From positions 1 through 64,000 of the forward strand of contig JAGXSE010000001.1 of NCBI GenBank assembly GCA_018333865.1: a DNA stretch of 64,000 nucleotides, read 5' to 3'. Source of the DNA: Syntrophomonadaceae bacterium. Lineage in GTDB: Bacteria > Bacillota > PH28-bin88. Made by a program: the position numbers and the translations under genes. The stretch's first letter is position 1. Every line of letters begins with the position of its first letter. Below the pieces are notes generated by a model. It ran no database searches. It saw only the letters and a program-made list of their open reading frames with translations, and was not told the origin of the DNA. Of this stretch, positions 1 through 64,000 are shown piece by piece.

Positions 1-230
1 AATAAAGGGCTGGTTTAAGGCACTAAGGAGCAGAAGCCAAAAGGCCCGACGCCTCACATGGGGAAGGTTTCAGCGACTAATCGAAACGTGGGTTCCCAAA
101 GCAAGGATACTGCATCCATATCCCAGCGAAAGGCTTTGCGTCACATACCCGAGGTAAGAGCCGTATGAGGTAATTCCTCACGTACGGATCTGTGCGGGGG
201 GCGCCCGGTAACGGGCGTTCCTACCGTGAT
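1..230 (+). mobile_element. Group II intron, 3' end (left-truncated by window)
   Basis: The segment ends a group II intron that enters from the left. The tail of the intron-encoded protein stops at 157. A domain V hairpin follows at about 158-191: it begins GAGCCGTATG, has a GGTAATTCC tip and returns through CACGTACGGATC, as domain V does. A GC-rich domain VI hairpin (about 197-226) carries the arms CGCCCG and CGGGCG and leads to a 3' end near 228-231. Domains I-IV and the 5' end lie outside the window, so the class and completeness cannot be judged. The exact 3' splice junction is an estimate. Confidence 0.88.
2..157 (+). CDS. Group II intron reverse transcriptase/maturase, C-terminal end (partial)
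   Basis: The open frame enters from the left edge and stops at TAA 155-157, giving 51 residues. They include RSQKARRLTWGRF and end in a WVPKARILHPYPSERL segment, which is the typical extreme C-terminus of bacterial group II intron-encoded proteins. In these proteins the reverse transcriptase and maturase (domain X) regions reverse-transcribe and help splice the intron. No HNH endonuclease motif is seen at this end, which suggests an endonuclease-less type. The stop codon abuts domain V of the intron. The reverse transcriptase core is not in the window, so activity cannot be assessed. Confidence 0.85.
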   Translation: MKGWFKALRSRSQKARRLTWGRFQRLIETWVPKARILHPYPSERLCVTYPR

Positions 231-286
231 TTCTGTGTTGACAAAATAATCCTTTATATGCTACCCTCAAAACGAGGGGTGATGGT

Positions 287-397
287 ATGCCAAGAGCCGC
301 AAGAAAAAAAAGCAGCACAGGTATCTACCATAAGAACACAAAAGAACCGTCCCCTTGTGGGCACCTTGTGGGCAATAAGGAAGTTGATTCTTTCTAA
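287..397 (+). pseudogene. Remnant of REP-associated tyrosine (IS200-like) transposase
   Basis: ATG 287 opens a frame whose first 15 residues, MPRAARKKSSTGIYH, match the conserved start of the REP-associated tyrosine transposase family (Y1 transposase). Right after this the reading changes to an unrelated tail and stops at 395-397. The tail reads through AAAGAACCGTCCCCT, a type of sequence often seen at the ends of such elements. This suggests an internal deletion that joined codon 15 to the 3' terminus. The HUH motif and catalytic tyrosine are absent, so the product cannot be active. A GTGGGCACC/GTGGGCAAT near-duplication follows at 358-375. Family recognition is from memory of the N-terminus. 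Confidence 0.6.
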
Positions 398-412
398 TTA
401 TTTAAGTATAAT
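384..412 (+). promoter_or_regulatory. Sigma-A promoter of rpsO
   Basis: TTGATT (384-389), a 17-base spacer and TATAAT (407-412) form a near-consensus vegetative promoter. The transcript would start near 419 and carry an approximately 90-base leader before rpsO, long enough for S15 autoregulatory structure, although no specific fold was established. The -35 box overlaps the end of the transposase remnant. Confidence 0.6.
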
Positions 413-507
413 AGACACGGGTAAAAAATGAACCATCTGCTAGGAAGATTGTACTCCGGCTTTTTTCTTGGCTTGTGGGGATTAGGAAAAGAAGGAGGTG
501 AAGTTGT

Positions 508-777
508 ATGTCTTTGTCCGGCGAAAAAAAGCAGGCACTGATTGAAAAGTTCAGGTTGCATGAAAATGATACCGGCTCCCCGGAAGTCCAGATTGCAATT
601 TTAACGGAAAGAATCAACCATTTGACGGAACATCTGCGTTTTCATAAAAAAGACCATCATTCCCGTCGCGGGTTGCTGAAAATGGTTGGCCAGCGCAGAG
701 GGCTGCTTAATTATCTCAAAAACAGTGAAGTTGAACGATATCGACATATGATTGAAGTGTTAGGGCTTAGAAGGTAA
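508..777 (+). CDS. rpsO: 30S ribosomal protein S15
   Basis: The 89-residue product is the usual S15 length and carries the family core [15 protein letters not shown] near residues 22-36, followed by the conserved [15 protein letters not shown] segment. S15 binds 16S rRNA early in assembly of the small-subunit platform. An AAGGAGGTG site eight to ten bases upstream supports ATG 508. It is followed by a hairpin terminator and then pnp, the arrangement found in very many bacteria. The gene directly follows mobile-element debris but looks intact. Confidence 0.98.
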
Positions 778-780
778 GCA

Positions 781-806
781 GGGGCGATAAGCCCCTCTTT
801 TTTTTT
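781..806 (+). terminator. Rho-independent terminator after rpsO
   Basis: GGGGC and GCCCC arms around a GATAA loop are followed by a run of nine T. It lies between rpsO and pnp and may reduce read-through into pnp. Confidence 0.75.
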
Positions 807-908
807 CTCTTGTTTTGCTGGTATTTTTTACACATGATGAAGGAAATAATAATAAAAAAGTCGAAGCTTACAAGGTGGATAAAATGGGAAGAGGAGGGCA
901 TCATTAGC

Positions 909-3080
909 GTGACCGATAATATGCAGCCAATACTGCGCAAATCATTGTCCCTTGCAGATCGAACTATTAATCTGGAAACAGGCCGGTTTGCAAAACAAGC
1001 AGGGGGCGCGGTGTTAGTAGAAAGTGGAGATACGGTTGTCTTAGTTACTGCTACGGCATCTACAGTTCCCCGGGAAGGAATTGATTTTTTCCCGTTGACG
1101 GTAGATTATGAAGAAAGGCTTTATGCTGTTGGAAAGATCCCTGGGGGATTTATTAAAAGGGAAGGGCGTCCGAGCGAAAAGGCTATCTTATCTTCACGAT
1201 TGATAGATCGCCCCATTAGACCTTTGTTTCCAAAAAATTACCGCAATGATGTGCATATTGTTGCAACTGTTATGTCTGTTGATCAAAACAGCCCTCCCGA
1301 GATTTTGGCAATAATTGGGGCGTCTGCGGCACTTGCTATTTCGGAAATACCATTTTTGCAGACTATTGGAGCGGTAATCATCGGATTAAATGACGGTAAA
1401 ATAATTATTAATCCAACATTAGATATGGCCGACAAGAGCAGTTTGCATTTAGTTGTTGCAGGAACAGGTGATGCCGTCATGATGGTTGAGGCTGGTGCCA
1501 GGGAGGTGCCGGAACCCGTTATTCTGGATGCCATCATGACAGGTCATGACAATATTAAAAAGATTGTCCACTTTATTGATGAATTCCGGACCGAGGCACT
1601 ATCGTTAGGATTGGCAAAAGTTAAAAATAACTTGGAGACTAATGACGTTCACGCCGAATTGGAATTGGAACTGGAGTCGAAAATTAAGCCTGAGCTTTTG
1701 CAGGTTATCAAAACTGCTATTTCAGAAAAATGGAAAAAACTACAAAGAGAAGCTGCAATCAATGAGGTTAAGGATAATCTATTCGCCCGGCTTATACAGG
1801 ACTATCAGGAACGCCTGGCCCAAACGCCTGATTTAGCAAAAAAATTCAAGGAAATTATTAGCAAATCAGAAAAAGCAGTGGTTCGGGACTTGATGATCAT
1901 GGAGAAGCTCAGAGTTGACGGCAGAGGAATGGACGAGGTCAGGCCTATTTCTTGTGAAGTTGGTGTTTTGCCGCGGACTCATGGTTCAGGGGTTTTTGTC
2001 AGAGGGGAAACCCAGATACTTAATGTAGCCACACTTGGAGCAGTTGGGGACGAGCAGATCCTGGACGGATTAGGGGTTGAAGAATCTAAGCGCTACATGC
2101 ATCACTATAACTTCCCCCCGTTTAGTGTAGGCGAAACCAGGCCAATGCGCGGACCAGGCCGGAGAGAAATAGGTCATGGCGCCCTGGCTGAAAGAGCTTT
2201 GGAACCTGTGCTGCCGTCAGAAGAAGAATTTCCTTATACTATTCGCCTGGTTTCTGAAGTGCTGGGTTCAAACGGCTCTACTTCAATGGGTTCTGTTTGT
2301 GCCAGCACATTATCCTTGATGGATGCTGGAGTGCCTATCAAGGCTCCGGTTGCCGGTGTCGCCATGGGCTTAATTAAAGATGATGCCGGGTTTGCGATCC
2401 TGACAGATATTCAAGGAATTGAAGATGCATTAGGCGATATGGATTTTAAAGTTGCGGGCACAGCAAAAGGGATCACTGCCCTCCAGATGGACATAAAAAT
2501 TCAGGGCATCGATGAAAGTATTCTAAACAAAGCTCTGGAACAAGCATACCGGGGCAGGATGCATATCATGGAAAAAATGCTGGAAACCATTAAGGAGCCC
2601 AGAAAGGAACTGTCTCCTTTTGCACCAAGAATTATCCGGACTGTCATAGACCCCGATAAGATCAGGGGTATTATCGGTCCGGGAGGTAAAATTATTAAGA
2701 AGATCATTGAAGAAACTGGAGTGGAAATCGATATCGAAGACGATGGCAGAGTTTTCATTGCGGCAATAGACCAGGCTGCAGGTCAGAAAGCAATGCACAT
2801 CATTGAGTGTTTAATACAGGATGTCCAGGTTGGTAAAACCTATGTTGGAAAGGTTACCAAGATAATGGATTTTGGGGCATTCGTTGAGGTTATTCCTGGC
2901 GTATTGGGAGTTCCGGGCAAAGAAGGTCTTGTGCACATTTCCCAGCTGGCAGAGGAACGTGTCGGCAAGGTTGAAGACGTGGTAAGGGAAGGCGATGAAA
3001 TACTCGTTAAAGCCATTGGATTTGACCAGCAAGGCCGCCTGAAACTTTCCCGCAAAGAAGCTTTGCGCGCCAAAAAATGA
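909..3080 (+). CDS. pnp: Polyribonucleotide nucleotidyltransferase (PNPase)
   Basis: The product is a 723-residue phosphorolytic 3'-5' exoribonuclease of RNA decay. Two RNase PH-like domains flank an all-alpha linker; the second contains [15 protein letters not shown] near its end. A KH domain with [15 protein letters not shown] follows, and a C-terminal S1 domain runs from about [18 protein letters not shown] 909 is chosen because a GAGGAGGG site lies about ten bases before it and the N-terminus then has the usual length. An upstream in-frame TTG at 810 would add 33 unusual residues. The gene follows rpsO as in most Firmicutes. Nothing looks damaged. Confidence 0.97.
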
Positions 3081-3099
3081 TCAGTAAATCCCTTCAAAA

Positions 3100-3126
3100 A
3101 CCTGGGTATTACGCCCCGGTTTTTTT
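3100..3126 (+). terminator. Terminator after pnp
   Basis: An imperfect hairpin (ACCTGGG and CCCCGGT arms with one mismatch) is followed by seven T, 20 bases after the pnp stop codon. Confidence 0.6.
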
Positions 3127-3222
3127 ATGTTCTTTTTACGGCAAAAAGGAGATGGTTTTGTTTGCAGGAAAAATAACGCATTAATAGAATTGAATAATTT
3201 AATGAAATAATAAGGCAATTAA

Positions 3223-3342
3223 AGAGGCTTTTATATTACACAAGGCAACAAGGTTCAGGCGGCAAAATTGCTCGGCAGCTATCGTGCCTGGCCATACCGG
3301 AAAATATCCCAGCACAACTTGGAAAATTACGAGGAGGAATAG
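3223..3342 (+). pseudogene. Remnant of a Fis-type HTH end of a sigma-54-dependent regulator
   Basis: An open stretch without a start codon ends at TAG 3340-3342. It encodes TQGNKVQAAKLLG followed by a degenerate YRAWPYRKI segment. The family pattern is GNK..AAKLLGI.R..LYRK, the recognition region of the Fis-type helix-turn-helix at the C-terminus of NtrC-type activators. A frame stop at 3220-3222 precedes it and no AAA+ domain is found. Two conserved positions are changed (G-S-Y for G-I-S, P for L). The remnant runs into the ribosome-binding site of the flavoprotein at 3345. It probably marks a recombination scar. Confidence 0.55.
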
Positions 3343-3344
3343 AA

Positions 3345-3998
3345 ATGAGAATCCTGGCTATTAACGGCAGTCCCCGTAAGGGAAAAAACACAGCTCAAAT
3401 GCTTTCTGCTGCATTGCAGGAAGCCGAGGTGCTTGGTGCCCAAACCGAGTTGATCGAAATCAGCGATTTCAAGATTGAGTACTGCCAGGGCTGCAACAAA
3501 TGTCTGAGACAGGATGCCTGTTCAATATCCAATGACGACACCTCTTTATTGCTAGAAAAGATGCGCAACGCAGATGGCATTTTGCTGGGGTCCCCCGTTT
3601 ATTTTGGGAATGTTACCGGGCAATTAAAGACTCTTATTGACCGCACAAGGAGCCTCCACATGGTTCGAAACGCCCTGCAAGGAAAAGTGGGTGGCGCATT
3701 AGTCCAGGCTGGTTTGCGCCACGGCGGTCAGGAAGCTGCGTTGGCCTTTTTGGAAAAATATCTTCGCAGCCAGGGGCTGACCCTTGTAGAAGGATTTGAG
3801 GCATGGGGGGAAGCTGAGCCCCGTTCCTTGTTTTCCAGCGGAACAATGGGCACTTTGTACAGAGATTCTGATGAGCAAGGCAAGCCTCTCTGGTTTAAAG
3901 GAGTAATGGAAGACTGTCTGACAGTAAAAGCCTGCCGCTTATTGGGGAAAAATATGGTTAAAATGTTTAAAACTCTATCTGGAGGCCGGAATTGTTAA
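3345..3998 (+). CDS. Iron-sulfur flavoprotein / NADPH-dependent FMN reductase family
   Basis: The 217-residue product has a flavodoxin-like fold. INGSPRKGKNT near residues 6-16 is the FMN phosphate-binding loop, and GSPVYFGNVTGQLKTLIDR near residues 84-102 is the second FMN-binding loop. CQGCNKCLRQDAC near residues 47-59 is the compact cysteine motif of the iron-sulfur flavoprotein family, which binds a [4Fe-4S] cluster next to FMN. The likely role is one- or two-electron transfer from ferredoxin or NAD(P)H to an unknown acceptor. A GAGGAGG site precedes ATG 3345. It stands alone behind a decayed regulator end and ahead of the Etf cluster. Confidence 0.85.
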   Translation: MRILAINGSPRKGKNTAQMLSAALQEAEVLGAQTELIEISDFKIEYCQGCNKCLRQDACSISNDDTSLLLEKMRNADGILLGSPVYFGNVTGQLKTLIDRTRSLHMVRNALQGKVGGALVQAGLRHGGQEAALAFLEKYLRSQGLTLVEGFEAWGEAEPRSLFSSGTMGTLYRDSDEQGKPLWFKGVMEDCLTVKACRLLGKNMVKMFKTLSGGRNC

Positions 3999-4094
3999 AA
4001 ATGGCATGGCAAATGTTTATCTGGAGGTGAGATAGCGAGATTGTTGCGAAGCAAAGGTTTTGTCTAAGAGTAAATTCAATTGGGAGGCGAATTT

Positions 4095-4880
4095 ATGAAG
4101 ATTGTTGTATTGATGAAGCAAACCTTTGATACCGAGGCTAAGATCGTGGTCGACGGGTCTGGCAAAATTTCCGCGGATGGGATTCAGCATATTATTAACC
4201 CATATGATGAATATGCAATAGAAGAGGCAATCAGGATTAAAGAAAAACTGGGTGCTGGTGAAGTAATCCTGATTACTCTGGGAGGGGGCAAAGCTGAAGA
4301 GGCACTTCGCCAAGCTTTAGCCATGGGTGCAGACCGGGCGGTATTGCTCCGGGATGCAGCGTTTGATGGGGGAGACGAGCATACCTCGGCTGTTGCTCTG
4401 GCAGCCGCTGTAAAGCAAGTAGGATATGACCTGGTGCTTGGAGGCCAAATTGCCATTGATGACGGTTCTGCTCAAGTGGCTACAAGGGTAGCAGAAATAT
4501 TGGGATTGCCTCAGGTTAACGTAGTAACAAAAATAGAGTTAAACAACAACCAAGTAGTAGCTTATCGAGAAGCCGACGGTACAGTAGAAGTAGTGGAGGC
4601 AACTTTGCCGGCACTTATAACTGCCCAAAAAGGACTGAATGAACCCAGGTATCCTTCCCTGAAAGGGATCATGCAGGCCAAAAAGAAGGAGCTTAAGGTT
4701 TTAGGAGCCAATGACCTTGGCTTAAAGCCGGAAGAAGTAGGCGCAACAGGTGCAAAGACAAAAGTCCTTGGGTACTTCATGCCACCTGCAAGAAAATCCG
4801 GGCGGATGCTCCAGGGGGAACCTTCTGAAACTGCCGCAGAACTTGTTGCTTTGCTGAGGGAAGAGGCCAAACTTATTTAG
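4095..4880 (+). CDS. etfB: Electron transfer flavoprotein, beta subunit
   Basis: The 261-residue product starts MKIVVLMKQTFDTEAK and contains the GGGKAEEALRQALAMGADRA nucleotide-binding region near residues 65-84 and PRYPSLKGIMQAKKK near residues 186-200, both typical of EtfB. ATG 4095 is preferred to the upstream in-frame GTG at 4080 because GGGAGG lies immediately before it at proper spacing. EtfB pairs with EtfA to carry electrons between acyl-CoA dehydrogenases and other redox partners through FAD. It begins an operon etfB-etfA-hbd-crt-thl, all on this strand with gaps of 34 to 50 bases. Confidence 0.95.
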   Translation: MKIVVLMKQTFDTEAKIVVDGSGKISADGIQHIINPYDEYAIEEAIRIKEKLGAGEVILITLGGGKAEEALRQALAMGADRAVLLRDAAFDGGDEHTSAVALAAAVKQVGYDLVLGGQIAIDDGSAQVATRVAEILGLPQVNVVTKIELNNNQVVAYREADGTVEVVEATLPALITAQKGLNEPRYPSLKGIMQAKKKELKVLGANDLGLKPEEVGATGAKTKVLGYFMPPARKSGRMLQGEPSETAAELVALLREEAKLI

Positions 4881-4914
4881 TCTTATTTTATTAATTTTAG
4901 GGAGGTAAGCTGTA

Positions 4915-5898
4915 ATGGCTAATGGCATTTGGGTTTTTGCGGAACAACGCAACGGACAGCTGCGCAAAGTAGCTTATGAAATGATGTCAGCCGGCATTAA
5001 ATATGGCCACATCCTGAAACAAGAAGTTTGTGTAGTGGTTATTGGCAACAATATTTCCTGTGCTGTTGAGAAAATTGCAGAACATGGCGTAAACAAGGTT
5101 TTTGTCGCTGAACACCCTCAGCTGGAGACCTATACTACTGACGGATATGCACAGGTTTTAGCAGACCTGGTTAAAGAATATCAACCAGCTGCACTGTTCA
5201 TGGGCAATACAGCTATTGGAAAGGATCTGGCCCCCCGGGTGGCCGAAAGAATTGGTACTGGTTTAATTACTGACTGCATAGCTGTTGAACTTCAGGGAGC
5301 AGATTTTGTCTTTACACGGCCAATTTATGCAGGAAAAGCCTTTGCAAAGGTGATGTGTCCTGCCGCCAGACCGGTAATGGCTACTTTCCGGCCCAATGTA
5401 TTGGGTAGCGAAGAAATGAGAACATCTGAAAAACCCCAACTAATTCAGGTAGAGGTCAATATTCATGACGAGGCTATTCGTACCAAAGTGCGGGAAGTTT
5501 TAGAAAAATCTACCGGACGCGTTGAATTAACTGAAGCAGATATAATTATTTCCGGCGGAAGAGGAATGAAAGGTCCGGAAAACTTTGCCATGCTTGAACA
5601 GCTTGCAGACACCTTTGGAGCAGCGGTAGGAGCTTCCAGGGCAGCTGTTGATGCAGGCTGGCGAGAACACCAGTATCAGGTTGGGCAAACTGGGAAAACG
5701 GTATCACCCGCCCTTTACATTGCCTGTGGAATTTCAGGCGCTATCCAGCACCTGGCCGGAATGTCTTCATCGAAACATATTGTTGCCATCAATAAGGACC
5801 CAGAAGCAAATATTTTTAAAGTTGCAGACTACGGTATTGCTGATGACCTGTTCAAGGTTCTTCCAATACTGAAGGAAGAAATAAAAAAGGTAATGTGA
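4915..5898 (+). CDS. etfA: Electron transfer flavoprotein, alpha subunit
   Basis: The 327-residue product is the common short EtfA, without the N-terminal ferredoxin domain found in some anaerobes. The C-terminal FAD domain shows [20 protein letters not shown] near residues 257-276 and [17 protein letters not shown], the standard FAD-binding signature. It starts at ATG 4915 after a GGGAGG site and follows etfB by 34 bases. It makes a heterodimer with EtfB. No electron-bifurcating acyl-CoA dehydrogenase (bcd) lies in this window, so its dehydrogenase partner must be encoded elsewhere. Confidence 0.95.
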
Positions 5899-5936
5899 TA
5901 TTTTAAGGTTAGTAAAACAAGAAGGAGAGCGGTTCT

Positions 5937-6791
5937 ATGGCTTTTGAAAAAATACTGGTTATCGGTGCTGGCCAAATGGGTAGCGGCATTGCGCAAGTAG
6001 CGGCTCAGTCAGGTCTGATCGTGTATCTGAATGATGTGTCTGAGATTTTTATTAAAAAAGGCGTGGCCTCTATTGAAAAAAATCTGGCCCGGATTGTAGA
6101 AAAAGGAAAAATGGCCACTGAAGAAAAGACGGCAGTAATGGAAAGAGTTCATCCTCTTGCCAGCCTTGCGGAAATTCCCCCTGTGGATTTGGTAATTGAG
6201 GCAGTGAGCGAAAACCTGCAAATAAAGGCAGACCTTTTCAAGCGGCTGGACCAGGCTTGCCCTGAATCAACAATTTTTGCCAGCAACACGTCTTCTTTGC
6301 CGATAACTGAATTGGCCTCTTTGACTTCCCGGCCTGACAGATTTATTGGCATGCACTTTTTTAACCCTGTCCCAGTAATGCAGCTAGTAGAAGTAATTAA
6401 AGGTTTGGCCACCTCCGATGCTGTTGCCCAAGCTATTTTTAATCTTGCCGTAAAACTGGGCAAGGTTCCCGTTATGGTTAATGACTTTCCTGGTTTTGCT
6501 GCCAACAGGATCCTCTTACCAATGATTAATGAGGCGATCTATTGTGTTTACGAGGGTGTTGCAAGTGTTGAGGGCATTGACCAGGTAATGAAACTTGGGA
6601 TGAACCACCCCATGGGTCCACTGGCACTGGCGGATTTAATTGGTCTTGACACCTGCCTGGCAATCATGGAAGTACTTTACCGGGGATTCGGCGATTCTAA
6701 ATACCGGCCCTGCCCTCTATTAACAAAATATGTAAAAGCAGGTTGGCTGGGCAGAAAAACCGGCAAAGGATTTTATGATTACAGCAAATAA
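5937..6791 (+). CDS. hbd: 3-hydroxybutyryl-CoA dehydrogenase
   Basis: The 284-residue product has the usual length for this family. The N-terminal Rossmann fold carries [16 protein letters not shown] near residues 8-23. [15 protein letters not shown] near residues 138-152 holds the catalytic histidine, and the C-terminal dimerisation domain contains [15 protein letters not shown]. It interconverts acetoacetyl-CoA and 3-hydroxybutyryl-CoA using NAD(P)H. It is placed between etfA and a crotonase and follows an AAGGAGAG site. With crt and thl it forms the clostridial C4 route used in either butyrate formation or short-chain fatty acid oxidation. Confidence 0.95.
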
Positions 6792-6841
6792 GCCAATTGT
6801 GACAAGAAGGATCTATTTTACTGGAATGGAGGTTTTATGCC

Positions 6842-7621
6842 TTGCAGTATGAAAACATAATTTTGGAGACAGACAATAACCTGGCTGTAATAACCATAAA
6901 CAGACCGAAAGCCCTTAATGCGCTAAACTTCGCAACATTGGGCGAATTGGCTCAAGCATTGGATGAAACCGAAAAGAATGAAAACATTGCAGCTTTAATT
7001 ATTTCGGGACAAGGGGAAAAGGCTTTTGTAGCTGGAGCAGATATTTCTTTTATGAAAGATCTTAATCCCATTCAGGCGCGTGAATATGCAATCCTTGGCC
7101 AGATGTTGATGCGAAAGATTGAGAATTTCTCCAAACCGGTTATTGCAGCAGTAAACGGCTTCGCCCTTGGCGGAGGTTGTGAACTGGCGATGAGCTGTGA
7201 CATTAGAATCGCCGCCGAAAATGCCAGGTTTGGGCAGCCTGAGGTTTTATTAGGAGTTACGCCAGGTTTTTCAGGAACACAACGACTTCCCCGTTTAATT
7301 GGCAAAGGTAATGCTCTCCAATTAATGATGACAGGCGAACAGATTTCAGCCCAAAGAGCCTTCGAAATTGGGCTTGTGAATGAAGTTGTTCCCGCAAGCG
7401 AATTGCTGCCCAGGGCCAAAGCCCTTGCGAGCAAAATTGCTGCGAATAGCCCATTTGCTTTAAAATTAGTAAAGGAAGCAGTAAATAATGGCCTGGAGAT
7501 GGAGATTAACAGGGCCATTGCCTTTGAAGCCGAACTTTTCTCTTTATGTTTCGCTTCTCCCGAGCAAAAAGAAGGAATGGCCGCATTTTTAGAAAAGCGT
7601 AAACCGAATTTCCGTAAATAG
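6842..7621 (+). CDS. crt: Enoyl-CoA hydratase / crotonase
   Basis: The 259-residue product belongs to the crotonase superfamily. FVAGADISFMKD near residues 62-73 forms the oxyanion hole region. ALGGGCELAMSCDIRIA near residues 105-121 and QPEVLLGVTPGFSGTQRL near residues 130-147 each carry one of the two acid/base glutamates of hydratases. It should hydrate crotonyl-CoA. TTG 6842 is taken as the start because GGAGG at 6828-6832 lies nine bases upstream; the ATG at 6837 is out of frame. It sits between hbd and thl. Confidence 0.94.
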   Translation: MQYENIILETDNNLAVITINRPKALNALNFATLGELAQALDETEKNENIAALIISGQGEKAFVAGADISFMKDLNPIQAREYAILGQMLMRKIENFSKPVIAAVNGFALGGGCELAMSCDIRIAAENARFGQPEVLLGVTPGFSGTQRLPRLIGKGNALQLMMTGEQISAQRAFEIGLVNEVVPASELLPRAKALASKIAANSPFALKLVKEAVNNGLEMEINRAIAFEAELFSLCFASPEQKEGMAAFLEKRKPNFRK

Positions 7622-7655
7622 GCTTTTAAATTTAAACGAGACAGGGGTGTATTAA

Positions 7656-8834
7656 TTGCAGGAAGTTGTAATTGTGGGGGCAGTAAGAACTCCGATTGGT
7701 AATATTGGCGGAGCTCTAAAAGATCTTTCGGCGATAGAGCTTGGCGCTATTACGGTAAAGGAAGCAATGCGCAGGGTTAACCTTGACCCGGGTGAAGTTT
7801 CTGAAGTGATTTTTGGTAATGTATTGCAGGCCGGGCTGGGCCAGAATCCTGCCAGGCAAATAGCCATTAAAGCCGGAATACCTGACAGCACCCCGTCATT
7901 TACTATCAACAAGGTCTGTGGCTCGGGTCTGAAAACAGTAAGCTTGGGAGTACAGGCAATACTGGCTGGGGATGCAGATATCGTTATCGCAGGCGGTTGT
8001 GAGAACATGAGCATGGCTCCATACCTGTTAAACGAGGCCCGGTGGGGTATGCGCATGGGAGATGGAAAAATAATTGATTCTATGATCAAGGATGGGCTTT
8101 GGTGTGCTTTCGGCAATGTACACATGGGAATAACAGCTGAAAATATTGCCGAAAAGTATAATATCACCCGGGAGGAACAAGATGAGTTTGCTGCTCTTAG
8201 CCAGCAAAAGGCTGTGGCAGCAATTGAACAAGGAAGGTTTAAGGAAGAGATTGTACCTGTCAGCATCCCCCAAAAAAAGGGAGAGGTCAAAGCCTTTGAC
8301 ACCGATGAATTTCCTAAACCTGGCACTACAGTGGAAAGTTTGCAAAAATTGCGTCCGGCATTTAAACAGGGAGGGACAGTTACTGCTGGAAATGCCTCTG
8401 GCATAAATGACGGTGCAGCGTGTATAGTTTTAATGTCGGCGGAAACTGCTAACCAAAAAGGGTTGCAACCCTTGGCGAGAATTAAGAGTTATGCTTCGGC
8501 CGGTGTTGACCCGTCCGTTATGGGAACCGGTCCTGTCCCAGCAACACGAAGAGCCTTGGCTAAAGCAGGGTTAACAGTAGCAGATCTGGACCTGATTGAA
8601 GCCAATGAAGCTTTCGCGGTTCAGGCCATAAGTGTTGCTAAAGAATTAAAACTCCCTGCAGAAATTGTAAACGTAAACGGCGGCGCAATTGCTCTCGGAC
8701 ATCCGATTGGCGCCAGTGGTGCGAGGGTATTAACCACTTTACTCTATGAATTGAAGCGAAGAGAAGCAAAATACGGATTGGCAACACTTTGCATAGGTGG
8801 CGGCCAAGGTGTAGCTATGATAGTGGAACGATAG
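7656..8834 (+). CDS. thlA: Acetyl-CoA C-acetyltransferase (thiolase)
   Basis: The 392-residue product has the canonical thiolase length. The nucleophilic cysteine lies in [11 protein letters not shown] near residues 85-95, the histidine in [17 protein letters not shown], and the second catalytic cysteine in [14 protein letters not shown] near the C-terminus. It condenses two acetyl-CoA to acetoacetyl-CoA or performs the reverse. TTG 7656 is the only start that keeps the [15 protein letters not shown]-terminus. The gene closes the C4 operon and is followed by a strong terminator. Confidence 0.95.
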
Positions 8835-8858
8835 ACTTAGTTAATTGGTTTTATAACA

Positions 8859-8887
8859 GGCAATCTGAAGCCAGATTGCCTTTTTTC
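8859..8887 (+). terminator. Strong terminator closing the etf-hbd-crt-thl operon
   Basis: A perfect nine-base-pair stem (GGCAATCTG/CAGATTGCC) around an AAGC loop is followed by a T-rich run. Confidence 0.92.
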
Positions 8888-8940
8888 TTTTAATAACCGG
8901 GCTGATAGCTGAATATATTACTTGTATGGGAGGTGGAAGT

Positions 8941-9663
8941 GTGTATATTTTGTATTGGAGTCAAAAGCAGTTATCGAAATTAATTCTTGCTGTGCTGCTG
9001 GTTACTATTTTTGGGATTATAACGCTGGGCATAAAAAGGCAGGAGCTAATTGTAACAACTATGCAGGTTGCGCCTATTTATCGAGGAGATTTAAATAAAA
9101 AGGCAGTAAGTTTTTCGTTTAATGTCGACTGGGGTGAGGAAACTATACCAGCCCTGCTAGATGTGCTCCAGAAAAATAATGTTAAGGCAACATTTTTTGT
9201 AACCGGACGATGGGTCAGGAAAAACCCAGAGCTGACAAAAAAAATCCACGCCCAAGGCCATCAGTTAGAAAACCACGGTTATTCCCATCCTCACGCAGAC
9301 AGATTGAGCAAGCAAGATAACAAAAATGAAATAGAAAAAACCGAAAAAGTGATCTTCGACCTTATTCAACATCGCACAAGGTTTTTTGCTCCGCCTTATG
9401 GAGAGAAAAAACCTCAAGTAGTGTCTGCTGCCTGGGAGTTGGGGTATGCCACAGTTATGTGGACAATTGACACTATTGACTGGCATCCTTCCGCCAATGA
9501 AACAAGCTTTTTACGCCGGGTCAAGGATAACCTGCAAAATGGCGCAATTATACTGATGCATCCAAAACCGGTTACCGTTAAAGCTCTGCCAGCCCTCATT
9601 TCGCACCTTAAACAGGAGGGGTATGCCATAGTTTTATTAAAAGATATTGTTGCAGCCCATTGA
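8941..9663 (+). CDS. ylxY: Sporulation-locus polysaccharide deacetylase-like protein (YlxY type)
   Basis: The 240-residue product has one N-terminal membrane segment (about residues 12-30) and an extracytoplasmic NodB-type domain. Motif 2 appears as NHGYSHPH with metal-binding histidines, motif 3 as FFAPPYG, motif 4 as DTIDWHP and motif 5 as ILMHP. Motif 1 reads FNVDWGEE instead of TFDDG: the metal-binding aspartate is kept but the catalytic base position is valine. Peptidoglycan or polysaccharide deacetylation is therefore doubtful. GTG 8941 fits the GGGAGGTGG site; an ATG at 8926 lies inside that site. Its position after pnp and before ymxG matches Bacillus ylxY. Confidence 0.85.
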   Translation: MYILYWSQKQLSKLILAVLLVTIFGIITLGIKRQELIVTTMQVAPIYRGDLNKKAVSFSFNVDWGEETIPALLDVLQKNNVKATFFVTGRWVRKNPELTKKIHAQGHQLENHGYSHPHADRLSKQDNKNEIEKTEKVIFDLIQHRTRFFAPPYGEKKPQVVSAAWELGYATVMWTIDTIDWHPSANETSFLRRVKDNLQNGAIILMHPKPVTVKALPALISHLKQEGYAIVLLKDIVAAH

Positions 9664-9734
9664 GTTCTGGTCTGCTGGCATCAGGTTAATTAGGCGCGCA
9701 AATGAAATACTAAGACTGAAAATCTCATTCTGAT

Positions 9735-9783
9735 CCCATTTTCCACGCTCCTAGGCCAGGAAAATGGGTAAAGAATTTTTTTT
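9735..9783 (+). terminator. Possible terminator after ylxY
   Basis: CCCATTTTCC (9735-9744) and GGAAAATGGG (9759-9768) form a perfect ten-base-pair stem with a 14-base loop. A T-run begins eight bases later (9776-9783), further away than in an ideal terminator. Confidence 0.5.
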
Positions 9784-9899
9784 CAAAAAAGTGTCCAAGC
9801 CATGGGCAAAAGACTAATCCAATTTTGTTAAGATATTGTGCAGGAATTCGGGTACTTTAATCGAAAGCATTGAGAAGGCTAAGCAGGAGGGAACAAGAA

Positions 9900-11153
9900 A
9901 TGTATGTTAAAGATACTCTGCCTAATGGAGTAAGATTAATAACCGAGGAAGTTAGCTCTGTTCATTCAGCCTCTGTCGGAATTTGGGTAAAAACAGGTTC
10001 GCGCTATGAAAAAGAATATAATCATGGCATTTCCCATTTCGTGGAGCACATGCTTTTTAAGGGTACAACCAATCGTTCGGCCAGAAAAATTGCGGAGGAG
10101 CTCGAAGCAATTGGCGGGTCCTTAAATGCCTTTACTGCCAAAGAGTATACTTGCTATTATGCAAAGGTATTGGCAGAAAACCTGGACACCGCTATAGATG
10201 TTTTGGCTGACATGTATTTTAATTCTTTGTTTGAGCCCAAGGAAATTGAAAAAGAAAAAAATGTGATTATGGAAGAAATCAAAATGTATGAGGATTCGCC
10301 GGACGAATTGGTCCATGACTTGTTTACCAATGCCATCTGGCCTGATCATCCGCTTGGGAGGCCAATCATTGGAACAATTGACAGCCTCAAAAAAATGCAA
10401 AGCACCGACCTGCTGGAATACTGCCGGGATCGTTACACTGCAAATAATACTGTAATTGCAGTTGCCGGAAATATTGATCATAAAAATGTATTCGACCAGA
10501 TATGCGGCTATTTCGGGAACATGCCGGCAGGTGTCCCTGCTATGGAAAGCGAGCCTCCTGTATCCGGAGCAACTGTATTAATGTCGAAAAAAGACCTGGA
10601 ACAGCTGCAAATTTGCCTGGGTGGCCCGGGATTAGCCCAGGATGACAAGGACATTTATGCGTTAAACGTTTTAAACAACGTTCTGGGAGGAGGACTTAGC
10701 TCCCGGCTGTTTCAAGAAATCCGCGAAGAAAGGGGACTGGCCTACTCCGTATATTCGTATCAAACTGCATATCGCGATTCAGGCTTGTTTACAGTTTACG
10801 CCGGGACCAGCCCTGATAATTTAAGTTCCGTTCTGCGTCTTATTGTGAAGGAGTTATTAGAGCTTGCTTCGGAAGGGATATCTGAAGAAGAGCTAAAAAG
10901 AACAAAACAACAACTTAAGGGGAACCTGCTGTTAAGCTTGGAAAATGTAAATAACCGCATGATGCGCCTTGGAAAAACTGAGATCTGTTTTGACCGGGTC
11001 ATTACTATTGACGAGATTCTTAATAACATAGCCGCAGTTGATTTGCAGGCTGTTAAATCTATCGCCAATCAGCTTTTTGTCATCGACAATTTAACTTTTA
11101 CTTCTATTGGCCCAGTAATCCAAAAAGACTTATCCCTCAAAGATTTACTATGA
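9900..11153 (+). CDS. ymxG: M16 family zinc peptidase (processing peptidase-like)
   Basis: The 417-residue product carries the inverted zinc motif HFVEH (residues 46-50) with flanking GISHFVEHMLFKGT, and the downstream glutamate region NVIMEEIKMYEDSP. The second M16 lobe contains GLSSRLFQEIREERGLAYSVYS. It should be a cytoplasmic dimeric peptidase similar to Bacillus MlpA/YmxG. ATG 9900 follows AGGAGGG at good spacing; an upstream in-frame start at 9870 adds ten residues without family similarity. Its order between ylxY and ymxH is conserved among spore formers. Confidence 0.93.
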   Translation: MYVKDTLPNGVRLITEEVSSVHSASVGIWVKTGSRYEKEYNHGISHFVEHMLFKGTTNRSARKIAEELEAIGGSLNAFTAKEYTCYYAKVLAENLDTAIDVLADMYFNSLFEPKEIEKEKNVIMEEIKMYEDSPDELVHDLFTNAIWPDHPLGRPIIGTIDSLKKMQSTDLLEYCRDRYTANNTVIAVAGNIDHKNVFDQICGYFGNMPAGVPAMESEPPVSGATVLMSKKDLEQLQICLGGPGLAQDDKDIYALNVLNNVLGGGLSSRLFQEIREERGLAYSVYSYQTAYRDSGLFTVYAGTSPDNLSSVLRLIVKELLELASEGISEEELKRTKQQLKGNLLLSLENVNNRMMRLGKTEICFDRVITIDEILNNIAAVDLQAVKSIANQLFVIDNLTFTSIGPVIQKDLSLKDLL

Positions 11154-11166
11154 TAGGAATGATTCG

Positions 11167-11529
11167 ATGGATAAATTAGATCATATTTTTGAGCTGCAGA
11201 AAGCATTTGATGAGGACCTGTGCCGGCGAAGGAACTTGCAGGATATAGATCAAGCAACATGGATGCAAAAGGAAGTATTGGCAATTATTTCAGAACTGGG
11301 TGAGTTGCTGAATGAAGTTAATTTTAAATGGTGGAAAAATCCGAAACCCATAAACCAGGGAAAAATCAAGGAGGAGCTGGTGGATATCCTGCATTTTTTT
11401 ATCAGCATGTGCAACAAGATGGGCATTTCATCACAAGAGCTTTATGAGGCTTATCAGCTTAAGAATAAGGAAAACTTCGCCAGGCAAAATGGTAGTTCGG
11501 CTAAACAAGGCTATGAAATAATCCCATAA
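11167..11529 (+). CDS. dUTPase_2-like all-alpha nucleotide pyrophosphohydrolase
   Basis: The 120-residue product shows the all-alpha NTP pyrophosphatase pattern. SELGELLNEVNFKWW near residues 42-56 supplies an ExxE metal site and KEELVDILHFFIS near residues 69-81 supplies ExxD, as in the dimeric dUTPase/MazG superfamily. It probably hydrolyses dUTP or another (d)NTP to the monophosphate. It begins 13 bases after ymxG and is likely co-transcribed. The exact substrate is not shown by the sequence. Confidence 0.75.
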   Translation: MDKLDHIFELQKAFDEDLCRRRNLQDIDQATWMQKEVLAIISELGELLNEVNFKWWKNPKPINQGKIKEELVDILHFFISMCNKMGISSQELYEAYQLKNKENFARQNGSSAKQGYEIIP

Positions 11530-11596
11530 TTTATGGGGAAGGCAGCGCATATCCTGTCCATTTGTATCATAGACATAATGCAAGGGGGCGGGAATA

Positions 11597-11863
11597 TTGA
11601 AGCTAAGTGAACTCATAGGCAAAGAAATTGTAAATGTTTATGACGGAGCCAGGTTGGGTACAATCGGTGATTCGGATTTAATTATTGATTCTGTCAGCGG
11701 TATTGTGGATGCAATAATAATTCCTGGGAAAAATGGGGTAAGCCGCTTGTTTGCTGGCCGCGGCCAAATGATTATCCCCTGGGAAGCGGTAAAAAAAATC
11801 GGTGATGAAGTAATAATAATAGAAATGGACCGGAGTAAAAGACGCCATCAAAAGAAAATATAG
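11597..11863 (+). CDS. ymxH: YlmC/YmxH family PRC-barrel sporulation protein
   Basis: The 88-residue product is a single PRC-barrel, beginning KLSELIGKEIVNVYDGARLG and ending in the family segment IPWEAVKKIGDEVIII. This family is widespread in spore formers, usually next to sporulation genes, but its biochemical role is unknown. TTG 11597 follows GGGGGCGGG. It lies between the dUTPase-like gene and the lysine riboswitch, matching the Bacillus location between ymxG and the dipicolinate operon. Confidence 0.88.
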   Translation: MKLSELIGKEIVNVYDGARLGTIGDSDLIIDSVSGIVDAIIIPGKNGVSRLFAGRGQMIIPWEAVKKIGDEVIIIEMDRSKRRHQKKI

Positions 11864-11877
11864 ATTTACCAGCAGCG

Positions 11878-11906
11878 TTGACATGTTTCCAATTTTATGG
11901 TACTAT
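11878..11906 (+). promoter_or_regulatory. Sigma-A promoter driving the lysine riboswitch/dapB operon
   Basis: TTGACA (11878-11883), a 17-base spacer and TACTAT (11901-11906) form a strong vegetative promoter. Transcription would start near 11913, just before the riboswitch. Confidence 0.8.
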
Positions 11907-11920
11907 TTCGGCAAATGAAT

Positions 11921-12165
11921 AGACCTCATCTCAACTTGAGGTGAGGTAGAGGAGCGGACCATCAAGATTAGCACGGATTTAATAAGCAGGGGTGCTTCCG
12001 TGTAAAAGGGGTGTCCGCCGAAGCTTAAAGGAAAAACCCCAAAAACCTTTAAGCTGGGCATGCATCTAATAGGTGCATGACTGTCATTAAAAGGTATCCC
12101 GGCCTTTTAATGGAGCACTATCTCACAAGGGGAGATGAGCGTTGCCGTAAATGCCACGGAGTGAT
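11921..12165 (+). promoter_or_regulatory. Lysine riboswitch (L box)
   Basis: The leader contains the conserved L-box blocks in the right order: GAGGTAGAGGAGCGGA, then GGGGTGTCCGCCGAAGC, CTGGGCATGCATC, CTCACAAGGGGAGATGAGCG, and GCCGTAAATGCCACGGAG. These form the five-helix junction that binds lysine. A terminator follows directly at 12167. CTCAAC at 11930-11935 can pair with GTTGAG in the 5' arm of that terminator (12171-12176), offering one possible alternative pairing. High lysine should end transcription before dapB. The boundaries are approximate. Confidence 0.93.
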
Positions 12166-12166
12166 C

Positions 12167-12200
12167 AGGCGTTGAGCAGCAGCTCAACGCCTTTAATTAT
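12167..12200 (+). terminator. Riboswitch-controlled terminator
   Basis: AGGCGTTGAGC (12167-12177) and GCTCAACGCCT (12182-12192) form a perfect 11-base-pair stem with an AGCA loop. The following tract TTAATTATT is T-rich but interrupted. Its position right after the L box marks it as the expression platform. Confidence 0.85.
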
Positions 12201-12259
12201 TAAAATATTATCCATAGGCATGCTGATAGTGCCTTACCATATTTCCAGGAGGATTGAAA

Positions 12260-13060
12260 ATGAGCGGAAAAATTAAGGTTGTTGTTACTGGCGCATTTGG
12301 CCGGGTAGGTAATGAAGTCGCCAAGGCCTTGCTGCAATCAAAAAAGCATCAATTGGTCGCAGCCGTTGACTTGAAAAATACCGGCCATGATATCGGATTA
12401 TTGTCAGGCTTGCCTCCGGCTGGAATTCATATTAACTCAGATTTAAAAGAGGTGATTAGAGAGACAACACCTGATGTGATGGTTGATTTCACAGAACCGG
12501 CTACCGTCATGAATAATATTCGCGCTGCCATTGCAGCCGGAGTCCGGCCGGTTGTAGGGACAACCGGAATTGCTTCCGCCGATCTTGATGAGATACATAT
12601 ATTATGTGAACAAAACCACCTATCCGCGGTTGTGGCTCCTAATTTCGCCATCGGCGCTGTATTGATGATGCGGTTTGCCCAGGAAGCAGCCCGCTATTTT
12701 CCCAGAGTGGAGATTATGGAAATGCATCACGAATTGAAGCTGGATGCTCCCTCAGGTACGGCATTGAAAACTGCGGAAATGATTTCCCTGAACAACAATG
12801 GCTTGAAGTTACCCGCAATACAATCAAATGAGAAGTACCCCGGCGCCCGGGGAACAATCTACAATGATATTCATATTCATAGTGTCCGCCTCCCAGGATT
12901 AATAGCCCATCAAGAAGTAATATTCGGTGGCTCAGGGCAAGCCCTAACTATCAGACATGATTCATTCAACCGGGAATCCTTTGTTCCGGGAGTCCTCCTG
13001 GCTATAGAAAAGGTAATGCAGTGTAATGGCCTTGTTTATGGTTTGGAGAATTTACTGTAA
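12260..13060 (+). CDS. dapB: 4-hydroxy-tetrahydrodipicolinate reductase
   Basis: The 266-residue product carries the nucleotide-binding VTGAFGRVGNEVAKAL near residues 10-25 and the substrate-binding MHHELKLDAPSGTALKTAE near residues 156-174, with the catalytic histidines and lysine of DapB. It reduces 4-hydroxy-tetrahydrodipicolinate using NAD(P)H for lysine and meso-diaminopimelate. ATG 12260 is seven bases after AGGAGG; an in-frame TTG at 12254 is too close to that site. It is the first gene behind the lysine riboswitch and heads dapB-dpaA-dpaB-asd-lysC-dapA. Confidence 0.96.
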   Translation: MSGKIKVVVTGAFGRVGNEVAKALLQSKKHQLVAAVDLKNTGHDIGLLSGLPPAGIHINSDLKEVIRETTPDVMVDFTEPATVMNNIRAAIAAGVRPVVGTTGIASADLDEIHILCEQNHLSAVVAPNFAIGAVLMMRFAQEAARYFPRVEIMEMHHELKLDAPSGTALKTAEMISLNNNGLKLPAIQSNEKYPGARGTIYNDIHIHSVRLPGLIAHQEVIFGGSGQALTIRHDSFNRESFVPGVLLAIEKVMQCNGLVYGLENLL

Positions 13061-13076
13061 TCATTAATTCCAGGGT

Positions 13077-13105
13077 AACCTTCATTTCCCACCCCGCATA
13101 TATTG
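13077..13105 (+). promoter_or_regulatory. Sigma-K-like promoter candidate before dpaA
   Basis: AACC (13077-13080), 16 bases and CATATATTG (13097-13105) resemble the mother-cell sigma-K pattern (AC, about 16 bases, CATAnnnTA), with one mismatch in the -10 element. It lies in the 77-base gap before dpaA, where a late sporulation promoter would let dipicolinate synthesis escape lysine repression. The call is by pattern alone. Confidence 0.4.
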
Positions 13106-13137
13106 TAATGGGCGCGAGAGGCTAGTGGGAGGAGGCT

Positions 13138-14070
13138 ATGAGGCAGTTGCTTGAAGGAATTAGAATTGCGGTAATAGGTGGTGATGACCGCGAACTGGTT
13201 TTGATACCTGAACTAATTCGTTTGGGAGCAATAGTGAAGGTAGCAGGCTATCCCGCAGACAGGCCAGAACTGGCTGGCACTGAAATAGCGGCGAATATCT
13301 TGGACGGCATTGCAGGTGCTGACGCAATTATTCTGCCCATGCCTGGAACAGATGACAAGGGTGTGGTCCGGGCCCTTTATGCTACTGAAAAGATTGTGCT
13401 TTCCGAGGACATTATTAAAACAATCCCGCCTCTGACTTTAATTTTTATTGGCACAGCTAAACCATTTCTGCGAGATCTTGCCCAAAAGTATAATGTTGCA
13501 CTGATTGAAATAGCGGAGATTGACGAGATAGCAATTCTGAACTCGATACCAACTGCAGAAGGCGCCGTGCAAATAGCAATGCAAGAATTGCCTATTACTA
13601 TTCATGATAGTAATATCTATATACTAGGGATGGGCAGGACAGGTTTTACTCTGGCCCATCTATGCAGCGTCATGGGTGCCCATACTACTATTGTAACACG
13701 AAAACCAAGCGATATGGCCCGGGGTTATCAAATGGGTTTTCAGACGCTATTATTTCCCGACTTAACTGAAAAGATTAACGAAGCCCAGATCATATTTAAT
13801 ACAGTACCTGCTTTGGTCCTGACAGCTGAAGTGCTCAGTAAAGTTAAGCGCGGGTCTTTGATAGTTGATTTAGCTGCCCAGCCTGGGGGTACAGATTTTC
13901 AAGCAGCAGCTCAACTCGGCATAAAAGCCATTCTGGCACCAGGTCTGCCTGGAAAAGTAGCACCGCTTACCGCAGGAAGAATTCTTGCGAAGGTCCTGCC
14001 TCCCATGATTAAAGAAAAATTCGCGGCCCGAACAGCTAAAACGGAGGTGCCGCACAATGAAAAAACTTGA
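13138..14070 (+). CDS. dpaA: Dipicolinate synthase subunit A
   Basis: The 310-residue product contains IAVIGGDDRELVLIPELIRLGA at its N-terminus and a second dinucleotide-binding loop, ILGMGRTGFTLAHLCSVMGA, near residues 162-181, as in SpoVFA. With DpaB it oxidises dihydrodipicolinate to pyridine-2,6-dicarboxylic acid, which fills the spore core with calcium. ATG 13138 follows GGGAGGAGG. It overlaps dpaB by 14 bases. Location inside a lysine-riboswitch operon beside asd, lysC and dapA provides its precursor directly. Confidence 0.95.
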   Translation: MRQLLEGIRIAVIGGDDRELVLIPELIRLGAIVKVAGYPADRPELAGTEIAANILDGIAGADAIILPMPGTDDKGVVRALYATEKIVLSEDIIKTIPPLTLIFIGTAKPFLRDLAQKYNVALIEIAEIDEIAILNSIPTAEGAVQIAMQELPITIHDSNIYILGMGRTGFTLAHLCSVMGAHTTIVTRKPSDMARGYQMGFQTLLFPDLTEKINEAQIIFNTVPALVLTAEVLSKVKRGSLIVDLAAQPGGTDFQAAAQLGIKAILAPGLPGKVAPLTAGRILAKVLPPMIKEKFAARTAKTEVPHNEKT

Positions 14071-14644
14071 AGGAATCAATATCGGTTTTGCGTTAACTGG
14101 CTCCCATTGTACCATTCTGGAGGTTTTACCTGAAATACGCAATTTAATTGAAGAGGGCGCAAATATCTTTGCAATAGTTTCCTTGAGTGTCCAGGAAACA
14201 AACACCCGCTTTAATAGGGCAAACGATCTGATGACAAAGCTGGAAGAAATGACTGGCAATCCGGTGCTAAAGTCTATTGTTGAGGTTGAGCCAATTGGGC
14301 CAAAGGGATTATTTCATGTTGTGGTTGTTTCACCTTGTACCGGGAATACTCTGGCAAAAATGGCTAATGGGATTACCGATGGACCGGTGCTAATGGCAGC
14401 AAAAGCTCATTTAAGGAACCAGAGACCGCTGGTAATTGGGATTTCGACCAACGACGGCCTTGGCGCAAACGCAAAGAATTGGACAGCATTGCTTAATACA
14501 AAAAATATTTATATGATTCCCTTCGGCCAGGATGACCCGGTCAATAAAGTTAATTCTTTAAAATCCAAGATGGAATTAACACTGAATACTATCCTGGCTG
14601 CTCTGGACAAAAGACAGCTTCAACCTCTGTTAGTTAGCTACTAA
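14057..14644 (+). CDS. dpaB: Dipicolinate synthase subunit B (flavoprotein)
   Basis: The 195-residue product is a flavoprotein of the UbiX/Dfp fold. GFALTGSHCTILEVLPEI near residues 9-26 and VVSPCTGNTLAKMANGITD near residues 92-110 are typical of SpoVFB, as is the SKTDGLGANAKNW-like segment seen here as STNDGLGANAKNW. It partners DpaA in the mother cell. ATG 14057 is preceded by ACGGAGGTG within the end of dpaA, indicating translational coupling. Length is as expected. Confidence 0.95.
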   Translation: MKKLEGINIGFALTGSHCTILEVLPEIRNLIEEGANIFAIVSLSVQETNTRFNRANDLMTKLEEMTGNPVLKSIVEVEPIGPKGLFHVVVVSPCTGNTLAKMANGITDGPVLMAAKAHLRNQRPLVIGISTNDGLGANAKNWTALLNTKNIYMIPFGQDDPVNKVNSLKSKMELTLNTILAALDKRQLQPLLVSY

Positions 14645-14742
14645 TGCCTTCTGCAGCGCGATAAAATAACTATATTGTGCCCTACCTGGAATTTCCATGC
14701 TGCATGCTAAGCAATAACCTTTTTTTGGAGGTAGAACAGCAA

Positions 14743-15750
14743 GTGAAAGAGTATAATATCGCTATTGTTGGAACAGGAGCCGTTGGAAAAACATTGATTG
14801 AAATTCTGCTGGAAAGGAAATTTCCGGTAAGAAACCTCAAACTTTTGGCTACCAGCCGGTCAGCAGGCCAGCTGGTTACTTATGGTGATCAGGAAATAAT
14901 AATTGAGGAAACCAGAGCGGATTCCTTTGAGGGTATTGATCTGGCGCTCTTTGCCGGAGGCGGAGCAAGCAAGGAATTTGCCCATGAAGCAGTTCTGCGG
15001 GGCGCAACTGTCATTGATAACAGCAGCACATTTCGGCTGGACCCAACAGTTCCGCTGGTAGTTCCGGAAGTTAATCCAGAGGATGTTAAGTTTCATCAGG
15101 GGATCATTGCAAATCCAAACTGTTCTACTATTCAGATGGTTGTTGTATTAAAGCCTCTCCATGATGCGGCAAAGATAAAAAGAGTGGTTGTATCCACATA
15201 CCAGGCGGTTTCCGGAGCAGGACAGGAAGCAATGGAAGAGTTGATTGACCAAACAAAATCTCTTCTGCAAGGGCAACCGCTTGAGGTTAAAGCGTTCCCA
15301 TTTCAAATAGCTTTTAATTTAATCCCGCAAATCGATGTCTTTGTGGAAAAGGGTTATACAAAAGAAGAAATGAAAATGGTTCATGAGACAAGAAAAATAC
15401 TGCACGATGATGAAATATCTATCTGTGCTACCACTGTAAGGGTGCCCGTTTTAAGAAGCCATTCTGAATCTGTCAATATCGAGACAACAGTTAAAATAAC
15501 TCCTGCAGAGGCAAGAAACATTCTTCGAAATGCGCCTGGTGTAGTGGTTGTTGATGACCCAGCTAATCGTTCTTATCCAATGCCAATCTATACATCAAAT
15601 CGTGATGAAGTTTTTGTCGGTCGCATTCGGGAGGATATTTCAACTAGCAATGGTCTATGTATGTGGGTTGTAGCTGACCAACTAAGAAAAGGTGCTGCCA
15701 CCAATGCTATCCAAATAGCTGAATTACTGGTAAAATATCAGTTGTTATAA
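14743..15750 (+). CDS. asd: Aspartate-semialdehyde dehydrogenase
   Basis: The 335-residue product starts KEYNIAIVGTGAVGKTLIEIL. The active-site cysteine is in IANPNCSTIQM near residues 122-132 and the histidine in VPVLRSHSESVNIE near residues 236-249. It reduces aspartyl phosphate to the semialdehyde. GTG 14743 is chosen because GGAGG lies 11 bases upstream and the family start is kept; the upstream in-frame GTG at 14677 would add 22 residues. It joins lysC and dapA in the common trunk feeding both lysine and dipicolinate. Confidence 0.96.
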   Translation: MKEYNIAIVGTGAVGKTLIEILLERKFPVRNLKLLATSRSAGQLVTYGDQEIIIEETRADSFEGIDLALFAGGGASKEFAHEAVLRGATVIDNSSTFRLDPTVPLVVPEVNPEDVKFHQGIIANPNCSTIQMVVVLKPLHDAAKIKRVVVSTYQAVSGAGQEAMEELIDQTKSLLQGQPLEVKAFPFQIAFNLIPQIDVFVEKGYTKEEMKMVHETRKILHDDEISICATTVRVPVLRSHSESVNIETTVKITPAEARNILRNAPGVVVVDDPANRSYPMPIYTSNRDEVFVGRIREDISTSNGLCMWVVADQLRKGAATNAIQIAELLVKYQLL

Positions 15751-15766
15751 GGGGGAGAAAAACCAA

Positions 15767-16981
15767 GTGAGAGTTCTGATCCAAAAATACGGTGGCACTT
15801 CAGTTGCAACCCAGGAACTCCGTCTGACGGTTGCCGAGAAAATAATTCATGCAACTCAACAGGGCTATGCGGTTGTTGCAGTTATCTCCGCTATGGGCAG
15901 AAAAGGCGCTCCCTATGCCACAGATACATTGCTGCAGCTAATGCTGGAGACGAATGGGAGTATCAACCATCGTGAAATAGATCTGATGTTAAATTGCGGC
16001 GAAATCATCTCGGGGGTATTGATGACTGGCGCCATCTGCGGTTTGGGCAACCCTGCCATATTTTTGACAGGGGCACAGGCAGGCATAATTACAAATGACC
16101 AATTCGGTGATGCAAGGATACTGAGGATTGACCCGGAAAATATCCTGAATAATTTAAAGGAGGGTAAAGTTGTAGTTGTTGCCGGTTTTCAAGGGGTTAC
16201 AGAAAGCGGGGATTTAACTACCTTGGGACGAGGAGGCAGTGATACTACGGCAGCAGCCCTGGGGGTAGCTCTTGATGCTGAGGCAATCGAAATTTATACC
16301 GATGTCGATGGGATCAAAACCGCGGATCCCCGCATTGTATCTGAAGCAAAGACTCTCAGCGCTGTCAGTTATACAGAGGCCTGCCAGTTTGCCCATGAGG
16401 GGGCAAAAGTAATTCACCCTCGTGCGGTAGAAATTGCCATGCAAAAGAATATTCCAATCAAGGTTAAGTGCACTTTCAGTGACAGTCCAGGAACCCTGGT
16501 CACAACTTTAGGAGAAATGGGAAGTATCTCTCTGGCAGACAGGGTGATCACAGGTATTACTCATACGCCTAATTTAACCCAAATCACTATTGATATTGAT
16601 GAAAGCCATCCCCGGGATTTTCATCTCAAAGCCTTCAAGTCGCTTGCACTTGCGGGAATAAGTGTTGACTTTATTAACGTTTCTCCCCGCACGATAATGT
16701 TTACTGTGAAAAACGAGGTAACATCCAAAGCCGAAGATGTTTTGGAAAACATGGGTATTCAGACCCAACTGTTAAAAAATTGTGCCAAGATTGCCGCTGT
16801 CGGGGCAGGCATGACAGGTCGTCCTGGTGTTATGGCCCAGATAGTAGAGGCATTTACAAGGGAAGGCATCAAAATTCTGCAATCTGCCGATTCTTTCACC
16901 AGTATCTGGTGTTTGGTGGAAAATAAAGATATGGAAAAAGCAGTCAGGTCTTTGCATGACAGTTTTAAGCTCGGCGGCTAA
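15767..16981 (+). CDS. lysC: Aspartate kinase
   Basis: The 404-residue product begins RVLIQKYGGTSVATQ, the kinase signature, and contains TTLGRGGSDTTAAALG near residues 150-165 and YTDVDGIKTADPRIV. Two ACT domains occupy the last 140 residues. This is the Bacillus DapG-like arrangement, whose feedback effector in Bacillus is diaminopimelate; the effector here is an inference. It phosphorylates aspartate, the first step of the pathway. GTG 15767 follows GGGGGAG. The gap to asd is 16 bases. Confidence 0.94.
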   Translation: MRVLIQKYGGTSVATQELRLTVAEKIIHATQQGYAVVAVISAMGRKGAPYATDTLLQLMLETNGSINHREIDLMLNCGEIISGVLMTGAICGLGNPAIFLTGAQAGIITNDQFGDARILRIDPENILNNLKEGKVVVVAGFQGVTESGDLTTLGRGGSDTTAAALGVALDAEAIEIYTDVDGIKTADPRIVSEAKTLSAVSYTEACQFAHEGAKVIHPRAVEIAMQKNIPIKVKCTFSDSPGTLVTTLGEMGSISLADRVITGITHTPNLTQITIDIDESHPRDFHLKAFKSLALAGISVDFINVSPRTIMFTVKNEVTSKAEDVLENMGIQTQLLKNCAKIAAVGAGMTGRPGVMAQIVEAFTREGIKILQSADSFTSIWCLVENKDMEKAVRSLHDSFKLGG

Positions 16982-17003
16982 AAAATAAAATGGAGGTGCT
17001 TTC

Positions 17004-17882
17004 ATGGATTTTGGGCAAGTGTTAACTGCAATGGTAACTCCTTTCGATGAACAAATGAAACTAGACCTTGAGAAAGCTAGAAAACTTGTACCTTACCTGA
17101 TCGAAAATGGAAGTGACGGATTGGTTGTTGGGGGAACAACTGGAGAATCGCCCACTCTCACAAAAGAAGAAAAGCTGTCCTTATTCAAATTGGTTAAAGA
17201 AGTTGCCCAGAATAAGGCCAGGGTGATTGCCGGAACCGGTAGTTATTCCACTGAAGAAAGCATCAAGCTTACAAAAGAGGCGGAAAAAATCGGTGTTGAT
17301 GGGGTAATGCTGGTAGTTCCGTACTATAACAGACCTACCCAAAAAGGCTTATTTGAACACTTTAAGGCCATAGCAACTGCAACAAATCTGCCTGTCATGC
17401 TTTACAATGTTCCTTCCCGGACCGGCCGGAATATGGAACCGGATACTGTTTGTAAGCTGGCCCAAATTCCGAATGTCATTGCCCTTAAAGAAGCCACCGG
17501 AGACATGGATCAAACAAGCGCTTTGAGGGGAATGCTTCCGCCGGAGTTTGCAATCTATAGCGGGGATGATTCCCTTGCTCTGCCAATGATTGCCTTGGGA
17601 GCTAAAGGTGTGGTTAGCGTAGCCTCTCACATAGTAGGCAATCAGATCAAGCAAATGATAAACGCCTTTAACAACGGCCAGATTAAGGAGGCCCTGACAA
17701 TACACTTGCGATTAATGCCAATTTTCAAGGCCTTGTTTGTTGTCACGAATCCAGTTCCACTCAAAATGGCTCTTAACATGATTAATGTTGATGTGGGAGG
17801 GGTTCGCCTGCCCCTGGTTATGGCTGGCGAAAGTGAGATTAAAATTTTGCAAGATGCGCTTGAAAAATCTAACCCTACATAA
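17004..17882 (+). CDS. dapA: 4-hydroxy-tetrahydrodipicolinate synthase
   Basis: The 292-residue product carries GGTTGESPTLTKEEK near residues 43-57, the MLYNVPSRTGRN tyrosine region near residues 132-143 and the Schiff-base lysine in VIALKEATGDMDQ near residues 157-169. It condenses pyruvate with aspartate semialdehyde. Its product is the branch point used by DapB for lysine and, after dehydration, by DpaAB for dipicolinate. ATG 17004 follows TGGAGGTG. It ends the operon and is followed by a terminator. Confidence 0.97.
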   Translation: MDFGQVLTAMVTPFDEQMKLDLEKARKLVPYLIENGSDGLVVGGTTGESPTLTKEEKLSLFKLVKEVAQNKARVIAGTGSYSTEESIKLTKEAEKIGVDGVMLVVPYYNRPTQKGLFEHFKAIATATNLPVMLYNVPSRTGRNMEPDTVCKLAQIPNVIALKEATGDMDQTSALRGMLPPEFAIYSGDDSLALPMIALGAKGVVSVASHIVGNQIKQMINAFNNGQIKEALTIHLRLMPIFKALFVVTNPVPLKMALNMINVDVGGVRLPLVMAGESEIKILQDALEKSNPT

Positions 17883-17905
17883 AAAATCAGCCGCTTCGAT
17901 GATCA

Positions 17906-17937
17906 AGGTGACAGCCTTCAGGCTACTCACCTTTTTT
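17906..17937 (+). terminator. Terminator after dapA
   Basis: AGGTGA and TCACCT arms enclose an inner AGCC/GGCT stem with a TTCA loop, followed by six T. Confidence 0.88.
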
Positions 17938-18007
17938 GTTTAAGTACAGCAGGATGTATTACAAACCGGCGAATAGCAATACTAACTTAAAATACTGACT
18001 TAAAAGG

Positions 18008-18036
18008 TTGTATGTTTTGCTTATTTCAATTATAAT
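18008..18036 (+). promoter_or_regulatory. Sigma-A promoter of the RNase J gene
   Basis: TTGTAT (18008-18013), a 17-base spacer and TATAAT (18031-18036) precede the RNase J gene by about 95 bases. The leader between contains GCGC repeats and an unassigned GC-rich stretch. Confidence 0.6.
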
Positions 18037-18134
18037 CAGCAATAGAAATTGGTACGGATCGGCTTGGGCGCTGGGTCTGTCATGCCTACAGGGCGGTGTG
18101 AACCATGCGCTTTATTTATTGCGGAGGTAAATTG

Positions 18135-19802
18135 ATGGGAGAAAATAATAATAAACTCAGTGTGATTCCTCTTGGAGGCTTGGGTGAAATAGGAAAGAAC
18201 CTGATGGTTGTCAAATACCGGGAAGAAATCATTATCATCGATGCGGGGCTTAGTTTTCCGGAAGATGAGCTGTTAGGTATTGATATTGTCATCCCAGATG
18301 TTACATACTTGCTTGATAACAAGCAAAAGATTAAAGGTATCGTGTTAACCCACGGCCATGATGACCACATCGGTGCTTTGCCCTATCTTTTGAAAGACTT
18401 GCAGGTGCCAATATATGGCACCCAGTTCACAATTGGTCTGGTTAAAAGCAAGCTTGCAGAGCACGGGGATATTGGCCCGGTTCAGTTGTTCTGTGTCAAG
18501 CCCAGGGATTCTATCAGGATTGGTGTTTTTAAAATTACATTTTTTCGGGTCAATCACAGTATTGCTGACGCGGTAGGGTTAGCCATCCAAACTCCTTTAG
18601 GTACAATAGTTCATACTGGAGACTTCAAGATTGATCAGACTCCCGTGGATGGGCAACTGACAGATTTTTACACGTTAACAAAAATTGGGGAAAATGGCAC
18701 CTTGTTGTTAATGTCAGACAGCACAAATGCTGAAGGTTCTGGTTATACATTATCAGAACAGGTTGTAAGCCATACCTATAACAGAACCTTTCGCTTAGCT
18801 AAAGAGCGGATTGTGATAGCTTGCTTTTCTTCAAACATTCACAGGATCCAGCAGATTATCGATGCTGCCTTTCATCATCAAAGAAAAGTTGCTATCGTCA
18901 GCAAGCACATCAACAAAATGGTATCAGTTGCCCTGGAACTGGGCTATTTGAAAATTCCAGCTGATACTTTGCAGGAAACCGAAAAAGTTCTTTCTCTTGG
19001 CCGTAATCAACAGGTGATAATTACCGCAGGCTTTCAAGGAGAAGAGGTATCAAACCTGGGGAAAGTGATGGCACCAGAAAACAACAAAATGGGGATCTCC
19101 CAGAACGATACAGTAATAATATCTGCTGTGCCGGTTCCTTGGAATGAAAAAGCCGTGGCACGTTCAGTTGACTATATCTTCAAGCAAGGAGCCAATGTAG
19201 TCTATGAAAACTTTCAAGGCATCCATGTCTCGGGGCATGGAAAACAGGAAGAGCTTAAATTGATGATTAATCTCCTGAAGCCTAAATATTTCCTGCCAAT
19301 TCACGGCGAGTATCGGATGCTGGTGAGGCATGCCCGTCTTGCGGAGGAGCTTGGCATACCTAAAGAAAACGTGTTTTTAATTGAAAACGGTCAGACGCTG
19401 GAAATCAATTCGAAATCTGCGCAAATTAACGGAAAAGTAAGTGCCGGCAAAGTGCTTGTGGATGGTTTAGGGGTTGGCGATGTTGGAAACATTGTCTTAA
19501 GAGATCGCAAACAATTGTCTCAAGACGGTATAGTAATTGTAATAGTAACCTTAAATAAAGAAACCGGCTCTGTCATGGTAGGCCCGGATGTGGTTTCCCG
19601 CGGTTTTGTTTATGTCAGAGAATCGGAGGAACTGATGGTGGAAGTTAAAGAAAAGGTTCGGTCTGTTTTAGATAAATGTTTGGAACGAGGTGTGACAGAG
19701 TGGTCAGTGATTAAGTCTAATATAAAAGACCTTTTAGGGCGCTTTCTATATGAAAAGACCAGAAGACGACCAATGATATTGCCAATTATTATGGAAGTTT
19801 AA
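18135..19802 (+). CDS. rnj: Ribonuclease J
   Basis: The 555-residue product is a metallo-beta-lactamase/beta-CASP nuclease. The zinc motif THGHDDHIGALPYLL lies near residues 73-87, followed by HTGDFKID and the SDSTNAEGSG region. The beta-CASP part holds VSGHGKQEELK and FLPIHGEYRMLVRHA. It acts as 5'-3' exonuclease and endonuclease in RNA maturation and decay. ATG 18135 lies eight bases after GGAGG; an in-frame ATG at 18105 is not preceded by a site. Position before tepA matches Bacillus rnjB. Confidence 0.95.
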   Translation: MGENNNKLSVIPLGGLGEIGKNLMVVKYREEIIIIDAGLSFPEDELLGIDIVIPDVTYLLDNKQKIKGIVLTHGHDDHIGALPYLLKDLQVPIYGTQFTIGLVKSKLAEHGDIGPVQLFCVKPRDSIRIGVFKITFFRVNHSIADAVGLAIQTPLGTIVHTGDFKIDQTPVDGQLTDFYTLTKIGENGTLLLMSDSTNAEGSGYTLSEQVVSHTYNRTFRLAKERIVIACFSSNIHRIQQIIDAAFHHQRKVAIVSKHINKMVSVALELGYLKIPADTLQETEKVLSLGRNQQVIITAGFQGEEVSNLGKVMAPENNKMGISQNDTVIISAVPVPWNEKAVARSVDYIFKQGANVVYENFQGIHVSGHGKQEELKLMINLLKPKYFLPIHGEYRMLVRHARLAEELGIPKENVFLIENGQTLEINSKSAQINGKVSAGKVLVDGLGVGDVGNIVLRDRKQLSQDGIVIVIVTLNKETGSVMVGPDVVSRGFVYVRESEELMVEVKEKVRSVLDKCLERGVTEWSVIKSNIKDLLGRFLYEKTRRRPMILPIIMEV

Positions 19803-19829
19803 AATGTGCTGAAACCGCACATTTTTTTT
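19803..19829 (+). terminator. Terminator after the RNase J gene
   Basis: AATGTGC/GCACATT arms around a seven-base loop are followed by a run of T. Confidence 0.85.
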
Positions 19830-19879
19830 CCTTTATAAACACATAATACCTGTTAGTCTACTGGCGAGGAGTGGAACCC

Positions 19880-20623
19880 GTGGATTTTACGCAGCATTCC
19901 GAGGAAAAACCTCGATCTGAAAACCATGGTCAAGTAAAAAGAGTAAAAGCGGAAAAAAAGATTGAGGCAATAAAAGAATTAGGTGAAACTGAGGTTCCCG
20001 ATTATCAGAATAAGATCCACTGTCTGACTATTATCGGTCAAATAGAAGGCCACCTGATCATGCCGCCGCAAAATAAGACAACTAAATATGAGCATATAAT
20101 TCCGCAACTTGTTGCCATTGAACAAAACCCTGAGATTGAAGGGTTGCTGGTGATCTTAAACACTATTGGCGGCGATGTGGAAGCGGGGCTGGCAATTGCC
20201 GAAATGATCTACAGCATTTCTAAGCCTACAGTATCCCTGGTATTAGGCGGAGGACACAGCATTGGAGTGCCGATTGCTGTTGCCACAGAGTACTCTTTTA
20301 TTGCCGAAACAGCTACCATGACCATTCACCCAATCCGGTTAACCGGGTTAGTCGTAAGTGTGCCTCAAACCTATGAATACCTTGATAAAATGCAGGACCG
20401 GGTAGTCAGGTTTATCACAAAGAATTCCCGTGTGACAGAACAGAAGTTTCGTGAAATGATGTTCAGGACGGGCGAATTGGCAAGGGATATCGGAACAGTA
20501 TTGGTTGGAAAAGATGCGGTGGAGGCAGGGTTGATCAATGAAGTGGGGGGGCTCGATAAGGCAATAGAGAAGGTTCGCCTGTTAATCAGAGATCGACAGG
20601 GTAGACAAGGGGTCGAAAATTGA
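19880..20623 (+). CDS. tepA: ClpP-family protease TepA
   Basis: The 247-residue product has a charged N-terminal arm (about residues 1-55) and a ClpP/crotonase fold. The nucleophile is in [14 protein letters not shown] near residues 130-143, the histidine in [12 protein letters not shown], and an acidic residue in the [15 protein letters not shown] segment. The family is called translocation-enhancing protein and is thought to act on the cytoplasmic side of the membrane. GTG 19880 is eight bases after CGAGGAG; GTG 19871 overlaps that site. It overlaps ylzJ by one base (TGATG). Confidence 0.92.
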
Positions 20624-20868
20624 TGATTCTCTATACACCATTTCCAAATGAGGTTACTAATTGCAACCCGGAAGGCGGAGAGCCAAAGTTTGCAGAGTTT
20701 GAGTTTTGCGGTGGCAGAATGGTTGTTCAGCCTGTCGGGCATACATCGTTTAAAATATCCCGGATCATTTCAACAGACCCCCAAATATATCTCGATCCCC
20801 GATTACAGCCCGGGGCAATAATCAATCTTGCGGAAGATAAATATGCTGATTTGGGACTTGAGTTTTAA
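20623..20868 (+). CDS. ylzJ: YlzJ-like protein
   Basis: The 81-residue product begins [11 protein letters not shown], the family hallmark, and ends in a conserved segment with YLDPRLQPGAIIN. It is a small cytoplasmic protein of spore formers with no known biochemical role. The stop codon of tepA overlaps the start codon, so translation is coupled. The order tepA-ylzJ-spoIIIE is conserved, but here a structured RNA gene is placed between ylzJ and spoIIIE. Confidence 0.88.
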   Translation: MILYTPFPNEVTNCNPEGGEPKFAEFEFCGGRMVVQPVGHTSFKISRIISTDPQIYLDPRLQPGAIINLAEDKYADLGLEF

Positions 20869-20887
20869 ATAGCGTTTCATATTTTTA

Positions 20888-20916
20888 TGGGCAAAAAAAA
20901 TTACCTGTGATATAAT
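20888..20916 (+). promoter_or_regulatory. Extended -10 promoter of the structured RNA
   Basis: TGGGCA (20888-20893), a 17-base spacer and TATAAT (20911-20916), preceded by TGA so that it forms an extended TGnTATAAT element, point to a start near 20922. Confidence 0.6.
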
Positions 20917-20921
20917 ATCTG

Positions 20922-21206
20922 GAAAGAGCAAGTGATCGCTCCTGCTTTTTATCATAGACAGCTACCCGCTCTAATACCCCCGCTTCTAAAGGAAAGGGGA
21001 CACACCTGCTGAAGCTCGGGCCAGTCTTTGGGGCCAGGAATGTCCCCAATTAGGGCGGTGGGATAAGAGCGGTTACGCTGCTATATTAACTGGCTCTAAG
21101 CTTCAGTGGGGGTTGCATTCCCCCTCTGAAGCCAAGACCCAGTTGAAGCCGTATTATCGCTTAAGTTGTATTGGACAAGCTGTTAGAGCCCTTACGGGCT
21201 CTTTTA
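20922..21206 (+). ncRNA. Unassigned structured RNA, about 280 nt, between ylzJ and spoIIIE
   Basis: No convincing ORF is seen, but extensive pairing is. A closing helix joins ACAGCT (20958-20963) to AGCTGT (21178-21183). Inside it CCGCTCT (20966-20972) pairs with AGAGCGG (21066-21072), and GGGGACA (20996-21002) with TGTCCCC (21041-21047) around a GGCC/GGCC hairpin. A long hairpin runs from 21100 to 21132 (GCTTCAG-T-GGGGG and CCCCC-T-CTGAAGC). GCTTCAG can instead pair with CTGAAGC at 21009-21015, a possible switch or pseudoknot. A promoter precedes it and a terminator ends it. It does not match by eye the conserved blocks of 6S RNA, tmRNA, RNase P, SRP RNA, T-box or common riboswitches. It may be a free RNA or a leader of spoIIIE. 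Confidence 0.65.
21185..21206 (+). terminator. Terminator of the structured RNA
   Basis: AGAGCCC/GGGCTCT arms around a TTAC loop are followed by TTTTAT, 67 bases before the spoIIIE start. Confidence 0.8.
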
Positions 21207-21272
21207 TCTGGTTCATGCAAAAGGAAATGCCATGGTCTGCGTAGAATAAACCACCTGAGGTGATGGTGTTTA

Positions 21273-23564
21273 ATGCCAAGGAAAAAAACTAACAATCCGG
21301 TTAAAAATAATTTCAGCAATGAAATTTTAGGCTTGGGGTTAATTTCGCTTGGCGTTATAGGATTTTTTAGTATGTATCCGGTTTTATCCACCTGGATTTC
21401 TGAAGCTATACCTCTTACTGGCATAGTGGGGAATTTTCTTAATAAAATCATGACTATCATAGCTGGTAAAGGGAAGTTTATGCTGCCTTTCTTTTTAATT
21501 TGGCTCGGAATCTCACTAATGCGCTTTGGAATTTCGTATTCATTATCGCAAAGAAGTCTGGGCGTATTCCTGGTGTTTACTTGTATTACTGCTTTTGCCC
21601 ATCTGCAGTTGGGGTTGGCTCAGTTCAGCGATAATCTGGCCGCGGGACGGGCCGGTTATGGCGGAGGGATAATCGGCGCCTTGCTGTTTTCGACTCTTCA
21701 AACTGCATTTGGTTACTTGGGCAGCATTATTATTATTACCACCATGGGTTTTATTTCACTTATTTTGCTAACAGAGAAATCATTAGTTGCAACTATAAAA
21801 AACCTCTTTGTTTTGGTTGGAAAATTCTATGAGTGGCTCCGTAATGAACTTACCAACTTTTTATTTACTGTTGAAGAAGACCAAAAGGACCATACCCCCA
21901 GTGTAAAAAATCAGCCCCTGATTATTAACCACGCAGACACCAATAACAATAAAAGAGGGGCAAGCCTTTCAGCAGAATTGCCCACCGGGGGGCCAAAAGA
22001 TTCATGCTCAAAGGGTCAAGATCCATCCAGCCCGTATTCCCTTGATAGAAAAAAGGCCGTTGAGGCAGCTCCAAAACATGGTATCGATCATATTAATAAA
22101 AATAGCGGCAGTGCTGCCAATAAAACACCTGTCGAATACTTGTTGCCTCCTTTAACCCTCCTGCCAAATCCGGTACGGCTCAGGAATAACCGGCTTAATA
22201 AAGATATTGCGGAAAAGGTTAAAATACTGGAGGAAACTTTAGAGAGCTTTGGTGTTAAGGGAAAAGTGGCCCAGGTAAGCCTGGGGCCCTCTGTTGCCAG
22301 ATTTGAACTGCAACCGGCACCCGGGGTAAAAGTAAGTAAGATCGTAAGCTTGGCTGATGATATTGCTTTGAGCATGGCAGCTTCCGATGTTAGAATAGAG
22401 GCTCCTATTCCCGGAAAGGCAGCTGTTGGGATCGAAGTCCCTAATAAGGAAATATCTATTGTTCACTTCAGGGAGGTGCTGGAAACCCCCGAATTCCATG
22501 ACGCCCCTTCAAAGCTGACTGTTGCCCTGGGCAAAGATATTGCTGGGCAAACTATACTTGCTGATTTGGAGAAAATGCCCCATCTTCTCATTGCTGGGGC
22601 AACAGGTTCCGGAAAAAGTGTTTGCATGAACGCTTTAATCTGCAGTCTGCTGTTTAAAAGTACGCCGAGTGAATTGAAGTTCCTGATGATAGACCCCAAA
22701 ATGGTAGAATTAACCACCTATAACGGTATCCCCCATTTAATAGCCCCGGTAGTGACAGAGCCTAAAAAGGCAGCTACGGCATTAAGATGGATTGTGAACG
22801 AAATGGAACACCGTTATGAGTTGTTCAGTAAATCAGCTGTCAGAGACATCGTCCGGTACAATTTATTAAAAGCCAAGGAGGACCCGCAAAGACAGGAGCC
22901 GGCTTTGCCTCATATTGTTGTGCTCATTGACGAGCTGGCCGATTTAATGATGATTGCACCGGCTGAAGTTGAAGATGCTATTTGCCGGCTGGCACAAATG
23001 GCCAGGGCTGCAGGAATACATCTGGTTGTTGCAACGCAAAGGCCTTCAGTTGATGTTATTACAGGGATTATCAAAGCAAATATACCTTCCCGAATTGCTT
23101 TTGCCGTTTCCTCTCAGATTGATTCTCGCACCATCCTGGATATGGGAGGAGCAGAAAAGCTCCTGGGCAGGGGAGACATGTTGTTCTTCCCTGTAGGTGC
23201 CAGCAAACCAATCAGACTCCAAGGGGTATATGTTTCTGACAAAGAAGTGGAGGATATAGTAATCTTCCTGAAGAACCAGGCGAAACCTGAATACTTGACC
23301 GGGATAGGAGAAACGGAAATTGAGCTGGCTCCAAAAAAAGAAGAAGAAGCAGACGAACTGTTGCCTGAAGCGCTCAGGTTAACTATTGAAAGCGGGCAAG
23401 CGTCTATTTCCATGTTGCAGCGAAGGCTTCATATTGGTTATACCAGGGCAGCAAGATTAATGGATCTAATGGAGCAAAAGGGTCTGGTTGGCGGATATGA
23501 AGGGAGTAAGCCCAGAGCTGTTCTGGCCAAATGGGAAGACTATCAAAAGCTGTTAAGCGGTTAA
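21273..23564 (+). CDS. spoIIIE: DNA translocase FtsK/SpoIIIE
   Basis: The 763-residue product has four predicted membrane segments in the first 170 residues, a hydrophilic low-complexity linker (about 200-290), the motor, and a winged-helix gamma domain at the C-terminus (GYTRAARLMDLMEQKGLVG). Walker A, GATGSGKSVCMN, is near residues 441-452 and Walker B lies in VVLIDELADLMM. It pumps chromosomal DNA across the septum during division or into the forespore. The N-terminus at ATG 21273 is preceded by GAGGTGATGG. Its place at the end of the tepA-ylzJ string is the conserved one. Confidence 0.96.
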   Translation: MPRKKTNNPVKNNFSNEILGLGLISLGVIGFFSMYPVLSTWISEAIPLTGIVGNFLNKIMTIIAGKGKFMLPFFLIWLGISLMRFGISYSLSQRSLGVFLVFTCITAFAHLQLGLAQFSDNLAAGRAGYGGGIIGALLFSTLQTAFGYLGSIIIITTMGFISLILLTEKSLVATIKNLFVLVGKFYEWLRNELTNFLFTVEEDQKDHTPSVKNQPLIINHADTNNNKRGASLSAELPTGGPKDSCSKGQDPSSPYSLDRKKAVEAAPKHGIDHINKNSGSAANKTPVEYLLPPLTLLPNPVRLRNNRLNKDIAEKVKILEETLESFGVKGKVAQVSLGPSVARFELQPAPGVKVSKIVSLADDIALSMAASDVRIEAPIPGKAAVGIEVPNKEISIVHFREVLETPEFHDAPSKLTVALGKDIAGQTILADLEKMPHLLIAGATGSGKSVCMNALICSLLFKSTPSELKFLMIDPKMVELTTYNGIPHLIAPVVTEPKKAATALRWIVNEMEHRYELFSKSAVRDIVRYNLLKAKEDPQRQEPALPHIVVLIDELADLMMIAPAEVEDAICRLAQMARAAGIHLVVATQRPSVDVITGIIKANIPSRIAFAVSSQIDSRTILDMGGAEKLLGRGDMLFFPVGASKPIRLQGVYVSDKEVEDIVIFLKNQAKPEYLTGIGETEIELAPKKEEEADELLPEALRLTIESGQASISMLQRRLHIGYTRAARLMDLMEQKGLVGGYEGSKPRAVLAKWEDYQKLLSG

Positions 23565-23624
23565 AATATACTCAATGTATAATTACATGTCTTGCTCATT
23601 ACTATAGTTATATAGATTGTTCAG

Positions 23625-24677
23625 GTGAAAAAAGTGCCCAAAGAAATAAGTTTTTTAGAAATAAGCGAGCTTAACCCGGTTTTGATTGATGTGAGATCAG
23701 GCAGGGAATATTTGGCGGATCATATCCCAGGCGCTTTTAACGTCCCTCTTCTTAACGATTTGGAGAGGGCCGAGGTAGGCATTGTCTATAAGCAACACGG
23801 TGCTTCCAAGGCAAAAATGCTGGCTTTAAATATGGTTTCCCCAAAGTTGCCTGAGATGATCGAAACCATTAAAGGTCTTGCCGATGGCAAGCCAGTGGTT
23901 GTTTATTGCTGGAGAGGCGGGCTGCGGAGTTACTCCATCGCCAGTGTTTTGTCTATTATGGGAATCAGTGTATTTCGCCTTGAAGGCGGTTATAAAAAAT
24001 TCCGCAAACAAGTGACCCAGTTCTTTGAAGATAGTGTTAATAATGTGTTGGTTGTAAATATTCACGGTCTGGCAGGGACAGGGAAGACAGAAGTAATCAG
24101 AGAGTTGATTAATTTACGGGCACCAGCTGTTGATCTTGAACGACTGGCTGACCATCGCGGCTCAGTGTTTGGGCATATTGGTCTTACTTCTCAACCAACC
24201 CAAAAAGCTTTTGAAACCCGTTTGTTTTATGCTCTGGCTAACCTTACGCGAGCTTCATGCTGCATTCTGGAATGTGAAAGCAGAAGAATAGGCAAACTGT
24301 TATTACCAATAACCTTGCAAAAAGCCATGCAAAGTGGTAAAAATATTCTTATTTACGATACTCTGGAAAACAGGGCCCGCCGGTTAGTTGAGGAATATAC
24401 CAGATCAGGTCTGGAGACACTTGCACAGACCCATCAGGCTCTTGCCGGACTAAAGGACCGGTTAGGCATAGCAAAAGTAAAAAGCATTCAAAACATGATC
24501 CAGCAGGGTAATTTAGTCGAGGCTGCAAAGCTATTGTTAACGGATTATTACGACCCCCTGTATAAGTACCCGAATCAACCTTCTCCGGATTATGAACTGT
24601 GTATCAATAATTGTAATGCAGAAGAGACGGCAAGAATAATTTGCCACCACCTAAAGATTACCTTGAAAAATAATTAG
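23625..24677 (+). CDS. mnmH: tRNA 2-selenouridine synthase
   Basis: The 350-residue product has an N-terminal rhodanese domain with the catalytic cysteine in VVVYCWRGGLRS (Cys95) and a P-loop, IHGLAGTGKTEVI, near residues 147-159. This fusion defines MnmH/SelU, which replaces sulfur by selenium at the wobble 2-thiouridine of tRNAs for Lys, Glu and Gln using selenophosphate, via a geranylated intermediate. Its presence implies selenophosphate synthetase elsewhere in the genome. GTG 23625 is taken as start. It is followed by rodZ after 16 bases. Confidence 0.93.
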   Translation: MKKVPKEISFLEISELNPVLIDVRSGREYLADHIPGAFNVPLLNDLERAEVGIVYKQHGASKAKMLALNMVSPKLPEMIETIKGLADGKPVVVYCWRGGLRSYSIASVLSIMGISVFRLEGGYKKFRKQVTQFFEDSVNNVLVVNIHGLAGTGKTEVIRELINLRAPAVDLERLADHRGSVFGHIGLTSQPTQKAFETRLFYALANLTRASCCILECESRRIGKLLLPITLQKAMQSGKNILIYDTLENRARRLVEEYTRSGLETLAQTHQALAGLKDRLGIAKVKSIQNMIQQGNLVEAAKLLLTDYYDPLYKYPNQPSPDYELCINNCNAEETARIICHHLKITLKNN

Positions 24678-24693
24678 GATGGAGGTTTTTGGT

Positions 24694-25440
24694 ATGGCCG
24701 GGGTCGGTGAACAATTGCGTCAGGCTAGACTCAGGCAGGGCATTGACCTGAAAGAAGCGGAAAACGCAACCAAGATTCGCTTAAAATATTTGGAAGCACT
24801 GGAAAATGAGGAATTCAATGTTCTGCCGGGAAGAATATACGTTATAGGCTTCTTGAGAACCTATGCCAAATTCCTCAATATTGATAGTGAAAAACTTGTA
24901 GAAAACTTAAAGTCCACAATTCCTGATCACGAAGCTGTGGCGGACCAAAACCCGGTATCAGTGATCAAAGTCTCCAAACCCGGAAGGAATAAGACCGTAA
25001 AACTGTTATGGCTTCTTATTCTATTCATAATTATAGGTATAGCGATTATTTCCTTTAATTTTATCTTAGAGTTTTTTATGCAATCCCCTCAGGATACCAT
25101 TAAGCCGATTCCGATCGAAACCGCTCCAAAAAACATGGAAACTCCCGCTGCACCTGTCGATCCGCCAGCGACCCCAGCCCAGACCCAGGAAAGAACCGGA
25201 ATCGAATTGATCGTAATTGTTCAACACGATAAGTCTTGGATTAGCGTTGAAGCAGACGGCAGACAGGAATTCAGGGGAATAAAGGCAGCTGGAGAGCAAT
25301 TGGAAATTGTTGCCGAACAGGTGATCAGAATCAACTTCGGAAATGCTGGTGTGGTCAGAGTTTTAAAAAATGGCGAGGATCAGGGGCTAATAGGGAATCC
25401 TGGGCAGGTTGTCACAAAGGAATATCGGGCGCAGAATTAG
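24694..25440 (+). CDS. rodZ: RodZ-like membrane protein with N-terminal HTH
   Basis: The 248-residue product starts with a HTH_25 domain: GVGEQLRQARLRQGIDLKEAE and the family YVIGFLRTYAKFL segment within residues 1-70. One membrane helix spans about residues 107-127. A proline/threonine-rich stretch and a C-terminal beta domain (DUF4115-like, ending NPGQVVTKEY) follow. RodZ links MreB to the cell-wall elongation machinery. ATG 24694 follows GGAGG by eight bases; an ATG at 24679 lies before that site. It overlaps functionally with rimO downstream, a common neighbour in Clostridia. Confidence 0.88.
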   Translation: MAGVGEQLRQARLRQGIDLKEAENATKIRLKYLEALENEEFNVLPGRIYVIGFLRTYAKFLNIDSEKLVENLKSTIPDHEAVADQNPVSVIKVSKPGRNKTVKLLWLLILFIIIGIAIISFNFILEFFMQSPQDTIKPIPIETAPKNMETPAAPVDPPATPAQTQERTGIELIVIVQHDKSWISVEADGRQEFRGIKAAGEQLEIVAEQVIRINFGNAGVVRVLKNGEDQGLIGNPGQVVTKEYRAQN

Positions 25441-25454
25441 GAAGGAGAAAAGCC

Positions 25455-26801
25455 TTGGGGATTAATATCGCTATTGTTACATTGGGTTGTCCAAAAAATG
25501 TTGTCGATACGGAGATGATGTTGGGCTTAATTAAAAATGCCGGTTATAATATAATTGACGATTATTCCAGGGCTGAGGTTATTGTAGTAAATACCTGCGG
25601 TTTTATTAAGCCTGCTAAAGAGGAATCTATCGACACGATTTTGCGGGCTGCCGATTACAAGAAAAATGGCAAATGCAGGAAGCTGATTGTTGCTGGTTGT
25701 TTAGGGCAGAAATACCAGAAAGATTTAGCTGCGGAAATTCCAGAAATAGATGCAGTATTAGGTACCGGAGATGTTCATGCCATTGTTGAGCACTTGCATA
25801 ACTGCCTGCAAGGAAGAAAAATTAATGCAGCCGGCCAGCCGGATTATGATTTAATATTCGGTCAGCAAAAAAACCATCCCAGGGTACTTACCACGCAAAA
25901 GCACACTGCCTATTTAAAAATTGCCGAGGGCTGCAACAATCGATGCTCCTATTGTGTAATACCGGATCTGCGCGGCAGTTATTACAGCAGGGAAATGGAG
26001 CAGATTATTGCAGAAGCTGAATCGTTGGTTGCCGCAGGAACCAAAGAAATCATCCTGATTGCACAGGACACAACCCGCTACGGATTAGATCGTTATAACG
26101 AGAAAAAGTTGGCTGACTTGCTGGTTAAACTGAACGAGATTCCCCAGCTTGAATGGCTCCGGATACTATACAGCTATCCGGATCTGCTAGACGAAAAAAT
26201 ACTAGCTACAATAAGAGATCGCTCCAAGATCTGTCACTATCTTGACATACCGTTGCAGCATGCCAGCAATAGAATATTGCATCAGATGAACAGATTAACA
26301 ACAAAAGAAGGAGCTATCAATACAGTATCGAAAATAAGAAAAATATTGCCCGATGTTGCGCTTAGAACCTCCTTTATTGTTGGTTTTCCAGGTGAAACTG
26401 AACAAGATTTCCAGGAACTGCTGGATTTTATGGAACTGGTGCGCTTTGATTGGGTAGGTTTGTTCATTTATTCTCAAGAAGAGGGTACTCCTGCCGCTCA
26501 AATGAGGGATCAGGTGCCAGAAGCATTAAAGCAAAAAAGATACAACTCGGCTCTTGACCTCCAACAAAGAATTACCGTTGAAAAACATGCCGAAATGAGA
26601 AATAAAGAATTTGAAATACTGGTTGAAGGGCCATCTGATATCCTTCCTGGGATGCTGATGGGCAGGTCCTATAGAAACGCGCCTGAAATTGATGGTTTGA
26701 TTCATTTTACGGGTTCTGCGGTTACCGGTAGTCTTACCCGGGTAAAGATTATGGATTCCCTCGGTTATGACCTGACAGGGATTGAGCTTACTGCGCAGTA
26801 A
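25455..26801 (+). CDS. rimO: Ribosomal protein S12 methylthiotransferase RimO
   Basis: The 448-residue product has the three MTTase domains. The N-terminal UPF0004 domain shows LGCPKNVVDTEMM, CGFIKPAKEES and VAGCLGQKY with its three cluster cysteines. The radical SAM motif EGCNNRCSYCVIP lies near residues 159-171, and a C-terminal TRAM domain ends the protein. It methylthiolates an aspartate of ribosomal protein S12. LGCPKN is characteristic of RimO rather than MiaB. TTG 25455 follows GAAGGAG. A terminator lies 17 bases after the stop. Confidence 0.96.
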   Translation: MGINIAIVTLGCPKNVVDTEMMLGLIKNAGYNIIDDYSRAEVIVVNTCGFIKPAKEESIDTILRAADYKKNGKCRKLIVAGCLGQKYQKDLAAEIPEIDAVLGTGDVHAIVEHLHNCLQGRKINAAGQPDYDLIFGQQKNHPRVLTTQKHTAYLKIAEGCNNRCSYCVIPDLRGSYYSREMEQIIAEAESLVAAGTKEIILIAQDTTRYGLDRYNEKKLADLLVKLNEIPQLEWLRILYSYPDLLDEKILATIRDRSKICHYLDIPLQHASNRILHQMNRLTTKEGAINTVSKIRKILPDVALRTSFIVGFPGETEQDFQELLDFMELVRFDWVGLFIYSQEEGTPAAQMRDQVPEALKQKRYNSALDLQQRITVEKHAEMRNKEFEILVEGPSDILPGMLMGRSYRNAPEIDGLIHFTGSAVTGSLTRVKIMDSLGYDLTGIELTAQ

Positions 26802-26818
26802 GAAATTGTTTGCAGTTT

Positions 26819-26841
26819 GGCAGCGAATGCTGCCTTTTTGT
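26819..26841 (+). terminator. Terminator after rimO
   Basis: GGCAGC/GCTGCC arms around a GAAT loop are followed by TTTTTGTTTT. Confidence 0.88.
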
Positions 26842-26926
26842 TTTCATCACAACCATTCATTTCATAAGGAGGTGAAATAAAAGGTATGGTATACTTTTCA
26901 GGTAATATCCCATAGGAGGCAAGAGA

Positions 26927-27490
26927 ATGAACTTCAAAGGATTGCGGATGCAAATAATTATACTTATCTTTCTTTTATCTCTGTCTCTTTTACTGGGGGG
27001 CCAGTGGGTTTACCAAAAAAACCATGTTCAGGGAAATCTGGTTGAAAAGCTAAATAATATTGATGGAGTGTATTCCTCCTCAATTGAAAAGAACAACAGG
27101 CAGAACAGCCTGATAAAAATTCATCTGGAAGAGGTTGAAGATCTTCGCCATGTTTACAGGCAGGCCGTAAGTACTGCTGCTGATCATTTGCGAACTGAAG
27201 CATTTAGCATAGAAATTGTCGATCGACCAAATCAAGTATTAATATCCATTTGGGAGACTACCCACTTAAGTATTTACCAGTCTCTTGCACAATTCAGCTA
27301 TGATGAAATTGGCGGAAAGATTTCTACTGAAGCCCAAAAACATGACCGTATTAAATACAGGGTGCAAATGGATTGGGATCATGTTTATCTGCAACTTCAT
27401 GATGAGGGAAATTATCTTTATCAAATAATTCCGCGATTACCCCTCAATCAGCCAGATATTGATCTGGCCCAAAGGGGTGAGAAAAAATAA
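26927..27490 (+). CDS. Membrane-anchored protein of unknown function, partner of FtsH-like protease
   Basis: I do not recognise a family. The 187-residue product has one N-terminal membrane segment (about residues 9-27), which with the positive start MNFKGLRMQ predicts an outward-facing C-terminal domain of about 155 residues with mixed alpha/beta character. No cysteines or catalytic motifs stand out. A TAGGAGGC site precedes ATG 26927. The stop codon overlaps the start of the FtsH-like gene (TAATG), so the two are translationally coupled. A role as the extracytoplasmic or substrate-sensing part of that protease is an inference from this pairing. Confidence 0.6.
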   Translation: MNFKGLRMQIIILIFLLSLSLLLGGQWVYQKNHVQGNLVEKLNNIDGVYSSSIEKNNRQNSLIKIHLEEVEDLRHVYRQAVSTAADHLRTEAFSIEIVDRPNQVLISIWETTHLSIYQSLAQFSYDEIGGKISTEAQKHDRIKYRVQMDWDHVYLQLHDEGNYLYQIIPRLPLNQPDIDLAQRGEKK

Positions 27491-28968
27491 TGCTAAAAGA
27501 AACCCTGCTTGGTTTAAGTCTTGCTTTAATCATCTTTTTAATCTTTCTTGGATATGACATTACTCCAATAATTCTTTTTGGCAGCGTAGGCCTGCTGCTT
27601 TATTTTATTACCGAAAAAAGAGGGGGATTCTCCACGTCTTTTGCGGTGCCTCATGTTTCGCAAAAACAATTTTCATTCGACAACATTGGCGGGCAGGATA
27701 CTGCAATTCGTGAACTTGTTGAAGCATTAGATTTGATTACAAATATGGAAATAGCCATCAAAATGGGTATTAGGCCGTTGAAAGGCATACTTCTAACCGG
27801 TCCGTCCGGGACTGGCAAAACCCTGATGGCAAAGGCAGCCGCAAATTATACCGACGCTGTATTTATAGCCAGCTCAGGCAGTGAATTTATTGAAGTTTAT
27901 GCAGGTGTCGGCGCTCAAAGAGTTAGAAACCTGTTCAGGACTGCCAGGGATTTGGCTTTAAAGCAAGGAAAAAAAAGAGCGATTATTTTCATTGATGAAA
28001 TAGAAGTTTTGGGCGGCAAAAGGGGCAGCCATACAGGTCACCTGGAATATGATCAGACCCTTAATCAATTATTAGTCGAAATGGACGGAATAAAAGAAAA
28101 TGAAGGTATCCGCCTTTTAATCATTGGTGCGACAAACCGTGCAGATATGTTAGACCCTGCGCTGATGAGACCCGGCCGTTTTGATCGTTTTGTCAAGGTT
28201 GACCTTCCTGATAAGATTGGAAGAAAAAGAATTCTTGAGCTTCACACCAAAAACAAGCCGTTGGAAGAAGACGTAGACTTGGCTGAGGTTGCAGCTCAAA
28301 CCTTTGGATTTTCTGGCGCTCAACTGGAGGGGGTTGTTAATGAGGCCGGGATAATCGCCATGCGGCAGAGTGCGGTTGCGATTAAAAGCAAGCACATTAA
28401 AGAAGCCATTGACAAGGCTCTGCTTGGCGAAAAAACCAATAAGATTCCCAGCCGGGAAGAAATTTACCGCGTTGCTATCCATGAGTCTGGTCATGCTTTA
28501 GCAAGCGAGTTTTTAAAGCCCGGATCAGTATCACATCTTACCATCTCTCCCCGGGGTAAAGCGTTGGGTTATGTGCGTCATATTCATGAAGAGGATGCTT
28601 ATTTATTTACCTCCAAACAGCTGATGCAGCAAATAGATATTTGTTTAGCCGGCGCAACCGCGGAGGAAATACTTTTTACTGATAAGAGCACAGGCGCAAT
28701 GAATGACTACCATGAATGCGTTCGATTGGCAAAGTATTTTGTTTTTGCCGGCATGTCTGAAGCCGGAATAGTTACCGAAGAAACCATCACAAAAGATATG
28801 CTTAATGAAACAGTGACGCGTCTGATCGCTCAAAGGTCACAGGAAATAAAAAACAAACTGGCCCATCATCAGGAAATGCTTGCAACCCTGGCGGAGCTAC
28901 TAATCAAAGAAGAACAGGTTTCCGGCGAGGGCTTAAGGAGATTAATCTTAAGCTCAAAAGGCGTATAA
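27490..28968 (+). CDS. FtsH-like membrane AAA+ metalloprotease without extracytoplasmic domain
   Basis: The 492-residue product starts with two closely spaced membrane helices (about residues 5-39). The AAA domain has Walker [11 protein letters not shown] (104-113), a pore loop [14 protein letters not shown], Walker [14 protein letters not shown] and the second region of homology [13 protein letters not shown]. The M41 zinc motif is HESGH (331-335), with the third ligand in [15 protein letters not shown]. All catalytic parts are therefore present. FtsH usually exceeds 600 residues and has an external domain of about 70 residues; here the loop between helices is only a few residues. The coupled upstream gene may supply the missing part. 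Confidence 0.85.
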
Positions 28969-29135
28969 ATAAGGCACATTTAAACACCTGTATGATAAGT
29001 ATTTGCCATGGATAAGGCCTCGAAAATTTGGTATAATTAAACAAATCCAGTGCATAGAGAATAAATCATCTGCCATGACCCCCTCATTTTGCTGGAAAGC
29101 TAAAGCGGTGTATCAGTTGAGAGGATGGTTTTAAC

Positions 29136-29486
29136 ATGAGTGTTACTATCTCGCCAGAATTAGAAAAGGTGCAGTACTGGCAAGAGATAAAAGATTATGT
29201 TAACAGGCGAATGATAGAAGAGGGCTGGGAGGGCTCAATATTTATCCGTCCAATGACCAGTGAGGAAGAAAATAAATTGCGGGAAAGCGGCAGTAATGTT
29301 TTTGTTGCCAGTTGTGAAGGCGGAACTGTTGAATTGGCAGTTGGTATGGGAAAATATTTAGAGTTTGCAGACCTGGTAAAACTGGAGCAAAAAGTTTGCA
29401 CTGGCAGTGACAGGAGCGTTTTAATGCATTTGTGGATAGCGCAAATGGCATGTATAGGTCAAAATTTGGGAGGCTGCGATTCATAG
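29136..29486 (+). CDS. Small protein of unknown function
   Basis: The 116-residue product is not recognised. It is soluble and acidic, with two segments, YWQEIKDYVNRRMIEEGW and FIRPMTSEEENKLRESG, that look alpha-helical, and three cysteines. GAGAGGATGG lies before ATG 29136. A TGgTATAAT extended -10 box near 29029-29037 could start its transcript. It ends ten bases before the next open frame and about 70 bases before the likely DUF6671 gene start, so the two may be one unit. Confidence 0.55.
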   Translation: MSVTISPELEKVQYWQEIKDYVNRRMIEEGWEGSIFIRPMTSEEENKLRESGSNVFVASCEGGTVELAVGMGKYLEFADLVKLEQKVCTGSDRSVLMHLWIAQMACIGQNLGGCDS

Positions 29487-29555
29487 GCTATTATTTTGCG
29501 CAACGAGTGTGATAGAAGCAATTATCTCTTTTTATCGCAGGAAAGGATTGTACCA

Positions 29556-30407
29556 ATGACGGAAGCATCTTTTTTTATGGGACGCCGGGCCGCTTTGTTG
29601 ACAAAACATAAGAAAGAAGAAGTTATCAAGCCCATTCTGGAACAGAAAGCAGGCCTGCAATTAATTGTAGCAACAGGTTATGACACCGACCGGTTTGGCA
29701 CTTTTACCAGAGAAATAGCGAGACTGGGCTCCCAAATGGAAGCGGCCAGAGACAAAGCTAAAAAAGGAATGGAACTTATTGGAACAGATTTGGGCCTAGC
29801 CAGTGAGGGCAGTTTTGGTCCATATCCCGGCATCCCTTTTTTGCCGCTGAACAGGGAAATAGTTTTATTGGTCGATGCCAGGGAGAAGCTGGAGATCTGC
29901 GGGGTATGTCAAAACAGCAATACCAACTATGCCAGCGAAGCGGTGGAAAACCTTGATCAGGCTGAAAGATTTGCCCGCAAGGCGATGTTCCCCAGCCATT
30001 TCCTTGTATTGCGGCCAGACCGTGAGGATCATCCGGAGATCATCAAAGGAATAAACGATTGGGATTGGTTACGGGAAACAGTAAGCTGGGCACTTGCCAA
30101 ATCGGTTAGCGGCAAGGTATTCCTGGAGACCGACATGCGGGCTTTTGCCAATCCTACCCGGATGCAAAACATAAAAGAGGCTGCTGAAGACTTGGCCGCC
30201 AAGATCAACAGTTGCTGCCCCCAATGCAAAACACCAGGATTCATAGCCATGGAGAGCAAAAAGGGGTTGCCATGCGAATACTGCGGCTTACCAACAAGAG
30301 AAGTGGCAGCCTATATTTATGGTTGCCAAAGGTGCGGCTGCCGTGAAGAAAGACCGATGCCAGACAAGGTGGCACCGGCAGCACGCTGCGACTATTGCAA
30401 TCCTTAA
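29556..30407 (+). CDS. DUF6671 family protein with C-terminal zinc ribbons
   Basis: The 283-residue product begins with an alpha/beta region. Its pattern of IVATGYDTDRFGTFTREI, ASEGSFGPYPGIPFLPLNRE and IVLLVDAREKLEI is that of the uncharacterised DUF6671 family. The C-terminal 70 residues hold four CxxC-type pairs (CPQCKT, CEYCG, CQRCGC, CDYC) that should bind two zinc ions. The family function is unknown; the FREIARLGSQ and SEGSFGPYP blocks look like an active site. ATG 29556 lies eight bases after AGGAAAGG; an upstream in-frame TTG at 29496 is not supported. Confidence 0.75.
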   Translation: MTEASFFMGRRAALLTKHKKEEVIKPILEQKAGLQLIVATGYDTDRFGTFTREIARLGSQMEAARDKAKKGMELIGTDLGLASEGSFGPYPGIPFLPLNREIVLLVDAREKLEICGVCQNSNTNYASEAVENLDQAERFARKAMFPSHFLVLRPDREDHPEIIKGINDWDWLRETVSWALAKSVSGKVFLETDMRAFANPTRMQNIKEAAEDLAAKINSCCPQCKTPGFIAMESKKGLPCEYCGLPTREVAAYIYGCQRCGCREERPMPDKVAPAARCDYCNP

Positions 30408-30417
30408 GGCTATTATT

Positions 30418-30505
30418 TATCCGGACTCTTCAAAGCGGGGAGGATCGTCAACTCCCTCCCGGAAGCCCACATCGGCTTCGACCGGAAGTGCAAAGCGGCC
30501 GGATA
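30418..30505. other. Branched inverted-repeat region between convergent genes
   Basis: TATCCGG (30418-30424) pairs with CCGGATA (30499-30505). Between them lie GGGAGG (30438-30443) with CCTCCC (30455-30460) and GAAGCC (30462-30467) with GGCTTC (30474-30479). The result is a three-way junction-like fold on either strand. There is no T-run, so it is a poor intrinsic terminator. CAAAGCGG occurs twice (30431-30438 and 30491-30498). It does not have the T-arm or anticodon arm of a tRNA. Confidence 0.4.
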
Positions 30506-30522
30506 GAAAAGGCTCGGAAGAT

Positions 30523-32898
30523 TCAGGAGGCAAATTTCAAGTCTACCTCAAGAAACACCTGCACCAGATCTGGATCAAACTGAGTTCCGGCATTCCCCGT
30601 GATTTCCAGCACAGCATTTTCATGACTTAATGCCGCCCGGTAAGGCCTTTCGCTGGTCATGGCGTCATAGGCGTCTGCAATGGCAATAATTCTGGCTCCA
30701 AGGGGTACTTCATCGCCTTTTAATCTCCTGGGATAACCCTTGCCATCCCACCTTTCATGGTGGGATCCAATCAACGCGGCAATATCGATGAATTCATTTG
30801 ATGACAAGAGAATTCTGCTGCCTATTTCAGGGTGCTTTTTTATTTCTTGCCATTCCTCTGTTGTCAGACTCTCAGATTTGTTGAGTATCCAGTCGCTGAT
30901 TGCAATCTTGCCTATATCATGCAGTTCTCCTGCTATCTTAAGCCGGTTAACTTCATCTGCGCTTAAATTGCACGCCGTGCCAAGTTTCTCGCAAATCATG
31001 CCCACACGCCTGGAATGCTCCTCTTCCTTGGGGTTTTTAGCAAGCATTGTATTCATCACCGACTTGATCACTGAACTTCGCGTGCTCAGTTTTTCGATTG
31101 CCTTTTTCCGGTACATATGGTTTTCAGCGTAATTGATCACTTCAGCGATGTTTTGATGGGCATCGTATTTTGTCGCCCACCCGCAGGAGATGGAAATGGC
31201 GATATCCATTATTTTCTCTTTTGCGACAGAAGTTACTATTCTTCGTGAAATATCTCTGGCAGTAGTTTCGTCTGTATTAGGCAATAAAATGATAAACTCG
31301 TCTCCGCCGTATCTGGCCACAATATCGTCTTGCCTGCATTCCCTTGCTATTGCTGTGGATGTTTTAATAATCAGCTCATCTCCTGTTTTATGTCCAAAGG
31401 CGTCGTTAACTAGTTTAAGCCCGTTAACATCCAGCAAAATCACGGAAAGCGGATAATTTCTGTTGTAATCAAGCCTTATAAGCCGTTCTTCAAAAAACCT
31501 GCGGTTATAAAGCCCTGTGAGATGATCATGGTAACTAAGATATTCTATTTCCTTTTTCTTTTTATATCTTTCAGTGTTATCTCTAAAGATCACTACCGAA
31601 CCAATGATTGCGCCCTCCTTGTCCATGATCGGTGCGGCGGAATCCTCAATCGGTGTTTCCACGCCGTCCTGCGATATTAATAAGGTATTGTTTTCCAGGA
31701 GTACAGTGGACTTGGTTTCGAATACCTTTCTGACTGGGCACTCCTCTTTTTTTCTGGTATGCTCATTGATTATATTAAAGACGGCCTCAAAATTTGCTCC
31801 GAAGGCTTCTTTCTGACTCCATCCGGTAATGCGCTGTGCCACAGGGTTTAATAGTTCTATTTTTCCTGCCCGGTCGGTGGTAATCACGCCATCACCTACG
31901 GAAACAAGGGTTGCGTAAAGCTTGTCCATGTATTCTGTGGCCAGTTCTTCACTGTTTTTTAAATCCGTAATATCGGAAATTATTCCTTCCAGGTGGCTGA
32001 TTGTGCCGTCTTCTTTATAAATAACCTGTCCCCGCTCGATGACCCATTTTCTGATTCCGTCTTTGGTTAAAATCTGATACTCTCCATCAAATGTAGACTT
32101 CTGTTCAGTCGCAATGCGCCATTTCTCTTTTAGCCTTGCTCTGTGACTGTAATCATCTGCTATAATACTGCTAAAATCAACAACAGCGTTGTTCAGCAAT
32201 TCTTCCGGCCGGTAGCCGGTCAGGTTGAAACAACCTTCGCTGACATATAGCATCGTCCAATATTCGTCGTACTTGCACTTGTAGATCATGCCCTGGATGT
32301 TGGTTATCAGTGTGTTGAGCTCTCTTTCAGTTTCAAGCAGCAATTTTTGCTCTTTTCTGCTTTTTTTGAGGAGTTTTAGCAGTATTATCGTGAGTGCAGC
32401 AAAAATGGTGATAAATAATAAAGCGGTATTGGTGTAATAAGACTGGAGTTGTGCCTTTCTTGCGGCCAACTGGACCGCCGGGGTAATATCGTTAATGATC
32501 GAAAATAATAGGGTTTGGCCGTCTGAAAAAATATAAGGATTAGAATAGACCTCCACAGTTCTTGTTTCGCCGTTGGCCAGGCGATGGTTAAAGATAAGAT
32601 GATTTCTTTCTTCCCTTGCGGCCGCAAGCCTTTCTCGTTCAATTTCTACCGGTGTCATGGCGTTGATCTCTTGCATCGTCATCGATTCCAGGAGCTCTTT
32701 TGAGTAGCCGTAGAAATTTTGGGCCGCAAGATTGGCAAACACAATTTTCTCCGTTGCACTGTCAGATATCAATATAATGGAGGCATGATTTTCAAGCAGC
32801 CTGAAAAAATCGATGTCTTGCGCCGTTGCACCCGCAGCGCTGGCTGTACCTATGAGCATAAAAATAAATAATATTAATAAAAATCTACTGGTTCGCAT
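30523..32898 (-). CDS. Membrane PAS-PAS-PAS-GGDEF-HD-GYP signalling protein
   Basis: The 791-residue product has a signal-like first helix (1-25), a PAS domain on the outer side (about 28-145), a membrane helix (about 168-190), two cytoplasmic PAS domains (about 200-325 and 330-450), a GGDEF domain and an HD-GYP domain. The cyclase motif is RYGGDEFIILL with an RQDD inhibitory site five residues before it. The phosphodiesterase has ELHDIGKIAI and HHERWDGKGYP with ADAYDAM. Both domains look intact, so it could make and destroy cyclic di-GMP. An N-terminal PAS outside the membrane suggests sensing of an external ligand. It faces the secreted flavin reductase gene divergently. Confidence 0.9.
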   Translation of the reverse strand: MRTSRFLLILFIFMLIGTASAAGATAQDIDFFRLLENHASIILISDSATEKIVFANLAAQNFYGYSKELLESMTMQEINAMTPVEIERERLAAAREERNHLIFNHRLANGETRTVEVYSNPYIFSDGQTLLFSIINDITPAVQLAARKAQLQSYYTNTALLFITIFAALTIILLKLLKKSRKEQKLLLETERELNTLITNIQGMIYKCKYDEYWTMLYVSEGCFNLTGYRPEELLNNAVVDFSSIIADDYSHRARLKEKWRIATEQKSTFDGEYQILTKDGIRKWVIERGQVIYKEDGTISHLEGIISDITDLKNSEELATEYMDKLYATLVSVGDGVITTDRAGKIELLNPVAQRITGWSQKEAFGANFEAVFNIINEHTRKKEECPVRKVFETKSTVLLENNTLLISQDGVETPIEDSAAPIMDKEGAIIGSVVIFRDNTERYKKKKEIEYLSYHDHLTGLYNRRFFEERLIRLDYNRNYPLSVILLDVNGLKLVNDAFGHKTGDELIIKTSTAIARECRQDDIVARYGGDEFIILLPNTDETTARDISRRIVTSVAKEKIMDIAISISCGWATKYDAHQNIAEVINYAENHMYRKKAIEKLSTRSSVIKSVMNTMLAKNPKEEEHSRRVGMICEKLGTACNLSADEVNRLKIAGELHDIGKIAISDWILNKSESLTTEEWQEIKKHPEIGSRILLSSNEFIDIAALIGSHHERWDGKGYPRRLKGDEVPLGARIIAIADAYDAMTSERPYRAALSHENAVLEITGNAGTQFDPDLVQVFLEVDLKFAS

Positions 32899-33142
32899 AA
32901 TTCACCCCTGGCTGTCGCCGAAAATATTGTCGAATAATGATATATTTTGTAACACTTCAATATAATACTTTTCGGCGAGTTTTTGCAAGAGTTAATCTGC
33001 AGCTTAAAAAAAATATTTTAGTTTTATAACAAAATCAAAATTAATGTTTATCCTTTTAAAGCGCCGGCTTTGCCGTACTTTTGGATGGCGACAAGAAAGA
33101 GCTTCAAATTGTTAATGGGTGTAGAGGTCGCGAATGTGAACG

Positions 33143-33171
33143 TTGACACAAGAGCAAGCCATTGCTATAAT
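33143..33171 (+). promoter_or_regulatory. Perfect consensus sigma-A promoter
   Basis: TTGACA (33143-33148), exactly 17 bases, TATAAT (33166-33171). It lies 240 bases before the flavin reductase start codon, so the transcript has a long leader that includes the palindromic operator. Confidence 0.7.
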
Positions 33172-33331
33172 ATTCTTGGCTTATGTGATTATTGGAAATT
33201 TTAATCCAATATTCACGCAATAAACCGGTCAATGCTATATTAATGCTTGGACTATCATCATTTGAATTGGCAGCAGGAGTTGCATGAAGCAAGCCGGTTA
33301 CGAAGGGGTGATGCGAAATCAACGACTTTTT

Positions 33332-33355
33332 GTAGTATATACTAGTATATACTAC
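33332..33355. promoter_or_regulatory. Perfect 24-base palindrome, likely operator
   Basis: The palindrome has arms GTAGTATATACT and AGTATATACTAC and holds two copies of GTATATAC whose centres are ten bases apart, one helical turn. TTGTAG (33330-33335) and TACATT (33353-33358) flank it as possible weak -35/-10 boxes at 17-base spacing, which would place the operator inside a promoter spacer. A dimeric repressor of the TetR, MarR or GntR type is plausible; none is encoded nearby. Confidence 0.6.
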
Positions 33356-33410
33356 ATTTGATCACCTGGTAAAAACATGTTCGATTTATTTATGAGAGGA
33401 GTTGGCCTGC

Positions 33411-35498
33411 TTGAAAAAGAAGACCATGCGATTGGTGTTGTGTTTAGTCTTGTTGGTGGCGATGCTCGCAACCGGCATGCCGGCGATGGCAAGCCCCAGA
33501 GCAGCAGCAAGCGAAACCCTGATTATTGACGGCAAAACAGCTTCGGTGCCAGTAACAGTAGTTGGCAGAGCCAGTTTAGTGCAAGTGCGGGCACTGGCGG
33601 AAACCTTTGGGACAGTGCCCCAGTGGGACAACAAGGAGAAGATCGCCTCCTTTACCGCAGCCGGCAAGAACATTCAGGTGTTCGCTGGCCAGGGGCGGGT
33701 AGCGGTGGACGGCAAAGAAATGAAGGCGGCCACCAGAATATTGAGAGGCCGGGTGTTTGTGGAACTAGCGCCCATGCAAGGAGTGCTGGGCATTACGAAG
33801 GCAGCCAGGACAATAGCAAGCGGCACCTTTACCGGTGAAGCAAGAGGCTATGGCGGCATGTTGCGGGTAGAGGTAAAAACCGCCGACAATAAAATTACGG
33901 CAGTAAGAGTAGTAGAGCAGCGGGAAACCCCTGGTATTGCAGATCCTGCTCTAACCCGGATTCCGCAAGCCATTGTCAGTCAGCAAAGCATAGCCATTGA
34001 TGGGATTACTGGTGCAACAATGACCAGCAAGGCCATCCTGGATGCAGTAGCTCAGGCGATTGGCAAGGCTAGGGCTAATGTCAGCGAGTGGAGGCTAAGG
34101 CCTGCCGCAGCTGCACCGGTAGCACCAGGTCAGCCGGCGGCTGTCAGAAAACAGACAGACGTGGTTGTAATCGGCGGCGGCGGGGCCGGTTTGGCGGCGG
34201 CAGTATCGGCAGCCGAGGCCGGAGCCAAAGTCATCCTCATCGAAAAAATGCCTGCTCTGGGCGGCAACACCATCCGGTCTGGCGGAGCCTATCAGGCCGT
34301 CAACCCGGAACTGCAGCGGCGGCAGAACATTGAGGATTCACTAGATCTGCATTTCCAGCATACCTTTGAAGGCGGAGACCGCCAGGGGAACCAGGCTTTG
34401 ATCAGGATATTGGTCAATAACGCTCTGGATGGCATTCGCTGGCTGGAAGGCTACGGCATGAAATGGAGAGGCGAAGTTACTGCTATCGCCGGCAGCCTGT
34501 GGCGCAGAGTTAACATGCCTGTCGAGCCGGTAGGAACCGGTTACATCAACGCCCTGCAGAGGGCTGCTAGTCAGCGTGGGGTAGAGATCATGCTGGAGAC
34601 CAAGGCTGAGCGTTTAATTGTGCGGGACGGCCGGGTAGTTGGAGTGGAAGCGACATCTAAAGGCGGCACTGTGACCTTGGAGGCTCGCCGGGGAGTGGTA
34701 TTGGCCACAGGCGGCTTTGGCGCCAACAAAGAGATGATGGCCAAGTACCGGCCGGCGAAGAAAGACCTGCCGACTACGAACCATCCCGGGGCAACCGGCG
34801 ACGGGATCATAATGGCGGAAGCAATTGGAGCCAGGCTGATTGGCATGGAACATGTTCAATCCCTGCCTCTGGGCGATCCAAAAACCGGCAGCCTGAGCGG
34901 CTGGGCCGGTGGTGATGTTGCAAACTACATTTTTGTTAATAGGGATGGACGAAGATTCGTTGATGAAGGAGCGCGCCGGGATGTAATGGTCAACGCTCTG
35001 TTGCAGCAAAGAGACCAGTTGTTATTCCTGATCACTGACGCTAATTCGGCGCAACCGGGCTCATTTAATCATTTTAATGAACGGATTGAGGATCTGGTTG
35101 CCAGGGGCAGTGTGTTTACAGACATGACTATCGAAGGTTTAGCCAGACAGATTGGGGTCGATCCGGCAGTATTGCGCACCACTATTGAAACATACAACCA
35201 GGCTGTGGCCCAGAAATCTGACAGGGAGTTCGGCAAAACCCTCTTAGGTGTGCAACTGAATAAGCCGCCTTTCTTTGCCAGCCCGCGCAAGCCTACCATC
35301 CACCATACCATGGGTGGGGTAGAAATCAATGAGCGGACCCAGGTCATCGACAGAAACGGCAGGGTCATCCCCGGACTGTTTGCCGCAGGTGAAGTAACCG
35401 GTGGCATCCACGGCACCAACAGATTGGGAGCTAATGCCCTGGCAGATATCATTGTGTTTGGCAGAATAGCAGGCAAAAGCGCTGCTGAAAGCAGGTAA
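33411..35498 (+). CDS. Secreted FMN-binding/FAD-dependent reductase (fumarate/urocanate reductase-like)
   Basis: The 695-residue product has a signal peptide (about 1-26), a copper-amine-oxidase N-terminal-like domain (about 30-105), an FMN-binding domain with the flavinylation motif DGITGATMTS (near 193-202), and a flavoprotein domain. The last opens with DVVVIGGGGAGLAAAV and IEKMPALGGNT and ends with GGIHGTNRLGANALAD. An arginine in DEGARRDVMVNAL matches the proton-transfer arginine region of soluble fumarate reductases. It should reduce an alkenoate outside the membrane. TTG 33411 sits ten bases after GAGAGGA. Covalent FMN on the threonine would need an ApbE transferase, not in the window. 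Confidence 0.88.
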   Translation: MKKKTMRLVLCLVLLVAMLATGMPAMASPRAAASETLIIDGKTASVPVTVVGRASLVQVRALAETFGTVPQWDNKEKIASFTAAGKNIQVFAGQGRVAVDGKEMKAATRILRGRVFVELAPMQGVLGITKAARTIASGTFTGEARGYGGMLRVEVKTADNKITAVRVVEQRETPGIADPALTRIPQAIVSQQSIAIDGITGATMTSKAILDAVAQAIGKARANVSEWRLRPAAAAPVAPGQPAAVRKQTDVVVIGGGGAGLAAAVSAAEAGAKVILIEKMPALGGNTIRSGGAYQAVNPELQRRQNIEDSLDLHFQHTFEGGDRQGNQALIRILVNNALDGIRWLEGYGMKWRGEVTAIAGSLWRRVNMPVEPVGTGYINALQRAASQRGVEIMLETKAERLIVRDGRVVGVEATSKGGTVTLEARRGVVLATGGFGANKEMMAKYRPAKKDLPTTNHPGATGDGIIMAEAIGARLIGMEHVQSLPLGDPKTGSLSGWAGGDVANYIFVNRDGRRFVDEGARRDVMVNALLQQRDQLLFLITDANSAQPGSFNHFNERIEDLVARGSVFTDMTIEGLARQIGVDPAVLRTTIETYNQAVAQKSDREFGKTLLGVQLNKPPFFASPRKPTIHHTMGGVEINERTQVIDRNGRVIPGLFAAGEVTGGIHGTNRLGANALADIIVFGRIAGKSAAESR

Positions 35499-35532
35499 TG
35501 CTGCAGGATAATTAATACCGGCTTTCACCCGG

Positions 35533-35573
35533 AAGACTCAAGCCATGTTAAAGCGTGGCTTGAGTCTTTTTTT
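35533..35573 (+). terminator. Terminator after the flavin reductase gene
   Basis: A perfect 13-base-pair stem (AAGACTCAAGCCA and TGGCTTGAGTCTT) with a ten-base loop leads into seven T. Confidence 0.95.
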
Positions 35574-35710
35574 GCTTATTTGTGATGTGCCATACCATTA
35601 CTGCTGATGGAGTAGAGTAAAATAATGCTGCGGCAACAGGCAGCAAAAAAGCGGCATTGGCTTTACGCGCCAGGAATATATTTTCTTTAGGTATGAGAGG
35701 AGATGTTGCC

Positions 35711-36415
35711 GTGGCTAGTATCAAAGCGGCCTTATTCATCAGGACCAGGACTTTGATCCTGCTAGGAATCCTGTTTTTATCACTATTGGGGTTAGTACTG
35801 GTAGACAGGTTTTTTGTGATCCCTGCGATAAATTTAACGGGACACCGGGTTGTGCTGGATGCGGGGCATGGCGGAATAGATGGGGGCAGTTCTGCTAAAG
35901 GGGTGCTAGAGAAAGAGATCACCCTGGATGTGGTCTTGCGGGCTGAGCAGTACCTCTATGTCAGGGGAGTTAATGTTAAACTAACCCGCGATACTGACCG
36001 GGATGTCAGCGGTCTTGACCCGGGGAGGAGAGGGCGCCATCGAAAGGATCTGGAAGAAAGGGCTAAAATTATTAATAAGGGCACGATTGCGGTGAGCATT
36101 CACGTCAACTCGACTTCCAGCGAAAAGGAAAAAGGCGCAGTGGTATTTTACCCTAAAGACTCCGTTGAATCTAGAAAGCTTGCTTTAGGGCTCCTAAACC
36201 GGCTGGGTGAGGTGCAAACCTTAAAAAGCAACTATCCGATCGCATCGACTGACCTCTTTATTTTGAGAACGGCTAAAGTGCCGGCAGTATTGGTGGAGCT
36301 TGGTTTTATTACAAATTCGGAAGACAGGGCCAAACTTATTAATCCTCAATTCAGACATAAGCTGGCCGAGAGCATCGGTAAAGGTATTATTGATTATTTT
36401 GAGTCTGGAAGATAA
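35711..36415 (+). CDS. cwlD: N-acetylmuramoyl-L-alanine amidase CwlD
   Basis: The 234-residue product has one N-terminal membrane/signal segment (about 15-33) and an Amidase_3 domain. Zinc ligands are in VVLDAGHGGIDGG, EKEITLDV and VSIHVNSTS; the catalytic glutamate is in LVELGFITN. The size and order match CwlD, which strips peptide side chains to begin muramic-lactam formation in the spore cortex. GTG 35711 follows GAGAGGAG by eight bases; the in-frame ATG at 35693 and earlier starts lack such a site. It stands apart from the other sporulation genes. Confidence 0.88.
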   Translation: MASIKAALFIRTRTLILLGILFLSLLGLVLVDRFFVIPAINLTGHRVVLDAGHGGIDGGSSAKGVLEKEITLDVVLRAEQYLYVRGVNVKLTRDTDRDVSGLDPGRRGRHRKDLEERAKIINKGTIAVSIHVNSTSSEKEKGAVVFYPKDSVESRKLALGLLNRLGEVQTLKSNYPIASTDLFILRTAKVPAVLVELGFITNSEDRAKLINPQFRHKLAESIGKGIIDYFESGR

Positions 36416-36576
36416 AATATTTTTTAGAAACGACTGCCTCGGCTTCATTGCTCCAAACCACTCCTATTCTTACTCCTGAAATTTTGATCATAGCAGGTGT
36501 ATCCCCATTCCTTTCCGGTAAGGATAATGAAGCAGCAATCTGGCAGATCAGAAAAATAAAACAAGGAGAGATGGCC

Positions 36577-38385
36577 TTGCAGTCTGAAACAGCTAAAACA
36601 CCCCCTGACCGGGAACAGTTAGCGGAACAACATAAATGGCGGTTGGCTGATATCTATGCAACAGACGAGAAATGGGAAGAGGATTTCCGGTCCATACAGC
36701 AGCAGTACCCTGATCTGGCGGGTTTCCAGGGCAAATTAGGGGAGAGCTGGCAGAAATTGCTGGAGTGCCTCAAACTGCGGGAAAAGATTGGGGAAACTTT
36801 AGAGCGGCTTTATGTTTACGCTCATATGCGTAAAGACGAGGACAACAATCAGGTAAAATACCAGGCTATGGCGGACAGAGTTGTTGGCTTGTCGGTTAAG
36901 ATTCAAAGCATAACGGCCTACATCGTTCCGGAAATTCTAGAATTGCCGGAAGGACTACTGCAGTTATGGATGAATCAGGCGGAAATGGCTTTGTATCAAC
37001 ACTTCTTGGAGGATATGGTCAGGTTAAGACCACATACCCTTTCGGCTAAGGAAGAAGAACTGGTCGCTCAGGTTGGGGAACTCGCAAATGCCCCCAAGAC
37101 TGTTTATCGGATGCTTGTTAATGCCGACCTGAAATTTCCCGTCATTAAAGATGAAAAGGGGGAAGGTATTGAGGTTAGTGAAGCCAAGTATACCCATCTT
37201 TTGCGCAGCAGAGATAGGCGGGTGCGGCAGGATGCCTTCTCTTCCCTGCTTGGGACTTATAAGGATAAAAGGAATACCCTTGCCGGCCTTTTAAGCACAA
37301 GTATTAAAAAAGACATTTTTTATTCCAGGGCGCGAAAATACCCTTCAGCTTTAGAGGCTGAATTAAAAGGTGATCATATTCCCCTGGAAGTGTATTCAAA
37401 CCTGATCAAAACTGTGCGGGAAAACCTGGGCCTTTTGCATAGCTACGTGAAGCTGCGGAAACGTCTTTTGGGTTTAGAGGAGCTACGTATGTATGACCTT
37501 TATGTCCCGATGGTCAGCCAGGTAGATATTCAGGTCCCTTATGAAGAAGCCAAAAAAATGGTCCTGGGCTCCGCCCGGCCTTTAGGTCAGGAATACATGT
37601 CTGCCCTCAGGGAGGGCTTGGAGGCTCGCTGGATTGATGTATATGAAAACAAGGGCAAAACAAGCGGTGCTTATGCCTGGGGGGCTTATGGCACCCACCC
37701 CTTTGTGTTATTAAATTACCAGGATAGTTTAGATGGGGTTTTTACCCTTGCCCATGAAATGGGACATGCTTTACACTCCTATTATTCATCGCGGGAACAG
37801 CCCTATGTCTATGCCCATTATACTATTTTTGCCGCCGAGGTGGCCTCCACTGTCAATGAGGCCTTGCTGCTTCACTATATGTTAAGTAATCGTGAAGACC
37901 ATAGGGAAAGAATGTATCTGCTGAATTATTATTTGGAGCAGTTTAGAGGAACTGTATTCCGCCAGACAATGTTTGCTGAATTTGAGAAGATCATTCATGA
38001 AAAGGCAGAGGCGGGGGAAGCATTAACACCTGACGTATTGAGCGGCATCTATTATCAGTTAAATAAAGACTACTACGGTCCCCATCTAACGGTTGATCAG
38101 GACATTGAAATTGAATGGGCCCGGATTCCTCACTTTTACAGCGCTTTTTACGTCTACAAATATGCTACTGGCTTTTCTGCGGCAACGGCCCTGTCTCGTC
38201 AGGTTCTGCGCCAGGAAGAAGGTGCTGCAGACCGTTATCTGGGATTTTTAAAATCGGGCAGTTCAGACTACTCCATCAACCTGCTTAAAAAGGCGGGGGT
38301 TGACATGACATCCCCGGAACCGGTAAAAAGGGCTTTGGAAGTATTTGCTGATACTCTAGGCCAGATGGAGCAACTCGCAAACTAA
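36577..38385 (+). CDS. pepF: Oligoendopeptidase F
   Basis: The 602-residue product belongs to peptidase family M3. The zinc motif LAHEMGHALHSYYSS contains HEMGH (393-397), and the third ligand glutamate lies in FAAEVASTVNEALL about 25 residues later. The C-terminal PHFYSAFYVYKYATGFSAA segment is typical of PepF. It cleaves short peptides in the cytoplasm. TTG 36577 is eight bases after AAGGAG; ATG 36571 is only two bases from it and earlier starts give an unusual 120-base extension. It ends before a shared terminator with the convergent helicase gene. Confidence 0.92.
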   Translation: MQSETAKTPPDREQLAEQHKWRLADIYATDEKWEEDFRSIQQQYPDLAGFQGKLGESWQKLLECLKLREKIGETLERLYVYAHMRKDEDNNQVKYQAMADRVVGLSVKIQSITAYIVPEILELPEGLLQLWMNQAEMALYQHFLEDMVRLRPHTLSAKEEELVAQVGELANAPKTVYRMLVNADLKFPVIKDEKGEGIEVSEAKYTHLLRSRDRRVRQDAFSSLLGTYKDKRNTLAGLLSTSIKKDIFYSRARKYPSALEAELKGDHIPLEVYSNLIKTVRENLGLLHSYVKLRKRLLGLEELRMYDLYVPMVSQVDIQVPYEEAKKMVLGSARPLGQEYMSALREGLEARWIDVYENKGKTSGAYAWGAYGTHPFVLLNYQDSLDGVFTLAHEMGHALHSYYSSREQPYVYAHYTIFAAEVASTVNEALLLHYMLSNREDHRERMYLLNYYLEQFRGTVFRQTMFAEFEKIIHEKAEAGEALTPDVLSGIYYQLNKDYYGPHLTVDQDIEIEWARIPHFYSAFYVYKYATGFSAATALSRQVLRQEEGAADRYLGFLKSGSSDYSINLLKKAGVDMTSPEPVKRALEVFADTLGQMEQLAN

Positions 38386-38399
38386 CAATTAAAGATGGG

Positions 38400-38423
38400 A
38401 AAAGCGCCTGGCAGGCGCTTTTT
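38400..38423. terminator. Bidirectional terminator between pepF and the DEAD-box gene
   Basis: AAAAGCGCC and GGCGCTTTT arms around TGGCA give an A-run on one side and a T-run on the other, so it serves both converging genes. Confidence 0.88.
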
Positions 38424-39819
38424 ATCTGTATTTGCCGAATTTGCCATGTCCCCTGTGTTGAAAGCTGCCGGGAGGGCGCTGCTTAAAACCCTTTCGGCTA
38501 CGCAGCGGAGGCTCCTCGGTAAGTTTTATGTCCTGGTCGGGTTGTTCTCCCGCAATGGTTTTCAGGGCTGCAGCCAGGAGGGTAATCGAATCGTGGTCGT
38601 TAAGCATCTGTTCGGCAGCATTTTGGAACTCCTGGAAACGGCCCTCTTCCAAGGTGCTTGTGATCCTTGTTACTGCCCACCTAATTTTTTCTTTTTGGGC
38701 TTCTTGAAAAGTGGGGATGCTCTGGCGAATTAGCCTGGTTCCAATTGCATGTTCAATTGTTCTCAGGTGCCCTCTTTCCCTTGGTTCTACAAAGGTAGCA
38801 GCTATCCCGCTGCGTCCTGCCCTGCCGGTGCGGCCTATCCGGTGCACATAACCATCAACATCCTGCGGGATATCAAAATTATAGACGTGGGTAACACCGG
38901 TAATATCTAATCCTCTGGCAGCGACATCAGTAGCGACTAAAATTTCAACTGAGCCATTTCTAAATTTGCCCATTACTATTTCGCGCTGTTTTTGACTCAT
39001 GTCCCCATGAATGCCTTCCGCCAGGTACCCTCGCTTCTGCAGGGCATCAGCCAGTTCATCTACCCTTCTTTTGGTCCTCCCGAAAATCAAAGCCAGGTCA
39101 GGATTTTGAATATCTAAAACCCGGCACAGAACATCCAGTTTAATCTTTTCCGGCACCTCGTAATAGAATTGCCTGATTTCAGGCAGTGTAACTTCGTGGG
39201 GCTTTATTTCGATAATCTGCGGATTAATCATAAACTTGTTGGCCAGGTTCAGGATCTCGCGTTTAATTGTGGCTGAAAACATAAATGTTTGCCGTTCTTT
39301 GGGGCAGTTCTCCAGAATTTTCTCTACATCCTCAAAAAACCCCATATTTAACATCTCATCGGCCTCATCCAGGACCACCATATGAATATGGCTTAGCAGG
39401 ATGGTACGTCTTTCCATGTGATCCAACAACCTGCCGGGAGTGGCCACAATCACCTGGGGGTTGTTGCGCAGGGACCTGAATTGGCGGGTAATTTCCTGAC
39501 CACCATATATGGGCAGGCTGCGAACATTGTTATACTTGCCAATCCGGTTGATTTCCTCTGACACCTGAATAGCTAATTCCCTGGTCGGGGTAAGCACCAG
39601 AACTTGAATTCTATTAACTGCACTGTTGGTTTTTTCTAAAATCGGAATGGCAAAAGCTGCTGTTTTACCCGTACCTGTTTGAGCCTTCCCAATGATGTCT
39701 TTTCCTTCCAAAGCAATGGGAATAGTTTCTTGCTGGATCGGGGTAGGGGTTTCAAAGCCCATTTCCTCAATAGCTTTAAGTAAGGAAATGCCTATAGGGA
39801 AATCTTTAAAGGTATGCAA
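38422..39819 (-). CDS. DEAD-box ATP-dependent RNA helicase
   Basis: The 465-residue product has all helicase motifs: Q motif GFETPTPIQ, AQTGTGKTAAF, PTRELAIQ, DEADEML, SATIKRE, ATDVAARGLDI and HRIGRTGRAGRSG. A basic, glycine-poor tail of about 95 residues ends in HRGHGKFGKYR. It resembles the CshA group that aids RNA decay and ribosome assembly at low temperature. TTG at 39819 is preferred because GGGAGG lies seven bases before it; an in-frame TTG at 39834 overlaps that site. Confidence 0.92.
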   Translation of the reverse strand: MHTFKDFPIGISLLKAIEEMGFETPTPIQQETIPIALEGKDIIGKAQTGTGKTAAFAIPILEKTNSAVNRIQVLVLTPTRELAIQVSEEINRIGKYNNVRSLPIYGGQEITRQFRSLRNNPQVIVATPGRLLDHMERRTILLSHIHMVVLDEADEMLNMGFFEDVEKILENCPKERQTFMFSATIKREILNLANKFMINPQIIEIKPHEVTLPEIRQFYYEVPEKIKLDVLCRVLDIQNPDLALIFGRTKRRVDELADALQKRGYLAEGIHGDMSQKQREIVMGKFRNGSVEILVATDVAARGLDITGVTHVYNFDIPQDVDGYVHRIGRTGRAGRSGIAATFVEPRERGHLRTIEHAIGTRLIRQSIPTFQEAQKEKIRWAVTRITSTLEEGRFQEFQNAAEQMLNDHDSITLLAAALKTIAGEQPDQDIKLTEEPPLRSRKGFKQRPPGSFQHRGHGKFGKYR

Positions 39820-40075
39820 AAAGGTACCTCCCAAAAATTAGAGTGTTGGATGACAATTTATCGTTTCTATCATGGCCCACATTAAAATCTGCTTCTTTAG
39901 GGTCAGAAAATATTATCCCACAGGACAGCATTAATATCAAGGAAATTTTCCTTGAATAGAAATAAAAGCAAAATATCATTTTCTCGGTCAGGTTTATAAA
40001 TTGCAATTTATATATTACAATGATATAGATGAAAATTAGCGCAGAGTTGATCGTTGGAAAGGTTGGCGAAGGTTA

Positions 40076-41857
40076 TTGATAAAACAAAACAAGATCCGCA
40101 ATCTGGCCATTATCGCCCACGTTGATCATGGCAAGACCACTCTGGTGGATGGATTGTTGAAACAAAGCGGTGTATTTCATGAAAAACAGTTGGTGCAGGA
40201 GAGGATTCTTGACCGCAATGAGTTGGAGCGGGAACGCGGTATTACGATCATGGCGAAGAACACAGCGGTTTTCTACAGGGATTATAAGTTTAACATAGTA
40301 GATACTCCCGGGCACGCTGACTTTGGTGGCGAGGTTGAGCGCATCGTCCAGATGGTGGATGGGGTTTTGCTCCTGGTTGATGCCTTTGAAGGCCCGATGC
40401 CGCAAACAAGATTTGTGTTAAAAAAGGCCTTGGCGGCTGGTCTGGTGCCGATTGTTGTGATTAACAAAATGGATAGACCAAATGCGCGTCCGGTTCAGGT
40501 TGTGGACCAGGTGCTGGATTTATTTATCGAGCTTGGAGCAGACGAACAGCAGTTGGATTTCCCAATTGTATATACGATTGCCCGTCGGGGGGAAGCTTCC
40601 TTGAATCCGGACGGGGGCTTTTTGGATTTAACCCCCTTGTTTGAAAAGATAGTGGAACATATTCCTTCCCCAGCTGCTAATCCTGCTGGTATTCTCCAGG
40701 TAGGAGTGACCATGATAGATTACGACCCATATATCGGACGGCTGGCGATTGGCAGAGTGCATAATGGCTCTGTGGCAGCCAAGCAGGAAGTAGCCGTAAT
40801 AAGAAAAGATGGGGCGGCAAAAAAGCAGCGCCTTACTGGTGTCTTTGTTTTCGAGGGGCTAAAGAAAACGCCTGTGGAACAGGCTCAGGCGGGGGATATT
40901 ATTGTTTTGTCGGGCTTGGCGGATATAAATGTAGGAGAAACAGTTTCCGACCCGGAACAGCCCGAGCCGTTGGATTTCGTTGAAATTGATGCCCCAACGG
41001 TGCAAGTTATATTTCAAGTTAACAAAAGCCCTTTTGCCGGACGTGAGGGTGAGCATGTCACTTCGCGCAAGCTTGCCGAAAGATTGTGCCGGGAAAGGGA
41101 ATCTGACGTTAGTCTAAAGGTTGAGGTTACGGATTCGCCTGATGTTTTTCTTATATCAGGCCGGGGCGAGTTGCATCTTTCCATTCTTATTGAAACAATG
41201 CGCCGCGAAGGGTACGAGTTTGAGGTCTCCCGCCCAAAGGTCATTTTGCAGGAAATCGATGGAGAGAATTGCGAACCTGTTGAAGAGCTGATGGTAGATG
41301 TGCCTGAATGTTTTTTAGGTTTTGTGATGGAGCGTTTGGGGGCACGCAGGGGTGAGGTGTTAAGCATGGAACATCTAAGCGATGGACGCGTTTGGGTGAA
41401 ATTCATGGTTCCGACAAGGGGGCTATTTGGCTTTCGTAATGAATTTCTCACAGGTACCAAGGGTATGGGTATCATGTACCATTCGTTTAATCACTATGCT
41501 CCGTTTAAAGGGGAAATCTCTACCAGAGCTAGCGGCTCCCTGGTGGCTTTCGAAACCGGCGAAACCACGGCCTATGGTTTGGAGAACGCACAGGAGCGGG
41601 GGGAATTATTTGTAGGGGTTGGGGTTCCTGTTTACCGGGGCATGGTTGTAGGCGAAAACTCCCGCGCGGGGGACCTGCCAATAAACGTATGCAAAAAGAA
41701 ACAGCTTACTAATTTCCGCAGCTCAACGGCGGAAACATCGACCAGGTTGATTCCGCCGCGACAGATGAGTTTGGAGAGGTGTTTGGAGTTCTTGGCGGAC
41801 GATGAGCTTCTGGAGATTACACCCAAATCCTTGCGAATAAGAAAAAAGACCGTATAA
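40076..41857 (+). CDS. typA: Translational GTPase TypA/BipA
   Basis: The 593-residue product begins [21 protein letters not shown] with the P-loop near residues 10-22. It continues with the switch region [26 protein letters not shown] and [10 protein letters not shown], then EF-G-like domains II, III and V and the BipA-specific C-terminal domain ([17 protein letters not shown]). It is a ribosome-associated GTPase important under stress. TTG 40076 follows GAAGG and is the only start that keeps the N-terminus. It is transcribed divergently from the helicase gene. Confidence 0.96.
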
Positions 41858-41886
41858 CGCTCGCATCTCTCCAAAGGAGGCTGGCC

Positions 41887-42738
41887 ATGCTAAGTGAAAG
41901 TGAAGCGGCCCTGATAGCAAAAAATGCCTATGTACCTGAACACTTGCCTCAATATTTTATTCCCTTTTCTGGTATGGAGCCCTGCTTGATAAATAACTGC
42001 ATAATATACACAAGAGGCAACACTGTCAGTTTTATTGGCTATCCATTAGTGGAGCAAACTGAGGCGGAGACTATTGACACTTTAAAGCAAGTAATCAGGG
42101 ATTATAATCCATCAATAGTTAAGGCTGTCCTTCCCTTTGTGCCTTATCTGGCAGATTATAATGTCATAGAAGGAGAAAGAGATGAATACTCCAGGATTGA
42201 TTTAAATGGCATTGCAATTACTGCAAAAACAAGAAACATGATTGGGCGGGGCAAGCAGCAATTTGAGGTATTTATTGGGCAGGAGTTTACTATGGAACAC
42301 CGGCAGCTTTTGCATCAGTTCGTCAAGAATAAGAACCTGAACGAGGATACTGCCAATTTTTTCTATAGACTGCCTGAATTCCTGTCCCATTCGCCAACGG
42401 CGACCGTTTTCGAAGCCAGAAGTAAAGAGAGCGGCAGTCTGGCTGCTTATAATGTAATGGAATTCACTTCTGGCGACTATTGCTTTTTTTTGTTTAATAT
42501 TAAAGGTAATCAGAACTGGCCCGGAGTTTCTGATCTTTTAATGGATCAAATGATCAACATGGCAAAAAGTCGGAAGAAAAAGTATCTCAACACAGGGTTG
42601 TCAGTTAATGGAGGAATCAGATGGTTCAAGTCCAAATGGGGAGCTGAGGTGTTCTTGCCTTACTGTTTTATTTCCGCAGAGCCTAAATTGCCCTGGCAAA
42701 TCTTATGGGAAAAATGGCGAAAACTATTTAAAAGGTAA
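41887..42738 (+). CDS. Putative acyltransferase (GNAT/FemAB-like fold)
   Basis: The 283-residue product is not assigned with confidence. The second half has FEARSKESGSLAAYNVMEF, FFLFNIKGNQNWPGVSDLLMDQMINMAKSRKKKYLNTGLS-type order and IRWFKSKWGAEVF. This resembles the acyl-CoA or aminoacyl acceptor half of GNAT and FemAB-like proteins, where a glycine-rich loop precedes a helix and a final FK.K(W)GA motif. The substrate is unknown. AAAGGAGG precedes ATG 41887. It lies 29 bases after typA and may be co-transcribed. Confidence 0.5.
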   Translation: MLSESEAALIAKNAYVPEHLPQYFIPFSGMEPCLINNCIIYTRGNTVSFIGYPLVEQTEAETIDTLKQVIRDYNPSIVKAVLPFVPYLADYNVIEGERDEYSRIDLNGIAITAKTRNMIGRGKQQFEVFIGQEFTMEHRQLLHQFVKNKNLNEDTANFFYRLPEFLSHSPTATVFEARSKESGSLAAYNVMEFTSGDYCFFLFNIKGNQNWPGVSDLLMDQMINMAKSRKKKYLNTGLSVNGGIRWFKSKWGAEVFLPYCFISAEPKLPWQILWEKWRKLFKR

Positions 42739-42829
42739 AATTCGAAGGTAAAGAAACCAGGTTAGAGAAGTGGTCCGAAGCCAAGAATCATTTGGATAAA
42801 GCAGAATGGCAAGTTGAAATAGGGGTTAG

Positions 42830-42861
42830 AAAAAGTCAACGCCTCCTTTTTAAGGGAGGCG
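42830..42861 (-). terminator. Terminator after the CAP-domain gene
   Basis: On the minus strand CGCCTCC/GGAGGCG arms around an eight-base loop are followed, after a few bases, by a short T-run (A 42830-42834 on the plus strand). Confidence 0.65.
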
Positions 42862-42871
42862 CGATATTGCG

Positions 42872-43627
42872 TTACCGTCCGATGAATAATTGGGTGAACA
42901 TTTTGCCGTAAGGGCCGCCTGAAACAATTCCGATGCCGATATGGGTATAGTTTTTGTTCAGGATGTTAGCCCGGTGGCCTGGAGAATTCATTAATGCATT
43001 GTGCGCATTTTCTACTGTTCTGTTCCCCGCCAGGTTCTCTCCGGCATATCTATAAGTTACCCCATGGTTTCTCAGCATATCGAAGGGCGAACCATAAGTT
43101 GGCGAATTGTGAGCGAAATAATTTTTATCAATCATATCCTGTGACTTCATGCGCGCCAATCTTACTACCTGCATGTCAACCTTCAAATCGGGCAGACCAA
43201 CCTTTGCTCTCTCCTGGTTAACAAGATTGAGCATTTGCTGCTCTTCGGCTGTTAACTGACCAGGGACTGGAACAGTTGCCGGAGGTTGCGGCGCAGGAGC
43301 TGGAACCGGAGCAGGAGCCGGAACCTGAGTAGGAGCCGGAGCTGGCACAGGAGCCGGAACTGGCGCAGGAACCGGTCTTGGAACTGGCGCCGGAGCTGGA
43401 ACTGGCGCCGGAGCCGGTTTAGGTACCTGCGTAAAGGTCGGCGCACTCCAATTAATAAATCTTCCCATTGAAGGCCAGGACAGGCTGAAACGCGCAGTAA
43501 TGGTTGTTGAAGATGCACCGGGTTTAACAGTGAACTGCCGCTGGGTCTCGGAGGCCATCACCGGAGAGACCAATAGCGCTGCAAAAACCACTGCTAAAAC
43601 TAAAGCAAACAGTTTCTTGGTATTCAT
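42872..43627 (-). CDS. Secreted CAP (SCP/PR-1) domain protein, YkwD-like
   Basis: The 251-residue product has a signal peptide (about 1-25), a beta-rich segment, a proline/alanine/valine repeat linker (about 70-115, units of PAP and VPAP), and a CAP domain from about residue 122. CAP landmarks are EQQMLNLVNQERA, KNYFAHNSPTYGSPFDM, AGENLAGNRTVENAH and SPGHRANILNKNYTHIGIG. The histidines of the CAP cavity are present. Such proteins occur in the walls and spore coats of Firmicutes; their chemistry is uncertain. A GGGAGGAAT site precedes the ATG. The repeat linker may span the wall. Confidence 0.9.
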   Translation of the reverse strand: MNTKKLFALVLAVVFAALLVSPVMASETQRQFTVKPGASSTTITARFSLSWPSMGRFINWSAPTFTQVPKPAPAPVPAPAPVPRPVPAPVPAPVPAPAPTQVPAPAPVPAPAPQPPATVPVPGQLTAEEQQMLNLVNQERAKVGLPDLKVDMQVVRLARMKSQDMIDKNYFAHNSPTYGSPFDMLRNHGVTYRYAGENLAGNRTVENAHNALMNSPGHRANILNKNYTHIGIGIVSGGPYGKMFTQLFIGR

Positions 43628-43840
43628 GTAATTCCTCCCTTACTTGGAATGCACCCATAATACTATATCAGTACACCTTAATACAACCCTCAGAAATATG
43701 CAAAAGAGGATTTGCAGTCCACTCCTGGTCTGAAAAGGAAATAACTGCGGGTATTATCTGGTATGTTTTGCAGGAACATGGGTGTGAGAAATAGAATTAT
43801 CGCAAGTCAGGTGGGAAAATAAGCAGGAAAGGAGACTATT

Positions 43841-45142
43841 ATGAGCAAAATTATTTTTTCTTTGCGATACGGGAAGGGCTCTGTGGAATTCAGTATTCCT
43901 GAGGAGCAACTATTATGTGTAATTGAGGGAAAGGACTATCCAGGTTTGCCGGATGTTCCTTCAGCGTTGAAACATGCTATGGAACATCCTATCGATGCGC
44001 CGCCGCTGAGGGAAATTATTAAGCCAGATGATAAAGTCGCCCTCGTTGTCAGCGACATTACCCGGACATGGCAGAAAATGCCTTTAGCCTTGCCGGTAAT
44101 TATTAATACCTTAAATCAGGCCGGTGTTCCGGACGAGAACATTACCATTTTAATCGCAGTTGGCGGCCACCGGAGCAATACCCAGGACGAATTTGTTGAG
44201 ATCTGTGGCCAGGAAGTGTGCCGCCGGATAAAGGTTATTAATCATGAGGCTACCGATCATGACAATATGGTTTACTTAGGCAAGACTAGTTTTGGCACAG
44301 AGGTTTCGGTTAACAGGATCGTGGTTGAGGCAGATAAGGTCATTCTTACTGGAGGAATTATATACCATTATATGGTTGGTTACGGCGGAGGCCGCAAAAG
44401 TGTTCTGCCAGGTGTATCCTCCCTGAAGACAATCCAGCAAAACCACCTCCATGCCATGAGTTATGAAGTTGGTGGAGGCTCCAACCGCAAATCAGTTTCC
44501 CGGGTTTTGGAGGGAAATAACACCCATCACGATATGATGGAAATTGCGGCTTTTATTAGCCCTGATTTTATCATCAATGTTGTCCCCAATCCCGCCGGAG
44601 AAATAGCTGGTATATTTGCAGGCAACTGGGTTTCAGCATGGCAAAGAGGAACCCAATTGGTAGATGAAATCTACGGGGTTAAGATTGAGAGTAAAGCTGA
44701 TATTGTTATTTCCACCTGTGGAGGCTATCCGAAAGACATTAACCTATACCAGACTGGTAAAACAATGGACAATGCTTTTTATGCTGTCAAGGATGGCGGG
44801 GTTGTAATCATTCTGAGCGAATGCCAGGACATTATGGAGCCCTTTGAATTTACCCAGTGGTTCAAGCACGAAACAATTTTGGAAATGGAGCTGGCTCTCC
44901 GCCAGAATTTTACCATCCCAGGCTGGGTTGCCTTTAAAGAGGTTGAATGTGCAATGAATGGCACGTACATTCTGGTTACTAAACCAGAAAACTTCGATCT
45001 GATCAGGAAGGCAAGGCTGATCCCAGTTGCGACAATTGAAGAAGCTATAGCCATCGCTTATGAGAAGTGCGGAACAGCCCAGCCAAAAGTAACTGTGATG
45101 CCCCAGGGAGCAAACACTTTGCCAATCCTGTGCAACTACTAA
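43841..45142 (+). CDS. larA: Nickel-pincer-cofactor racemase family protein (LarA-like)
   Basis: The 433-residue product has the LarA landmarks: SDITRTWQKMP, VGGHRSNTQDEF with the catalytic histidine, the HEATDHD segment, and YHYMVGYGGGRKSVLPG. In the last block a histidine lies ten residues before the lysine, as for His174 and Lys184 of lactate racemase, where the lysine holds the nickel pincer cofactor. It therefore probably racemises or epimerises a 2-hydroxyacid. The substrate need not be lactate. GGAAAGGAG precedes ATG 43841. larB, larC and larE are not in the window. It is followed by panB after 26 bases. Confidence 0.85.
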   Translation: MSKIIFSLRYGKGSVEFSIPEEQLLCVIEGKDYPGLPDVPSALKHAMEHPIDAPPLREIIKPDDKVALVVSDITRTWQKMPLALPVIINTLNQAGVPDENITILIAVGGHRSNTQDEFVEICGQEVCRRIKVINHEATDHDNMVYLGKTSFGTEVSVNRIVVEADKVILTGGIIYHYMVGYGGGRKSVLPGVSSLKTIQQNHLHAMSYEVGGGSNRKSVSRVLEGNNTHHDMMEIAAFISPDFIINVVPNPAGEIAGIFAGNWVSAWQRGTQLVDEIYGVKIESKADIVISTCGGYPKDINLYQTGKTMDNAFYAVKDGGVVIILSECQDIMEPFEFTQWFKHETILEMELALRQNFTIPGWVAFKEVECAMNGTYILVTKPENFDLIRKARLIPVATIEEAIAIAYEKCGTAQPKVTVMPQGANTLPILCNY

Positions 45143-45168
45143 TCATAATTTAAGGAGTGGAAAAATCT

Positions 45169-46059
45169 ATGAGTACGTGGACAACCCCAGGCGCTACCAG
45201 AACAAAAAGACCCAAAGTCACTATTCCGTATTTAAATGAGAAAAAGGCGAAAGGTGAACCGATTACTTTTCTGACCGCATACGATTATCCAACGGCAGTG
45301 ATTGAAGAAAATATTGGCATTGATATTATCCTGTGCGGCGATTCACTTGGCATGACCGTTTACGGATTCGAAAGCACCCTGCCGGTAACCATGGAGATGA
45401 TGGAAGTCCACTCCAGAGCGGTTAAAAAAGGCGCCCCAACTTGCTTTGTTATTGGCGATATGCCCTATATGTCTTATCAGGTTTCTGTGAAACAAGCTAT
45501 CACTAATGCTGGCCGGCTGATGCAAAATGCGGGAGTAGACGGGGTGAAACTAGAAGGCGGAATCGAAATGTGCAGCCGGGTTAAAGGTATTTCAAAAGCG
45601 GGGATTCCGGTGATGGGACACATTGGTTTGACTCCCCAGTCTATTTCCCAGTTGGGCGGGTTTAAGGCCCAAGGCCGGGGTGTAGAGGCCGCACTAAAAC
45701 TGATCAAGGATGCCAAGCTTTTGGAGGAAGCAGGCGCATTTGCTATCTTGCTCGAAGCAATTCCCCCTGAAGTGGCAAAAATCATAACTCAAAGAGCCAA
45801 TATCCCAATTTATGGTATTGGCGCCGGACCCTATTGCGACGGCCAGGTGTTAGTTGTGCATGATGTCCTGGGGTTTTTTGGCGGTCAGGTGGCTAAGTTT
45901 GTCAAACAATATGCCAACCTGAACCAGGTAATAACAGAAGCCTTGAATAATTATAAGATTGAAGTAGAACAGAGGGTTTTCCCTGGTCCAGAGCACTGCT
46001 ACGCCATGAAGGAAAACGAGCTGGAGAAATTGTTGGAGGAAGTTCAAAAGCTAAGTTAG
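45169..46059 (+). CDS. panB: 3-methyl-2-oxobutanoate hydroxymethyltransferase
   Basis: The 296-residue product has FLTAYDYPTAVIEE near the start, CGDSLGMTVYGFESTLPVT with the magnesium-binding aspartate, and GDMPYMSYQ, DGVKLEGG, PVMGHIGLTPQS and LLEAIPPEVAK. These match PanB, which adds a hydroxymethyl group from methylene-tetrahydrofolate to ketoisovalerate in pantothenate synthesis. ATG 45169 lies 11 bases after AAGGAG; an in-frame GTG at 45157 lies inside the site. panC and panD are absent. The pairing with larA suggests either a shared 2-hydroxyacid pathway or chance. Confidence 0.92.
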   Translation: MSTWTTPGATRTKRPKVTIPYLNEKKAKGEPITFLTAYDYPTAVIEENIGIDIILCGDSLGMTVYGFESTLPVTMEMMEVHSRAVKKGAPTCFVIGDMPYMSYQVSVKQAITNAGRLMQNAGVDGVKLEGGIEMCSRVKGISKAGIPVMGHIGLTPQSISQLGGFKAQGRGVEAALKLIKDAKLLEEAGAFAILLEAIPPEVAKIITQRANIPIYGIGAGPYCDGQVLVVHDVLGFFGGQVAKFVKQYANLNQVITEALNNYKIEVEQRVFPGPEHCYAMKENELEKLLEEVQKLS

Positions 46060-46077
46060 GCCATTACATAGAGTCGC

Positions 46078-46114
46078 CCCCCCGTGGCATCAAAGCTGCG
46101 GGGGGTTTTTTTTT
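46078..46114 (+). terminator. Terminator after panB
   Basis: An 11-base-pair stem (CCCCCCGTGGC and GCTGCGGGGGG with two G-U pairs) is followed by nine T. Confidence 0.95.
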
Positions 46115-46135
46115 AGTAAAAAAACTTGCTTTATT

Positions 46136-46163
46136 GTCAATCTGGAAGGCATCACCATACTAT
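46136..46163 (+). promoter_or_regulatory. Sigma-E-like promoter candidate
   Basis: GTCAAT (46136-46141), 14 bases and CATACTAT (46156-46163) resemble the early mother-cell sigma-E pattern (approximately kmATATT, 14 bases, CATACAnT). It is placed 45 bases before the DUF3794 gene. A TGTATC-A-GATACA palindrome follows at 46163-46175. Confidence 0.35.
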
Positions 46164-46207
46164 GTATCAGATACAGATAATTTTTATGAGAGGAGAAATA
46201 ATAAACC

Positions 46208-46696
46208 ATGTCTCATCAAGCAGCGTTACCGATGGTAGTGGGGATAGGGCAGGCCCAGGTGCTGGTTGTTACCGAAATCCCTTTAGCACCCCCTGCGTTT
46301 AAGATTAAACACATTGTAAAGGATTTTCAGGATGTAACCTGTGTAGCGATTACCAACAAGGTTATTGTCACCGGCACCCTGGTTAAGGACATTAATTTTA
46401 AAACTTTCGAAAGACGGGAAGTCTTCAATGGTATTCCAAGGATATGCGGTGATGTTCGTCACTGTGATGTAGAAATACCCTTTTCGCTCTTTGTCGAGAT
46501 CCCCGGCGCCAGGGAGGGCGACAGATGTGAAGTTATTAATGTTGAGGTAGAGGGCGAAGTTGATGAGCCGAGAGATTATCTTTCCGATAATTGCAGGGTT
46601 TTCCGCACCTTGTTGGAGCGGACAGTCATACGGGTAGTTGTAAGAGTCACCAGGGTTAAGGATGTATATTGGGGAAAGGATAGCCCGCAGGAATAA
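46208..46696 (+). CDS. DUF3794 / SPOCS domain protein
   Basis: The 162-residue product is almost entirely one SPOCS domain. Landmarks are PLAPPAFKIKHIVKDFQDVTC-like start, VIVTGTLVKDINFKTFERREVF and VRHCDVEIPFSLFVEIPGAREGD. The domain occurs in SipL, which binds SpoIVA at the spore surface in Clostridioides, and in many smaller proteins of spore formers. There is no LysM domain here, so the protein is not SipL itself. GAGAGGAG precedes ATG 46208. A sigma-E-like promoter candidate fits a spore-coat or morphogenesis role. Confidence 0.85.
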   Translation: MSHQAALPMVVGIGQAQVLVVTEIPLAPPAFKIKHIVKDFQDVTCVAITNKVIVTGTLVKDINFKTFERREVFNGIPRICGDVRHCDVEIPFSLFVEIPGAREGDRCEVINVEVEGEVDEPRDYLSDNCRVFRTLLERTVIRVVVRVTRVKDVYWGKDSPQE

Positions 46697-46700
46697 AAAA

Positions 46701-46727
46701 AATGGCACCGTAAGGTGCCATTTTTTT
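46701..46727. terminator. Bidirectional terminator
   Basis: AATGGCACC/GGTGCCATT arms around GTAA, with A-run on the left and seven T on the right, serve both the DUF3794 gene and the convergent gene at 46742. Confidence 0.9.
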
Positions 46728-46741
46728 GTGCCTGCGGTAGC

Positions 46742-47617
46742 CTAAGGTGCTTTTTCTGCTTGGATATCTTCTGGCTGCTCTACGACTGTTGAAGCATGTT
46801 CCGTGTGCTCCAAAGCCACCAATACATTTTCTGTACGCAATAGTTCCCCGGATCCGTTATCAATTGCGGTATCAGGAGCTTGTTCCGCAGCGGGTTCCAT
46901 TTTTGTTTCAGGTTCCTTAGAAAGCTTAGTTGGGTCAATATTTAACAGGTCTTCTATTGACATATCCTGCAGGACAGGTAGGCTCCAGTAGCGGATTGGT
47001 GCAGGCGGGTCCAGTGTTTCCTCGTAGATCGGCATCTTTGCATCAGGGCCAATGGAAGGCGTCTCAGCTGATAGATCACGGTCTATAGGAGTTATTTCTT
47101 TAGTTATATCCAGAGAAAATGACCCAGGGGTTAGAATTCCATTGCAGACTTGATAGAAAGTAACCTTTAATTGAGATGTATTCTTGTCCGAAGGCGGCGG
47201 TTCGGAAAAATCGGCAACTGATGGCGATACTGGTTCTGGTGCGGCGGGTGTGGGTATGTTATGTTCAACGGGTGTTTCAGGTAATTCGTTGGTTGTATCC
47301 GTATTGCATGGCTCCTGGGCGGTTATTGCTTCTTGTTGTTGGGATGGCCTCTGTTGCATATGCTGTTTAATCTTTTCAACTGTCTGGCGGTAGCGCCGGT
47401 AGGCCTCCTGGACCTGCTCGTCCTGCCGGGGCAATTCCTGGTGGTATCTTTCCAGATGGCTAAGTAAATGAGAAATACTTACTTCATTGTTGTTTAGCAG
47501 ATTAGCAGCGTGAGCGACCAAAGCTTGATATTCGCGGTTTAAGTGATCAAACCTCTTCTTTTGGGTATACCAGTCTGTTAAATGACTGTAATCATTAAAT
47601 AAACCGGAAAAAAACAT
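46742..47617 (-). CDS. Coiled-coil protein of unknown function, probable late sporulation protein
   Basis: The 291-residue product is not recognised. The first 85 residues (from FFSGLFNDYSHLTDWYTQKKRF) are helical and rich in Q, E, R and H, with heptad-like spacing. Residues about 90-150 are a proline/glutamate/serine/threonine-rich linker. A central segment (TFYQVCNGILTPGSFSLDI) is more ordered and the rest is acidic and disordered. ATG 47617 is preferred to GTG 47626, which overlaps the GAGGTG site. A near-perfect sigma-K promoter lies 52 bases upstream, so expression late in the mother cell, for example as a coat protein, is inferred. Confidence 0.65.
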   Translation of the reverse strand: MFFSGLFNDYSHLTDWYTQKKRFDHLNREYQALVAHAANLLNNNEVSISHLLSHLERYHQELPRQDEQVQEAYRRYRQTVEKIKQHMQQRPSQQQEAITAQEPCNTDTTNELPETPVEHNIPTPAAPEPVSPSVADFSEPPPSDKNTSQLKVTFYQVCNGILTPGSFSLDITKEITPIDRDLSAETPSIGPDAKMPIYEETLDPPAPIRYWSLPVLQDMSIEDLLNIDPTKLSKEPETKMEPAAEQAPDTAIDNGSGELLRTENVLVALEHTEHASTVVEQPEDIQAEKAP

Positions 47618-47668
47618 AAAACACACCTCACCTGACCTGATTTTTATGCTAAAAGCGATTAATCACCC

Positions 47669-47698
47669 TATACTATGTGACTCTTTAAGAAAATGTGC
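47669..47698 (-). promoter_or_regulatory. Sigma-K promoter candidate
   Basis: On the minus strand GCACA (47698-47694), exactly 16 bases, and CATAGTATA (47677-47669) match the full sigma-K consensus (AC, about 16 bases, CATAnnnTA). It drives the coiled-coil gene starting at 47617. Confidence 0.6.
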
Positions 47699-47877
47699 TG
47701 AGTAAAGAGCCTCTTTTGCTTTTGAATTTCTTCATCCTAATGCATAGGTTGTACTGGCAGGATTTTCATTTATTTTGGAGAATATAAATACAGTTAAATT
47801 TTTGTTATAATAAAAACCGGTTGCTCTGCATCAAGCTAAGGTCTTTGCACCAATTAATTTTTATCGAAATGGGTGAT

Positions 47878-48516
47878 ATGTTGACAGATTATTTTATTTC
47901 TAAACACGGATTTTTCAGTATTTTTCTTGCTTTTGGCTTAGCGATACTGGTAAGATTGTATTACCCTGCAGCTTTCCCCTTCGCGCTGGCTTTGGCGGGA
48001 ATCGTAGTCTATTTTTTCCGCAATCCTAAGCGAAGAACCCCTGAGAGAGAGGGAATTCTTGTATCACCTGCTGACGGTACGGTTTTCTCTGTGAAACAGG
48101 TGGAGGAGCCCTATTTTTTACAGCAGCAAGCTTGGAAAGTAAGCATTTTTCTGTCAATTTTTGATGTGCACATGAATAGAGTACCTATAGCAGGGGAGAT
48201 TGCTTTTAAAAAACACATACCTGGCAAATATCTCGTGGCATGGCGGGAAAAGGCGTCTACCGATAATGAAAGGAATTTAACTGGATTCCAAAATGGCCCC
48301 TTTAAAGTTTTGGTTGTGCAAATTGCGGGCTTTATTGCCCGAAGAATTGTATGTCCTGTCCAAGTAGGCGACAAGTTTAAGGCTGGTGACCTCTTCGGTT
48401 TAATAAAATTCGGATCCTGTGTGGAAGTTTATTTTCCACTGGATATGAAACCGACTGTTAAGGAGGGAGATAAGGTACGTGGCGGCGAGACCGTTATTGC
48501 TGAAAGTACAAACTAG
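47878..48516 (+). CDS. psd: Phosphatidylserine decarboxylase proenzyme (short type)
   Basis: The product of about 212 residues is of the short PSD type. Landmarks are FFRNPKRRTPEREGILVSPADG, ISIFLSIFDVHMNR-like segment (seen as VSIFLSIFDVHMNRVP) with the catalytic histidine, and KFGSCVEVYFP near residues 177-187. Self-cleavage before Ser180 would make the pyruvoyl group; the usual LGST motif is replaced by FGSC, as in other short forms. It converts phosphatidylserine to phosphatidylethanolamine at the membrane. The start is uncertain (ATG 47878, ATG 47869 or TTG 47881). It overlaps pssA. Confidence 0.9.
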   Translation: MLTDYFISKHGFFSIFLAFGLAILVRLYYPAAFPFALALAGIVVYFFRNPKRRTPEREGILVSPADGTVFSVKQVEEPYFLQQQAWKVSIFLSIFDVHMNRVPIAGEIAFKKHIPGKYLVAWREKASTDNERNLTGFQNGPFKVLVVQIAGFIARRIVCPVQVGDKFKAGDLFGLIKFGSCVEVYFPLDMKPTVKEGDKVRGGETVIAESTN

Positions 48517-49231
48517 GGTAATAAAAAACTTGGCTAATAGCCTCACACTATTAAACCTCGCTTTGGGAATGCTGGCACTTGTGATGATTATAGAAGGAAA
48601 CATGGTTATGGGTGCGCATCTCATATTGTTTGCAGCTGTTGCTGACGGATTAGACGGAAAAGTTTCGACCCTGACAAAGTCAAACAACGAGTTTGGCAAG
48701 CAACTGGATTCATTGGCAGACGTAGTTTCATTTGGCGTTCTTCCGGCTGTATTAGCCTATAAGACTGCCATGTCGGAGCTTGGGCTTTTGGGGTTTGTCG
48801 TTGCTAGCGTTTTTTGTGCCTGTGGAGTGCTCAGGCTGGCCAGGTTTAATGTGCTGCCTCCTGGCGGCCAGTTTAAGGGATTGCCTATTACTATTGCCGG
48901 TGGGACAGTCGCTGCAATAATCCTGTACGGAGAGAGACTTAATAGCGGTACGGTACTGTTTTTCGTGCTGGTTTTATCACTCTTGATGGTTAGTTCAATA
49001 CCGTATCCCAAATTCAAAGAAGCCTTGAAGCGGCAGAACACAGTTTATATTAGTTTTTTTGCTCTCCTTTCATTAGCAGCAGCTTTACTCTACCGTGAAT
49101 TATTTGCTCTGATCGTTATGGTTAGCTATGTTGCCTACGGATTAATTGTGGCTCTTGTGAATAGAATTTTTGCAACTGCAGATATTGAAGAGGAAACAGC
49201 TTACCAGGAAGAACTCCTTGGTGAAGATTAG
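48479..49231 (+). CDS. pssA: CDP-diacylglycerol-serine O-phosphatidyltransferase
   Basis: The 250-residue product has about eight membrane segments. The CDP-alcohol transferase region reads ADGLDGKVSTLTKS, then EFGKQLDSLADVVSFG. The four motif aspartates are present, but the usual alanine-arginine pair after DGxxDGxx is serine-threonine here. It makes phosphatidylserine for Psd. GTG 48479 fits AGGAGGG 11 bases upstream and overlaps psd by 38 bases; TTG 48497 is an alternative. The C-terminus is acidic and cytosolic. Together psd and pssA form the phosphatidylethanolamine branch. Confidence 0.88.
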   Translation: MAARPLLLKVQTRVIKNLANSLTLLNLALGMLALVMIIEGNMVMGAHLILFAAVADGLDGKVSTLTKSNNEFGKQLDSLADVVSFGVLPAVLAYKTAMSELGLLGFVVASVFCACGVLRLARFNVLPPGGQFKGLPITIAGGTVAAIILYGERLNSGTVLFFVLVLSLLMVSSIPYPKFKEALKRQNTVYISFFALLSLAAALLYRELFALIVMVSYVAYGLIVALVNRIFATADIEEETAYQEELLGED

Positions 49232-49358
49232 GTGTTAATCATGATCTGGGTCACCAGGGTGCAGGATGTTTGGAAAAGATAATTTAGTTGCTCGCAAGAC
49301 AAGAATAGAAGGATTATTTTGGAGGGATTTATTTCCTTCCATTTATTTTGTTGTTGCC

Positions 49359-49392
49359 AAAAAGAAAAAGGCGCTGGAAACATATCCAGCGC
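49359..49392 (-). terminator. Terminator of the small minus-strand gene
   Basis: On the minus strand GCGCTGG/CCAGCGC arms around an eight-base loop are followed by CTTTTTCTTTTT. Confidence 0.85.
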
Positions 49393-49432
49393 AGATTAAC
49401 GCATTAGTGCAATTTACCTTTTTCCTATTCTC

Positions 49433-49603
49433 TTATCTTTTAATGGAAGGCCGTACCATATCCAATACTCCCAAAGCTACATGGGCAAGGCCAAACCCAA
49501 CAACTCCCGCTCCCAGCATTGTACCGGATAACATAGTTGCTCCCACACCTGTGACTGCTGCGCCCAAACCAGTTACTATCCAACTGGTGGTAGTAGGTTT
49601 CAT
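49433..49603 (-). CDS. Small hydrophobic membrane protein, unknown
   Basis: The 56-residue ORF starts MKPTTTSWIVTGLGAAV and ends LDMVRPSIKR. The middle is two glycine/alanine-rich hydrophobic segments (about residues 8-28 and 30-50) with a TGVG-TML repeat feel (TGVGATMLSGTMLGAG). It has its own AAGGGGGTG site seven bases before ATG and a strong terminator 40 bases after the stop. That outweighs the longer plus-strand open frame over the same bases. I know no family. Small spore-membrane or assembly proteins have this shape, but nothing fixes the role. Confidence 0.7.
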   Translation of the reverse strand: MKPTTTSWIVTGLGAAVTGVGATMLSGTMLGAGVVGFGLAHVALGVLDMVRPSIKR

Positions 49604-49772
49604 TCTGAATCACCCCCTTGTATTTATTTTTTCCCGTTAATACCGGAACATTCAGAATCTCAAAGACAATTTTTCGCACTTTACATAAATGGCTCTAAGT
49701 AAGAGCGGTAAGAACGGGGGAATTGCTCCTCTAGCTTTTGCCAAGCCCCGGCTGGACCCATTGCCTACAGAG

Positions 49773-49801
49773 TTGACAGTGGTCACGGGCAGTGTTATGG
49801 T
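49773..49801 (+). promoter_or_regulatory. Promoter of the TSUP permease gene
   Basis: TTGACA (49773-49778), 17 bases, TATGGT (49796-49801), 33 bases before the start codon. Confidence 0.55.
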
Positions 49802-49833
49802 TTCATCAATAACGCCTTTCAGGGGGAATTATT

Positions 49834-50769
49834 TTGGATCCGGCACTTGTATTAATTATGCTAGGATTAATTGGCGGAACAATTTCAGGCCTTCTTGGTA
49901 TAGGTGGGGCCGTAATAATGATTCCGCTGGTTTTATATGTACCACCTTTTTTGGGTCTGCCGGGAATAGACATGAAGACTGTAGCCGGGATAGTTATGGT
50001 CCAGGTTATGTTTGCCTCGCTGGCCGGAGCTTACGTTCATCGCAGGCATCATTATGTTAGTCAATCCATTGTCCTTTGGTTTGGCGGCCCAATTGTAGCA
50101 GGCGCATTATTAGGTGGCATAATCTCGAAATTCGTTGATGCCAACTTCTTGAAGGTAGTTTTTGGGGTTTTAGCTGTTTTTTCTTTTTACACCATTCTTT
50201 TGCCGAAATATGAACAGGAGGTTCCGCCAGACTTTCCGGTAGATTTTAACAAGTTCTTTGCCGTTTTAGTTACTGTGATTGTGGGGCTATGCATTGGGAT
50301 GGTTGGCGGTGGCGGAGCTTTTGTTCTGATTCCGCTGATGATTAATTTTTTTAATATCCCTACCAGGCTAACTATCGGCAGCTCCCTGGGAATAGTCTTG
50401 ATGTCATCTGTAGCAGGGTTTATTGGAAAGTTTGCCACCGGCCAAATCCCGTTTCTGTCCGCACTGGCCTTGGTAGCTGGAGCTATTCCAGGAGCTTTGG
50501 CAGGGAGCATGTTAAGCAGAAGAACCGGTATTAGCCAGTTAAAACTGATTTTAGCGGCTGTCATCGGTTTAGCGGGAGGCAGTGTCTGGTTTGACTTAAC
50601 GCAAAAAATATTTAGATTGTCTGAATGGCAGGCTCTGTTAATTGTTGTGGCCGTTTATTCTATTATAGCCGGGGCGGTTAAAATTTTTCACAGTCTTCCT
50701 GCGGAAATCCGTAACACAAAAGATGCTCCCGTTCCCTCAGCTTCTGATGATAAGAGAGCCGGAGGGTAA
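49834..50769 (+). CDS. TauE/SafE (TSUP) family permease
   Basis: The 311-residue product is an integral membrane protein with eight or nine helices. Two internal repeats each carry a glycine-rich start: GGTISGLLGIGGAVIMIPLVL near residues 13-33 and VGLCIGMVGGGGAFVLIPLMI near residues 149-169. This duplicated pattern defines the family, which exports sulfite, sulfoacetate or other organosulfur anions, or takes up sulfur compounds. The substrate cannot be read from the sequence. TTG 49834 follows GGGGGA. The gene is preceded by a good promoter and precedes an electron-transfer pair. Confidence 0.88.
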   Translation: MDPALVLIMLGLIGGTISGLLGIGGAVIMIPLVLYVPPFLGLPGIDMKTVAGIVMVQVMFASLAGAYVHRRHHYVSQSIVLWFGGPIVAGALLGGIISKFVDANFLKVVFGVLAVFSFYTILLPKYEQEVPPDFPVDFNKFFAVLVTVIVGLCIGMVGGGGAFVLIPLMINFFNIPTRLTIGSSLGIVLMSSVAGFIGKFATGQIPFLSALALVAGAIPGALAGSMLSRRTGISQLKLILAAVIGLAGGSVWFDLTQKIFRLSEWQALLIVVAVYSIIAGAVKIFHSLPAEIRNTKDAPVPSASDDKRAGG

Positions 50770-51046
50770 TATTGTTTTGCCATCTGCGGCATTGCCAGCG
50801 CCTATTGAAAGTATTTGATAATTAAATGATTATAGCAATAGGGAAATAAGCTGCTCTTGTAGAACTACAATATCTTGTGATAATTCTAACTTTCTCTGAG
50901 CGGCAGGCAAGTCTTTTTAACTTTAAGGGGGGTGTAATAAAAGCGTTATTGGGCTTTGCTTTTGCCTGAGAGGATATTTTAGAAAATGGGTTATGTTTTT
51001 AGTTTGCCAGTCTTTTCCGACATTTGTCTAAAGGAGGTTGATGTTT

Positions 51047-51691
51047 GTGGGTCCAACACTTATGTTGCCAGAAGAGTTTAAGTATTTGGCTACCATCAAG
51101 ACCATTGTTTTATTTATTTTTTTGTCCATGTATTTTATCAAACTGCGCTGGTTGTTAAGCTTGAGATTGGGTAAGGATCTTTCAACACCTAAGGGGGACC
51201 GGAACCTGGGTATTCGCAGGTCCTTTATGTCCAATTTTACACCATGGGGAATGGAAAGCTCAAAATCAAAACCCTTTGGCTGGTTTGAATTTGCCTTTTT
51301 ACATTTGGGGGTTGGTTCAGCAATTACCGCTAGTTTTTTAATTCCTTATTTTCCTGCCCTGATGGTAGCTCCGATAACGCAGATTTTTACAATCTTTGCA
51401 GCTTTAGGCTGTTTGGCGGCACTGAGCCGTTTTGTAAAACGAGTTGTCAAGCCTGAGATCCGGGTAATCAGTTCCTGGGACGACTATTTCAGTTCACTGA
51501 TGGTTACCGTGTGGTTAGCAGTGGCTACCGTTGCTCTGTTGGGCAACATTACCGCGTTGGTTGCTTTCATGTTTATTACCACAGGCCTGCTGATATATGT
51601 GCCAACCAGTAAAATTTCTCACTATCTGTATTGGCCTTTCACAAGATATTATTTTGGCGCCCATTTTGGCCGCCGGGGCGTAATCGGTTAA
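51047..51691 (+). CDS. NarI/DsrM-like membrane protein of a redox complex
   Basis: The 214-residue product has about five membrane segments and a C-terminal KISHYLYWPFTRYYFGAHFGRRG-like stretch resembling the haem-b binding gamma subunits of nitrate reductase and the DsrM/HmcE group, although its histidine pattern is weaker. It should anchor the iron-sulfur protein encoded 16 bases downstream and pass electrons to or from menaquinone. GTG 51047 lies nine bases after AAGGAGG; ATG 51041 is closer than usual. Haem binding is an inference. Confidence 0.6.
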   Translation: MGPTLMLPEEFKYLATIKTIVLFIFLSMYFIKLRWLLSLRLGKDLSTPKGDRNLGIRRSFMSNFTPWGMESSKSKPFGWFEFAFLHLGVGSAITASFLIPYFPALMVAPITQIFTIFAALGCLAALSRFVKRVVKPEIRVISSWDDYFSSLMVTVWLAVATVALLGNITALVAFMFITTGLLIYVPTSKISHYLYWPFTRYYFGAHFGRRGVIG

Positions 51692-51707
51692 GGGGAGGTA
51701 AACAAAA

Positions 51708-53042
51708 ATGTCTGAAATTAAACCAGAAGTAAATAAGCCAGCGCCGGTTAGCCCGAAACCAGAAGCTAACCAGGTGGTTGAACAATTAGATAAAAGGCTG
51801 ACCCGCCAACTGGCGGCTAACCTGGCAGTTTGTGCTCATTGCGGTCTTTGTAATGAATCCTGTCATTACTATCTTGCCTCGGGCGATCCAGAAATGGTGC
51901 CTGCCTATAAGGCAGATCAAATTCGCAAGGTTTATAAGCGTAAATATGACTGGCTTGGGAAACTTGTGCCAGGTTGGGTTGGGGCAGTAGATGTCGATCC
52001 TGAACATATCGATAAATTGGTTGACCAGGCATTTGGTTCCTGTACAATGTGCCGCCGCTGCTCTGTAAACTGTGCCATGGGCATTGATATGGGCATGATT
52101 ATGAGAAACACGAGAGCCATATTAAATAGCATGGGGCGTACTCCCAAGGGTCTGCAGGCGACTGTGGATGTTCATTTGTCCTCCGGTAACAATATGGGGA
52201 TAGAAACAGCAGAATTAGTTGATACCTTAGAGTGGATGGAAGAACAACTGCAGGCCGATACCGGCGATCCCAACGCCAAGATACCGATCAATAAAAAAGG
52301 CGCCAGAGCTATATATACCTTAAACCCCCGTGAGCCCAAGTTTTATCCCCTGACGATCCTGGCGGCAGCTAAAGTTATGTATGCTGCAGGAGAGGACTGG
52401 ACCATCAGCACAGACAGCTGGGATGTTACAAATTATGCCCTTTTTAACGGTGACGACGCCGGTGCCAAAAAAATTGCCGACAGCCTCGCTAAAGCTGCCG
52501 AGTCCCTGGGGGTCCAGGAAATATTTATGGCGGAGTGTGGCCATGGTTACAGAGCCTTCCGTTGGGAAAGCGAAAACTGGCTGGGTAAAACTTACACTAA
52601 CTTTAAGGTCCGCGGTTTCGTCGAAGTGATGGCTGATTACATCGCAAATGGACGCCTGAATTTAGACCCGAGCTTAAATAAAGATCCGGTAACCTATCAT
52701 GACCCCTGCAATCAGGCCCGCAACGGCGGTATTTACCGGGAGCCGCGATATATCTTGCAGCATTGTGTAACTGACTTCCGGGAGATGACCCCATCCGGAA
52801 TCCACAACTTCTGTTGCGGCGGAGGCGGCGGAGCCCTTTCCATGACTGAGTATGCCAGCCGCCGGATCAAGTCCGGCAAGGTAAAGGCTGACCAAATAGC
52901 CGCTACCGGAGCGAAAATTGTTGCTACATCGTGTCATAACTGCCTAGACCAATTAAAAGAAATATGCCGCCACTATGGTATTAAAGCCGAGATAAAAAAT
53001 CTTTGCGAGGTGGTAGCCGACGCCATAGTATGGAAAAAATAG
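51708..53042 (+). CDS. (Fe-S)-binding HdrD/DsrK-like subunit
   Basis: The 444-residue product has a proline-rich N-terminal arm, two [4Fe-4S] motifs (CAHCGLCNESC near 44-54 and CTMCRRCSVNCAMG near 111-124) and two CCG-domain elements: HDPCNQARNGGIY then NFCCGGGGGALS, and TSCHNCLDQL. CCG domains bind an unusual cluster in heterodisulfide reductase. The protein probably moves electrons between a cytosolic thiol/disulfide or ferredoxin partner and the membrane subunit encoded upstream. AGGGGAGG precedes ATG 51708. A terminator follows. Confidence 0.88.
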   Translation: MSEIKPEVNKPAPVSPKPEANQVVEQLDKRLTRQLAANLAVCAHCGLCNESCHYYLASGDPEMVPAYKADQIRKVYKRKYDWLGKLVPGWVGAVDVDPEHIDKLVDQAFGSCTMCRRCSVNCAMGIDMGMIMRNTRAILNSMGRTPKGLQATVDVHLSSGNNMGIETAELVDTLEWMEEQLQADTGDPNAKIPINKKGARAIYTLNPREPKFYPLTILAAAKVMYAAGEDWTISTDSWDVTNYALFNGDDAGAKKIADSLAKAAESLGVQEIFMAECGHGYRAFRWESENWLGKTYTNFKVRGFVEVMADYIANGRLNLDPSLNKDPVTYHDPCNQARNGGIYREPRYILQHCVTDFREMTPSGIHNFCCGGGGGALSMTEYASRRIKSGKVKADQIAATGAKIVATSCHNCLDQLKEICRHYGIKAEIKNLCEVVADAIVWKK

Positions 53043-53090
53043 GCCGGTCGCCAGGGAATTCGGCAGCCAAAAGAGAATGGAAATAACAGA

Positions 53091-53117
53091 GGAGCCCTTA
53101 GTTTGGGGCTCCTTTCT
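53091..53117 (+). terminator. Terminator after the HdrD-like gene
   Basis: GGAGCCC/GGGCTCC arms around an eight-base loop are followed by TTTCTTAT. Confidence 0.75.
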
Positions 53118-53164
53118 TATATCCGCCAGATAAAAAAGATGTTATGACAGGTAACAAACCCTGC

Positions 53165-54523
53165 TTAATTTTCCGCCCTACTGCTGCTGATTAAATTGTT
53201 GACAAACTGCCGGGCTGTCCGCCCTGACCTGCCGTTATGCCATAAAGCCCACTGAATGGCTTTTCTTCGTAATTGAACCTGATCAATTACGAGGCCAGCT
53301 TGGTCTGCCAGTCCCTGAACAATAGCAAGGTATTCGGTTTCCCCAGGAGTGGGGAAGATTATGGTGATGCCAAAGCGGTCCGCTAAAGAAAGTTTTTCTT
53401 CCAGGGTATCTCTGGCCCGCACTTCCTGGTTGCCGGCAAGGCCTTCCCTGTCGCTGAAGTATTCCCGCACCAGGTGCCGCCGGTTGGAGGTGGCATAAAA
53501 AAGAACATTAGCCGGGCGATGTTCAAGTCCACCTTCTAAGATTGCCTTTAAGTCTTTATAGAAGGTTTCATTCTCCTCGAAGGAGAGATCATCGATAAAC
53601 AGAATAAACCTCTGGGATCTTTTTTTAAGATAGCTGTATATTTGGGGTATGTCACCCATCTGCTGTTTGTTTATTTCAATCAGCCTGAGCCCTTGATGGC
53701 TAAACCTGTTTAAAAGGGCTTTGACGGTCGAGGATTTCCCTGTCCCCCGGTCACCATACAGCAAGATATTGTTGGCCGGAAGACCCTGAAGAAAATACTC
53801 TGTATTTTTAAGAATTTCCTCCCGTTCTTTATCATAGCCGAACAGGTTCTCGAAGGTAATGGGGTCCGGCTCGGGAATGCCTTGTAACGGGTCATGGCCT
53901 GGGGCAGGCCTCCAACTTAAAGCATTAAAGCGGCATACCAAGCCGCTGCCATGCTGTTGATGAAAATCTGCCAGATATGGAAGGCAGGTTTGCCAATCCC
54001 TGGTCGAAGCGAAGGTTTGTTTCAGCAGCCAAAAAGCGCTCGAGCTGTTGCCGGGGCCGGATAGGGAAAGTTGCCGGAAAGAGGGCCATGTTAAGGGGTT
54101 CCCCCATTCGGCAATACCTTTTGCTTCAAACCATTTTTTTATTGCATTCATAATAAACCCTGAGCCAAGCTGGTGCAAACCTTGCAGGATAACTAGATCC
54201 GAGCGCACAGCAAAAACCAGGTCTTGTCCCATTTCTTCCGGAGGCATGGATTGGACTTGGCGGGAAAATGGGTTTTCATCCCATAGGATTAGGTTTAGTA
54301 GATGGTTTTGCCATGTATCGCCGATCTGGTGGGAATAATTTTCGGCAATTGTGGCCAGGTTAGCTACTAAGCGGTGGTAAGTATCTACCACAAGAGCAGC
54401 ATCCTTCTCTTCTTCATCCAGCATTTTTAACAATTTAAGGATTGTGCAACAGGCCGGGTCTTCTAAAACGCTGCGGTAGATAATTAATCGTTTTGCGTTT
54501 TTGTACAGGCTTAATTCCTCCAT
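53165..54523 (-). CDS. DUF815 family AAA ATPase
   Basis: The 452-residue product has a helical N-terminal half and an AAA core. Walker A LLYGDRGTGKSSTVKAL lies near residues 256-272 and Walker B is FILFIDDLSFEE; FYATSNRRHLV follows as sensor 1. The order DPITFENLFGYDKERE, GDRGTGKSS and ATSNRRHL is the DUF815 signature. The family is common but without a settled function; a chaperone-like role is possible. It is transcribed toward the terminator of the HdrD-like gene and has a GGAGGAAAT site before its ATG. Confidence 0.88.
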   Translation of the reverse strand: MEELSLYKNAKRLIIYRSVLEDPACCTILKLLKMLDEEEKDAALVVDTYHRLVANLATIAENYSHQIGDTWQNHLLNLILWDENPFSRQVQSMPPEEMGQDLVFAVRSDLVILQGLHQLGSGFIMNAIKKWFEAKGIAEWGNPLTWPSFRQLSLSGPGNSSSAFWLLKQTFASTRDWQTCLPYLADFHQQHGSGLVCRFNALSWRPAPGHDPLQGIPEPDPITFENLFGYDKEREEILKNTEYFLQGLPANNILLYGDRGTGKSSTVKALLNRFSHQGLRLIEINKQQMGDIPQIYSYLKKRSQRFILFIDDLSFEENETFYKDLKAILEGGLEHRPANVLFYATSNRRHLVREYFSDREGLAGNQEVRARDTLEEKLSLADRFGITIIFPTPGETEYLAIVQGLADQAGLVIDQVQLRRKAIQWALWHNGRSGRTARQFVNNLISSSRAEN

Positions 54524-54571
54524 CTGATTTCCTCCAACCAGTCTTCAGTTAATGTATTAAAGTACTCAGTA

Positions 54572-55819
54572 CTATTTTGCTCCTCTGATGGTGCCGCCAT
54601 AGTCGGCGTGGGAGTCTGCCTGGTAATCCTGGGGCAGCAACACCGCTTTTATGTCTGCCAGGGTTTCGATTGTTTCCAGCGGATTACCTTGTACTCCTAT
54701 TAACGCTGGTCGCTTGCCAACCTGGATCGTCCCTATCGACTGATCTAGCCCTAAGACCATGGCGCCTGTGGCTGTAGCTGCTTTTAAAATGTCGGGGAGG
54801 GGCATCCCGGCTTTAGCCCAAAGCCTCAGTTCTTCTATGTATGATCTGCCGTGATAAACCCCAGGAGAGCCTGCGTCAGTCCCAACAGCTAATTTCACCC
54901 CTATTTTTTGCGCGAGTGAAATCATTTTTAAATGACGCCGATAGGTTTTTTCCACAACGGCAGGATCCGCCTCCGGGGCATTGATCATGGCCGCCACAGG
55001 GAATACGGTTGGTACCCAGGCCGTTTTTGTTTCCGCCATTTGATTAAGGCTGGAGAGATTAATAAAATACCCGTGTTCGATTGATTTAACCCCGGCTGAA
55101 ATAACATTGCTGATTGTCGGCTCAGAATTAGCATGAACCATGAGCGGCAGGCCGTTTTCCCTTGCCGCTTCAGCTATCAGATGGAATTCCTCTTTGCTGA
55201 AATGCGGGCCGCCAACCTTGCCAAAACAGTTCATGCTGACTATCCCCGAGGCCAAAACTTTTATTTGGTCTGCTCCTGCTATCCTTAGGGCGGTTATTGC
55301 TTCACTAATACCGATCACATCCCCAAGACCTGCTCCCAGGAACTGCCCATAGCCGTTTAAACGCGTGATAGCAGGACCAGAAGCTTTTATCAGCGGGATG
55401 TCGGGGCTAACTCCTATTTTTTTTTGCTTGACCGATAATGCAATCCCAAGGCGGTCTCCGGCATCCCGTACCGCTAAAACTCCAGAGCTGATAGATTGGC
55501 GCAGATTCTGATCAACCAATTCAGCCATGGCTGAGAGGTCATGCCATTTTTCCTTGCCTGCAGAAGTCCCGTCTAAGGCCAGATGAACATGAGCGTCAAC
55601 CAGGCCCGGTAGAAGGGTCAGGTTAGGAAAGTGAATATGCTTGAACTCCGGGTATTCTCTAGCCTGTCTCTCATGAAACAAAGAGCTAATTTTTTTTACC
55701 CGGCAGTCGGCAATGAATAGGGCAGGCTGACACACCAGTTCGCTGGTGTTGATCCCATCCCACATGGCTGAGGCGGTAATCAGGCACATGGTGTGTTCCG
55801 GAATTCTAATGAACTGCAT
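54572..55819 (-). CDS. Amidohydrolase family protein
   Basis: The 415-residue product is of the imidazolonepropionase/prolidase-like amidohydrolase group. Metal ligands are in GLVDAHVHLALDG near residues 73-85, a probable carboxylated lysine in DQIKVLASGIV, histidines in MVHANSEP and SIEHGYF, and the aspartate in VGTDAGSPGVYHG. It should hydrolyse a C-N bond of a cyclic amide, peptide or related substrate; the identity is open. The downstream minus-strand DUF815 gene begins 49 bases away and may be co-transcribed. Confidence 0.85.
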   Translation of the reverse strand: MQFIRIPEHTMCLITASAMWDGINTSELVCQPALFIADCRVKKISSLFHERQAREYPEFKHIHFPNLTLLPGLVDAHVHLALDGTSAGKEKWHDLSAMAELVDQNLRQSISSGVLAVRDAGDRLGIALSVKQKKIGVSPDIPLIKASGPAITRLNGYGQFLGAGLGDVIGISEAITALRIAGADQIKVLASGIVSMNCFGKVGGPHFSKEEFHLIAEAARENGLPLMVHANSEPTISNVISAGVKSIEHGYFINLSSLNQMAETKTAWVPTVFPVAAMINAPEADPAVVEKTYRRHLKMISLAQKIGVKLAVGTDAGSPGVYHGRSYIEELRLWAKAGMPLPDILKAATATGAMVLGLDQSIGTIQVGKRPALIGVQGNPLETIETLADIKAVLLPQDYQADSHADYGGTIRGAK

Positions 55820-55979
55820 AACAATACTCCTGAGAAAAAGAAATTCTACTATACTTTAACATGAAAATGCTTTGGTGACAAAATAATTCCATCATTTTCT
55901 TGATAGATAGTATTGCCTATAAGCTTTGCAGTTCGAATATGATATAGCACCAATCTTAATAAAGGCAAGGTAAAGGCAG

Positions 55980-56210
55980 GTGATAGAGGTGGCTTGGAAA
56001 TATACAGAACAGCGCGAAGTCGGTGTGTACAGCTTCTGGGCTGGTTTAATTATTGGTTCTCTGGTCACAGTCTTGCTGGCGAAATATTTAGGAATTCTAT
56101 GGTCAGGTATTCTGGTAGTTGGCGGCGGGTTATGTGTCGCAGTGGTAATGAAATTAAGAGATAAGCGGCGGCAGAAGCAGAGGGAGAAGGAACGCAGGCT
56201 TCTTCGCTAG
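55980..56210 (+). CDS. Small membrane protein
   Basis: The 76-residue product has two membrane segments (about 20-36 and 41-58) and a very basic tail, KLRDKRRQKQREKERRLLR. I recognise no family. GTG 55980 or GTG 55989 could be the start. A hairpin 28 bases after the stop (56239-56256) may end its transcript. It is divergent from the amidohydrolase gene. Confidence 0.55.
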   Translation: MIEVAWKYTEQREVGVYSFWAGLIIGSLVTVLLAKYLGILWSGILVVGGGLCVAVVMKLRDKRRQKQREKERRLLR

Positions 56211-56238
56211 CTGCCGGGGTTAAGAATAGTATAATTAA

Positions 56239-56256
56239 GGAGAGCAAAGGCTCTCC
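56239..56256. terminator. Hairpin, possible terminator for either strand
   Basis: GGAGAGC/GCTCTCC arms around AAAG are flanked by AT-rich tracts on both sides (TAATTAA left, CAATTATTT right). It could end the small membrane gene and the minus-strand candidate selenoprotein gene. Confidence 0.5.
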
Positions 56257-56270
56257 CAATTATTTAACAG

Positions 56271-56414
56271 CTAGTTCCGTGCATGGAAACATTTTTTTTG
56301 CTTTTCGGAAAAGTCCGGCAGAGTAGATTTGCTGACCTCAGCAAAATCGGGCCTGATTCAATCCCCATCCCCGCCGTGCCACTTGCACGCGGCTAAAAAA
56401 CAAGGATGCTTCAT
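56271..56414 (-). CDS. Candidate small selenoprotein with in-frame TGA
   Basis: GGAGGTG lies eight bases before ATG 56414. The frame runs MKHPCFLAACKWHGGDGD, meets TGA at 56360-56358 and continues IRPDFAEVSKSTLPDF to KQKKCFHARN and TAG 56273-56271, giving 47 residues if TGA is read as selenocysteine. Nineteen bases after the TGA begins the loop AGGT of a hairpin with a seven-base-pair stem (TTTGCTG/CAGCAAA). Spacing and the AGGTC loop sequence match bacterial SECIS rules and recall E. coli fdhF. A hairpin terminator follows. mnmH in this window shows selenium use. The alternatives are an 18-residue peptide or a pseudogene. No family is recognised. Confidence 0.4.
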
Positions 56415-56572
56415 ATTCAATTCACCTCCGCTAACAGAGTATCCAAAGAAGCAACAACCTATTCAAGCAGCAACTTTTCCGGCAGCCAGATATCAAATAT
56501 AATAAAACTAATTAATCATGACACGGGCAGTAAGAGATTGCTGCCCCCGATTATTATGGAAGGAAGAATAAT

Positions 56573-57214
56573 ATGTATTCAGAACAGGTTAATCAAATCC
56601 TGGATGCATTGTCCAAAGCCTATCCGGAAGCAAAAACCGCCTTGATCTTTCGTAACCCCTACGAACTTTTGGTGGCGACAATACTTAGCGCCCAGTCAAC
56701 CGATCGACAGGTCAATCTGATTACGCACAGACTATTTCAAAGGTATCCTGCACCCCATGCCCTGGCCGGTGCAGAGCCGGAGGTTCTGGCGGAGCATATT
56801 AAGGGATGCGGGTTATATAAGAATAAAAGCAATTACCTGATTAAAACGGCTAAACTGCTGGTCGAGAAGCATAACGGTAAAGTGCCCGGCAGGATGGAGG
56901 AGTTAATTAAATTGCCGGGAGTAGGCAGGAAGACAGCTAATGTTGTATTGAGCAATGCTTTTGGCTATCCAGCTCTGGCTGTTGACACACATGTACTAAG
57001 AGTAGCAAACAGGCTGGGATTGGCCAATACCAAGGACCCCCTTAAAGCAGAACAGGAATTGTGTGCTCAGGTGCCTGAGGATAAGTGGGCACAATTTCAT
57101 CACTGGTTAATTTCCCATGGCAGACAGGTATGCCATGCCAGAAGACCCAAGTGCAAAACCTGTCAACTCCAAAAGTGGTGCCGTTATTCTAACTTCAATC
57201 AGCAATCGGTTTAG
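56573..57214 (+). CDS. nth: Endonuclease III
   Basis: The 213-residue product has the helix-hairpin-helix LPGVGRKTANVVLSNAFG near residues 110-127 with the catalytic lysine, the catalytic aspartate in AVDTHVLRVANRLG, and the [4Fe-4S] cluster motif CHARRPKCKTCQLQKWC near the C-terminus. It removes oxidised pyrimidines from DNA and cleaves the abasic site. GGAAGGAAG precedes ATG 56573. Its last four bases overlap the convergent molybdenum hydroxylase gene. Confidence 0.97.
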   Translation: MYSEQVNQILDALSKAYPEAKTALIFRNPYELLVATILSAQSTDRQVNLITHRLFQRYPAPHALAGAEPEVLAEHIKGCGLYKNKSNYLIKTAKLLVEKHNGKVPGRMEELIKLPGVGRKTANVVLSNAFGYPALAVDTHVLRVANRLGLANTKDPLKAEQELCAQVPEDKWAQFHHWLISHGRQVCHARRPKCKTCQLQKWCRYSNFNQQSV

Positions 57215-59517
57215 GCAATCGTCCCTCCTGTCTCCTGTCGGTACTTTTTGGTTAGGCCTGCCAGTATTTTTTCGGGAGTAAGAGGAAGTTTAGTAATCCT
57301 CACTCCTACAGCGTTATAGACTGCATTGGCAACGGCTGCAGCCGTGGGGTTCAAGGCAGGTTCACCAATTCCCTTAGCCCCGTATGGCCCCTTGGGGTCA
57401 TCTGATTCAATAAAAATGGTGTGAAACCGGGCTGGTAAGTCCAAACTGCCGGGAATACGGTAGTCAAGAAAACCAGGGTTTTGGATATGACCCTTGTTGT
57501 CATAGATCATATTCTCGCTCAATGCCCAGCCGATTCCGGTCGCTGCACCGCCGTGTACCTGGCCGGGGAGAGTTAACGAATTTATCACTCTTCCCACGTC
57601 ATGAGCCGCCCAGAAGCCGGTTACCCGTACCTGTCCGGTCACTGTGTTTACTTCCACCTCTGCAATCTGGCAGCCAAAGGGATAAACAGGGGAAATATTG
57701 CCGTATCTCTTGTCATCCGGCAATACTGTATCTGGCACATAATAACCCACAGCAACCATTGGGGCTCCCCCGTGGGAGAACATGTAGTGCCTGGTTACCT
57801 CCGCAACTGTAATCTGCTGTTTAGGCTGATCCTTAATTGAAATTTTTCCCTCATTGATATCCAAGTTATCGGCCGGTTCAGTCAGCATAGCTGCCGCAGT
57901 GTCCAAAATCATTTGTCTTGCCTGCCGGCAGGCAACGATAATACCATTTCCTCCCATAACGGTTCCTCTGGTAGCAAATGAGCCCAGGCCAAAAGGACTG
58001 ATTTGGGTATCCACCTCAGCAACGGTTATGTCTTGCAATGGGACCCCCAGGGTTTCGGCAGCGATCTGAGCAAACACGGTGTCCTGCCCCTGGCCAATAT
58101 CTGCTTCACCATGGATCAGGAAGACCTTCCCGTCTTCCCCGATCCTGATAATTGCGGCCGATCCATCGAAGGGCCGGAAGAAAGGCCGGTTTCCGGACAC
58201 ATGGTTGCAGCAGGCTAAACCAATTCCTTTTTTAATGATCCCTTCTTTAGGAGAAAGCCGCTTAGCTGACCAGCCGGAGGCTGCGATTGCTTTAATGATG
58301 CAATCCTTTAATCCGGAACGGGAAATCTGCCAGCCATGAGCGGAAACATCCCCGGACTGGACAACGTTAACTAATCTCACTTCTGCCGGATCAAGTCCCA
58401 TTTCGCAGGCTGCCCGGTCTAAGAGGCTCTCCAGGGCAAAGGTCATTTGGGCATTGCCGAATCCCCGGAAACACCCGGTTGGGACGGTATTGGTGTAGGC
58501 AAGCAATCCTTCCGTGCGCAGATTATGAATTCTGTACAGGGAATCGATCCGGTAGCAGGCGGTAGCCATAATGGGGGGGCCGTAAACGGTCCTGGCGCCG
58601 TTGCCAGCAATTATGCGCACTTCTTTGGCCAAGATGCTCCCGTCTTTTTTCAGGCCGAGCTTTACCCAAATCTTCATGGGCACTCGCGGGTTGCCTGCGA
58701 TAAAATCTTCTTCCCTGGTATTAACGATTTTTACTGGCCGGTTGGATTTTTGGCTCAGTACTATTGCGGCCAGGTCCACCATGTTTTCGAACTTGGCCCC
58801 AAAGCCGCCACCCACAAAAGGTTTGATCACCCTGATATTCTGCATGGGAATGTTCAATGCCCTGGCATATGTCAGGCGCAGTTTGGAGGGGACTTGAGTT
58901 GAGGCCCACAGGGTAATTTTGCCGTTTTGGGCATCAGCCACTGCATTCATTGGTTCCAGGTAAGCCTGGTAAACCTGGGTGGTGGTAAAGGTGTCTTCCA
59001 CTAGAAAGTCAGCTTCCTTAAAGGCCTGTTCAATGTTGCCCCGTTCCACAAAAAACCTGTTGGCCAGATTGCCTGGTGCGTGCTGATGCACCAAGGGAGC
59101 CTCAGGGAGTAAGGCCTGTTCCATGTCAATAACGGCAGGCAGTTCTTCATAATCAACCCTGATCAAGCTTATGGCTTCCGCAGCCGTGTCCTCATCAACC
59201 GCAGCCACCGCCGCTACTTCGTCTCCTGCAAAGCGCACTTTATCCCGGGCAAAGATTGTCCAGTCATCAATAATCCCCGTGCCAAAATGGTGTCCCGGAG
59301 TATCCTTAAAGGTAACAACGGCTTTAACCCCAGGCATTTTCATGGCTTTGGACGTATCGATACAATGAATTTTGGCATGAGCCAGAGGGCTGCGCAGGAC
59401 TTTTCCCCACAGCATGCCTGGCAGTTTAATGTCGCAGGTGAATTGGGCCTGACCGGTTGCTTTTAAATAGGCTTCGGTGGGGATAACCGGTTTGCCGATA
59501 ATCTTATATTCAGTCAT
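57211..59517 (-). CDS. Molybdenum hydroxylase, large (molybdopterin) subunit
   Basis: The 768-residue product is of the xanthine dehydrogenase family. PFVGGGFGAKFEN near residues 232-244 and QGQDTVFAQIAAE bind the cofactor. The active loop reads GCFRGFGNAQ, not the AYRCSFR of CO dehydrogenase, and the catalytic glutamate lies in YGAKGIGEPALNPT near the C-terminus. It should hydroxylate a purine or another N-heterocycle. The start at 59517 overlaps the 2Fe-2S gene by four bases. Gene order FAD subunit, 2Fe-2S subunit, large subunit is that of coxMSL-type operons. Confidence 0.93.
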   Translation of the reverse strand: MTEYKIIGKPVIPTEAYLKATGQAQFTCDIKLPGMLWGKVLRSPLAHAKIHCIDTSKAMKMPGVKAVVTFKDTPGHHFGTGIIDDWTIFARDKVRFAGDEVAAVAAVDEDTAAEAISLIRVDYEELPAVIDMEQALLPEAPLVHQHAPGNLANRFFVERGNIEQAFKEADFLVEDTFTTTQVYQAYLEPMNAVADAQNGKITLWASTQVPSKLRLTYARALNIPMQNIRVIKPFVGGGFGAKFENMVDLAAIVLSQKSNRPVKIVNTREEDFIAGNPRVPMKIWVKLGLKKDGSILAKEVRIIAGNGARTVYGPPIMATACYRIDSLYRIHNLRTEGLLAYTNTVPTGCFRGFGNAQMTFALESLLDRAACEMGLDPAEVRLVNVVQSGDVSAHGWQISRSGLKDCIIKAIAASGWSAKRLSPKEGIIKKGIGLACCNHVSGNRPFFRPFDGSAAIIRIGEDGKVFLIHGEADIGQGQDTVFAQIAAETLGVPLQDITVAEVDTQISPFGLGSFATRGTVMGGNGIIVACRQARQMILDTAAAMLTEPADNLDINEGKISIKDQPKQQITVAEVTRHYMFSHGGAPMVAVGYYVPDTVLPDDKRYGNISPVYPFGCQIAEVEVNTVTGQVRVTGFWAAHDVGRVINSLTLPGQVHGGAATGIGWALSENMIYDNKGHIQNPGFLDYRIPGSLDLPARFHTIFIESDDPKGPYGAKGIGEPALNPTAAAVANAVYNAVGVRITKLPLTPEKILAGLTKKYRQETGGTIA

Positions 59518-59996
59518 TTCTCGTCCCCCCCAATTTCTTTTGCTGCGGCCAGGATCGCTTCAATTATGTTTTGATAGCCAGTACAGCGACACAGGTTCCC
59601 AGCCACAGCTTCCCGCACTTCCTGTTCCGTCGGGGCAGGGTTAGAGTCTAGCAAGGCTTTTGCAGTAAGAATAAAGCCGGGGGAACAGAAGCCGCACTGG
59701 ATAGCGCCGTGCTGAACAAAGGCGTCCTGGAGGGGATGGAGCCGATTTTCACGGGCTAATCCTTCAATGGTAGTTATCATTTTCCCCGCTGCCTGAACAG
59801 CCAGAATTAGGCAGGAATTAACTGGCTGTCCGTCAAGCAGCACTGTGCAGGCACCGCATTCCCCTTCTCCGCAGCCCTTTTTGGCTCCTGTCAGGCCGAT
59901 GTCTTCCCTTAAAGCGTCTAAGAGGGTCCTGTGAGCAGGAACTAAAAGGTCGTAGCTATCCCCGTTAATTATTAAAGTAATTGGCATTTTTTTCAT
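59514..59996 (-). CDS. Molybdenum hydroxylase, [2Fe-2S] subunit
   Basis: The 160-residue product has a plant-ferredoxin-like domain with KKGCGEGECGACTVLLDG near residues 39-56 and a four-helix domain with QCGFCSPGFILTAKA and NLCRCTGYQNI. These bind two [2Fe-2S] clusters that carry electrons from the molybdenum site to FAD. It overlaps both neighbours by four bases (ATGA type), so the three subunits are translationally coupled. Confidence 0.95.
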   Translation of the reverse strand: MKKMPITLIINGDSYDLLVPAHRTLLDALREDIGLTGAKKGCGEGECGACTVLLDGQPVNSCLILAVQAAGKMITTIEGLARENRLHPLQDAFVQHGAIQCGFCSPGFILTAKALLDSNPAPTEQEVREAVAGNLCRCTGYQNIIEAILAAAKEIGGDEK

Positions 59997-60862
59997 TTAG
60001 ACCATCCTTCTGCCCATGAACTTAAAGCCTGGCAAACCAGCGCTTTAACCATGTGGCGCCGGTAACCGGCGGTGGCTCTGATGTCGGTTATCGGTTGGCA
60101 TTCCGATGCTGCTATTTCAGCGGCTAACTCAATCTTCTCCGGGGTTAGGGGGCATCCGGCAACAATCCCCTCCGCTTCCTGGGCTCGCATAGGGACAGGT
60201 GCTACTGCTCCTAAAGCCAACTTGCAAGCCGTGATCACTCCATCCTTCTCAGCTAAAAGTAACGCAACACTCGCCAGAGATAAATCCATGGTTTGCCGCA
60301 GGCTGTGCTTGAGGTAGGTTGTCTTGCAGTTAGCCGGCGGAAAGGGAATCTGGATTTCCCGGAGGATTTCGCCAGGAGCTAGGTCACACTGCCCTGGCCC
60401 CTGAAAGAAGGAGTCGATTGCTAGCTCTCTTTTTCCGGTCGAACCTGTTATAATAGCTGCTGCTTGCAGGGTTAAAAGTGCTGGTGCCAGTTCCGCCGAG
60501 GGCGCGGCGTTGCACAGATTCCCCCCGATGGTTGCTGTGTTGCGGATCTGCCAGCTGCCTAAAGATTTAGCTGCTAAAGCTAGGGAGGGAAAGTTTTTTC
60601 TGATAGCTGGGTGATTGAGCAGATGATTGATTTTTACCATTGAGCCGATGCGGACCTGGTGGCTTTCCTCAAAAATCAAGTCCAGCCCGGGTATTCTGGC
60701 CAGGTCAACCAGATGGGTTGGATGAGACCTGTTTCTTTTAACAGCAAGCAATAAATCAGTGCCGCCAGCAAGGACTTTTGCTCCCGGATTGGCTAAAAGG
60801 ATTTCATACACCTGGTCCAGGCTGGATGGCGCCAAGTAAACCGGAAAGGCCATCGGCATCAC
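59993..60862 (-). CDS. Molybdenum hydroxylase, FAD-binding subunit
   Basis: The 289-residue product has AKVLAGGTDLLLAVK near residues 29-43 and ATIGGNLCNAAPSAELAPAL near residues 113-132, the FAD-binding signature of the CoxM/XdhB family, followed by the CO dehydrogenase flavoprotein C-terminal domain. It passes electrons to the external acceptor. It is the first gene of the three-subunit operon and is preceded by a GGGAGGTG site. CstA is encoded upstream on the same strand but behind a terminator. Confidence 0.93.
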   Translation of the reverse strand: MMPMAFPVYLAPSSLDQVYEILLANPGAKVLAGGTDLLLAVKRNRSHPTHLVDLARIPGLDLIFEESHQVRIGSMVKINHLLNHPAIRKNFPSLALAAKSLGSWQIRNTATIGGNLCNAAPSAELAPALLTLQAAAIITGSTGKRELAIDSFFQGPGQCDLAPGEILREIQIPFPPANCKTTYLKHSLRQTMDLSLASVALLLAEKDGVITACKLALGAVAPVPMRAQEAEGIVAGCPLTPEKIELAAEIAASECQPITDIRATAGYRRHMVKALVCQALSSWAEGWSK

Positions 60863-60952
60863 CTCCCAAGAGCAGATTAGCTAAAATTATTCCATTCAAT
60901 TTCTATGCCTGAGTTTATCATATTCAGGAGAGGGTATAACTTTTTTATGCCT

Positions 60953-60983
60953 GCAAAAATAAAAAAACGCCGGCTTGGCCGGC
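60953..60983 (-). terminator. Terminator between cstA and the hydroxylase operon
   Basis: On the minus strand CGCCGGC/GCCGGCG arms with a three-base loop are followed by a T-run interrupted by one A. Confidence 0.88.
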
Positions 60984-60993
60984 GGATAAATGT

Positions 60994-62646
60994 TCAGGCA
61001 GAGGTGGAAATGCCGCTTGTTTTTCTTTGATCCAGAAGGAATTTTATTCTGGTGTAAAGCTGGAGCAAGCTCAGCACAAAAAGGACAACCAGGAAAGAGG
61101 ACACCACCAGGGGGATTGTTTGGTTGTTCGCGATGAACCTTTGAATGAAGTACAACAGAGCTACAGCGCCGGTAGTAGCCATAAAGGCGAATGGGACAAC
61201 AACCCAGCCAATGAAATGTCCATTAAAGGGTTTGCCTTCTTTGACCCGGTTCACAATGGCAATGGAATAGGGGTAAACTGCAAAGGTCAGGGAAAGGAGG
61301 GCATAGGCGGTCCAGATCTGCATGAAGGGTGTTTTCAAAGCGATCAAAACGCCGACGCCGACAGTGACCAGGGTCGATACAACCGGCACATCGAATTTAA
61401 TCGCCTTGAAGGCTGGGACCGAGCGGGCCAATTCTTCCAGGCAGTACCTGCCGGCTCTAGCATAGGAGTCCATGGTGGTAATGATAAATCCTGACAGGGT
61501 AAGGGCCCCGAGAACAGCGCCTACTTCCGGTGATAGCCCAATATAACCCATGGCGGTGCCATAGGCTGTGGAGAAGGCAGCGCCGATGTTTTTAACAACC
61601 TCTGTGGTGAAGGCCTGGTAATTGTGAACACTTGCAATCAGGGCGATAGCCACCAGGGCCATTACGGTTTCGCCTTTGGTGCCAGCGCTCACAATGGGAT
61701 AGGCGTGCTTTTCATTCTCTACCATCCGGGACGCCGTTCCGGCGGTAATCAGGGAATGGGCGCAGTTAATGGCGCCGCAGGTAATGGTGGCGAAAATAGC
61801 AGGGTACAGGGCGCCGCGGGCTGTCTCCCAACCGACCCACATGGGCATGGTGAACTTGGGATTGCCGATAATCAGGGCAATAGTGGCGATAGCCAAACCT
61901 GCTACCAGCACGCCGGCATTCAAGTAGTCCCGGGGTGCCAGGATGAGCCAGATAGGCAAATAGGCGGTAAGCAGGGTGTAAATAACGAGGATTGTCATCC
62001 AAGTGTTGAAGGAAAACTTAACCGGATATAGAATGCCGATGTAGATGAAGACTGACCAGATGGCCAGGGCGATTAGGGTGGCGGGCAAAAGGCTCACACC
62101 CATGTTTCTTCTGATGTGCCCGAAACCAACGGCGATGAAGGTTAGGGCAATAGTAGGGATGGTGGCCATTGGCGTGGCAATCAGGGTTCTGGACATGGTG
62201 ACAGAGAAAATGGAGAAGACCAAAACTCCCAAGAACCAGAGCATAATGGTTAAATAAATGCCACTGGCTTTACCCACTGCAAGGGTGGTAATTTCGCCAA
62301 AGGAGCTGCCCTTGTTTCTTAAAGAACCCATCATGGTAATATACTCGGTTGTGGCTCCCAGGATAATAACACCAACCAGCATCCAGATCAAGGCCGGCAG
62401 CCAGCCCCAGTAAAGGCCTGCGATGGCGGAAAGCACCGGGGACAAACCCGCAATAGACATGTAATAATGGCCAAAAACGATGGCAGGGGGATTAGGAGAG
62501 AAGTCCCTGTTGTTAATTTCCACGGCAGGCGTTGTGCGGTTGGGATCGGGAGGCCAAAGGGCTTCAATGGGCCTTTTCGCCATGTAGTGACCACCGATCA
62601 GGATGGCATAGCTTCCGACTAACCATAGAAGTGGATTCATGCGCAA
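60994..62646 (-). CDS. cstA: CstA family carbon starvation / pyruvate or peptide transporter
   Basis: The 550-residue product is a membrane protein with about 15 helices. It has YAILIGGHYMAKRPIEALWPPD near the start, NPPAIVFGHYYMSIAGLSPVLS with the conserved histidine, and ITCGAINCAHSLITAGTASRM near residues 285-305, all CstA features. The family imports peptides or pyruvate during starvation. It is somewhat shorter than E. coli CstA. AAGGAGG precedes the ATG. It is divergent from the dehydrogenase gene at 63064 and lies ahead of the molybdenum hydroxylase genes. Confidence 0.92.
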   Translation of the reverse strand: MRMNPLLWLVGSYAILIGGHYMAKRPIEALWPPDPNRTTPAVEINNRDFSPNPPAIVFGHYYMSIAGLSPVLSAIAGLYWGWLPALIWMLVGVIILGATTEYITMMGSLRNKGSSFGEITTLAVGKASGIYLTIMLWFLGVLVFSIFSVTMSRTLIATPMATIPTIALTFIAVGFGHIRRNMGVSLLPATLIALAIWSVFIYIGILYPVKFSFNTWMTILVIYTLLTAYLPIWLILAPRDYLNAGVLVAGLAIATIALIIGNPKFTMPMWVGWETARGALYPAIFATITCGAINCAHSLITAGTASRMVENEKHAYPIVSAGTKGETVMALVAIALIASVHNYQAFTTEVVKNIGAAFSTAYGTAMGYIGLSPEVGAVLGALTLSGFIITTMDSYARAGRYCLEELARSVPAFKAIKFDVPVVSTLVTVGVGVLIALKTPFMQIWTAYALLSLTFAVYPYSIAIVNRVKEGKPFNGHFIGWVVVPFAFMATTGAVALLYFIQRFIANNQTIPLVVSSFLVVLFVLSLLQLYTRIKFLLDQRKTSGISTSA

Positions 62647-63063
62647 ACCTCCTTGTAGTTTTTGTCAGCATTTTCAAAAGATTTCCTAATACAAAAATTT
62701 CTGTCTTTTGAGAATATCACCTCCGTTCTTTATTGAGGTTTTTCTGCGGCTGAACGGTCTGGGGTTGTATATAAAGTCGTGGCAAATTATCTGCATGCAA
62801 TTTCTGTACCAATGACCGGACCAAAGCGTTGAAGCATTCAGATATGTAGTTAGCAAGGGTGAGACCATCTATGGAAGATATCAGCTTCTCAAATATTTCT
62901 CAGGCGGCCAGGGGACTTGAGAAAATATTTATCATAATGAGAATAGTGGCTCAATTCTTGAGCTGGCCGGTCATGATTTTCGCCGGGTATGGTTCTTGCT
63001 TATCACTGTGTTAGACAGCTGAGTTTTCTATGGCAGGAAAGATTGAAGGTTGGAGGGATGGTT
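62647..63063. other. Divergent intergenic region with inverted repeat
   Basis: This 417-base gap separates cstA from the dehydrogenase gene. It holds an imperfect inverted repeat (AAATATTTCTCAGG near 62887-62902 and CTTGAGAAAATATTT near 62917-62932) and a weak 47-codon ORF listed separately. No clear consensus promoter was found. Confidence 0.5.
62871..63014 (+). CDS. Possible small membrane protein (weak)
   Basis: An ORF of 47 codons from ATG 62871, with AAGGGTGAG eight bases before it, encodes MEDISFSNISQAARGLEKIF followed by one hydrophobic helix and a cysteine-containing end. No family is recognised. It overlaps an inverted repeat, so it may simply be a chance frame in a regulatory region. 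Confidence 0.22.
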   Translation: MEDISFSNISQAARGLEKIFIIMRIVAQFLSWPVMIFAGYGSCLSLC

Positions 63064-64000
63064 TTGAGAACGGATTTGGGCTTTGATTTGCTAGGAGTAA
63101 GATTTAAGAATCCAATTGTTGTTGCTTCCGCTACCCCGAGCAAAGATGCCAGGTATATGTTGAAGTGTTGCGAGGCTGGGGCGGGAGGCGTGATTGCCAA
63201 AACCGTTACCTTTGAACCAAAACTGCAAAAGTATGTTTCTCCCCGGTTCACGGTGCTGCATAAAAAAGGCTGGCCCCATACCTTTTCTAATTATTCTTGT
63301 GAGTTTCTGGCAACCTATACTCCTGCCGAATGGATCAATGAATTAAAGTTAGCAAAGAAATATTGCCTTGATCACGGAGTTGTGTTGATTGGAAGCATTT
63401 CTGGCAGCACCACTGATAACTGGGTGGAACTGGCGCAAATGGTGGAAGGCGCGGGATCGGATATGCTGGAACTTAACTTTGGCTGTCCCCATCCGCGGGA
63501 CTTGGGCTATAAGAGCGGGCAGGAACTGGGCTCTGACCCCGAAGCTGCGGCCAAGGTGACCCAGCTGGTGGTTAATTCGGTTTCTGTTCCGGTTTTTGTT
63601 AAATTGACGGCAGAGGCTGTGGACCCTGTGGCAGTTGCCCGGCGGGTGCAGCAGGCTGGTGCAGGCGGGGTTACTGCAATCAACAGATTTCCCGCCCTGG
63701 ATATTGACGTTGATAGTGGCAGGCCTTTACTTCACTCGACTTTTGCGGGAGTAGGAGGGCCTTGGATGCGGCCCATCGCATTGAAATGGATTGCGAAGAT
63801 TGCCAGGGAGATCGATATCCCTATTTCGGCTACAAACGGGATTTGGACGTGGGAAGATGTCGTCAAGGCCATTATGTGCGGGGCAACCACAGTGCAAACC
63901 TGTACAGCTATAATGTATGGCAAAAAGGGTTTTGGCATTATTGGTGACTTTGTAGAGGGTCTCCGCTCCTTTATGGAGGCCAAAGGCTATTTTTCAATTG
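63064..64000 (+). CDS. Dihydroorotate/dihydropyrimidine dehydrogenase-like flavoprotein (truncated at window end)
   Basis: The frame runs off the right edge; 312 residues are seen. It is a TIM-barrel FMN protein of the DHODH/PreA group. It has GVRFKNPIVVASATPS near the start, ELNFGCPHPRDLG with the substrate loop near residues 135-147, VKLTAEAVDPV, INRFPALDI, and GGPWMRPIALKWIA with SATNGIWTWED. In dihydropyrimidine dehydrogenase the loop after CPH ends in ACGQ with the catalytic cysteine; here it is KSGQ, so serine may be the acid. TTG 63064 is seven bases after GGAGG; ATG 63058 abuts it. It may work with the purine-type hydroxylase. Confidence 0.8.
   Translation, partial: MRTDLGFDLLGVRFKNPIVVASATPSKDARYMLKCCEAGAGGVIAKTVTFEPKLQKYVSPRFTVLHKKGWPHTFSNYSCEFLATYTPAEWINELKLAKKYCLDHGVVLIGSISGSTTDNWVELAQMVEGAGSDMLELNFGCPHPRDLGYKSGQELGSDPEAAAKVTQLVVNSVSVPVFVKLTAEAVDPVAVARRVQQAGAGGVTAINRFPALDIDVDSGRPLLHSTFAGVGGPWMRPIALKWIAKIAREIDIPISATNGIWTWEDVVKAIMCGATTVQTCTAIMYGKKGFGIIGDFVEGLRSFMEAKGYFSI

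Follow-up and report, generated by a model that had tools for sequence, protein, structure and literature searches.

Bacterial selenoproteins of the SelB/bSECIS class, for example FdhA, have a UGA codon and, 16-37 nt further on, the G-containing loop of a short hairpin, and they come in Cys/Sec homologue pairs. The published bSECIS rule asks for a loop of 3-9 nt, a stem of 4-16 bp, a G as first or second base of the loop and a distance of 16-37 nt from the UGA (PMC13188914, 2026). The same source tabulates 119 prokaryotic selenoprotein families and subfamilies and covers the dual CXXC motif small selenoprotein NF041197, which is small and rich in Cys and carries its Sec in an RxU/GxU motif. 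We compared these systems to a locus in the window (the whole stretch of 64,000 nucleotides that was analysed, taken from the genome referred to as G000). Judging from the sequence comparisons, it very probably holds the gene for a 47-residue selenoprotein of an uncatalogued family, in which the UGA would be decoded by SelB and a bSECIS. The locus resembles the known class in its UGA, in the placement and loop G of the hairpin and in having Cys homologues, and it shares the GGU(C) loop with FdhA of the host. In contrast to the known members, the window protein has only 47 residues and shows neither a thioredoxin fold nor a UxxC/CxxU motif.

The original prediction had described a minus-strand open reading frame with its own GGAGGTG site, a TGA at codon 19, 28 further codons up to a TAG and a terminator after the stop. 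All of these elements were recovered as stated (Table 1). From the ATG we count 18 sense codons, the TGA, 28 more codons and the closing TAG, and the translated protein is MKHPCFLAACKWHGGDGD-U-IRPDFAEVSKSTLPDFSEKQKKCFHARN. The site GGAGGTG(A) is also found upstream of both orthologues and of the Cys forms introduced below. Beyond the TAG a pattern scan detected the terminator-like stem-loop GGGAGAGC..GCTCTCC at 56257-56240, with a weak T tail. The gene convergent with the candidate encodes a small conserved membrane protein of 76 aa with an Arg-rich tail (55980-56210, plus strand), for which no good Pfam family was found. Relatives of it lie near both orthologues (L036 at ~5812-6027 and L037 at 6844-7077). 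A three-subunit molybdenum hydroxylase operon, similar to xanthine dehydrogenase and 4-hydroxybenzoyl-CoA reductase, occupies 57211-60862 on the minus strand and scores below every NCBIfam equivalog cut-off.

Table 1. Features of the candidate selenoprotein locus and of related genes; positions refer to the window unless a contig or locus is named.
Feature	Position	Strand	Basis or remark
Candidate selenoprotein gene, 47 codons	56271..56414	-	Translation; tblastn orthologues with TGA at the same codon; pS >> pN
In-frame TGA, codon 19, probable Sec codon	56358..56360	-	Invariant in 3/3 orthologues; Cys in distant homologues
Putative bSECIS hairpin UUUGCUG-AGGU-CAGCAAA	56328..56345 (loop 56335-56338)	-	Stem and spacing shared by three genomes; one compensated pair
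Ribosome-binding site GGAGGTG	56423..56429	-	Sequence
Terminator-like hairpin between convergent genes, 3' of the candidate gene	56240..56257	-	Pattern scan; T tail weak on this strand
Candidate weak sigma-70-like promoter GTGTCA-17-TATATT	56496..56524	-	Consensus scan only; 3 found vs 1.9 expected
Two FdhA (formate dehydrogenase alpha) genes, each with an in-frame TGA followed by a GGUCU-loop hairpin	G000:C39:36002-37999; G000:C2:22393-24546		
Cys form in G002, which also has the Sec form	L091:1498-1695 (G002:C80:10521-10640)	-	Apparent GTG start after GGAGGTG

Using tblastn we obtained one strong match in each of two other genomes of the same family, G001 and G002 (E 1.3e-11 and 1.9e-10). 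The matching proteins, MQQACFLSNCRWYDGDGD-U-IRPPLAEASKPTIPRARPEPKECFEPK and MQQPCPMTTCRWYDGDGD-U-MKPTFAGVSKRDLPRRSHGARDCFQSR, are encoded with one TGA each, at the same codon as in the window gene and with conserved sequence on both sides (identity 46-49%), and neither homologue has a plain stop or a frameshift there. The three Sec-form genes, which make up the whole Sec-form sample and all come from one bacterial family, agree in start, ribosome-binding site, overall length and the position of the TGA. Of the 47 columns 16 are invariant, among them the Sec position and columns on either side of it. Gene order is conserved as well: nth - (GH18 protein) - selenoprotein gene - (treble-clef Zn protein) - small membrane protein - amidohydrolase. 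A scan of the wider genome contigs returned only these two orthologues and a third match (L038) that is due to chance and lies inside the frame of another gene. The DNA-level search of relatives gave chance matches only, and viral contigs and plasmids contained no match to the family.

Purifying selection is visible on both sides of the TGA. Across the whole open reading frame pS is 0.76-0.78, and thus near saturation, compared to a pN of 0.27-0.35 (p 1.5e-4 to 1e-6). For the part downstream of the TGA alone we observed a pS of 0.64-0.78 and a pN of 0.37-0.42 (p 0.003, 0.035 and 0.041), and the real alignment of the C-terminal part outscored all 20,000 shuffles. There are other possible reasons for this conservation. 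The TGA could be the genuine stop of an 18-residue peptide gene, followed by a conserved but non-coding RNA element or leader; leader peptides commonly take the form of a short open reading frame followed by a hairpin, and the window hairpin alone is unremarkable (fold z-score -0.29). However, the codon-level selection extends beyond the TGA as far as C42-F43 and the stop codon, the Cys forms read straight through to the same C-terminal C-F/Y, and in G001 a strong terminator (GGGGGTGATACAAACCCCC...TTTTTTTTT) sits directly 3' of the TAA that closes the extended frame. Nor do the three loci have a downstream co-directional gene in common that a leader could control, as the selenoprotein gene is followed by the convergent membrane protein in the window, by a Zn-finger gene about 260 nt off in G002 and by a convergent aldo/keto reductase in G001. 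We consider a leader peptide very improbable. Even less probable is that an antisense gene casts the sense conservation as its shadow. Antisense frame 1 is indeed open across the reading frame in all three genomes and its pS exceeds its pN, but the contrast is stronger in the sense frame (p 1e-4 to 1e-6 compared to 1e-3). Furthermore the antisense frames, of 57, 154 and 94 aa, have differing ends and start codons, whereas the sense frames share start, ribosome-binding site and length, and Cys homologues occur in the sense frame only.

If the extended sense frame encodes a selenoprotein, a bSECIS is expected behind the TGA. The stem TTTGCTG/CAGCAAA with the loop AGGT at 19 nt, which had been put forward for this role, is present exactly as claimed and lies within the limits of PMC13188914 for distance, loop G, loop size and stem length. 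In each of the three genes the stem has 7 bp and the loop 4 nt, with a spacing of 19 nt (UUUGCUG-AGGU-CAGCAAA, CUUGCUG-AGGC-CAGCAAG and UUUGCUG-GGGU-CAGCAAA). The outer stem pair changes from U-A to C-G in one orthologue; it is the sole compensatory pair, and with three sequences it is not significant in the covariation shuffle control (171/500). Under synonymous recoding of the three genes an identical stem arose at this position with a frequency of 0.008, 0.001 and 0.030, respectively. Among random sequences of like composition, about 3% pass the bSECIS rule when a stem of 7 bp or more is required. It is the recurrence of stem, loop size and spacing across the three orthologues that goes beyond chance, not the single hairpin. 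An Rfam search returned nothing relevant. In the mechanism that we propose, ribosomes would initiate at the ATG at 56414, and SelB with Sec-tRNA-Sec would bind the hairpin, which starts 12 nt past the UGA. Selenocysteine would be inserted at codon 19 and translation would continue to the TAG that ends at 56271, so that a selenol would stand where the Cys form has its third cysteine. We judge actual insertion at this codon to be very likely.

The original prediction had suggested looking for homologues with Cys at the codon-19 position, and such homologues were found, with Cys exactly at the Sec position. When the Sec-protein profile (n=3) was run against 399 genomes, the first Cys-form match was weak (E 0.003), and most of the weak matches in the phylum were discarded for lack of a start, a ribosome-binding site or an open frame. 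The link between Sec and Cys forms rests on the full-length pattern, the agreement in start and ribosome-binding site and a profile test. The Cys form of G121 is a 49-aa open reading frame with its own ribosome-binding site and Cys at the Sec position (MPEICPLSSCRWCSPDGSCLHEDYKGYLNDCLSALKGTSEYVDCYEQRE). Further Cys forms were detected in G048, G086 and G153, and then in G047 (E 2.9e-7); the Cys-form homologues measure 46-49 aa. The Cys form of G002 (VSDALRCFRDDCRWCQDGCCTQEAIPGKKVNSAAPPCDCPSCFEPR) ends with CPSCFEPR. In the profile test hhalign aligned the Sec and Cys profiles over their full length with a probability of 97% and a score of 46.7, compared to a maximum of 22.8 in 300 shuffled controls that kept the Cys columns. 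M1, C5, C10, G17, U/C19 and C42 are invariant across the aligned Sec and Cys set. Four of these positions are Cys or Sec (C5, C10, U/C19 and C42), and the family pattern is C-x4-C-[RK]-[WH]-x(4-5)-G-x-U/C ... C-[FY]. The genomes with Cys forms carry selA too, thus their use of Cys does not stem from an absence of selA.

All three of selA, selB and selC, the absence of which would have counted against selenocysteine, are present in the host genome. The tRNA-Sec gene lies at C40:19728 (70.3 bits; anticodon TCA by ARAGORN); selB adjoins this gene, and selA adjoins selB at C40:21873. The mnmH gene at 23625, which had been cited as a sign of selenium use, matches NF008750 with 367.7 bits (cut-off 241). 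MnmH requires selenophosphate. The FdhA genes of G000, G001 and G002 each contain a single in-frame TGA. In the two copies of G000 this TGA falls on the U-H-x-P site and is followed by GGUCU-loop hairpins about 18 nt downstream; these two genes could serve as SECIS positive controls for the host genome. That the TGA encodes some other amino acid, by leaky read-through or by an altered code, under which no SECIS would be needed, is very improbable. TGA is an ordinary stop here, ending 9 of the 42 window open frames that reach 250 codons or more, and this speaks against a reassigned code. In addition, the anticodon of tRNA-Trp is CCA, the TGA of FdhA sits precisely at the Sec site, and distant homologues have at position 19 a Cys, which is the usual counterpart of Sec. 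Orthologues, Cys forms, hairpin and selA/selB/selC all support the candidate small selenoprotein, and the Sec reading has all the strength that three Sec sequences can lend it by comparative genomics.

We then placed the protein relative to described families. Pfam and NCBIfam gave no family-level match and a sequence search of the PDB gave no match. It has no counterpart among the 119 entries (families and subfamilies) of PMC13188914; the families of Haft and Tolstoy 2025 were compared via that table and the NCBIfam models. By these comparisons the candidate is a new, very small selenoprotein family inside the known class of bacterial SelB/bSECIS selenoproteins. NF041197 is likewise small and Cys-rich, with its Sec inside an RxU/GxU motif; however, its defining CXXC motifs are missing from the window protein and the model gave no match. 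For NF041603 (PSPA7_2676 family Cys-rich small protein) the first 15 residues weakly resemble the G002 orthologue (E 0.043), but the score is 13.9 bits over residues 1-15 only, compared to a cut-off of 35, and the window protein and the other orthologue have no match. The small four-Cys Firmicutes proteins of DUF1540 (PF07561) are similar in being short and in their C-x4-C-x-(Y/W/F) ... C ... C spacing, and one of them (L090, G189:C6:74075) is a weak match of the family profile (E 0.009). We rejected membership in DUF1540: there is no Pfam match, the sequence between the Cys is unlike, and the profile-profile probability is 1-3%, calculated with 20 sequences, one of which, L117, was mis-extracted. 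DUF1540 proteins occur separately in the same genomes and are found in 54 of 61 genomes of the phylum.

Four invariant Cys/Sec positions within 47 residues suggest a small centre that binds metal or acts in redox chemistry, comparable to other four-Cys miniproteins. A biochemical role as a small thiol/selenol centre with four ligands is plausible by this analogy, though our confidence in it falls a little short of even. The AlphaFold model has a mean pLDDT of 45, so the proposed function has no support from any fold. Sec may replace a metal-ligating or redox cysteine in this family of 46-47 aa, and we suggest tentatively, as something that could nearly as well be true as false, that the result would be a minimal selenolate centre outside the thioredoxin-like and molybdopterin enzymes. 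The family would be one of the smallest among selenoproteins, with a Cys/Sec comparison at hand that includes a Cys relative within one Sec-form genome. Its 47 residues are within reach of chemical synthesis, and because of the small size and the Cys/Sec pair the contribution of Sec in a minimal four-ligand protein could be tested directly. Gene callers stop this gene at 18 codons, thus it and its orthologues have likely been missed in annotation, and tiny genes of this kind suggest that selenoproteomes are still undercounted.

The neighbourhoods of the Sec and Cys forms share no gene that would indicate a pathway, and the HEPN neighbour described here is absent at the Sec forms. The Cys forms adjoin HEPN-domain genes in G047 and G048 (both by Pfam) and in G121 (by similarity only). 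At the Cys-form loci (L047, L048, L053 and L042) the HEPN genes come with a nucleotidyltransferase-like part, either upstream or fused, and Cys forms of two lineages also adjoin DUF4342 genes. A functional link to these HEPN and DUF4342 neighbours is possible for the Cys forms and has no counterpart at the Sec forms.
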